Assembly: GCA_903922175.1 (NCBI GenBank)
Contig: CAIXSY010000197.1
Location: 1 to 35,375 of the forward strand
From: an uncultured delta proteobacterium
GTDB taxonomy: Bacteria; Bdellovibrionota_C; UBA2361; CAIXSY01
Direction of reading: 5' to 3'
Length of the DNA stretch: 35,375 nt
Each line of letters begins with the position of its first letter. Positions within the stretch are counted from its first letter, which is position 1. Shown piece by piece: positions 1-35,375 of this stretch. Under the pieces are notes generated by a model. The model saw only the letters and a program-made list of their open reading frames with translations. It did not search any database and was not told the origin of the DNA. The position numbers and the translations under genes were made by a program.

Positions 1-47
1 CGGACGCATCCTCGTGCCTCTCTGAGCCTCCCAGCGGCGCGCCATAG

Positions 48-359
48 CGCGACGTACCTGAATACACTTTTTCCATAGACGAAAAGACATTTGCAGAATT
101 AGAGGAGGTTAAAGCACTGCTTTCTTCAAGCTTACCCCAAGGCGTAAGCCTTAAAGAGGCGCTCAAAGTGCTCCTTGGTCAGTATCTTGAACGGCATTCA
201 CCCGAAAGGCGCCAGGCTAGGCGGCTCGCGGCGGCTAGCAGGCAGAAGACCTCGATTGACGCGCCTTCGCCTAAGGTTAACCCCGAGATAACCGCTGAAA
301 CGAAAGTTGCTCCAGCTAACCGCCATATCCCAGCTAAGATCAGAGACGAAGTGCTCTAA
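48..359 (+). pseudogene. Fragment of an HNH-endonuclease-family protein (pre-HNH helical region only)
   Basis: Frame open from 48 after an in-frame TAG at 45-47. Reads ...YTFSIDEKTFAELEEVKALLSSSLPQGVSLKEALKVLLGQYLERHSPERRQARR...NRHIPAKIRDEVL*. This resembles the segment preceding the HNH motif (typically RxIPAxVRREVWxRD...) and stops just before it. Confidence 0.6.
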
Positions 360-412
360 CTACTTGATTATAAATATTATTTACACCACGAAAGAGTCCC
401 GTGACGTTCACT

Positions 413-432
413 GGGGGGGGGGGGGGGGGGGG
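413..432. repeat. Homopolymer tract of 20 consecutive G
   Basis: Direct read of ctGGGGGGGGGGGGGGGGGGGGcgcc. Confidence 0.95.
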
Positions 433-611
433 CGCCAGATTTAATAACGCGGTGCGTACGCGGAGGGGGTTTTCACCAAACATCCATCCTGTACTCCGTT
501 AAAATTATTTAATTAGCATTGTGATGCCCTAAATTACTCCCTGTCTTATGTCACACACTAAACTAAGTCCTCCATAACTGTTCTAGAAAAGTATTTTGAT
601 GGATATTTCTC

Positions 612-1814
612 ATGCCTACCACGCTTCCTGCTACTCTTGCCGATGTGGCGAGACCTAACTGCAAGAATCCCCCCGTGGAGCCGGCGAGCGCATCATTGAG
701 GGTGCCAAACGCCGATGACTATAGGGCCGCCGGCCAATTAGGCGATGCTGCAGCAATGCAAGTTACTGCCGCCGAGACATTCACGGTTACTAAGATCACC
801 GTAAAGAACCTTGGTCAGGTAGCTCCCGCGGCGCAGGTCTCAGCTAGCCAGGCCATAGAGCAAGAAATCCAAGCATGGTTCATAGAGCGCTCAGCTAGGA
901 AGTTTGATCATGAACTTTCGGATCCGAGGGTCGGGAAACGGGTTGCGGAGCAGGTTGCCAACTACACTGACTCCTTGGGTGAGATAGTCGCTAACTTAGC
1001 AGGAAAGATTACCGGCCGCATCGAGAGGATTAGGGGGCTTGAGTGGGATCGCAAAACAGGAGCATGGAAGACGGAGCACTGGACCAAGGAGCGTGAAAAC
1101 GGGGCGCAGGAAGCCGCCGCAGATACCTCAACAGACGTTGCTCTAAAGCTAAAAAAGATATCAGAGCAAACGCGGGAGGCTTTCAATGGCATACTTTTCG
1201 ACCCTGAGAAGCGCTGGCAGTTTTCGAAATCTGCGGCGACTGCTCTTCATGAATTTCCAGTAAAGTCGCAAGAATTGATTGCCGCCGCCTCCCAAGTCAC
1301 TGGAAAGTTTTTACTAGCTTCGAATTTATCAGAGCAAGCTATCGCCAACTGTAAGGAGTTAGAGGCGGCGCAAAAAGAGTGCCTGAGGCGGCTTGGCAAA
1401 ATTGCTTTAGAAAGAGGAATGGATGCCGCTCGAGTGGAAGAAGATCGGCTTTACAAGTCAGGCAAACATCCCAGTCTTCAACTAGATGCTCTGTTTAAAA
1501 CGGCTCCCTGTAATGGACATGATGGACATGCAGCCGCGGTTGTTCAAGAGGCAGCGCATACGCAAAAAGATGCCGGAGTTTTATTTGGGGATCTGCTTCG
1601 AGAGGCAGAGAAAAATACTAGCGGAGAACTAGCTTCCAGACCCAAAAACGAGTTCGGTGAGTATGCCAGACTCCAGTCAAGTATAATTTTCGATGAGTTA
1701 CGCCAAGCTGCCGCAAGGGTACGTTTACAGCTCCCCTCATATCCGCTTCCCGGATTTCTGGGTTACGCTTTGCAGGACATGCTGCTAAGCACATACCCGG
1801 GGAATTGCAATTAG
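612..1814 (+). CDS. Hypothetical protein, 400 aa, no recognised family
   Basis: Long ORF without an equally long competing frame; predominantly helical composition; no signal peptide or known motif seen. Confidence 0.75.
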   Translation: MPTTLPATLADVARPNCKNPPVEPASASLRVPNADDYRAAGQLGDAAAMQVTAAETFTVTKITVKNLGQVAPAAQVSASQAIEQEIQAWFIERSARKFDHELSDPRVGKRVAEQVANYTDSLGEIVANLAGKITGRIERIRGLEWDRKTGAWKTEHWTKERENGAQEAAADTSTDVALKLKKISEQTREAFNGILFDPEKRWQFSKSAATALHEFPVKSQELIAAASQVTGKFLLASNLSEQAIANCKELEAAQKECLRRLGKIALERGMDAARVEEDRLYKSGKHPSLQLDALFKTAPCNGHDGHAAAVVQEAAHTQKDAGVLFGDLLREAEKNTSGELASRPKNEFGEYARLQSSIIFDELRQAAARVRLQLPSYPLPGFLGYALQDMLLSTYPGNCN

Positions 1815-1827
1815 ACCCTGGTGACCA

Positions 1828-4281
1828 CTAAAGATCCGGCGACTCCAAATAATCCTTCGAGGTACTCTCCCCCCCAACGCTCCGGCGCGGCTCGGTGCCT
1901 TTGATGAAGTACTCCAGGATTGCACCGGGACGGCCCTGCTCAGAAAGGACGCCCGATTCCTTATCTACCCAAAAAGGATCAACACCTTCCGGCACACTGA
2001 AGTCAAGCGGCTGGATCGGATCGGCTTTGACATACTCAATCCCCAAGCGTTCGGCATCGGCCTGCGCCTCTTGCTCGAGTTTGGCGTATGCCACCTCATC
2101 CTGGTTCTTTAAAAAGTCGCTCATGAAGTAGAGCCACGTCGGCGCCGAGACCACACCACCGGTCTCTTTGTCTCCGATCTTCTTTTTCTGATCAAAACCG
2201 GTCCAGACACCCGCGACCCATTGTGGGGTGTAGCCGATGAACCAAGCATCCATCTCCTCGTTCGAGGTCCCCGTTTTCCCAGCCACGGGACGACCGATAG
2301 GCTTTATGCGGTAGCCCGTGCCATGTTCAACCACTCCCTTCATCAGGTTAGCCATGATAAATGCGCTATTTTCACTAATTACCTGATGAGCATGGGCTAG
2401 CTTTTCATTTTCGTAATCATAAACCACCACACCGTCACGATCGACGATCTTAGTGATAAAAACGCTATCGAGAAGAAGTCCCTTGGCAGCGAATACGCCA
2501 TAGGCGCGTGTCATTTCAAGCAGCGTGACCTCGCTACTACCAAGAGCCAACGAGAGGTTACGGCCGAGCGGGCTCGTGATACCAAGCTTCTTGGCATAAC
2601 GAATCACCGCATCAACTCCGATCCGAGAAACGATGTCAGCGGAAACCAAGTTCCGAGATTTCTCTAGCGCCGTACGCAAGGTAATCGGTCCAAGATAGTT
2701 TTTATCAAAATTACCCGGGGTCCAGAACTCGTCACCTACGCGGAAGGTTCGCGGCGTATCGTAGACGATGGTCGACGGGGTATACTTAAAGCCGTCGACC
2801 GCCGACAGATACACGACTGGCTTAAAGGTGGACCCCGGCTGACGCAGAGCCTGCGTCGCTCGATTGAAGACGCTACGCTGAAAACTATAGCCGCCAATCG
2901 TGGTGAGCACCTTCCCCGACTCGGGGTCGATAAGCACGAGGGCCGATTCGATGTCGGGAGACTGGTCAAGTACCATGTTCCGCAGCTCGCCGGGGGGTAG
3001 ATCAGCAGGAGCCTTATCTGTAGCATCAGCTGTCGGAAGTTGTGAGACTTCGATCACATCGCCAACTCGCACGACCTCTTCCGGCTTAATCCAGTTAATG
3101 CTGTCGTCCGACTCGATCTTTCTTTTGGCCCAGCCGACATCCTTGAGGTTTATCGCCGCATTCCAATGTCCGAGGACGACGCGTACCGAACCGGTGCGGC
3201 GTGAAACCGCGGTCACGAGCGCCGGATAGGGGACAGAAGGTTCGAGGTTACTCACGTTACTGGCGGCGTGCGCCTGCAAGAAGCGTTCCTTGTCTGCTCC
3301 CTGAATAAACGCAATCGGCCCGCGCCAGCCGCGGCGCTTGTCGACCTCTCGCAATCCCTTGCGCAGAGCCAAGGTCGCCAGGCGATCCGCATTGAGGTCA
3401 AGTGCTGTATAGATCTGCAGTCCATCACGATCGATGTTGAGGTCCTTGAATCGCTCTAGAAACAAACGCCGCACCTCAGAGACATAGTAGGGCGCCCGAT
3501 AAATAGTCTGCGTTTCCGGGGGGTAAAAACGGAGCTTCTCGCGCTCAGCCTGAAGTACCTGATCCACTGTAATGAACCCGGCTTTCTTCATCTGATCGAG
3601 CACATAGCGCTGCCGCCGCCTGGCGCGATCAAAATGCAGCACCGGCGAATAACGCGACGGCGCCTGTGGCAAGCCCGCCAGCATGGCGGCTTCGGCGATG
3701 GAGAGGTCCTTAATCTCTTTGCGGAAATAGGCGCGAGCGGCGGCCTTGACCCCGTACGCATTATTTCCAAGAAACAATTGATTGAGGTAGATCTCCAGAA
3801 TTTCATCTTTGGTAAGGCGCCGCTCAAGGCGGTAAGCCAAGATCGCCTCCTTAACCTTGCGCTTGATGTTTTTCTCCGGTGTCAGGAGCAGGTTCTTAAC
3901 CACCTGTTGGGTGATAGTCGAAGCTCCCTGTTTGGCCGAACCAGCCCTAAAATTCTTAACCGCTGCACGCAGGATACTAATCGGGTCAATCCCTTGGTGC
4001 TGATAAAAGTTAGAGTCCTCTGCCGCCAAAAAGGCCTGCTGGACTATCTTGGGGATCTCACTCAGCTTGAGCGGATAGCGGCGCTCGTCGTAGAACTCAG
4101 CCGCCAAGATGCCATCATTGGCATAAACGCTGGAAACGGCTGGCGGTCGATAATCATCAATGTTGGCAATATTCGGCAGATCACGGGTGAAATAAAAGTA
4201 TCCCCACGTGATCGCGCCAGCAGCCACCAGGCCCCCGATCAGAGCGACGATAACGAGAACAAGCAGGAGTTTCCTCAACAT
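1828..4281 (-). CDS. mrcA: Penicillin-binding protein 1A (bifunctional transglycosylase/transpeptidase)
   Basis: N-terminal TM; GT51 motifs (AAEDSNFYQHQGID, GASTITQQVVKNLLLT, RKVKEAILAYRLE); transpeptidase SxxK in RQPGSTFKPVVYLSA; KTGTSN. Confidence 0.95.
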   Translation of the reverse strand: MLRKLLLVLVIVALIGGLVAAGAITWGYFYFTRDLPNIANIDDYRPPAVSSVYANDGILAAEFYDERRYPLKLSEIPKIVQQAFLAAEDSNFYQHQGIDPISILRAAVKNFRAGSAKQGASTITQQVVKNLLLTPEKNIKRKVKEAILAYRLERRLTKDEILEIYLNQLFLGNNAYGVKAAARAYFRKEIKDLSIAEAAMLAGLPQAPSRYSPVLHFDRARRRQRYVLDQMKKAGFITVDQVLQAEREKLRFYPPETQTIYRAPYYVSEVRRLFLERFKDLNIDRDGLQIYTALDLNADRLATLALRKGLREVDKRRGWRGPIAFIQGADKERFLQAHAASNVSNLEPSVPYPALVTAVSRRTGSVRVVLGHWNAAINLKDVGWAKRKIESDDSINWIKPEEVVRVGDVIEVSQLPTADATDKAPADLPPGELRNMVLDQSPDIESALVLIDPESGKVLTTIGGYSFQRSVFNRATQALRQPGSTFKPVVYLSAVDGFKYTPSTIVYDTPRTFRVGDEFWTPGNFDKNYLGPITLRTALEKSRNLVSADIVSRIGVDAVIRYAKKLGITSPLGRNLSLALGSSEVTLLEMTRAYGVFAAKGLLLDSVFITKIVDRDGVVVYDYENEKLAHAHQVISENSAFIMANLMKGVVEHGTGYRIKPIGRPVAGKTGTSNEEMDAWFIGYTPQWVAGVWTGFDQKKKIGDKETGGVVSAPTWLYFMSDFLKNQDEVAYAKLEQEAQADAERLGIEYVKADPIQPLDFSVPEGVDPFWVDKESGVLSEQGRPGAILEYFIKGTEPRRSVGGESTSKDYLESPDL

Positions 4282-4284
4282 ATA

Positions 4285-4340
4285 TTCCTAGCGAGGCTTC
4301 GCCTCAGACCGACCAAGCATTCTCCCGTGCACCTGCACGC
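4285..4340 (-). repeat. Dispersed element 'B' (CGTGCAGGTGCACGGGAGAAN..GGTCTGAGGCGAAGCCTCGCTAGGAA), in the mrcA 5' leader
   Basis: Matches 18641-18676 and 27246-27336; contains the GAGGCgaaGCCTC mini-hairpin directly upstream of AGGAA-N4-ATG of mrcA. Confidence 0.75.
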
Positions 4341-4341
4341 A

Positions 4342-4401
4342 AGGTCCCATCCTGAGATAAGTATACACATCAGGAGGCAGTGGTGCTATGGGATGGGACC
4401 T
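4342..4401. repeat. Inverted repeat AGGTCCCATCC...GGATGGGACCT, 11-bp perfect arms
   Basis: 4342-4352 and 4391-4401 are exact reverse complements; nested CCTGA/TCAGG in the loop. Confidence 0.85.
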
Positions 4402-4410
4402 AAGAAGAAA

Positions 4411-4504
4411 GGCTGACAGCAGATCTCTGAGAGCTGCTTACAGAAGGCAGAGAGCAGGCAGGCGACACGAGTCTCTTCGGCACGAATGCGCGAGTTGGTT
4501 CGAC
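4411..4504 (-). repeat. Dispersed element 'A' (head plus heptamer array), minus orientation
   Basis: Reverse complement reads GTCGAACCAACTCGCGCATTCGTGCCGAAGAG...CTGCTCT CTGCCTT CTGTAAG CAGCTCT CAGAGAT CTGCTGT. Confidence 0.75.
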
Positions 4505-4547
4505 TGGATTCACTCCGCTCGTTTAACTGGTTAGACCCTGGAAACGG

Positions 4548-6065
4548 TTATGGCATCACTGTCGGCGACGCAGTCACCATTGTCGGGCTTGTACTTGCGA
4601 CAGGAGCTATTTTTATCAGCGACTCAACTCGAGGTGTAATCTTAGTAAAAGACTCTTCGTCAATGATAAACGCCTCGGTCAGATCGTTCACCGCAGCATA
4701 GTAGGCTACTATCTGCTTGTCGCCTAGTCGAGACTCTTCGGGGGGTAGCTGCGCCCCGACAACGAGGGTCAGGCTTTGGTGCTTCTCATTATTCGGCGCC
4801 CCCTCGGCCCTAAGGGTAACCGTCACCTTCAAGCGCGGAGTGGTAAATCCGAAGTCCTTGTCCGACCGCGGATAACCGATAACCGGCAGCTTACTCAAAT
4901 TTTGGAGGATCTCCATGACGAAAGGGGTGTCGCCATCCTTTTGATTGACCTTCCACCCATCACCCGACCTGGTCAGGCCGGTAGGATCGCCGCCTGTCTG
5001 CTCAAAAACAACGCTGTCGACCGCCTCAGTGTCAAATGTGAAAAACTGCTTCTGACGAAAGACCTCAATCGGCTTATTAAGACTCTTAAAACCGGCATCG
5101 CTCAGCTTATATAGTATTGGCGAGCCCAGCACCTGCCCAGCAAATTGAGCTTCCCCGCCTGAGCCGAAGACGAACTCCAGGTTGGGCTTTTTGGCAGCGT
5201 CCTTAAATTCCAGGACGAACTTCATTGCGGGAGTGACGAGCCCGTAGTCCGCAGGATTCGGCGCTGTCCCATCAATCGCAGGATCGATGAAGTCCAGTAC
5301 GTTGAGGGTACGCAGGGTGCGCAAGAGGTCGCCCACAGCGCTGGAACTGGCGCTAAATTGTCCGGGCTCTACAATCCTCCAATTGAAATCATCACCCTGG
5401 ACTAACTTGATATTGCCCGTTGGGCTCGTGAGCGAAATAGACCGTAAATCGTAATCGGTGAATTCGAAGGGGGTTTTTGAGCGAAACTCGTTCGGTTTTT
5501 TACTCGCTGCGTCAAACAGGGCTCCGCTGATAAGGTATATCCCCTCGCGCCCCGAGATGGAGGCATAACGCTTTCCCACATACTCGTTCTGCTTACCAAG
5601 AGAGATAGTTCTCGTTTCTGCACCAACGTTAACCGCAAGCTGGATCGCCGGGTCTCCGAGTCCGTAGACAGCGAGATCCTTATCCTGCTCCTCGGCCGGA
5701 ATCCTAGAGTCGAGACTGAGGCCGATGATCGCTGTCACCAGGGAGCCGACGGTTGCCCCCTCCAGCTTTGCGCCTTTGAGGCCCCCAAGCTCCCACTTGG
5801 CGAAAGGTGACTCGGCAAGGGCGCTCTCCGTCTGCTCGTCCTTGGCACCTTTCTTCAATCCTGCGACAGCAGGCACGGTATTGCTAAGGGAGAACTCACC
5901 GGACTGCCCCTTGATACGAATCGTCACGATAGACTTCGGCTCAACCCCGGCAAAAAGAATGTCTGCATTCTTCTTTGCCTCCTCTCGCGGCAGCTCATAC
6001 TTGAAGATATAGGCCACAATGCCAGCCAAAATAACTGCGAAAAATAACGTTTTCTTAAAGCTCAT
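4548..6065 (-). CDS. DUF4340 domain-containing protein
   Basis: N-terminal TM (MSFKKTLFFAVILAGIVAYIFKYELP); DUF4340-like repeats (GLGDPAIQLAVNVGAETRTISLGKQNEYVGKRYA); located downstream of GldG-like gene. Confidence 0.8.
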   Translation of the reverse strand: MSFKKTLFFAVILAGIVAYIFKYELPREEAKKNADILFAGVEPKSIVTIRIKGQSGEFSLSNTVPAVAGLKKGAKDEQTESALAESPFAKWELGGLKGAKLEGATVGSLVTAIIGLSLDSRIPAEEQDKDLAVYGLGDPAIQLAVNVGAETRTISLGKQNEYVGKRYASISGREGIYLISGALFDAASKKPNEFRSKTPFEFTDYDLRSISLTSPTGNIKLVQGDDFNWRIVEPGQFSASSSAVGDLLRTLRTLNVLDFIDPAIDGTAPNPADYGLVTPAMKFVLEFKDAAKKPNLEFVFGSGGEAQFAGQVLGSPILYKLSDAGFKSLNKPIEVFRQKQFFTFDTEAVDSVVFEQTGGDPTGLTRSGDGWKVNQKDGDTPFVMEILQNLSKLPVIGYPRSDKDFGFTTPRLKVTVTLRAEGAPNNEKHQSLTLVVGAQLPPEESRLGDKQIVAYYAAVNDLTEAFIIDEESFTKITPRVESLIKIAPVASTSPTMVTASPTVMP

Positions 6066-6115
6066 AGAGATTCCTCAGCCTTCGATTTCAGAGGGCTCGG
6101 CTCAGCCAATCTGGA

Positions 6116-7798
6116 TTATCCGGCCCGCGATGGATTGTTGCGCCGACGCCACCAAACAACCAACCCGAACATAAGAATCAACTCTGGAATCATAAAACTC
6201 GCTGTGATCAGGCGCAGAAACGTCTCCTGTTCAATCGGCGCGGCGGACTCACGCAACGAACGCGGGCGTATCGACACTCCCCCCTCTTCACCGGCGATCC
6301 AGTTGATGCTGTTGAGCACCAGATCTTTATTAGCGTACACATTCAGATTGCTATTAAGCACCCAGTCACCATCGGCGATGACGACGACACGCGAGGACTT
6401 CGTCGCGCTATCTTCAGCGGACTTGCCTGCTGCCTCGGGCTCCGATTTGAGCCTCTTCTCATAGACAACGCCCATGCTCACCGGACCCTTGATATCGCTA
6501 TCGTCGGCATCGGCCGATGGCTCATCGGCGAATAATGCGCTCAGATTTGTTTCCGCCCAGGCGGTCTGGCTGCTCTTCAGGAGATCGGTATAGGTCACAC
6601 CGTCCATGCTCTTGGCCTTCGAGCGAACACTCGCCGCAGCGTTGAATACGGTAACCGTCGTCGGCGTAAAATCTTTGGTGATCGGATGCGAACCATAGGT
6701 GCGCACCACAGGCTGGGCGCCGATCTCCGGCGCGGCGAAGAGGCGCGCCACACGATCGAGCACCAAGTTGTCGCCGATCTCGATACCGAAGTGGTTGGCC
6801 AAACTACGCACCTCATCAAACACGGGATCGCTGACCGTCATTTTGCGCTGCGGAAGGAGGAGCAGATGCCCGCCGGCCTCAACATATTTAATCAACGCAT
6901 CCTTCTCTCCTGAGCCGAAAGTTCGCGCCGGAGCGACCAACATCACCGCCGCTGCATCCGCAGGTACCGCGCCGCTCTGGGCGAGGAAAAGCTCCTCAAT
7001 CGTGAAGTGCTCATTGGCGATCGCCTCCTTGAGCAGACCAACCCCTTCGGGGCCCACCGAACTTAGGCTCGGCTCATCATGGCCAGTTAGGTAATAGACC
7101 TTCTTAGCCGCACCACGTTGCAACTTAAGAATGGCATTCGTCACCGCCTCCTCGCTCACCTGATCAATGCGGCTCACCGCCTTGGTGTCGCCCTCGCCGT
7201 ACTCAAGGTACAGGAGGTTGCCGCCCTTAAATCCGTATTTTTCGACAAGGCCCGGCTTAGCCTGAGGATCAAACTGCTCAACGCTAAGCATGGAATGATT
7301 GCTGTGGAGATACAACTCAAAGAGCTCCTTGGTCGCTCGTCCGATGTCCTGCCCCTCTCTGCCTAAACGCGCAACGCTCTGCCCTTTGAGTCCAACAAGC
7401 CTCAGCGGCTTTTTAAGCCCAGCAAGAACATCCCGTGACTGTGGCGACAGACTGTAAACGGATTGCTCGGTAAAATCCCAGCGACTATCGTACCGGCTCG
7501 CCAACCAGTTAATCGCCACAAGGATACCAACGAACACGACAAGGTAAGCTGAAGCGTTATAGCCGAATCGTGCCGTGCGGCCGATCGCCGCCTGGCCCAC
7601 GGCGCCTATGTTTTTCAAGCCGGCAAACCAGAACCAGAGAGCGAGAAGCACCACTCCCAAGAATAGATTCCCAAGGACAAAGAAGCTCTCCAGCGCTCCG
7701 CCAACACCAAGCAACGAGGTCAAAAGCACGCTCTCAACCAGGGCAAACACCAAAAAAATCAGCGCCGCTATGCCGCCAAATTTAATCCACCTATTCAT
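6116..7798 (-). CDS. GldG-like ABC-type transport auxiliary protein
   Basis: TM segments at both termini; YDSRWDFTEQSVYSLSPQSRDVLAGLKKPLRL and KKVYYLTGHDEPSL are typical of GldG/ABC_transp_aux. Confidence 0.85.
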   Translation of the reverse strand: MNRWIKFGGIAALIFLVFALVESVLLTSLLGVGGALESFFVLGNLFLGVVLLALWFWFAGLKNIGAVGQAAIGRTARFGYNASAYLVVFVGILVAINWLASRYDSRWDFTEQSVYSLSPQSRDVLAGLKKPLRLVGLKGQSVARLGREGQDIGRATKELFELYLHSNHSMLSVEQFDPQAKPGLVEKYGFKGGNLLYLEYGEGDTKAVSRIDQVSEEAVTNAILKLQRGAAKKVYYLTGHDEPSLSSVGPEGVGLLKEAIANEHFTIEELFLAQSGAVPADAAAVMLVAPARTFGSGEKDALIKYVEAGGHLLLLPQRKMTVSDPVFDEVRSLANHFGIEIGDNLVLDRVARLFAAPEIGAQPVVRTYGSHPITKDFTPTTVTVFNAAASVRSKAKSMDGVTYTDLLKSSQTAWAETNLSALFADEPSADADDSDIKGPVSMGVVYEKRLKSEPEAAGKSAEDSATKSSRVVVIADGDWVLNSNLNVYANKDLVLNSINWIAGEEGGVSIRPRSLRESAAPIEQETFLRLITASFMIPELILMFGLVVWWRRRNNPSRAG

Positions 7799-7866
7799 AA
7801 TCGATACTCCTTACCGGAAAATATTACGCACTGCGTCTGAATCTCGGGCGCACCTGGATGCCCCGA

Positions 7867-8640
7867 TTACCGCCAACGATAGGCATCAAGCGCCCGCTGC
7901 GAAAGAAACAGCCCGAGGAGGGTTAAACTTCCAAAATAGACGAGAGCCTTGCTCGTGACAACGCCACGCAGAAGATCGTCGACCTGTCGTACAGGGGAGA
8001 GGTAGGTCAAGACATCTGCCGAGACCCCACCTAGTGACTCAGCCGGCGCATCGATAATAAACAATATCAGAAGCACCATCAGGCTACTCACCCCGGCGAC
8101 GATCTGATTCTCTGTAAAAGAGGATACCGCCATACCGATGCTGGCGAAGGCACTTGAGAAGAGCACCAAACCGAGCAATCCAGTCAGCATCGGCCCGATC
8201 TCAGGATTGCCGTAGTAGAGCAACAGCGCCGGCAAGAGAAAGGTCAGACCACACATCAGGAGCAGCACAAAAACGACGCCCAGAAACTTTCCCAGCACGA
8301 TCTCGCCCACCGATACCGGTGAGGTTACGAGCAGCTCGAACGTCCCCGAGCGGCGCTCCTCAGCGATAAGGCGCATCGTCAAAAGCGGTACCACGAGTAT
8401 CAGCACGAACATCATCGACTGAAACATCTGCCCGATGACGAGCTGGTTAAGATTGGGCATCGGCCCCGCTCCACGATAGGGATTGGCCGCCATGAGGTTC
8501 AACACGTAGTTGAAATAGGCCAATAGGTTAAAGAAGAAATACCCAGCGATCACCACAAATCCGGTAATCACAAAATAGGCAATCGGCGAAACGAAGAAGG
8601 AGAGAAGCTCTCTCTTAAAGATACAAAATATATTTCTCAT
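7867..8640 (-). CDS. ABC-2 type transporter permease (GldF-like)
   Basis: Multi-TM; RLIAEERRSGTFELLVTSPVSVGEIVLGKFLG; adjacent to ATPase gene. Confidence 0.88.
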   Translation of the reverse strand: MRNIFCIFKRELLSFFVSPIAYFVITGFVVIAGYFFFNLLAYFNYVLNLMAANPYRGAGPMPNLNQLVIGQMFQSMMFVLILVVPLLTMRLIAEERRSGTFELLVTSPVSVGEIVLGKFLGVVFVLLLMCGLTFLLPALLLYYGNPEIGPMLTGLLGLVLFSSAFASIGMAVSSFTENQIVAGVSSLMVLLILFIIDAPAESLGGVSADVLTYLSPVRQVDDLLRGVVTSKALVYFGSLTLLGLFLSQRALDAYRWR

Positions 8641-8652
8641 TATTCACCTCGC

Positions 8653-9399
8653 TTAAACCGCAGACTGCGCGACCGACCCGGCGGCAGTGTGCTCATCGAA
8701 ACCGACACACTCAAGAAACACCTGCTCGAGTGGCTTGTCTTTCGTCAGCTCTTGTAGCCCCTGTTCGAGAACGATACGCCCACGGTTTATAATCACCACC
8801 TTGGTGCAGACCATCGAAACCTCAGGCAGGATGTGCGTGCTCAAGATGACCGTGTGGTCCTGGCCGAGCGATCGAATCATCTGGCGAATCTCGATAATCT
8901 GCTTCGGATCGAGCCCACTCGTTGGCTCATCGAGAATGATCACTTCGGGCTCATGGATGATCGCTTGTGCAATCCCCACACGCTGGCGAAAGCCACGCGA
9001 AACATGGCGGCAAAGACGCTTACGCACCTCACCCAGGAAACACCTCTCAACGACGCGATCGACGCTGCTGCGCACCCGAGCACGAGGCACAGCCTTTATC
9101 TCGGCCACAAACGTCAGATACTCCTCAATCGTCATCTCGCCATAGAGCGGCGGGTTTTCGGGGAGGTACCCGATACGACGACGCACCTCATCAGCCTGGT
9201 CGATGATATCAAAGCCCGCCACCTGCGCCGTACCACTGGTCGGCGGTAGGTACGTGGCCAACATGCGAATGGTTGTCGTCTTCCCGGCGCCATTCGGCCC
9301 AAGAAAACCAACGATCTCACCTTTCGCCGCGCTGAAGCTAATATCTGCGACAGCGCTATACTCTCCGTATTCCTTCGTAAGTCTTTGAACTTCAATCAT
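8653..9399 (-). CDS. ABC transporter ATP-binding protein (GldA-like)
   Basis: Walker A GPNGAGKTTTIRML, VSRGFRQRVGIAQAIIHEPEVIILDEPTSGLDP, STHILPEV. ORF track start is 9417; MIEVQRLTKEYG at 9399 is the likelier start. Confidence 0.9.
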   Translation of the reverse strand: MIEVQRLTKEYGEYSAVADISFSAAKGEIVGFLGPNGAGKTTTIRMLATYLPPTSGTAQVAGFDIIDQADEVRRRIGYLPENPPLYGEMTIEEYLTFVAEIKAVPRARVRSSVDRVVERCFLGEVRKRLCRHVSRGFRQRVGIAQAIIHEPEVIILDEPTSGLDPKQIIEIRQMIRSLGQDHTVILSTHILPEVSMVCTKVVIINRGRIVLEQGLQELTKDKPLEQVFLECVGFDEHTAAGSVAQSAV

Positions 9400-9493
9400 A
9401 GGCAGCAACCATCCCAACGATTATCTCGTATCCGCATCAAGGAAAAGACGAATGAATAGTACGTCTTACCTCAAACTTTGGAGGTGCACAAGG

Positions 9494-9517
9494 GCGGCCA
9501 GTGCTTCGTGGGACAAG
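9494..9517 (+). repeat. Dispersed element 'C', diverged copy (GCGGCCAGTGCTTCGTGGGACAAG)
   Basis: Resembles GCGGCAAGTGCTACGTAGGACAAG at 17551-17587 and 24696-24721. Confidence 0.55.
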
Positions 9518-9548
9518 TGCGGCCAGAGAAGAAAGTTTGATCTTATCG

Positions 9549-9656
9549 TTGAACCGAGCCGCGCATTCGCGCGGAAGAGCCTGTAATCTGCTATCTGAGA
9601 TCTGCAGTCAGCTATCAGCCGTCAGCTGTCTGCATCAGATTCAGCTGCAGCATCAG
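9549..9656 (+). repeat. Dispersed element 'A': head GTTGAACCGAGCCGCGCATTCGCGCGGAAGAG plus heptamer array (8 units, 9581-9636)
   Basis: Near-identical head and array to 18419-18525; array has strict 7-nt phasing. Confidence 0.85.
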
Positions 9657-9685
9657 TTGCGGCCGCAGCCGACGGCCTTAGCCGT

Positions 9686-9721
9686 CTTGTCCCCCGTAGC
9701 ACTTGCCGCGAGGCAAGGCGA
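9686..9721 (-). repeat. Dispersed element 'C', minus orientation (TCGCCTTGCCTCGCGGCAAGTGCTACGGGGGACAAG)
   Basis: Reverse complement nearly identical to 17551-17582. Confidence 0.75.
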
Positions 9722-9727
9722 GGTTAA

Positions 9728-9776
9728 GTAGGGACGCTACCGACTTTTTTTAAGATAAAATCGGCAGCGTCCCTAC
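9728..9776. repeat. Hairpin element 'D' GTAGGGACGCTACCGA...TCGGCAGCGTCCCTAC
   Basis: 16-bp arms with one mismatch; same sequence family as 35292-35334. Confidence 0.85.
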
Positions 9777-9783
9777 CCCCCCC

Positions 9784-10236
9784 CTACTTTCCGAGAACCC
9801 TCTTGAGCTTTTCGATATCAGCCAAATCTTGAGGCCTACCGGCTAATCGCTTCAGCTTGATTAAGTCTTTTAGCCCAACTACGCGCAATGTGGTGTTGGC
9901 TATTTTGACCTTCACTGCTCGCTTTATAATCGCTGTACTATCAACTCCCTTGATTCTGTTTAGTATATCGACACGCAACGGGGCGATGCCAAAGACGTAT
10001 AGCAAACCTGGATCTGCGAGATCTTCGATGCTTAAGTTACTTATAGGCGCACCGAACTGAGTCAGCGCAGCGAGTACCGCCTTGGCATTCTTCTTATTAG
10101 CAGCAATCAAAATATCCAAATCTTTCGTATATCGAGGCTCTGCGTGTATTCCTACCGCATATCCGCCAATCAAGGCATAAGCAACCTTATGGCTTTCGAA
10201 TGCACGCAGTAGTTCTAAGAAATCTGGGTATATCAT
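9784..10236 (-). CDS. Nucleotidyltransferase-fold protein (AbiEii/DUF6036-like)
   Basis: DFLELLRAFESHKVAYALIGGYAVGIHAEPRYTKDLDILI: GG(x)9-TxDxDI-type NTase core. Confidence 0.8.
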   Translation of the reverse strand: MIYPDFLELLRAFESHKVAYALIGGYAVGIHAEPRYTKDLDILIAANKKNAKAVLAALTQFGAPISNLSIEDLADPGLLYVFGIAPLRVDILNRIKGVDSTAIIKRAVKVKIANTTLRVVGLKDLIKLKRLAGRPQDLADIEKLKRVLGK

Positions 10237-10405
10237 TAGTATTATTTTTTAACTGATAGTCGAACAGGGTAATCTGACAGATCAAGGCAAATTTATCTTG
10301 ATATGACATCTCACTCGTGCCATCCAGCTGGCTGATGGAAGCATGCTCAGAGTCCCGCCCTACAAAGCTAAACTGTTTTCTACGGCCTTTTGATCTATTT
10401 TTCAT
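10187..10405 (-). CDS. Small partner protein encoded upstream of and overlapping the nucleotidyltransferase
   Basis: 72 aa; EMSYQDKFALICQITLFDYQLKN...IPRFLRTTACIRK pattern resembles small ORFs that precede such NTases; same strand, 50-nt overlap. Confidence 0.6.
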   Translation of the reverse strand: MKNRSKGRRKQFSFVGRDSEHASISQLDGTSEMSYQDKFALICQITLFDYQLKNNTNDIPRFLRTTACIRKP

Positions 10406-10611
10406 GCGCTGCTGCTGACTGTAGCATCTCGGGTTAAATTTAGCAGGTACAAAAAAGTACGAACGATTGAGGCATACACCTATTTATCGGGAAAATGCGC
10501 CGAAAGTTTCCTCGATGCACATCGATTTGAGAGGAATATTTATTCCATCTATTAATTCGATATGTTGGCGTCAATTACTTTAAGTCGTTTAGAATGGGAG
10601 AGAGTTACCTG

Positions 10612-10647
10612 CTACCAGTTCTCTGGCGGCTACCAGTTCTCTGGCGG
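10612..10647. repeat. Exact tandem duplication of 18 bp (CTACCAGTTCTCTGGCGG x2)
   Basis: Direct read; includes the stop codon of the minus-strand ORF (PPENW*). Confidence 0.95.
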
Positions 10648-11061
10648 ATCATCGAGCAGGCTTTTAGCCATCCTTGCCCAGCGTTCGATAAAGAGAACCA
10701 AGAAGCACGCGGCGGCACTCCAAAAGCATACTCGCCCGATCCCCAGGACAGAGAAGAAGATAAATGGCGGCTGAAGCCAGTAAAATCCTAAGAAAAAGAA
10801 CACGAAAGAAGCGAACACTGCCAGCGCCCAATTTTCAAGAAAGTGGACACGCGGGGAGCGGCACAGGAAACGGATCAGGTTAATAACACGAATACCGAGC
10901 AAGAGAAGAAACAGGAGGAGATATGTCCGCTCTGCGTCTACATTGTGCGTAAGCCCCTTGTCGTCGATCGCCGACAATCCAACAAGTGCGATCAGTATCT
11001 CTGCACACACTGCCAGAATGAACAGCCCAGCAATTGATGGATACTTAGAGTCTCTGCGCAT
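10630..11061 (-). CDS. Small multi-pass membrane protein, hypothetical
   Basis: Four hydrophobic segments; start re-assigned to MRRDSKYPS (11061) rather than ORF-track start 11220. Confidence 0.65.
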   Translation of the reverse strand: MRRDSKYPSIAGLFILAVCAEILIALVGLSAIDDKGLTHNVDAERTYLLLFLLLLGIRVINLIRFLCRSPRVHFLENWALAVFASFVFFFLGFYWLQPPFIFFSVLGIGRVCFWSAAACFLVLFIERWARMAKSLLDDPPENW

Positions 11062-11077
11062 GATGACTATTCCGGAT

Positions 11078-11139
11078 AGTTCCTGCCCGGGACAAAAAAG
11101 CTTCGGCTCTGCAGAGGAACTGATTTCCGGGCAGGAACT
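11078..11139. repeat. Inverted repeat AGTTCCTGCCCGG...CCGGGCAGGAACT (13-bp perfect arms) between cpaB stop and next gene
   Basis: 11078-11090 and 11127-11139 are exact reverse complements. Confidence 0.85.
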
Positions 11140-11141
11140 TG

Positions 11142-12056
11142 CTATTCGACCGGGCTCATCGAGCCATCGCAACCAACGATGTATTCCTTGCCCCCCATCT
11201 TGATCTTGCCCTTGCTGCACGTAACCGGCTGCGGGGCCGCTTTTGCAGCCTTATTGGAATTGGCCAGATCCGAAGCGGTAAAATTAGTAGCGGCCGCAGC
11301 AGCGTCATCCTCCGGGGCACGCATAATTAGACTCAAACGCCCCATCTGACGTGCGGTAGAGACCTTGAGCGCATCCTGGGTGGCGACGTCAAGCGTAATC
11401 GTTCGCGCAACTCGCGTCGGCCGCCTCTGCTGCATCGACGCTGCCGCGGTAGTCGAATCACCGCCATAGGATATGACCCGCGCGTTCTGCACGATGATAT
11501 TGCTCACCAAAGAGCCACCCTGCGAATAGGTCAAAACGACGTCAACATGCGTACCCGCAAGCGCATGTCCCTCCAGTCCAGAGATATCGTCGACTTCGAT
11601 ACTTACGGCGCGATTACCCGGTGTAAGCGCTATAGTGGAAACCTTCGAGGTTGATTCCTGGGTCGTTGTGTCCTGGCGCTGCAACGGTAACCCGGCAACA
11701 AGCTTATTCTTTGCATAAAAACCAACCACCTCGGAGAAGTCACTAAAAGCTCCTTCTGGAGCGGTCGCACGCGGCCAACGCTTTTTCTGAAATCTTACCT
11801 GAGAAAGTAGCGTCCCTGGAGCCACCTCGGCTTCGGGGCAGATGACAGAGATAGAATCTTTTGCTTCAGCCAGAGACGCTGCCTGATCAGTTGAATTTTG
11901 CTGCGAGGAAGGCTGCCCGCCCGACTTAAAGCCAGCAACGAGAGCGAAGATGACCATGACAGCAAGCGCTGTTCCAGCCGCCGCGATAAAGAGGAATTTT
12001 TCACGCTCCCCTTTGTTAGCAAACCCAGAATTAGTCTTTCCAAACTTTGATCCCAT
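11142..12056 (-). CDS. cpaB: CpaB/RcpC-like SAF-domain protein (Flp pilus assembly family)
   Basis: N-terminal TM; SAF-like segment; TPGNRAVSIEVDDISGLEGHALAGTHVDVVLTY...TRVARTITLDVATQDALKVSTARQMGRLSLIMR. Confidence 0.8.
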   Translation of the reverse strand: MGSKFGKTNSGFANKGEREKFLFIAAAGTALAVMVIFALVAGFKSGGQPSSQQNSTDQAASLAEAKDSISVICPEAEVAPGTLLSQVRFQKKRWPRATAPEGAFSDFSEVVGFYAKNKLVAGLPLQRQDTTTQESTSKVSTIALTPGNRAVSIEVDDISGLEGHALAGTHVDVVLTYSQGGSLVSNIIVQNARVISYGGDSTTAAASMQQRRPTRVARTITLDVATQDALKVSTARQMGRLSLIMRAPEDDAAAAATNFTASDLANSNKAAKAAPQPVTCSKGKIKMGGKEYIVGCDGSMSPVE

Positions 12057-12210
12057 ACGAACCTCTGGATGACAGCTTTAAACCATTAACAACCGCGCAC
12101 AGCCAGTATACTACATCGATTCATAATTTCGAAAACCTTACGCTGCAAATATATATCGGATTTCCCCAAGAAGGGCTAAAGGGCTAAATAAATAGCATAA
12201 ATTGGAAGAA

Positions 12211-13572
12211 TTACATAAGATCCGCGATGGTCTCTAGGTAGCATCGCGCTCCGGCCTCGAATGCAGCTAGCGGTAGACGCTCATCTCGATTGTGCGCCAG
12301 GGCGAACCCCTCGAAACCATCGGGGAAGAGGAGCGGAGCAAAGCCGATTGGCTTAATTCCCGCCGCAAAATAGAAGCTATTGTCACTAGCCGCAGGCATC
12401 AACATCGACAGAACCTTGGGTTTTTCTAGCGCCTCTGCCCAAAAACGTTCTATACATGTGGAGATCTGCTGCAAGAGCGCATCGCCTTGTGGAATCTCAT
12501 ACCCAGTAGAAAGGGTTTTAAGCTCATATTCCACTTTGGCACCAAGCTCATCGGCCCTCCGACACAAAAACTTGCCGATCTTGTCAGAGAATTGCTCACA
12601 GGAAAGGTCAGGAACGATGCGGCAATCGAAGGCGGCCGATGCCTCTTCTGGAATTACATTACGCGAGGTCCCTGCCTTAAGTGACGTTGGTGTAATTGTA
12701 TGAGCTAGCATCGCCCCAAGCTGCACGGCGAGGTTCTGATCGGGAAGACTTCGAAGCGTCTGCCGAAAGCGCTCCTTGTCCAACAACGTCGAAAGCAGCT
12801 CACGTTCCGGACTGGCACAGGCCTGAGCCAGCTCAGTAAAAAAATGGCGCGACGTTGCTGAGACACAAAACCCATCAAAATCTTGGGTTAGACTGGCAAC
12901 AAGCTGACTTAGCCAGAGGATGCTATTGCGCGGATGAGGAAGGCTACCATGCCCACTTACCCCTTTAACCACCACCTGCAGAGTCGCCGAGGACTTCTCC
13001 CCTGCCTGCAGCGGAACGAACTGTCGCCCTCCTATCTGGACATTAAATCCACCGACCTCATTAATAACATACTCTGCATCAATTAACTCTCGATGTGACT
13101 TCGTCAGATAGGCGCTGCCGTTGGCGCCCCCCTCTTCCTCGTCTACAAGCGCCACGAGCTTGAGCGTGCGCGCCACTCCCATGCGCCGTGCTGCGATTAA
13201 CGCGGCTACGTCGAAACAGGTCTTATACTTGACGTCGAGTGCACCGCGTCCCCAGATCGCCCCCTCAGACTCGACTCCGGCAAAGGGAGGGTGGCGCCAG
13301 AGCGCAGCGCCAACTACCGGCACGACATCGACATGCGAGCTTAGAAGAAGTGGAGCTCTTGACGGGTCGCTCCCCTTCACTTCTGCCACCAGATTGGGGC
13401 GCGCAGCGTCTCGGGCGACAAGCTGGCATGGAATCCCTTCGACGCTCAAGATGTGCGCCAGATACTCAATCAGCGCACGTTCATTTCCCGGCGGATTCGA
13501 GGTGTCAAAACGCAGAAGTTGGACAAACCAGATTCGAGCTTTTGCCGCCAATTCATCTATCAAAGCACTCAC
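12211..13572 (-). CDS. M20 family metallopeptidase
   Basis: DTSNPPGNE, LLLSSHVDVVPV, WGRGALDVK, VDEEEGG, CRIVPD. Probable GTG start at 13572 overlapping the upstream stop (GTGA). Confidence 0.9.
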   Translation of the reverse strand: MSALIDELAAKARIWFVQLLRFDTSNPPGNERALIEYLAHILSVEGIPCQLVARDAARPNLVAEVKGSDPSRAPLLLSSHVDVVPVVGAALWRHPPFAGVESEGAIWGRGALDVKYKTCFDVAALIAARRMGVARTLKLVALVDEEEGGANGSAYLTKSHRELIDAEYVINEVGGFNVQIGGRQFVPLQAGEKSSATLQVVVKGVSGHGSLPHPRNSILWLSQLVASLTQDFDGFCVSATSRHFFTELAQACASPERELLSTLLDKERFRQTLRSLPDQNLAVQLGAMLAHTITPTSLKAGTSRNVIPEEASAAFDCRIVPDLSCEQFSDKIGKFLCRRADELGAKVEYELKTLSTGYEIPQGDALLQQISTCIERFWAEALEKPKVLSMLMPAASDNSFYFAAGIKPIGFAPLLFPDGFEGFALAHNRDERLPLAAFEAGARCYLETIADLM

Positions 13573-14573
13573 GCCGCGACCTCCCCTTTCAGCATACACC
13601 ACCAACCACGCATCGCAATTGAATCAACCTCACCCGCAGTGAAATCCTGACGCGGGGGGAGCAACTTCTCCATACTCAGGATGCTCACGCTGCGCACTTG
13701 AGCCGCAGCTTCAAGACGCGACTTGAGCAGCGCAGCGCTCATACCACGCTGATTTGTCGTCAACACAATCGTCGCCGATGACGCCGTCACCTGCAAGCAG
13801 CGATCGAGAAGCAAACTGGCATCCCTCTCAAAAGAGAACTTCCCCTGCGCCGACGTGCCGAACGCCGGTGGATCAACAATGATCGTGTCATAACAGGCTG
13901 AGCCGCGTTGTACACGGCGCGCCTCTTTTTCGAGGAAGGTAACCGCATCTTCAGGAATAAAACGCATCTCTCCACGTCCAGGTGCTTGATTGAGAGCTAA
14001 ATTATCTCGCGCCCAGCGCAGCGCCGCCTTACTGACGTCGACCTGCACTACCTCTGCAGCTCCTCCGGCGTAGGCAGCAACACCGAGTGAGCCGCTAAAG
14101 CAGAAGAGGTTTAGAACTCGCTTCCCCACGCTGTCGGCATACAAACGCGCCCGCAGCTCGCGCATATCTATAAAAAAGCCAGCATTGACTTGACCCTGTG
14201 GTCGAACCAGAAATGTAAGGTCTCCCTCTCGTAGGCTGCTTTCGGCACGTGCAGCACCCGCCACGAGAACAGCACCGCAGCGGGCAGTTTCCCGCGCTTC
14301 GCGCTGATGTGTCCAAAGATAGGCCGCCTCGACTCCAGCTAGCTGCAGGATCTCTCTCGTCCAGAACGATGGAGCCGTAAGAGCTGAGCTAACATCTCCT
14401 GCTGCCTGTATAAGGTGCACGACGAGGACCTCGGCAAACTTATCGATGGTTACACCCGCCAGCCCATCCCCGGGGCCGTCGAACAGACGCAGCGCCTGCG
14501 CCTGCTTCATCAGCGGAAGACGAATCGCGATAGCCTGGGTAATTTTTTCGAGGATCTGCGCGTTGGTCGTCAT
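13569..14573 (-). CDS. Class I rRNA methyltransferase, RlmI/RlmK-like (PUA plus Rossmann)
   Basis: GLAGVTIDKFAEVLVV, NAGFFIDMRELRA, VLNLFCFSGSLGVAAYAGGA, IIVDPPAFG. Start MTTNAQ at 14573. Confidence 0.88.
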   Translation of the reverse strand: MTTNAQILEKITQAIAIRLPLMKQAQALRLFDGPGDGLAGVTIDKFAEVLVVHLIQAAGDVSSALTAPSFWTREILQLAGVEAAYLWTHQREARETARCGAVLVAGAARAESSLREGDLTFLVRPQGQVNAGFFIDMRELRARLYADSVGKRVLNLFCFSGSLGVAAYAGGAAEVVQVDVSKAALRWARDNLALNQAPGRGEMRFIPEDAVTFLEKEARRVQRGSACYDTIIVDPPAFGTSAQGKFSFERDASLLLDRCLQVTASSATIVLTTNQRGMSAALLKSRLEAAAQVRSVSILSMEKLLPPRQDFTAGEVDSIAMRGWWCMLKGEVAA

Positions 14574-14626
14574 AGGGCTATTGTAAACATACCTCGTCAG
14601 CACTTTTCGCGGGCGTGTCCGAGAAA

Positions 14627-14656
14627 GACGACGCTGACCTCATGACGTCAGCGTCA
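14627..14656 (-). terminator. Probable hemC terminator hairpin
   Basis: Minus strand: GATGACGCTGAC-gtcatg-aGGTCAGCGTCGTC followed by TTTCTC; 12-bp arms with one mismatch. Confidence 0.5.
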
Positions 14657-14746
14657 TCGGTCCACAAAAATTGTTGTTTTTAAGCTGTTTATTCCCATAT
14701 GGGGGGATAACCGTTCACGGGGCCTAACTAATTGAAACTATGGAAT

Positions 14747-15670
14747 CTAGTCCAGCTCTCGAAACCCTTTCGCCAGTGCTTGCGTGGCAAGGTCTGCACC
14801 GAGACCAAAAGCCTGCACCAGGGAATCAGCTCCTAGCCGACACTCTCCGGCGAGCTCAATGCATCGCCCGCCATCGAGCGCGAGGCAACGAGTCTGCAAG
14901 GCAAGTTTCTCCCCCTGCACCGTGGCAAGAGCTCCGATGGGCGTACTACACCCAGCCGAAAGAGTTTTTAGGAATGCTCGCTCTGCCACAGTTTCAAGGC
15001 GCGTCGTCGACGAATTAAGCCGTGAGAGAATCTCGCGGACATCAGCTCGGTGCGCCGCGCACTGCACCGCCAATGCCCCCTGTCCTGGTGCGGGTAAGAT
15101 CTCAGCTGGAGTAAAAAACTGCGCGGCTTCTGATAAAAGTCCGATGCGCGTCAGCCCAGCCTCGGCGAGCACCGTCGCCGCATACTCGCCTAAGTGTACC
15201 TTGCGTATGCGAGTATCTACGTTGCCGCGGATATCCTTAAATTGCAGGTCAGGCCGCAGCCGCCGGAGCTGGGTTTCGCGGCGTGGGCTTGAGGTGCCGA
15301 TAACACTACCGGGAGCAAGATCCGCCAGCTGAAGATTGTCCTTACTGACGAGCACATCACGCGACGCGACTCGCTGCATAATTGCCCCCAACTCGAAGCG
15401 GGGGTCCTCTTCCGTGGGAAGATCCTTGAGCGAATGCACCGCGATGTCGATGCTTTCTGCAAGCAGCTCCTCTTCAAGCTCGGCGGTAAAGAGCCCCTTG
15501 CCACCAAGACTGGGCAGAGAGACATTCAAGGTCGTGTCTCCCCTCGTAAGGATCTCTTTGACCTCGACATCCAACCCGGGGAATGCTTGCAACAACGCTG
15601 CGCGCACAAAATATGTCTGCTGCAGCGCCAATCTGCTTCTGCGGGTGCCAATAATAAGCTTATTTATCAT
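14747..15670 (-). CDS. hemC: Hydroxymethylbilane synthase
   Basis: IIGTRRSRLALQQT, GKGLFTAELEEELL, VHSLKDLPTE, SSPRRETQLRRLRPDL, FLKTLSAGCSTPIGA. Confidence 0.96.
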   Translation of the reverse strand: MINKLIIGTRRSRLALQQTYFVRAALLQAFPGLDVEVKEILTRGDTTLNVSLPSLGGKGLFTAELEEELLAESIDIAVHSLKDLPTEEDPRFELGAIMQRVASRDVLVSKDNLQLADLAPGSVIGTSSPRRETQLRRLRPDLQFKDIRGNVDTRIRKVHLGEYAATVLAEAGLTRIGLLSEAAQFFTPAEILPAPGQGALAVQCAAHRADVREILSRLNSSTTRLETVAERAFLKTLSAGCSTPIGALATVQGEKLALQTRCLALDGGRCIELAGECRLGADSLVQAFGLGADLATQALAKGFRELD

Positions 15671-15818
15671 ACCACCAGACCATCACTCTTTTATGAATAC
15701 CACCCTCAATGGGAACTTCGTCGGGTATTTTCTGGTCAAGTCTGCATCAAAACCCTTTTACAATCAACATATTGGATACACAAAGGGTAACTGCTCAACA
15801 AGTGTGGGTAGGAGAAAC

Positions 15819-15848
15819 GTGAACGTGCTCGTGGTCGTGAACGTGGTC
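15819..15848. repeat. Degenerate hexamer array (GTGNNC)5
   Basis: gtgaac gtgctc gtggtc gtgaac gtggtc in perfect 6-nt phase; reverse-complement units gaccac gagtac near 15885-15896. Confidence 0.8.
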
Positions 15849-15997
15849 GATGTAACTAGCCGATTCGGCACACTCTTCGACTGCGACCACGAGTACAAAT
15901 GATTAAGTTACCCGGACTCATTGAGCAGCGAAAAACACCGCACACAAACACTAGACATATGCATCTTAACGCTATTAGGCATAGGTGTAAGTTTTTA

Positions 15998-16435
15998 ATG
16001 AATCTGTCCCTACCGAATCAGCGATCCCTCCTTGCCACTAAAAAAGGTGATCACCTTTCGCGCGAGTGCGTCTTTATACTGACTGAGCTTGCCCTTGCCG
16101 CAGGCCCGTTCGGATCGGCTTTTGCCTTTAGTAACGGCATCCACCTCGTAGCTCAACCGGCTGCAGACGGAAAGAAAACCGTCGTCGATCTGACCGGACC
16201 AGAGGGAAAGTTTCGGGGCTTCGTCATTGACAGCTTAGGCGAAGTCGACGTTTACCTCGACAACGGGCTGCAGGTAAACCTAGAGCAACTTATTAAACAA
16301 ATCCCTCCCCCGAAGATTAGCACACCTCGTGCGAGACAAAGCACTGCCCAAGCTCTTCAGGGTGCATCACTTCCGTCGATCCCCATCGAATGGGGCGCGG
16401 AGAAGTTGCGTATTGTCGAGGTAAAACAGAAGTAA
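15998..16435 (+). CDS. Hypothetical protein
   Basis: ORF track 15899..16435; likely start MNLSLPNQRSLLATKKGDHLSRE near 15998; no recognised family. Confidence 0.6.
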   Translation: MNLSLPNQRSLLATKKGDHLSRECVFILTELALAAGPFGSAFAFSNGIHLVAQPAADGKKTVVDLTGPEGKFRGFVIDSLGEVDVYLDNGLQVNLEQLIKQIPPPKISTPRARQSTAQALQGASLPSIPIEWGAEKLRIVEVKQK

Positions 16436-16442
16436 CGAGTTA

Positions 16443-17030
16443 CTAATTCTTTTCCTTCACCGCCTCAATATCAATCGAGATAGTGACTTCAGAGCCGACC
16501 ATAATTCCACCGGCTTCAGTTAATTTATCCCAGGTTAAGCCATAGTCTTTGCGATTGAGCGATGCACTGGCAGAGAACCCTGCACGTTCATTTCCATAGG
16601 GGTCCTTGGCTTCTCCATTAAATTGAGCATCGAGCAGCACCTCTTTGGTCACCCCATGCAGGGTGAGATCTCCAATCACCTGGAACTTCCCCACACCAAG
16701 CACCTTCACCTTCTTTGAAGTAAACGTCATTTTGGGGAACTTCTCTAGGCAGAAGAAATCACAACTCTTCAAGTGACCATCACGCTTTTCTTGATTGGTG
16801 TTAATCGACGACACATCGAGAGTCACGGCAGTTTTCGAAGCCTCAATATTTTGGGGGTCGAAGGTGAGACTCCCCTCGATAGCTTCGAAGCGCCCAGTTA
16901 CCGAACTAATCCCAAGGTGGCGCACCTTAAAGAGCACCTGCGTATGGGCAGGGTCAATCTTGTAGCTCGCAGCCCAAAGGGGGGCAGCAAACAGAAATAA
17001 GGGCAGAGCTAAAGTAAGTATCTTTTTCAT
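16443..17030 (-). CDS. YceI family periplasmic protein
   Basis: Signal peptide; YKIDPAHTQVLFKVRHLGISSVTGRFEAIEGSLTFDP...LTLHGVTKEV. Confidence 0.95.
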   Translation of the reverse strand: MKKILTLALPLFLFAAPLWAASYKIDPAHTQVLFKVRHLGISSVTGRFEAIEGSLTFDPQNIEASKTAVTLDVSSINTNQEKRDGHLKSCDFFCLEKFPKMTFTSKKVKVLGVGKFQVIGDLTLHGVTKEVLLDAQFNGEAKDPYGNERAGFSASASLNRKDYGLTWDKLTEAGGIMVGSEVTISIDIEAVKEKN

Positions 17031-17050
17031 AATTCATCTCTCCAGGCTAA

Positions 17051-17191
17051 TCACATTACGGGATAGGCGGCTTCATATCGGCGGCGCCAATCTTGAGCAT
17101 CTTGTTGTAATACAAAAAAGGCAAAAGGAACAACTTCAGCAGCGCTCTTGGGGTCGAGCGCCACACTCAGAGGCCAACAAGAACAGGACAT
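17051..17191 (-). CDS. Candidate 46-aa small protein MSCSCWPLSVALDPKSAAEVVPFAFFVLQQDAQDWRRRYEAAYPVM
   Basis: Complete ATG-to-TGA frame in the gap between the DUF2892 gene and yceI, same strand, starting 9 nt after the DUF2892 stop; below the length cutoff of the ORF track. Confidence 0.45.
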   Translation of the reverse strand: MSCSCWPLSVALDPKSAAEVVPFAFFVLQQDAQDWRRRYEAAYPVM

Positions 17192-17200
17192 CTGCGAAGC

Positions 17201-17395
17201 CTAGCCTTTCTTGCTAACGGAGCAGGTCGAAATACCCAACAGCGTATACGCCGGGCACCAACTCATCATCGCCGTCGCAACGGGGAGGACTCCAATCACC
17301 CCCCACGAGCTTTTGCTAAAAGCCCCAAGTAGAACCACGATAATGCCTGCTATCATGCGAAGCTTTCTATCTGAGGGACCAACATTCATCTGCAT
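17201..17395 (-). CDS. DUF2892 (YgaP-type inner membrane) protein
   Basis: MNVGPSDRKLRMIAGIIVVLLGAF...GVIGVLPVATAMMSWCPAYTLLGISTC. Confidence 0.85.
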   Translation of the reverse strand: MQMNVGPSDRKLRMIAGIIVVLLGAFSKSSWGVIGVLPVATAMMSWCPAYTLLGISTCSVSKKG

Positions 17396-17550
17396 CTCAA
17401 ATCTCCTCAACGAACGACCGCGTTAACATCACAACTCGTACAACCTCGGCGTAAGACAAGATCCTAGCCAACCACATTTGAAATTTGGGAAATCCCAATA
17501 GCTTCTGATGGATGCTAGCATTAAATACATTTTGGACAAACCTTCCTACT

Positions 17551-17587
17551 TCGCCTTGCCACGCGGCAAGTGCTACGTAGGACATGC
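17551..17587 (+). repeat. Dispersed element 'C' (TCGCCTTGCCACGCGGCAAGTGCTACGTAGGACATGCC)
   Basis: Same as 9686-9721 (reverse) and 24696-24721. Confidence 0.75.
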
Positions 17588-17594
17588 CGGAGGT

Positions 17595-17657
17595 AGAAAC
17601 TTCTTGCCCACTTATTTGTTCGACTGCTTTTGTGCAACAAATGGGCAAGAAGTTTCT
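17595..17657. repeat. Long inverted repeat AGAAACTTCTTGCCCA(ctta)TTTGTT...AACAAATGGGCAAGAAGTTTCT upstream of radC
   Basis: 22-bp arms with a 4-nt bulge on the left side; ends 73 nt before the radC ATG. Confidence 0.85.
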
Positions 17658-17730
17658 AATATTAAGATAATTATTAGAAAGGAGGTGTTTTTAAAGGAAA
17701 CAAATTCACCATTTCTCCGAATACTAAGGG

Positions 17731-18390
17731 ATGGAAACACCACTGAGAGATCTGCCTTTAGCCGAGCGCCCCCGCGAACGACTCGCAGCACGCGGACCTG
17801 CCTGCCTCTCCGATGAAGAGCTATTGATGATCCTACTCGGCAGCGGCACACGTGGGCACTCCGTTCAGCAGATGGCGGCTGAGCTTCTCCCCCTCCTTGA
17901 TACTCATCACGAGGGCATAAACTGTACTGAGCTGTGCACGCTTGCCGGTATGGGCGCGGCCAAAGCAGCGATAATTCTTGCCGCACTAGAGTTTGCGCGA
18001 CGACGCATTCGCCCTGAGGGGGTAAAGATTCGCCGCGCTGACGACATTTTGCCTCTCGTACAGCACCTAGTCGATCGTACGCAGGAACACTTCGTCTGTA
18101 TCTCTCTTAATGGGGCACATGAAGTGATCAAGGTACGTATTATTACGATTGGACTGGCCAACTCCGCCCAGGTACACCCACGTGAGGTCTTCTGCGGAGC
18201 GATGCGCGACCGCGCCTGCGCGGTAATTGCAGCTCACAACCACCCTTCGGGAGATCTAACACCAAGCAATGAGGATCTGCTGGTAACCAAGCAGCTCTGT
18301 GAAGCCGGACGAGTACTCGGCATCCCCCTGCTCGATCACCTCGTTTTCAGTAAGCGCGGCATGCGCAGCTGTATGGGGAACCTCTCGTAG
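17731..18390 (+). CDS. radC: RadC family JAB-domain protein
   Basis: MPLRDLPxxERPRERL-type N-terminus (HhH); HPREVFCGAMRDRACAVIAAHNHPSGDLTPSNEDLLVTKQL. Confidence 0.93.
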   Translation: METPLRDLPLAERPRERLAARGPACLSDEELLMILLGSGTRGHSVQQMAAELLPLLDTHHEGINCTELCTLAGMGAAKAAIILAALEFARRRIRPEGVKIRRADDILPLVQHLVDRTQEHFVCISLNGAHEVIKVRIITIGLANSAQVHPREVFCGAMRDRACAVIAAHNHPSGDLTPSNEDLLVTKQLCEAGRVLGIPLLDHLVFSKRGMRSCMGNLS

Positions 18391-18418
18391 GGGGGAGTCG
18401 GCTACTTTCCGACACTCT

Positions 18419-18525
18419 GTTGAACCGACCCGCGCATTCGCGCGGAAGAGAGAGTGGAACATCCTGTAATCTGCTGTCTGAGATCTGCAGTCAGCTGTCT
18501 GCATCAGATTCAGCTGCAGCATCAG
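18419..18525 (+). repeat. Dispersed element 'A' with 6-unit heptamer array (18464-18505)
   Basis: Same head and order of heptamers as 9549-9656 minus two units. Confidence 0.85.
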
Positions 18526-18640
18526 ATGCAGTCAGCGGGAAGCTGCCTGCAGATCTCTCCCGTCACGGCTCTCGCCGAGCCGTGGTCTGGAGGTTGGTGA
18601 AACACCTTACAGCGAGAGACGGAGAAAGCTGATTACAGAT

Positions 18641-18676
18641 CAACGCTCGTCGGTCTGAGGCGCAGCCTCGCTAGAT
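18641..18676 (+). repeat. Dispersed element 'B' (AACGCTCGTCGGTCTGAGGCGCAGCCTCGCTAGAT)
   Basis: Matches reverse complement of 4285-4320 and 27305-27332. Confidence 0.7.
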
Positions 18677-18707
18677 AATAGAGTGAAAAAAACTGGCAAT
18701 CACCCCC

Positions 18708-19253
18708 CTACTCCCCCACGTACCGCTTCCGAGGAAGTCGCGCCCCAAGCATGACCTCCTCGTCCTGATCCTCTTCGTCGGACTCGACTTCGGTTAAAGT
18801 AGCACCCGCATCAAGATGGTTGCCCCCACCTAAGGTCACGTTAGAATCAGAGTTTTGAAGCGCTCTAGTCTGCCCCGACATGGTTCCTACAGCAACAGGG
18901 ATCGTCGTTGAGGGCGCTCCCAACTCTCCGAGAGCCTGCAGAATATCTTTGGCAGTGTTTGAATCCTCGAGCGCAATTTCTGCGCCTGACGGCATAGGCG
19001 TTGGCGCGCCAAGCGTTGTTGTCGGAAATATGTCCGAAAACGTCGTCGAGGTACGTGTCGGCATCTCTTGGGAAAGAGATGCTCGTGGAAAAACCTCTTG
19101 CTTCTTACTATCGAGGATCTGTGCTTGGCTGCGATTAGCTGAGCTCCCCGAATCTTTTGGGGCTACTGGTCTTGGTGGTCGTAAAAGAACCAAGAAAATG
19201 GCCGCCACAACAATCAAACAGATTGCACATAGTATAACTCTTCTCACCCGCAT
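18708..19253 (-). CDS. Hypothetical membrane-anchored protein
   Basis: N-terminal TM (MRVRRVILCAICLIVVAAIFLVLL) then low-complexity; start re-assigned to 19253. Confidence 0.6.
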   Translation of the reverse strand: MRVRRVILCAICLIVVAAIFLVLLRPPRPVAPKDSGSSANRSQAQILDSKKQEVFPRASLSQEMPTRTSTTFSDIFPTTTLGAPTPMPSGAEIALEDSNTAKDILQALGELGAPSTTIPVAVGTMSGQTRALQNSDSNVTLGGGNHLDAGATLTEVESDEEDQDEEVMLGARLPRKRYVGE

Positions 19254-19333
19254 AGGAGAGAGTATCACCACGCTTGGGCGGAAGAATCAACCTAGCGACT
19301 AAACCACTACCCATTTTTAAAGTTTTTCGTAGA

Positions 19334-22300
19334 TCAGATCGAGTAATAACACGCTTCCGGATGGTGTACGATAATTGCTGAGGTCGACTGTTCCGGGGCC
19401 AATTGATATTCACTGCTAAGCGTTACGCCGATCTTCTCCGGCTCAAGCAGCTCAAAGATATAGCGCTGGTCTTCCAGATTGGGGCAAGCGGGGTAGCCAA
19501 AGCTGTAGCGCGCCCCGTGGTAGGATTGACGAAACAGGTCTTCAACTAAGAAACCGTCCTGAGCCGAGATACCTAATTCATGGCGGATACGCTTATGCCA
19601 GAACTCGGCTAGTGCCTCGGCGGTCTCCACCGAAAGTCCATAGAAGTGGAGGTAATCACTGTAGTGGTCAGCCTTGAACAGCTCCTGGCTCTTCTCCGAC
19701 GCAATCGCGCCGACGGTGACAATATGGAAAGCAACGACGTCCAGGCGCCCGCTGCTTTGCGGAAGAAAATAATCGGCGATGCAGCGGCGTTTGTCGGCTA
19801 CCTGACGCGGAAACGGAATGCGGAAGCGTTCAGTCTTAAAATCCTCGTGAGAATAGATGATCAGATCGTTGCGATCGCTGCAACAGGGAAAGTAGCCGTA
19901 GGCCACCTTCGGCTCAAGCCAGCCGCGTTCGATCACACGCTGGCACCAGGTCTGAAAGAGCGGGTCAACGACTTCGTGAACGAACTTGCGATAATCGGCG
20001 GTGGAGAGATTACCTCGGCGATACATCCACTGATTGGCGTAGAGCGCTTTCTTATTTATGTACTGAAAGATATCGCTCAACGGGAGTTCGCTCGTATCGA
20101 GGCGACGCGCTCCCCAAAAGGGAGGCGTTGGCACACTTTCCAAAACCGCCGTCGGCGAAGGCACAAACTCCTTTGACTTCTCGAAGGTCCGCGCCTCACG
20201 CTCGGCGCGAATCTCGGCGCGACGGACGCGTTCGCCTTCGACCTGGACGGTGAGCTTTTTCTCCTTGGCCTGCCCGGTCAGCTCCTCCATGATCTGCAAA
20301 CCACTAAAAGCATCGCTCCCGTAAAAAACTCGTCCACTGCTATAGGCCTGCGCCAGGTCAACCTCGACATATGCGCGGTTAAGCGCCGCCCCGCCGCAGA
20401 CAACCGGCACCGTTAGGCCCTGGCGCGACATGCTCTCCAGATTTTCCTTCATCACATAGGTCGACTTCACAAGCAGTCCCGACATGCCGATCACATCGGG
20501 CCTATGTTCAGTAGCTGCCGTCAGAATGTTTTCAAGCGGCTGCTTAATACCCAGATTGACCACCTTATAACCGTTATTCGAGAGGATGATATCGACCAGG
20601 TTTTTACCGATATCGTGCACGTCACCTTTGACCGTGGCGATGACCATGCAACCCTTCTTTGGCCCCGCACTTTTGGCCATGTGCGGTTCAAGAAATGCCA
20701 CCGCCTTCTTCATCGTCTCAGCCGATTGCAAAACGAAGGGCAGCTGCATCTCGCCGGAACCAAACAGTACGCCGACGACACGCATGCCGTCGAGGAGGAT
20801 CGTGTTGACGATCTCAAGCGCCGAATATTTCTCGAGTGCACGGGTAAGAACATTCTCAATCCCCGCCTTGGCGCCCTCGATAATGCGGCGCTTGAGCACC
20901 TCTTCGACGGGGCCGTTATCGGCGTCGACCCCGGCGCTCGTCTGGGCTTTGGCACCCTGCAGCTCTTCGATAAAACGAAAGAGCGGATCGTAGTCAGGGC
21001 GGCGGCGATCGTAGATCAGGTCAAGACTGATGCCGAGGATAGCTTCGGGGATCTTGTGCGTCGGCAGGATCTTTTTCGAATTGACAATACAGGCATCGAG
21101 GCCATGCTTGATGGCTTCGGCAAGGTACACCGAATTAAGAATCTGTCGCGGATAGGGCTTGAGACCGAAGGAGACGTTGGAGAGACCGAGAATGGTGCGC
21201 GCATGCGGGATCTTCTCCTTAATCAAGCGAATACCGTTAAGCGTCTCCACCCCCGCGCCGCGACTATCCTCATCACCCGAGGCGATGGTAAAGGTCAGCG
21301 GATCGAAGATCAGAGCGTCGGGCGAAAGCCCGTGGCGATTAACGGCCAGGTCAAAGATGCGTTGCGCCACGGCAAGCTTGCGCGCCGCAGTCTTGGCCAT
21401 CCCCTCTTCGTCAATGGTCAGGGCGATAAGAGCGGCCCCGAAGCGGACAGCCAGTTCACAGATACGATCGAATTTGCCTTCACCATCTTCAAGATTAATA
21501 GAGTTGATAATCGGCCGGCCGCCGATGAGCTTGAGTGCATCTTCAAGCACATCGAGCTGGGTTGAATCGATCATCAGCGGCGCGGTGACCTGGGTATTAA
21601 AACGGAAGACCACCTCCTTCATATCGCGAGATTCGTTGCGTCCCACAAACGCCGTGCACAGGTCAAGAACATGCGCCCCCTCAGCCACCTCGGCCCGCCC
21701 CATCTCAACGATCCCCTCCCAGTCCTCCTTGAGCAGCATCTCTCGGAATTTGGCTGAACCATTGGCATTGCAACGCTCGCCGACAATCAGAGGAGAGGTC
21801 CCCTCTTGATCAAGCTGGACGGCGCTGTACGTTGAGGCTACGTGCGGTGCAAGCTCAAATTTGCGCTCTATCGGCGAAAGGGAACCGACACGTTCAAAAA
21901 GAGCGCGGATATGCTCCGGGGTCGTACCACAGCAACCGCCGACCATAGTCGCGCCATAGTCCTTGACGAAAATCTCGTGGAAGTCAGCAAGCGCCTCTGG
22001 AGTAAGATCGTAGACGGCGTGTCCGCCCTCGTTTCGGGGCAGCCCGGCATTCGGCAGCACGGCGATGGGACGTGAGCTCGTCTTGCCAAGAAAGCGCACG
22101 TTCTCCTGCATCATGTCAGGACCGGTGGCGCAGTTGAAACCGACAAAGTCAACCGGCAGCGTTTCAAGAACGACGAGAGCCGCGATCATCTCCGTACCGA
22201 CGAGCATCGTGCCGCTGGTTTCTATGGTCAAGGTGACACAGATCGGCAGCTTTTTTGCGGCTTTTTTCATAGCCGCAATCGCCGCCGCCACAGCGCACTT

Positions 22301-22798
22301 TATCTGCAAAACGTCTTGGCAGGTCTCAATCTGGAGGAGATCGCACCCACCATCTATTAATCCTGCCGCCTGTGAATAGTAGGACTTATACATCGCGTCC
22401 CAGGTCGTATGCCCCAGCGTAACAAGCTTGGTCCCCGGACCAATAGAACCAGAGACGAAACGCGGCCACGAGTTTGAGGTGTAGCTATCGGCGACCTCTC
22501 GCGCCAGCGCCGCCGATTGCTTAGAGATCTCGTAAGCCCTCTCGGCGATGCCGTACTCTGCCAGAACTATCTCACACGAGCCGAAGCTATTGGTCTCTAT
22601 CAGGTCAGCTCCGACATCGAGATAGGCGGCGTGAATCTCTTTGATGATTTCGGGCCGGGTGACGCACAGATATTCGTTACACCCCTCGAGCCCAGCAAAA
22701 TCATCGACACTCAAGCTGCGCAGCTGTATCATGGTGCCCATAGCACCATCGGCGATGATTACCTTCTCTCGAGCACGGGATAGAAAATCTGGCATAAT
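19334..22798 (-). CDS. metH: Cobalamin-dependent methionine synthase
   Basis: DGAMGTMIQ; VGGCCGTTPEHI; GERCNANGSAKF; DVHDIGKNLVDIILSNNGY; C-terminal AdoMet activation domain. Start MPDFLSRA preferred to upstream start at 22813. Confidence 0.96.
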   Translation of the reverse strand: MMPDFLSRAREKVIIADGAMGTMIQLRSLSVDDFAGLEGCNEYLCVTRPEIIKEIHAAYLDVGADLIETNSFGSCEIVLAEYGIAERAYEISKQSAALAREVADSYTSNSWPRFVSGSIGPGTKLVTLGHTTWDAMYKSYYSQAAGLIDGGCDLLQIETCQDVLQIKCAVAAAIAAMKKAAKKLPICVTLTIETSGTMLVGTEMIAALVVLETLPVDFVGFNCATGPDMMQENVRFLGKTSSRPIAVLPNAGLPRNEGGHAVYDLTPEALADFHEIFVKDYGATMVGGCCGTTPEHIRALFERVGSLSPIERKFELAPHVASTYSAVQLDQEGTSPLIVGERCNANGSAKFREMLLKEDWEGIVEMGRAEVAEGAHVLDLCTAFVGRNESRDMKEVVFRFNTQVTAPLMIDSTQLDVLEDALKLIGGRPIINSINLEDGEGKFDRICELAVRFGAALIALTIDEEGMAKTAARKLAVAQRIFDLAVNRHGLSPDALIFDPLTFTIASGDEDSRGAGVETLNGIRLIKEKIPHARTILGLSNVSFGLKPYPRQILNSVYLAEAIKHGLDACIVNSKKILPTHKIPEAILGISLDLIYDRRRPDYDPLFRFIEELQGAKAQTSAGVDADNGPVEEVLKRRIIEGAKAGIENVLTRALEKYSALEIVNTILLDGMRVVGVLFGSGEMQLPFVLQSAETMKKAVAFLEPHMAKSAGPKKGCMVIATVKGDVHDIGKNLVDIILSNNGYKVVNLGIKQPLENILTAATEHRPDVIGMSGLLVKSTYVMKENLESMSRQGLTVPVVCGGAALNRAYVEVDLAQAYSSGRVFYGSDAFSGLQIMEELTGQAKEKKLTVQVEGERVRRAEIRAEREARTFEKSKEFVPSPTAVLESVPTPPFWGARRLDTSELPLSDIFQYINKKALYANQWMYRRGNLSTADYRKFVHEVVDPLFQTWCQRVIERGWLEPKVAYGYFPCCSDRNDLIIYSHEDFKTERFRIPFPRQVADKRRCIADYFLPQSSGRLDVVAFHIVTVGAIASEKSQELFKADHYSDYLHFYGLSVETAEALAEFWHKRIRHELGISAQDGFLVEDLFRQSYHGARYSFGYPACPNLEDQRYIFELLEPEKIGVTLSSEYQLAPEQSTSAIIVHHPEACYYSI

Positions 22799-23018
22799 GA
22801 ATAACAGTATCAACTGAATTGTGAAGTTCGACTAGCAACCTTTTTGAACGGCTAGCTGGCTGGATATATTACACAATCACTCATCGAGCGAGGCAAGTTG
22901 CAACCAGCTTACGGCTAACAGAGGACAGAAACTGAAAACAGCAACTACCAACTGACACAGTCGCAGCTAATTACTGAGAGAAACAGCACGCGTGCCAATT
23001 CTCGGCAAACTTTTTGTG

Positions 23019-23834
23019 TTATCTCGTAGACCATTCGGCCAAATATACCATTCGCGAAAGCGCTTTGCGCTCAGATAGTTTTACGACCGTCTCTAAGTAT
23101 CGTTGCTGCTCGTGAAATTTTTCCGGCCCTTCAATTTTAATCAATTCCTCAGCATGGGCCGAACGGGCTCGAATCCTGCCAGATGCATTATGCAGGAGTC
23201 CATCGGTTCGATCCGTAATTGAAAGAATTTTAAAGCTACAAGATTCTAGAATCTTCTCATTAAAACCCGGCGGCACGAACTGCGTAAAGCCGTTGACACT
23301 TCTGAGAGCGAATTCCTCATTGGAGATTGCTCCCGTAACTACTCCAGCATCCGTCAGAAGGATTTTTCCAGATGGTTTTAGTAAGGAAGAAAATCTTTTT
23401 AATATCGTAGCACGATCTTGTAGATGTAAGATCACGTCGAATGAAACAACGGCATCAAAACCCGCCCTTACGGGGAGTGCCGAATTTCCATCTGCCTGGT
23501 GTAGTTCGATGAGCGATGATACCTCCATTCTCTTTGCGCGCGCTGCGCCAACGGCGAGAGCCTGAGCGCTCAAATCAACCCCAACGAGTTGGCAACCGAC
23601 ATTTTTTGCTATGAACGTCAGCGGTCCGCAAGGCCCGCAGCCAAAATCAAGCACTCGGCTCTGCTCGGTAAGCTTCAGACTTTGCAGATGCTCACGCAGT
23701 TCCGCCGCCGTAACCCACGAATATTGACCAATATCTTCTCCGTAAGATTCGCGGCGAATCGCTTGCATTAGAGGAGAATCGAATAGTTCGTAAGTGCTAT
23801 TGTAACCCAGTGCAAGGTTAGGTGATTCGGCCAT
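23019..23834 (-). CDS. Class I SAM-dependent methyltransferase
   Basis: RVLDFGCGPCGPLTFIAKNVGCQLVGVDLSAQALAVG; DAVVSFDVILHL; LLKPSGKILLTDAG. Confidence 0.88.
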   Translation of the reverse strand: MAESPNLALGYNSTYELFDSPLMQAIRRESYGEDIGQYSWVTAAELREHLQSLKLTEQSRVLDFGCGPCGPLTFIAKNVGCQLVGVDLSAQALAVGAARAKRMEVSSLIELHQADGNSALPVRAGFDAVVSFDVILHLQDRATILKRFSSLLKPSGKILLTDAGVVTGAISNEEFALRSVNGFTQFVPPGFNEKILESCSFKILSITDRTDGLLHNASGRIRARSAHAEELIKIEGPEKFHEQQRYLETVVKLSERKALSRMVYLAEWSTR

Positions 23835-24083
23835 ATTTTCCAGGGAGTAAAGACAATTTCGAACGGACCGAAGCGTACTACGCTTTTACGATCTAGTTCA
23901 AGCCGAAAATACGCTGGCACGAGGTAGATTTTCTTGCGGTTCCTGGGAAACTTTTCACCCTAATCCCCGATAAGCCATCGTGCTTTAAAAGCTACCTTGT
24001 ACCAGATGCTGTTCCGCCGCTCTACGCAACTTTCTCTCAAATTCCACGATAATAATAAGTCCGGCAGCTTTTTGATTGCACAA

Positions 24084-24101
24084 TTAATGTATATACGTTA
24101 A
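24084..24101. promoter_or_regulatory. Candidate brnTA operator palindrome TTAATGTATATACGTTAA
   Basis: Reverse complement differs at one symmetric pair only; ends one base before the brnT ATG (24103). Confidence 0.5.
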
Positions 24102-24102
24102 T

Positions 24103-24384
24103 ATGTTTACATGGGATCTCACTAAAGCACTCTTGAACTACGACAAGCATGGCGTTTCATTTGAAGAGGCGGTCACGATATTTTCTGACGTAAATGGGTT
24201 AGACTGGAGTGACCGTGCTCATTCAATTGTAGAGGTGAGAAGAAAGCGTTTGGCACGTTCGGAGAGCGGCAGGATCCTGCTTGTAGTCTATACCGAGAGG
24301 AAACTCGCAAGTGGCAAAGAGACAACACGAATCATCAGCGCCAGACAAGCATCGCGCAAAGAGCGCCAGGCCTATGCACGATAG
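24103..24384 (+). CDS. brnT: BrnT family toxin
   Basis: FTWDLTKALLNYDKHGVSFEEAVTIFSDVNGLDW...RILLVVYTERKLASGKETTRIISARQASRKERQAY. Confidence 0.93.
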   Translation: MFTWDLTKALLNYDKHGVSFEEAVTIFSDVNGLDWSDRAHSIVEVRRKRLARSESGRILLVVYTERKLASGKETTRIISARQASRKERQAYAR

Positions 24385-24607
24385 CAAGATTGATTTCAGC
24401 GATATACCCGAATCTACAGAGTTCGAGCTCAGCACAGCTCGGCGCGTGGGCCGCCCAGCATCAGGCCACGCCAAGCAGCTAATTGCCATACGCATCGCCC
24501 CAAAATTGCTTGCCGAACTGAGGAAATTAGCCGCGAAGGCTCACAAACCGTACCAAACAATGATCCACGAGCTTTTGGAAGAGGTAGTAAGAAAAAAGGC
24601 GGCTTAG
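24374..24607 (+). CDS. brnA: BrnA-like antitoxin
   Basis: Overlaps brnT end; IDFSDIPE...RRVGRPASGHAKQLIAIRIAPKLLAELRKLA (RHH-type). Start at internal ATG 24374. Confidence 0.85.
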   Translation: MHDSKIDFSDIPESTEFELSTARRVGRPASGHAKQLIAIRIAPKLLAELRKLAAKAHKPYQTMIHELLEEVVRKKAA

Positions 24608-24622
24608 AAAATCTATACCATC

Positions 24623-24871
24623 CGCAAAAAGTCTTGGCGGGGGTAACTCGCGATCCCCCTTCGCCCGGCCGTGCGGCCGGAGCTACGGCGGACATGCGCG
24701 GCAAATGCTACGTAGGACAAGACGGGGGATATAGCAGACCCATTTAGAGTCGCTTCCCCCTTCGCTCGACCTTCCGCCGTCGCTCGGCCTCGCGGCCGAA
24801 GCTATGGCGAGACGGGCTGCGGTCGATGCTACTGGGGACAATCCGCGACAAGACTTTTTGCGTCTGCTATA
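24623..24871. repeat. Mosaic intergenic element bounded by inverted repeats, containing two diverged copies of a compound unit
   Basis: CGCAAAAAGTCTTG (24623-24636) and CAAGACTTTTTGCG (24849-24862); TATAGCAGAC (24730-24739) and GTCTGCTATA (24862-24871); internal copies of element C at 24696-24721 and 24817-24842. Confidence 0.75.
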
Positions 24872-24932
24872 GGCCACCTTCCTGAATTATGCTTACCTTC
24901 CCCCCGCCTCTTCAGTGATTGCGCGCAGGTAA

Positions 24933-25256
24933 ATGAAACACTTCAGGATTTTACAAGATTATGCTATGCTGCAATCCATGTTAGAGCGAACCTCTGATAA
25001 ATCTTGGGAGCAAGTAAGACAAGCACACCCACATCAGTGGGTGGTGATTGAAGCCCTACGATCTCATTCCAATGCGAGTAAACGCATTGTAGATGCCATT
25101 GAGGTGATAGACACTTTCGACGACAGCGAAAAGGCGCTGCGGGAGTACTTAAGACTTCATAAGCAGGACCGGAGTAAAGAACTCTACGTCGCTCACACCG
25201 ACAAAGAGGCGCTTGATATTACGGAACAGAAATGGCTCGGAATACGTCCTGCATAG
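24933..25256 (+). CDS. Hypothetical small soluble protein
   Basis: HPHQWVVIEALRSHSNASKRIVDAIEVIDTFDDSEKALREYLRLHKQDRSKELYVAHTDKEALDITEQKWLGIR reads as a conserved compact domain; family not named. Confidence 0.7.
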   Translation: MKHFRILQDYAMLQSMLERTSDKSWEQVRQAHPHQWVVIEALRSHSNASKRIVDAIEVIDTFDDSEKALREYLRLHKQDRSKELYVAHTDKEALDITEQKWLGIRPA

Positions 25257-25334
25257 TTCCACTGCAAATAATATCATCTTTGCCATTCGTCTCGGCGGTG
25301 AATCTCTCTGTGAGAGATAGGACTATTACTTTAA

Positions 25335-25400
25335 GGAAGCTCTGAAATATTCGTGGTACGGACCGCTAACGCGGCCGCACACGAATATTTCAGAGCTTCC
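25335..25400. repeat. Perfect 21-bp inverted repeat GGAAGCTCTGAAATATTCGTG / CACGAATATTTCAGAGCTTCC, 24-nt loop with nested CCGC-GCGG
   Basis: Direct comparison of 25335-25355 and 25380-25400. Confidence 0.95.
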
Positions 25401-25683
25401 CTAGAGCGGGCGGGGCCTTGTCTTTGGATTCCGTTCGACTTCCTTCATGATCTTTCCAAATCAGAACGTACCCCGAGCCACACTTAGTGCAAACGCACGG
25501 TGTTACCGTCTCAATGGCACCACCATCCTCGTTGCGAACTGAGTCATATTCCGGCCCTGTTGTCTTGGCAAATACCATTAAGTAATTGCAGATCGGGCAC
25601 CGCTTCGGGCGGTAATTGAGAATCACGGCATATAGAAAAAACGCTACTGCGAAGCCAATTATGGTGATTAAAATAGTTGTCAT
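25390..25683 (-). CDS. Small TM plus zinc-ribbon-like protein, hypothetical
   Basis: MTTILITIIGFAVAFFLYAVIL then CPIC...CVCTKCG. Start re-assigned to 25683. Confidence 0.6.
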   Translation of the reverse strand: MTTILITIIGFAVAFFLYAVILNYRPKRCPICNYLMVFAKTTGPEYDSVRNEDGGAIETVTPCVCTKCGSGYVLIWKDHEGSRTESKDKAPPALGKL

Positions 25684-25733
25684 GCAGAGCTCTATAATGT
25701 TTTGCGAGTGCCGTCGCCGACACAAGCACCCAG

Positions 25734-26042
25734 TTACGAATTACATTTTTCGCTCGCGGGGTCGGCGTCGGCGTCGGCAACCCGCTTTTGTTCTCCCGCT
25801 GCGTCAACTTTACCAGCAACTAATCCCCTCAGGCGAAGCACTTCTGCTGACAACTCGCAAATCACACAATAAATTGAAGCGAAGATGCCCGCACCGAAAA
25901 AACAGCCGAGTAATAAAAACGTTGGTCGATCACTAGGCTCAATCTTAACGATAACAAACGGCAAAATTAGACCGAAACCGATCACTATGGCGGTATAGTA
26001 CAAGCTTTTTTGGCGCGATTTTTTGGCAAACCATTCAATCAT
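25734..26042 (-). CDS. Small membrane protein, hypothetical
   Basis: Two TM segments, C-terminal ADADAD from (GCCGAC)n hexamers. Confidence 0.55.
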   Translation of the reverse strand: MIEWFAKKSRQKSLYYTAIVIGFGLILPFVIVKIEPSDRPTFLLLGCFFGAGIFASIYCVICELSAEVLRLRGLVAGKVDAAGEQKRVADADADPASEKCNS

Positions 26043-26379
26043 TGCATTCCTCTACTCAAGCGGGAGAACAAGATCATAATCAAGTCCCTCCTCATCCTAC
26101 TCTCTTCTCATAGCTAGTCTACATCTCTTAAACTCTCGTAATTTCAAAGCATTAAATATGCCGACCTGGTTATGTATTCTTCTAAGATCAACGGACTCAA
26201 AGGCGACACGGTGATCCCACCCTATTATGCAATCCACAGTGGCTAGAACAGCAAGGTTATTGGCCAATGGCGGAAACTATTTCCCGGACTACGCGAATAT
26301 AGAGGTAGTGCAAGATCTGTACTTGGCTCGGCTTGCCTGTGAGGTGTTTGCGTGAAAGATTCTCGCACCGAAGGTGGGC

Positions 26380-26405
26380 TAGGAGCGCGCGCAAGCGCGC
26401 TCCTA
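26380..26405 (-). terminator. Hairpin TAGGAGCGCGC-gcaa-GCGCGCTCCTA at 3' end of the receiver gene
   Basis: 11-bp perfect stem, 4-nt loop; overlaps the stop codon at 26403-26405; no clear U-tract. Confidence 0.5.
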
Positions 26406-27242
26406 CGTCAACCCAGTCCCGCGCTCCAATAGGAGCTCCCGAAGACTATCTGCTTCTTCGCTACTGATGAGGCGCGGGTCTGCGCCGCTGCTAAAAAGCC
26501 GATAGGCCCGACTTACTTCGCGTACGATGTCGTTGCGCTTGGGTGGTTTTACAAGAAAACCGCTCGCTCCAGCCTTAAGACAGTCGATCAGGCAGTCGAC
26601 GGTGCCATAAGCTGTCAGCACCACCACCGGCAGATGCTGCAGCTTTTTGTCGGCGCGGAGCTCACGCAGCATCTCTTCACCGGTCATACGCGGCATACGA
26701 ATGTCGGTCAGAACACAGGAGAAATGCTGCGGATCTTTACCCAACAGATCAAGTGCCTCGCGCGCCGACCTTACCCCTTCCACCGAGGGGAAGCCGAGGC
26801 TTTCCACATAGGCGCAGATAATGTCACGCGGCGAATCAAGGTCTTCCACTACAAGAATGCGAAAATTCTCACTCTTAATGCTGCCAGAGGGTTTTACATT
26901 CAGCAAAATGCGCTCGATCTGAAGGAGCGCAGCTGGTCCAGCAGCTACATCGGCGCCAAAAAGCCGAGCCCGCCGATTCACCACGCCGGCCCCCGCAGCA
27001 AAATCATAGACGACAAGCGGTGCAAGTGGGTTAGCGCGCCACAAGAGGTCCGCCAGCGGCTGTTGACTTTCGATAGAGGCGCCACTGGGAACGCAGACTG
27101 CATCGAAGGACTTGAGCTTAATCCATTCGATAGCCAAGGGCATCTCAAAAATACACTTCACCCGAAAGCCGAGGCGCTTAGCCAGCTCTTCAATCTCAAA
27201 AGCACTTTTACTGTCTCCGCCAAGGAGTAGTAGATCTGGCAT
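26403..27242 (-). CDS. Response regulator: degenerate N-terminal receiver plus canonical C-terminal receiver
   Basis: FRILVVEDLDSPRDIICAYVESLG...CVLTDIRMPRMTGEEML...VVVLTAYG...GFLVKPPKR. Confidence 0.88.
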   Translation of the reverse strand: MPDLLLLGGDSKSAFEIEELAKRLGFRVKCIFEMPLAIEWIKLKSFDAVCVPSGASIESQQPLADLLWRANPLAPLVVYDFAAGAGVVNRRARLFGADVAAGPAALLQIERILLNVKPSGSIKSENFRILVVEDLDSPRDIICAYVESLGFPSVEGVRSAREALDLLGKDPQHFSCVLTDIRMPRMTGEEMLRELRADKKLQHLPVVVLTAYGTVDCLIDCLKAGASGFLVKPPKRNDIVREVSRAYRLFSSGADPRLISSEEADSLRELLLERGTGLT

Positions 27243-27245
27243 ATC

Positions 27246-27336
27246 TTCCTAGCGAGGCACGCCTCGGGGACTTACAGGCATCTTCCCGTGCAGGTGCACG
27301 GGAGAACGCTCGTTGGTCTGAGGCAAAGCCTCCCTT
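27246..27336. repeat. Two element 'B' copies facing each other, plus CGTGCAGGTGCACGGG segment
   Basis: TTCCTAGCGAGGCACGCCTC at left; CCCGTGCAGGTGCACGGGAGAACGCTCGTTGGTCTGAGGCAAAGCCTCCC at right. Confidence 0.65.
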
Positions 27337-27372
27337 ACAGAATATATCGACCAACCAGAGACTTTCCTGGAT

Positions 27373-27687
27373 CTATGTCACCGGACTTGGAAGATGTTCA
27401 ATCTGATCTTCCAAACTAGCCATAAGTATCTGTATCTGTTCTGTTTTGCCAACAAGTCCAGGGGGGCCCTGCTTGACCAGGCACTCCAATTCCCCGGCTA
27501 CCTCGGATAAGCGGGTTAACCCGAAGAACCCAGCCCCACCTTTAAAACGATGGAAAACAACGCGAAGCTCGGCCAGCTCTGCATCGCCGAGGTGTGGGAG
27601 GCGAGCGAGGATCTCCTTACTTCGACCAAGCTGCCCAGCAGACTCGGATCGGAAGATGGCATAGGCTTTGGTTGTGATGGGATCCAC
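27373..27687 (-). CDS. HPt (histidine phosphotransfer) domain protein
   Basis: FHRFKGGAGFFGLTRLSEVAGELE. GTG start at 27687 (VDPITT) follows CAAGGAAAACCA; the ORF-track start at 27756 lies in a palindrome. Confidence 0.78.
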   Translation of the reverse strand: MDPITTKAYAIFRSESAGQLGRSKEILARLPHLGDAELAELRVVFHRFKGGAGFFGLTRLSEVAGELECLVKQGPPGLVGKTEQIQILMASLEDQIEHLPSPVT

Positions 27688-27731
27688 TGGTTTTCCTTGT
27701 AATTGCCCAAAGGGTTCGGGTAAATGGGTTT

Positions 27732-27812
27732 CCCGTGCACCTGCACCTGCACGCAAACGTACCCGCCTTCATTCGGGCACGGGAACGTTTACGTGACGTG
27801 CAGGTGCACGGG
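27732..27812. repeat. Imperfect palindrome CCCGTGCACCTGCACCTGCACG...CGTGCAGGTGCACGGG
   Basis: Outer arms CCCGTGCACCTGCAC(G) match; inner AAACGT/ACGTTT and CCCG/CGGG also pair; one arm carries an extra CTGCAC unit. Confidence 0.75.
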
Positions 27813-27992
27813 TTTTATCCAGAGTTAAGGAGCAAGGCCCCCTCCGCTAACACCCCGAATAGATATACCCTATTCTACTGCACCCCAGGGTGGAAGGCCC
27901 CCACTTTCCTTATTAGTGAATATGAATTACTAATGTATAAGGGCGTCTAAGATAAGGCTCTGAATTTTCTCCTCTTTTGTTTGGAAGGTACT

Positions 27993-29144
27993 ATGAAGAA
28001 AGCTATTCCAGTAATTGCAGTGCTGATAATTGCAGCGGTTGTATTCTACTTTATCAATTCAAGCACATCACTTACCGGCCCTACGGCAACACAGCCAAAG
28101 ACTGCCAAGGTTCAAACGTCAACACCATCGTCACCCGGAGGTGAAAACAGTGTCGTTGTTCAACCTGGTACAGCAGATACCAAGGCCGCCAAAGTTGATG
28201 GTGAGTCAGATACCGAAGAGAGCGAGGCCCAGGAGAAGAGCGCCCTTGAATCCTATAAAACAGCCGATGATGCCTTTAAGGCGATTCGCGCTGGCGCCGT
28301 TGATTTTGATGATCGCATCTTAGAGCAGTTTACAGAGCTGGGCGAGGACTGCTCATGGTGTGATCAAGTTTACACCCAAGTGAAAGAGATGATGCTGACT
28401 CCAGAAACACCAGCGGAGCAGAGAAGCTACTATGCCGAACTTTTAGCCGTCAGCGGACGCGTTTCGAATGTCACAGCACTGGTTGACGCGATCAAGGCAG
28501 CCCCGAATCAGGAAACAGCCGATTCGCTGAGCGAAGCCCTTGAGCTTACCGTTGGCAAAAATGATGTAACCCAGTACCTCGGCGACCAATTAAGCACATC
28601 CGGTGACAGCCTTAAGGAGTCTTTGGTTGCTGCTCTAACGAACCAGGGAACACGCCTCGCTGCCGACATCCTCTATAAAGCCACGGTCGAGAAGGGCGAC
28701 CCCGATGGCTTTTACGCACTCGGCATCGGTCTTGGCGAACTCGTGCCCGATGAGTCGAGCATGCCGTACTTGCAAGAGCTGGCGCTTAAACGCGATCAGT
28801 ACTCGCACCTAGCGATTAAGTCGATGCTTAACGGCGGTATCGATGGTCTTAAACTGGTGATGAACACCATCACCAACTCCCCCAATCCTGAGTTTGACCA
28901 AAAGATGCTCAAGGACGCCATCGACCATGTCCCCTACGATGACGATACCCGCGACTACCTCAACAAGATTATCGACACCAGTAAGGATCCCCTGGCCGTT
29001 AAATTTGCCAAAGATATCGTCGAGAGCATGAAAAGCACTGATACCAATGACTCAACGGACAGCACCGAGGAAGAGGCTCCGATGAGCACACAGCCTCCGA
29101 CTGCGTCTGCTCAGACCGGGGCACCGGCTCAACCGAAGAAATAG
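27993..29144 (+). CDS. Hypothetical membrane-anchored helical-repeat protein
   Basis: MKKAIPVIAVLIIAAVVFYFI anchor, low-complexity linker, then helical region; start re-assigned to 27993. Confidence 0.7.
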   Translation: MKKAIPVIAVLIIAAVVFYFINSSTSLTGPTATQPKTAKVQTSTPSSPGGENSVVVQPGTADTKAAKVDGESDTEESEAQEKSALESYKTADDAFKAIRAGAVDFDDRILEQFTELGEDCSWCDQVYTQVKEMMLTPETPAEQRSYYAELLAVSGRVSNVTALVDAIKAAPNQETADSLSEALELTVGKNDVTQYLGDQLSTSGDSLKESLVAALTNQGTRLAADILYKATVEKGDPDGFYALGIGLGELVPDESSMPYLQELALKRDQYSHLAIKSMLNGGIDGLKLVMNTITNSPNPEFDQKMLKDAIDHVPYDDDTRDYLNKIIDTSKDPLAVKFAKDIVESMKSTDTNDSTDSTEEEAPMSTQPPTASAQTGAPAQPKK

Positions 29145-29211
29145 GGGCTGCGGAAATTTCGACTACTGGCCAATAGGGCCGCTGTCGACTCGTCGAGGGG
29201 TTAGGCACTAA

Positions 29212-30156
29212 ATGGAGCAGATCCGATCTGCGAGCAAGATTTGGGTCGCTGGGCACCGCGGCCTCGTCGGATCGGCGATTCTGCGCGCCCTGGCTCGTCA
29301 GGGATTTAACAACGTCGTCTATCGCTCTCACCAGGAGCTCGACCTAATCAATCAAAGCGCCGTCGAGAGTTTTTACCGTACGGAATCACCGCAGTTCGTC
29401 TTTGTCGCCGCCGCCAAGGTAGGCGGCATCCTCTTCAATCAGAACTATCAAGCCGATTTTCTATATGAGAATCTGGCCATTGCTTCGAATATAATACACG
29501 GCGCAGCCGAGTTCGGCGTGGCTAAGCTGCTCTACCTCGGAAGTTCGTGCATCTACCCCAAGCTCGCCCCACAACCGATCAAAGAGGAGAGCTTGCTCAG
29601 CGGCGCACTAGAACCGACCAACGAAGGCTACGCACTAGCCAAGATCGCTGGACTAAAACTCTGCGAAAAATACCACCTGCAATACGAAAAGCGCTTTATT
29701 TCGGCCATGCCAACGAATCTCTATGGCCCGCATGACAACTTTCACCCTCACCACTCCCACGTCATCCCCGGTATGATGCGACGCTTTCATGAAGCCAAGC
29801 TGCGTGCCGACCGCGAGGTCGTTATTTGGGGAAGCGGAACGCCACGCCGCGAGTTTCTCTTTGTCGACGATCTCGCTGATGCTCTCGTCCTTCTGATGCA
29901 AGGCTACGAAGAGGTTATGCACATTAATGTGGGTAGCGGTGAGGAGATTACCATCCTCGAGCTCGCACAACTGATGAAAGAGACCGTTGGATTTGGCGGC
30001 ACGATCTCCTGCGACAGCACCAAGCCAGACGGGACACCGCGAAAGGTGATGGATGTCTCGCGCATCAATGCGCTCGGCTGGAAGGCTAAAACTCCCCTTC
30101 GAGAGGGCCTGCGCATTGCTTACCAGTGGGCGCTGGAGAATAAAGTGTTTGAGTAA
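29212..30156 (+). CDS. fcl: GDP-L-fucose synthase
   Basis: [73 protein letters not shown]. Confidence 0.95.
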
Positions 30157-30224
30157 CATAACTTCTCTCCCTGTACAGATAGGAGGAGTGCGGTGGGCTG
30201 CGGCTGGGAGCTGCAGCTGCATTA

Positions 30225-30320
30225 GGTGCAGTCAGCAGAATGCTGATGGCAGATCTCTGAAAACGGCTAGCAGCCAGGCGGCACGAGGCACTTTCCGCCA
30301 GAATGCGCGGGTACAGCTTA
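30225..30320 (-). repeat. Dispersed element 'A', minus orientation, 7-unit heptamer array (30225-30273)
   Basis: ggtgcag tcagcag aatgctg atggcag atctctg aaaacgg ctagcag, then head-like ...CCGCCAGAATGCGCGGGTACAGCTTAAC. Confidence 0.65.
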
Positions 30321-30374
30321 ACAAGGGAGTTACCCCCGATTGAACTCTTCCCCCTTTTCCGCTAGCCTCCCCTC

Positions 30375-31385
30375 GTGACTACGACATCAACCAAACCAAC
30401 CATCCTCCTGACCGGCGGCGCCGGCTACATCGGCAGCTGCACAGCTCTTTGTCTACGCGATGCAGGGTATGCAGTAGTCATCTTGGATAACCTATCAAGG
30501 GGCCATAAAGAAACCATCGAGGCACTCAATCTGCCGTTTATCGAGGGATCGGTTGGTGACACCGCCCTCGTTCAATCACTCTGCAAAAAATACCAGCCGC
30601 AAGCGGTCGTCCACTTTGCGGCGTTAGCCTACGTCGGCGAATCGGTGCACGATCCCGAAAAGTACTTTCTCAACAACACCCGTGACACGCTCAATTTTCT
30701 TTCGGCACTACGCGCCGGAGGCGTCTCGCGCTTCGTTTTCTCATCGACCTGCGCCACGTATGGTATCGTCCCCTCGCCCATAGCCGAGACCAGCTCACAA
30801 ACACCGGTTAACCCCTATGGCCGCACAAAGTTGGCGGTCGAATTCGCCATCAAAGACTACGGCGCGGCCTACAATTTCCCGCACGTAATTTTTCGCTACT
30901 TTAATGTCGCCGGATGCCACCATTCCCAGCTTGTTGGTGAGCGTCACGACCCAGAAACGCACCTTATTCCGCGAGCGATCCTGGCCACGCAGGGAGAGCC
31001 GCCTCTCGATCTCTTCGGCACGGACTATCCCACCCCCGACGGCACATGCATCCGCGACTACATCCATGTCGAGGACGTCGCCGCTGCCCATGTGCAGGCC
31101 GTCGCCTACCTCCTCGGCGGCGGCCCCTCACAGATCCTCAATATAGGCACCGGCCAAGGCCACTCCGTACGAGAGGTTATCGGTATGGTAGAGAAGATCT
31201 CGGGCAAACAGGTCCCCGTAATCGTGGCCCCACGCCGCGCCGGCGACCCGCCAGAGCTTATTGCCGCGCCTGGCAAAATACAGCAATGCCTCGGCTGGAC
31301 CCCAAAATGCTCCAGCCTTGAGAACATCGTCTCTTCGGCCCATAGCTGGTACTTACGACAGGCAAATCGTGCCGGGAAGCACTAA
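30375..31385 (+). CDS. galE: UDP-glucose 4-epimerase
   Basis: ILLTGGAGYIGSCTALCLRDAGYAVVILDNLSRGH; SSTCATYG; NPYGRTKLAVE; YFNVAG. Confidence 0.93.
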   Translation: MTTTSTKPTILLTGGAGYIGSCTALCLRDAGYAVVILDNLSRGHKETIEALNLPFIEGSVGDTALVQSLCKKYQPQAVVHFAALAYVGESVHDPEKYFLNNTRDTLNFLSALRAGGVSRFVFSSTCATYGIVPSPIAETSSQTPVNPYGRTKLAVEFAIKDYGAAYNFPHVIFRYFNVAGCHHSQLVGERHDPETHLIPRAILATQGEPPLDLFGTDYPTPDGTCIRDYIHVEDVAAAHVQAVAYLLGGGPSQILNIGTGQGHSVREVIGMVEKISGKQVPVIVAPRRAGDPPELIAAPGKIQQCLGWTPKCSSLENIVSSAHSWYLRQANRAGKH

Positions 31386-31387
31386 CG

Positions 31388-32185
31388 ATGTCGACAGCAG
31401 CTTCTACTTTGGTAATACCTGAGAACCTCGACTCCCCAGAAACCACTGAGGCGCATAATCGCCTCATTCGGAGCAAGCCATTCCTGCGTAAGATCTATGA
31501 GGACTATTACCGTTTTTTAGCCACACGCCTAAACACAGCCGCAGCGGGACCATGCATAGAGATTGGCAGCGGTGGCGGATTTATTCGCGACCTAATCCCA
31601 GACGTTATCTGCTCCGACCTCGTACGGGTGTCCTCCGTCCAGATGACCTTTTCAGCGCTTGAGCTCCCCTTTCAGACACAGTCCCTTGGGGCGATCTGCA
31701 TGATCAACGTCCTTCACCACCTTGCACGACCGCGCTCATTTTTCGCCGAAGCTTCGCGCTGCCTGATGCCCGGAGGAAAGGTGCTGATGATTGAACCGGC
31801 GCACACCCAATTCTCTCGCTTTATATTCCAGAACTTTCACCACGAGCCCTTCGTGCCCGAGCAGCAAGCGTGGGAACTCCCCCCCGGCGGGCGGATGACG
31901 AGTGCCAATGATGCCCTACCCTGGATAATCTTTTCGCGTGATCGAGATACATTCGAACGTGAGTTTCCAGAGCTTCGTATTGCACAGGTCAACCTGATCC
32001 ACCCTCTGCGCTACCTGATTAGCGGCGGACTATCCCGCCACTCGCTCCTCCCCGCGCAATTATACCCAGCGGTTGATCTTATCGAACGCCTCATAAGTCC
32101 GCTTAATCCGTTGCTGGCGATGTTTATGCAGATTGAGTTGCAAAAAAATCCCCTGCCTACTGCAGCCGCCTCTTCAGATACGTGA
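31388..32185 (+). CDS. Class I SAM-dependent methyltransferase
   Basis: PCIEIGSGGGFIRDLIPDVICSDL; LGAICMINVLHHLARPRSFFAEASRCLMPGGKVLMIEP. Confidence 0.88.
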   Translation: MSTAASTLVIPENLDSPETTEAHNRLIRSKPFLRKIYEDYYRFLATRLNTAAAGPCIEIGSGGGFIRDLIPDVICSDLVRVSSVQMTFSALELPFQTQSLGAICMINVLHHLARPRSFFAEASRCLMPGGKVLMIEPAHTQFSRFIFQNFHHEPFVPEQQAWELPPGGRMTSANDALPWIIFSRDRDTFEREFPELRIAQVNLIHPLRYLISGGLSRHSLLPAQLYPAVDLIERLISPLNPLLAMFMQIELQKNPLPTAAASSDT

Positions 32186-35138
32186 TCCAACGCTGCGGGG
32201 TTTTAATTGGCGAAACACGCAACCGTGTCGGGATAAGCGAAACGACCTTACTTTTAATGACACCGTTACAAGTTGCGGCGAAGTAGAGCGTGATGTCGAA
32301 CTTTTTGCGCTGCAGGCCACGCATCTTTGAAGCGCTCAACGAGATATGGGCCGCGCCTGCCTTACTCCCAAGCTGGATTACATTCGTATTCGATTTAAAA
32401 TCCGCCTTAGTATTAGCCGCGAAAAGACTGACCTTCTTGCACGCCCTTCCACCATCGACCGTAAAGCTCACCAAGCGGGAAGCCGTGCCTAAACGCGCCT
32501 TCAGCAAAAGCGTGGGAATCGGTGGTTCAATGTCGATGGCGATAGGAGCCGCGTTGCCGAATGCCGGTGAAGACTCTGGACTAGGGTCTCGCCCAGCCCC
32601 CTTGGTGACACTCATGGGTCCAGTCGTCGTCTGATTCCCGGCGGTATCCCATGTGCGGACTTCAAGCGTATGTCGACCCAAGGCAAGACTGCGAACATCG
32701 AACGTGCTAAAGAAACCTGCATTACTCCCCTCGACATATCGAGAGTATGCAGCGTGTGCCCCCGTGTGAAAGAGCGCGGGACGAATGGTTCCTATGAGGA
32801 GATGATCAATCAAAACCTCAACAAGAGCTGTCTGAATATCGTCAAGAGCGAAACCTCGCAGCGTAAGATCATCGTAAATTGTTTGCCCCCCAACCGGTCT
32901 CTCTAGGTCCAGTACTGGCGCGCTCAGATCCTGCGCGCGCGTATGACTGATCGTTATTCGCCCGCTCGAAACGCGTTGGGTAGTATCAAGTCCGTCATTT
33001 GCCTCGGCGTAGATATAGTAGCTTCCATCCGGAATGTTGCTCGTATCCCAAAGGTAAACCCGCGTCGGTGATGCCAGGGTCAGCCCCGAAACAATCAAGG
33101 TTCCAGGAATCGTCGTCGGGGACGTAGTGTAGTAGAGACTAAGTTGGACATCGGAAGCTTGATCGTTGCGATCACTCAGATCATAGGTAATGGCGAAACG
33201 AGAATTAGCCTCATCATCAGCAGCGAGGCGAATGTAGTCAAAGTAGAAATCAGTTGCCGGAGTAAATTCGTGGGCATCGATCCTAAAATAGGGAATCATC
33301 CCGTGCCATATGGGAGTAAGGTAGCTTCCTGGGGCATGCATAGCCGGCTCGAGCTTGATTGCCGTCATGTCCTGCACATAATCGCTCCACCCCTCAAACA
33401 ACATCGTATCATCGCCATTGTAGTATGCTGGTGTCGTTTCTCCGTCTGTACGCCAGATAACGCGCGCCACCGAACCGTTGGCGACATCCTGCGGGCGATC
33501 TATAAGCATGCCAAAGGAAAGATTACGAAACCTGGTTGCGTCGATATATTCCGCAGGAACCTTGCTCTCGAGGCTCGCTTGGTAGGGATCGGCGCTGCCT
33601 TCGGTACTAGTCGCCTTAAAGAAGTCGCCCCCCACTCCTGCCACTGCATTGTCCGGAAGGATAAGCGGAGTGGTGATATTAAAGACGGATTTAATGTCAC
33701 CGACATCATCCATGTTCCATGGATTACCAAGAACGGTAGCCGCAAAATCAGCGCCACCCTTATTATCCGGCTGAAGAATCTGTAGACGCGGCGGATCGTT
33801 CACGTACAATTCCCCAGGACTAGAAAAAACCGCCGGGGCAGGTTCACTAGCAACGAAGCTACTACTGCGCAGCGCAACCCAGTTCAACAAAAAAGTGACT
33901 CCAGAGGTGTTATGCAGCTTAAGGCGGCAGCGCCCGATATCTCCCGACCAACCAGTTCGACCATGCATATCGATCTGATACACGTGCGACCCGACTGATA
34001 GGGCGAAGCTATACTGCCCCATGTAGTTGCCGTTGACATCGAACCACTGTAATGCGGCACTGCCGGCCTGTGACACCGAGAAAGAAAGCGAAAGGTAGCG
34101 GAATATCGCCGTGTTCATCGAAGCACCGTCAAAATTGTTCAGCTCCACCGTCGGTATCACGCTAGTCGTTGTTCCGGAAAAAGTCCCCGCCGAAACCGAA
34201 GCACTAACTCCTGCGGAGCTCCCCACGTCGCTCGACTCCGACATGTCCCATGGATTCCCCTGCAGCGAGGCGAAATCGTCGCTCTGCACAGCAGTCAGAT
34301 AATACGAGCCAACGGGGATAGGTGTGTGACCATGACGAATCACAATCGGAGTATGCGCGGCGGCGCTATTGAGTAGAACGTTACGGTAGCCATTTAGCGG
34401 CGTGGTGTCATCATCGAGAAACACACTAACGTGAGTATCGCTCGCCCCAGGTGATACTGCATAATCTACCGTATATCCCGCATACGCATCCTCGGCAGTG
34501 AGCGTTATCCAGTCAATCTTGATCACACCACCGATAGCAAGGCTCGGGTTGATGCGTAACCCGGTAGCGGGAACTACGTTCCAAGCAACATTTTGACCGC
34601 TCGAAAACTGATGCACGATAGTCTGCAAGTCTACGGTATAAGTTTGCCAACCCGGCACTGTCGCGACTCCCACGCTCATCCAATAGTCTGTCGCATAGCT
34701 ACAGCCGGTATTGACCAGTACTCTGATTTCGGAGGCGTGGTCCGTGTACATTCGAATCGAGAGGTATCGATACTTCGTGGTATCGATCGGTAAGGACTGC
34801 CCATTTTTGCCGAGAGGATTCGTCGAGCATTGCCCAGGCGAAAGAAGATGGAAGTATGCATTGTCAGCGGTTATGCCAGTTGAAAAAACACCCCCACTAA
34901 AATCGAAGTCAGAAAATCCGTAGTAATCTGCAATCTGGATGTACTCGGCTAAGTCTGAACGGCTATCCATATCCCAGGGATTGCCTAAAACCTCGGTGGC
35001 GTAATCGTGCACATAGGGTATGCGCACTCCTGCAACATCCGGGCCATTGAAAGTGACATCGGCACCCGCATAGACAGCCCAGGTCATCACAAGTGTGATA
35101 ACGAGGGAATGCAATTTGGAACTGTAAAGGCGCAGCAT
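32157..35138 (-). CDS. Large secreted repeat protein with three GNPW(D/N)M modules
   Basis: N-terminal signal-like segment; ATEVLGNPWDM, DFASLQGNPWDM, DFAATVLGNPWNM each followed by similar beta-rich text; Ig/FN3-like linkers. Confidence 0.85.
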   Translation of the reverse strand: MLRLYSSKLHSLVITLVMTWAVYAGADVTFNGPDVAGVRIPYVHDYATEVLGNPWDMDSRSDLAEYIQIADYYGFSDFDFSGGVFSTGITADNAYFHLLSPGQCSTNPLGKNGQSLPIDTTKYRYLSIRMYTDHASEIRVLVNTGCSYATDYWMSVGVATVPGWQTYTVDLQTIVHQFSSGQNVAWNVVPATGLRINPSLAIGGVIKIDWITLTAEDAYAGYTVDYAVSPGASDTHVSVFLDDDTTPLNGYRNVLLNSAAAHTPIVIRHGHTPIPVGSYYLTAVQSDDFASLQGNPWDMSESSDVGSSAGVSASVSAGTFSGTTTSVIPTVELNNFDGASMNTAIFRYLSLSFSVSQAGSAALQWFDVNGNYMGQYSFALSVGSHVYQIDMHGRTGWSGDIGRCRLKLHNTSGVTFLLNWVALRSSSFVASEPAPAVFSSPGELYVNDPPRLQILQPDNKGGADFAATVLGNPWNMDDVGDIKSVFNITTPLILPDNAVAGVGGDFFKATSTEGSADPYQASLESKVPAEYIDATRFRNLSFGMLIDRPQDVANGSVARVIWRTDGETTPAYYNGDDTMLFEGWSDYVQDMTAIKLEPAMHAPGSYLTPIWHGMIPYFRIDAHEFTPATDFYFDYIRLAADDEANSRFAITYDLSDRNDQASDVQLSLYYTTSPTTIPGTLIVSGLTLASPTRVYLWDTSNIPDGSYYIYAEANDGLDTTQRVSSGRITISHTRAQDLSAPVLDLERPVGGQTIYDDLTLRGFALDDIQTALVEVLIDHLLIGTIRPALFHTGAHAAYSRYVEGSNAGFFSTFDVRSLALGRHTLEVRTWDTAGNQTTTGPMSVTKGAGRDPSPESSPAFGNAAPIAIDIEPPIPTLLLKARLGTASRLVSFTVDGGRACKKVSLFAANTKADFKSNTNVIQLGSKAGAAHISLSASKMRGLQRKKFDITLYFAATCNGVIKSKVVSLIPTRLRVSPIKTPQRWITYLKRRLQ

Positions 35139-35291
35139 GAGCGCAGAAACCTCCAGCGTTCAACAACTTCTTAATCAACCATTACTTCACCAACCATAAG
35201 GATATCGGATAAACTCTTAAAAGACTTCACGATTCGGAGCGCTTCTGCGGACGTCAGGGCGCAAGAATTATTTTTAACGCGAAAATAAATA

Positions 35292-35334
35292 GGGACGCTA
35301 CCGACTTTCCTCAGGATAAAGTCGGTAGCGTCCC
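35292..35334. repeat. Hairpin element 'D' GGGACGCTACCGACTTT-cctcaggat-AAAGTCGGTAGCGTCCC
   Basis: 17-bp perfect stem, 9-nt loop; second copy of the element at 9728-9776. Confidence 0.95.
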
Positions 35335-35375
35335 GAATGGCATTAAGTTAAGGAGCTAAGTGATCGAAAAGATCC

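Follow-up and report, generated by a model that had tools for sequence, protein, structure and literature searches.

What is the repeat that begins at position 9548 of the window (the whole stretch of 35,375 nucleotides analysed here), in which a hairpin-forming head is followed by a run of unlike but related 7-mers? The preliminary description had read it as a free-standing 'head plus array' unit. The copies elsewhere in the genome speak for a different arrangement: the repeat is probably a terminal arm, left solo, of a mobile element that is non-autonomous and present in many copies, with the head as its outer end and with a coding part of one or two S23 (PF05635) genes for four-helix-bundle proteins.

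The dispersed element is represented in the window at 9548-9660 and 18419-18529, in both cases between protein genes, and the first of these copies consists of a 32-base head, eight heptamers and the centre (Table 1). Its eight heptamers are exactly those listed previously, and the second copy indeed has six heptamers in the same order; the element had also been located correctly, but the head begins one base before the claimed 9549. The remaining two of the four window copies mentioned earlier are the old ones on the minus strand. The sevenfold periodicity, which had been proposed as a check, is pronounced, with a lag-7 identity of 0.65 and a lag-14 identity of 0.67 across the left arm, against a window mean of 0.25 (s.d. 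0.065), and position 9578 is the top lag-7 site in the entire window.

Table 1. Features of the repeat copies in the window, with coordinates counted from its first base
Feature	Position	Strand	Basis
Head (outer terminus) GTTGAACCGAGCCGCGCATTCGCGCGGAAGAG, with hairpin CCGCGC-ATTC-GCGCGG	9548-9579	+	90 genomic copies; sharp boundary at first base; hairpin in fold
Left arm, eight degenerate heptamers (genome mode seven)	9581-9636	+	Lag-7 identity; anchor spacing
Centre AGATTCAGCTGCAGCATCAGTTGCGGCCGCAGCCGACGGCCTTAGCCG; corresponds, read backwards, to the sequence 3′ of the S23a stop codon in copies with S23	9637-9684	+	
Separate hairpin module CTTGTCCNNCGTAGC..GCGAGG, at the point from which other copies extend into S23	9683-9721	+	
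Second copy, head	18419-18450	+	
Second copy, left arm, six heptamers	18464-18505	+	
Second copy, right arm, inverted heptads, interrupted at 18557-18624	18519-18648	+	
68-bp palindrome CTCCGTCTC..GAGACGGGAG (also given as CTCCGTCTCTCGCCGCAAGGTGTTTCACC..GAGACGGGAG), inserted in the right arm	18557-18624	-	
Alternative outer end, head2, CTAGCGAGGC..GCCTCAGACCGACGAGCGTTGA	18640-18674	-	
Isolated head2 hairpin CTAGCGAGGCTTCGCCTCAGACCGAC	4288-4313	+	
Old degenerate copy, arm and head	about 4409-4504	-	Sequence
Old degenerate copy, centre, arm and head	about 30194-30322	-	Sequence

Further copies, the other check suggested at the outset, are plentiful in the genome of the window (4,793,122 bases, or 4.79 Mb, in 432 contigs). 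BLAST returned at least 44 matches to the element (the best 40 of 226 candidates were scored), and a pattern search recovered 90 heads with no more than two mismatches, 46 in forward and 44 in reverse orientation, compared with none for the reversed-pattern control; the genome thus has at least 90 copies of the head. Neither of the two outcomes named beforehand as refuting the observation has therefore occurred. An alignment of the copies on the head gives an information content of 0.09 bit just outside it (position -1) and of 1.34 bits at its first base (position 0); this step marks GTTGAACC as the true left end of the element. Many contigs of this genome break within these repeats, so that the assembly contains too few of the copies and of the intact elements. 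The suggested search of relatives, in turn, led no further than the own genome: DNA of the head plus array had no match in 56 relatives, and among 46 genomes of the class, arrays of CAGCTAT were likewise confined to the own genome. A scan of the genome_contigs set for the head pattern gave no match either.

The arrays change in whole units. Between two fixed anchors, the spacing in 41 copies was 24 (6 copies), 31 (27), 38 (3), 45 (1), 52 (1), 66 (1) and 37 (2), so that a single residue class modulo 7 holds 39 of the 41 values, and 12 of the 14 non-modal copies differ from the mode by a multiple of 7 (P = 5 × 10−9 versus random indels). This bears out the earlier proposal that a dispersed intergenic element gains or loses its degenerate heptamers unit by unit, a change here measured between paralogous copies of one genome rather than between strains. 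The length polymorphism described for the two window copies, eight against six units, is also real; however, the commonest full-length array has seven units, and the difference therefore comprises one gain and one loss. Slippage is the likely cause of these changes in array length. Perfect runs in several copies, such as (CAGCTAT)x8 in L027, together with the variable unit counts, would equally suit a simple tandem array of the STRR type, grown in place by replication slippage, but some 90 sites, whose flanks are unrelated, share one head, one ordered succession of dissimilar heptamers and one centre. Slippage cannot disperse copies and is therefore refuted as the sole process, which leaves growth in place a very improbable account.

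Many copies possess a second, inverted arm that ends in an alternative outer end, head2 (CTCGTCGGTCTGAGGC..GCCTCGCTAG); head2 alone gave 327 candidates, and more than 20 of the best 40 scored had at least 95% identity. In L003, each arm contains eight units, which pair unit by unit, and the left and right arms of the 18419 copy make up an arm-to-arm palindrome with an RNA fold z-score of -5.8, that of the 9548 copy being -3.0. The 68-bp palindrome inserted in the right arm of the 18419 copy recurs inside heptad arms at other loci (L051, L056, L072, L110 and L122).

Such strong folds might be taken to signify a regulatory or terminator RNA that is selectively kept at each site. Against this, Rfam returned no match, both strands and every degree of decay are represented among the copies, and where copies differ in the head hairpin, most of the changes are single and have no compensating partner; we regard selection for an RNA as highly unlikely. 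The ends of some copies, GTTGAAC and GTTTAAC, bring to mind the GTTRRRY/RYYYAAC-like boxes of an integron-type recombination site (attC), although the copies are dispersed and do not form cassette arrays. Moreover, the boxes face outward in these copies, opposite to their orientation in attC, and this reversed order disfavours the integron reading, to which we assign hardly any probability.

The nature of the element emerges from its longer copies, in which the centre leads into a repeated stretch that codes, on the opposite strand, for a protein ending in ...LDRAASSIVLNLAEGRGRGTKADQKRFFHMAFGSVRECQAILDISPEPSADAVKLADVVAANVYCLIRSYG and a stop codon. At the end of this gene, S23a, the codons for ...YCLIRSYG and the stop are followed by GGCCGTGGGCTGCGGCCGAAAGCTGCAGCTGC and inverted heptads, the array starting soon after the stop codon. 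The encoded protein belongs to the S23, or 23S-rRNA-intervening-sequence, family (23S_rRNA_IVP, PF05635), whose members, known from intervening sequences (IVSs), have no known function (PMC4990558). An intact paralogue, S23b, scores 60.0 bits against PF05635 (cut-off 33.8) and 60.8 against TIGR02436 (cut-off 24), and its sole PDB match is 2gsc, protein XCC0516. Altogether, the genome contains 43 PF05635 matches, 32 of them above the cut-off, and 14 control genomes contain none.

The array runs into S23a in 25 of the 90 copies, the S23 remnant lying 114-316 nt inward of the head, whereas 10 heads belong to arm-to-arm palindromes, another 49 stand solo and the copies of the remaining 6 extend past a contig end. 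Some copies of this genome carry divergent S23 pairs (L351; C356:11415-11942), and clear heptads are found on the S23a side only. The S23 copies inspected lie between genes and not in a 23S rRNA helix. In the window, neither blastn nor tblastn detected an S23 remnant in either copy, and the PF05635 and TIGR02436 matches come from other family members. For the two window copies, the link with S23 is drawn from other members of the family, and the 49 solo heads among the 90 count against it; we infer that the 9548 copy is a solo arm and the 18419 copy a two-armed, arm-to-arm palindrome, both remnants of an S23 element.

S23 genes were present in 22 of the 46 genomes of the class (a phylum-level search gave the same 46 genomes), and divergent pairs like those of the own genome were found in G002, G011, G015, G034 and G037. 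Seven pair proteins show 49-56% identity to the first, with 27 invariant columns. The 3′ flanks of these pairs harbour heptamer arrays of a sequence different from that in the window, namely (CGGCTAA)x17 in L349, AACAGAG/AACGGCT in L348, AGCTACC/CTGATAC in L350 and a degenerate ACTGANA in L338. After pair and solo types had been split by HMM, lag 7 was raised at the pair-type S23 genes of relatives relative to 286 control windows (P = 5 × 10−11), as was lag 14. In the divergent-pair elements of relatives, direct and inverted repeats are about equally frequent in the outer flanks. Another S23 subtype in relatives, with an HEKL/HEKF N-terminus, is followed by degenerate 6-bp arrays in place of 7-bp ones (lag 6, P = 1 × 10−9; L328, L331, L353, L369, L370, L374 and others).

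The association extends well beyond the class. With the measure unchanged, we examined a hold-out set of 60 new S23 loci from distant genomes, drawn from the best-scoring S23 matches, with some genomes contributing two. As 12 of 48 controls drawn from the same loci showed a lag-7 enrichment of their own, the 3′ flanks of 77 metH genes served as an independent control. Mean lag-7 identity was 0.578 in the S23 3′ flanks compared with 0.399 in the metH flanks (P = 1.9 × 10−11), lag 14 was raised too (P = 1.8 × 10−6), and none of the other lags from 4 to 13 was significantly raised. Using a threshold of 0.5 for lag 7, arrays were identified in 40 of the 60 S23 flanks as opposed to 5 of the 77 controls (P = 2.5 × 10−14), the other 20 S23 flanks having no lag-7 array at this threshold. 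The upstream flank was also raised at lag 7 (0.55), and the 5′ and 3′ flanks were reverse-complementary in 38 of the 60 loci above the 99% cross-locus null of mismatched pairs, compared with 4 of 60 in direct orientation (inverted versus direct, P = 6.5 × 10−8). Single S23 genes are thus bordered, as a rule, by inverted arms; in the plasmid set alone, the excess of inverted over direct orientation was not significant (P = 0.07).

The pattern is easy to see on named cyanobacterial plasmids, with (AGTAGGG)n - S23 - (TCCCTAC)n on pNe_5 of Nostoc edaphicum and S23 genes bordered by AGGTGAC/TGTCACC in Anabaena sp. 90, GGGAACA/TGTTCCC in Nostoc sp. C052 and GGGTGTA/TACACCC in Calothrix brevissima. 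On these named plasmids, the S23 gene often stands amid operon neighbours (cas6/cas4, cas10/cmr3, two ribonucleotide reductase genes). On three cyanobacterial plasmids (L501, L502 and L504), S23 genes lie in CRISPR operons, cas6-cas4 or cas10-cmr3, with heptamer arrays in two of the three, a position that may explain the listing of S23 among CRISPR-associated domains (PMC10910872). The open PMC literature, outside which most subscription papers fall, yielded no account that connects S23 genes with heptamer arrays. Tentatively, and with somewhat more doubt than confidence, S23 genes across bacteria could be the core of one very widespread class of intergenic mobile elements with inverted degenerate heptamer arrays as ends, in which S23 would recognise the 7-bp rhythm, as a hairpin of DNA or RNA, and take part in the spread; the arrays of cyanobacteria and other phyla would then be its remains.

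How the copies came to be dispersed bears on a further explanation, in which a genomic transposase, for instance one of the Y1/HUH type, mobilises an ordinary MITE or REP-type element, with S23 as a chance passenger and the heptamers without meaning. Fixed ends, subterminal hairpins and the lack of terminal inverted repeats suit the HUH type, and the genome has four Y1_Tnp genes, one of which is flanked by another hairpin repeat. The repeats beside that gene, however, are of a different family, and a chance passenger does not explain why S23 plus heptamers recur in distant genomes with unrelated sequences; we therefore consider this explanation unlikely. The Y1 transposases were also considered as the cognate enzyme, in the manner of a REP/REPIN with its RAYT, and rejected, none of the four Y1_Tnp loci having matches to head, arm or head2.

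In its general form, the element does resemble MITEs, REPINs and other small dispersed palindromes (PMC3116915), being a short, non-coding intergenic palindrome with many copies and fixed ends that is specific to a lineage; it differs from them in the 7-periodicity of the arms and in the continuity with an S23 gene. Its ends are not uniform (GTTGAACC, CTAG... and GGAATCTA), a CTAG target is clear in one case, and neither an autonomous partner nor a terminal inverted repeat common to the element and a transposase gene was found.

As for mobility of the S23 element, L099 shows one copy that has inserted into another at CTAG, and 3 of the 12 pair elements examined are flanked by direct repeats (24-98 bp) of non-heptameric sequence. 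These repeats, of about 98, 24 and 49 bp, lie outside the divergent S23 pairs L338, L339 and L341 of G002 and are possibly long target duplications of variable length. Taken together with the well-defined ends and the large number of copies, the CTAG insertion and the direct repeats point to mobility; no empty site, active transposition or cognate enzyme or transposase was found, and among the 90 heads there was no inward-facing pair within 3 kb enclosing an autonomous gene.

We infer the following course for the mobility of the element and the part of S23 in it. The heptamer arrays would act as inverted ends that zip into a stem and leave the S23 ORF in the loop, as in a 23S rRNA IVS, though at an intergenic site. 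Their periodicity would let the two arms go on pairing once a unit had been gained or lost, so that the arrays could drift in unit number through slippage or recombination. An enzyme supplied in trans might disperse the copies, and those that lost their S23 centre would persist as solo arms, such as that at 9548, or arm-to-arm palindromes, such as that at 18419. The proposed binding of the arms by the S23 protein is the least certain step of the scheme.

One of the closest known counterparts is the IVS itself, which is inserted in a helix of the 23S rRNA and is cut from the rRNA by RNase III. An S23 gene and stem-forming complementary ends are common to the IVS and the present element, and the distant single S23 genes (38 of 60) have an ORF bordered by complementary sequences, whereas the window copies are without an ORF. 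In IVSs with an S23 ORF, such as that of Coxiella burnetii, the ends are likewise complementary and the ORF lies in the loop (PMC4990558). The element described here differs in residing between protein genes, in having heptamer arrays as ends, in often carrying two divergent S23 genes in the class and in occurring in tens to hundreds of copies.

The heptameric STRR arrays of cyanobacteria and the TAACTGA arrays of Beggiatoaceae are intergenic as well (PMC4679880), and they consist of 7-bp units scattered over unrelated bacteria; no transfer mechanism is evident for them, and they were described with no mention of S23 (PMC4679880). The analogy with STRRs drawn in the preliminary description is apt in that cyanobacterial plasmid S23 genes are flanked by heptamer arrays and in that the tandem 7-bp units vary in number, but the array here does not stand free: its units are degenerate and ordered, and head, centre and S23 belong to the same, larger repeat. 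The GGGAATC and GGGGA(C/T)T heptamers of Xanthomonas and Nostoc, studied as G-quadruplex formers, similarly form intergenic arrays, also as inverted repeats, and S23 neighbours are not reported in those parts of the account on which we draw (PMC4692102). Intergenic heptamer arrays of bacteria have been recorded without an agreed origin, and their joint occurrence with S23, in inverted arrangement and across numerous unrelated genomes, connects two hitherto isolated observations and opens both to testing.

Other repeats share the window with the element. A second hairpin repeat, AGTAGGGACGCTACCGAC..GTCGGTAGCGTCCC, occupies 9727-9776 and 35290-35334, and in L209 (1334-1414 and 2135-2291; contig C338) its copies flank a Y1 transposase gene on both sides, an arrangement suggestive of a REP and its associated RAYT. 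The hairpins of a third family, TGTCCNNCGTAGC..GCGAAGNNGGA, are found at 9683-9721, 17543-17584 and 24654-24728, with covarying outer stem bases; exact-pattern copies of this family number 97 in the own genome, with lower counts in 12 further genomes of the class, and its copies appear nested in one another's loops and within S23 C-termini. A 27-base inverted repeat at 25329-25406, 93% complementary with a 24-base loop, lies just past the end of an ORF at 25256. Finally, another lag-7 peak (0.55 at 22903, within 22860-22990), perhaps an old heptad remnant, is located upstream of the methionine synthase gene, the product of which is 69-73% identical to those of Oligoflexia/Deltaproteobacteria MAGs.
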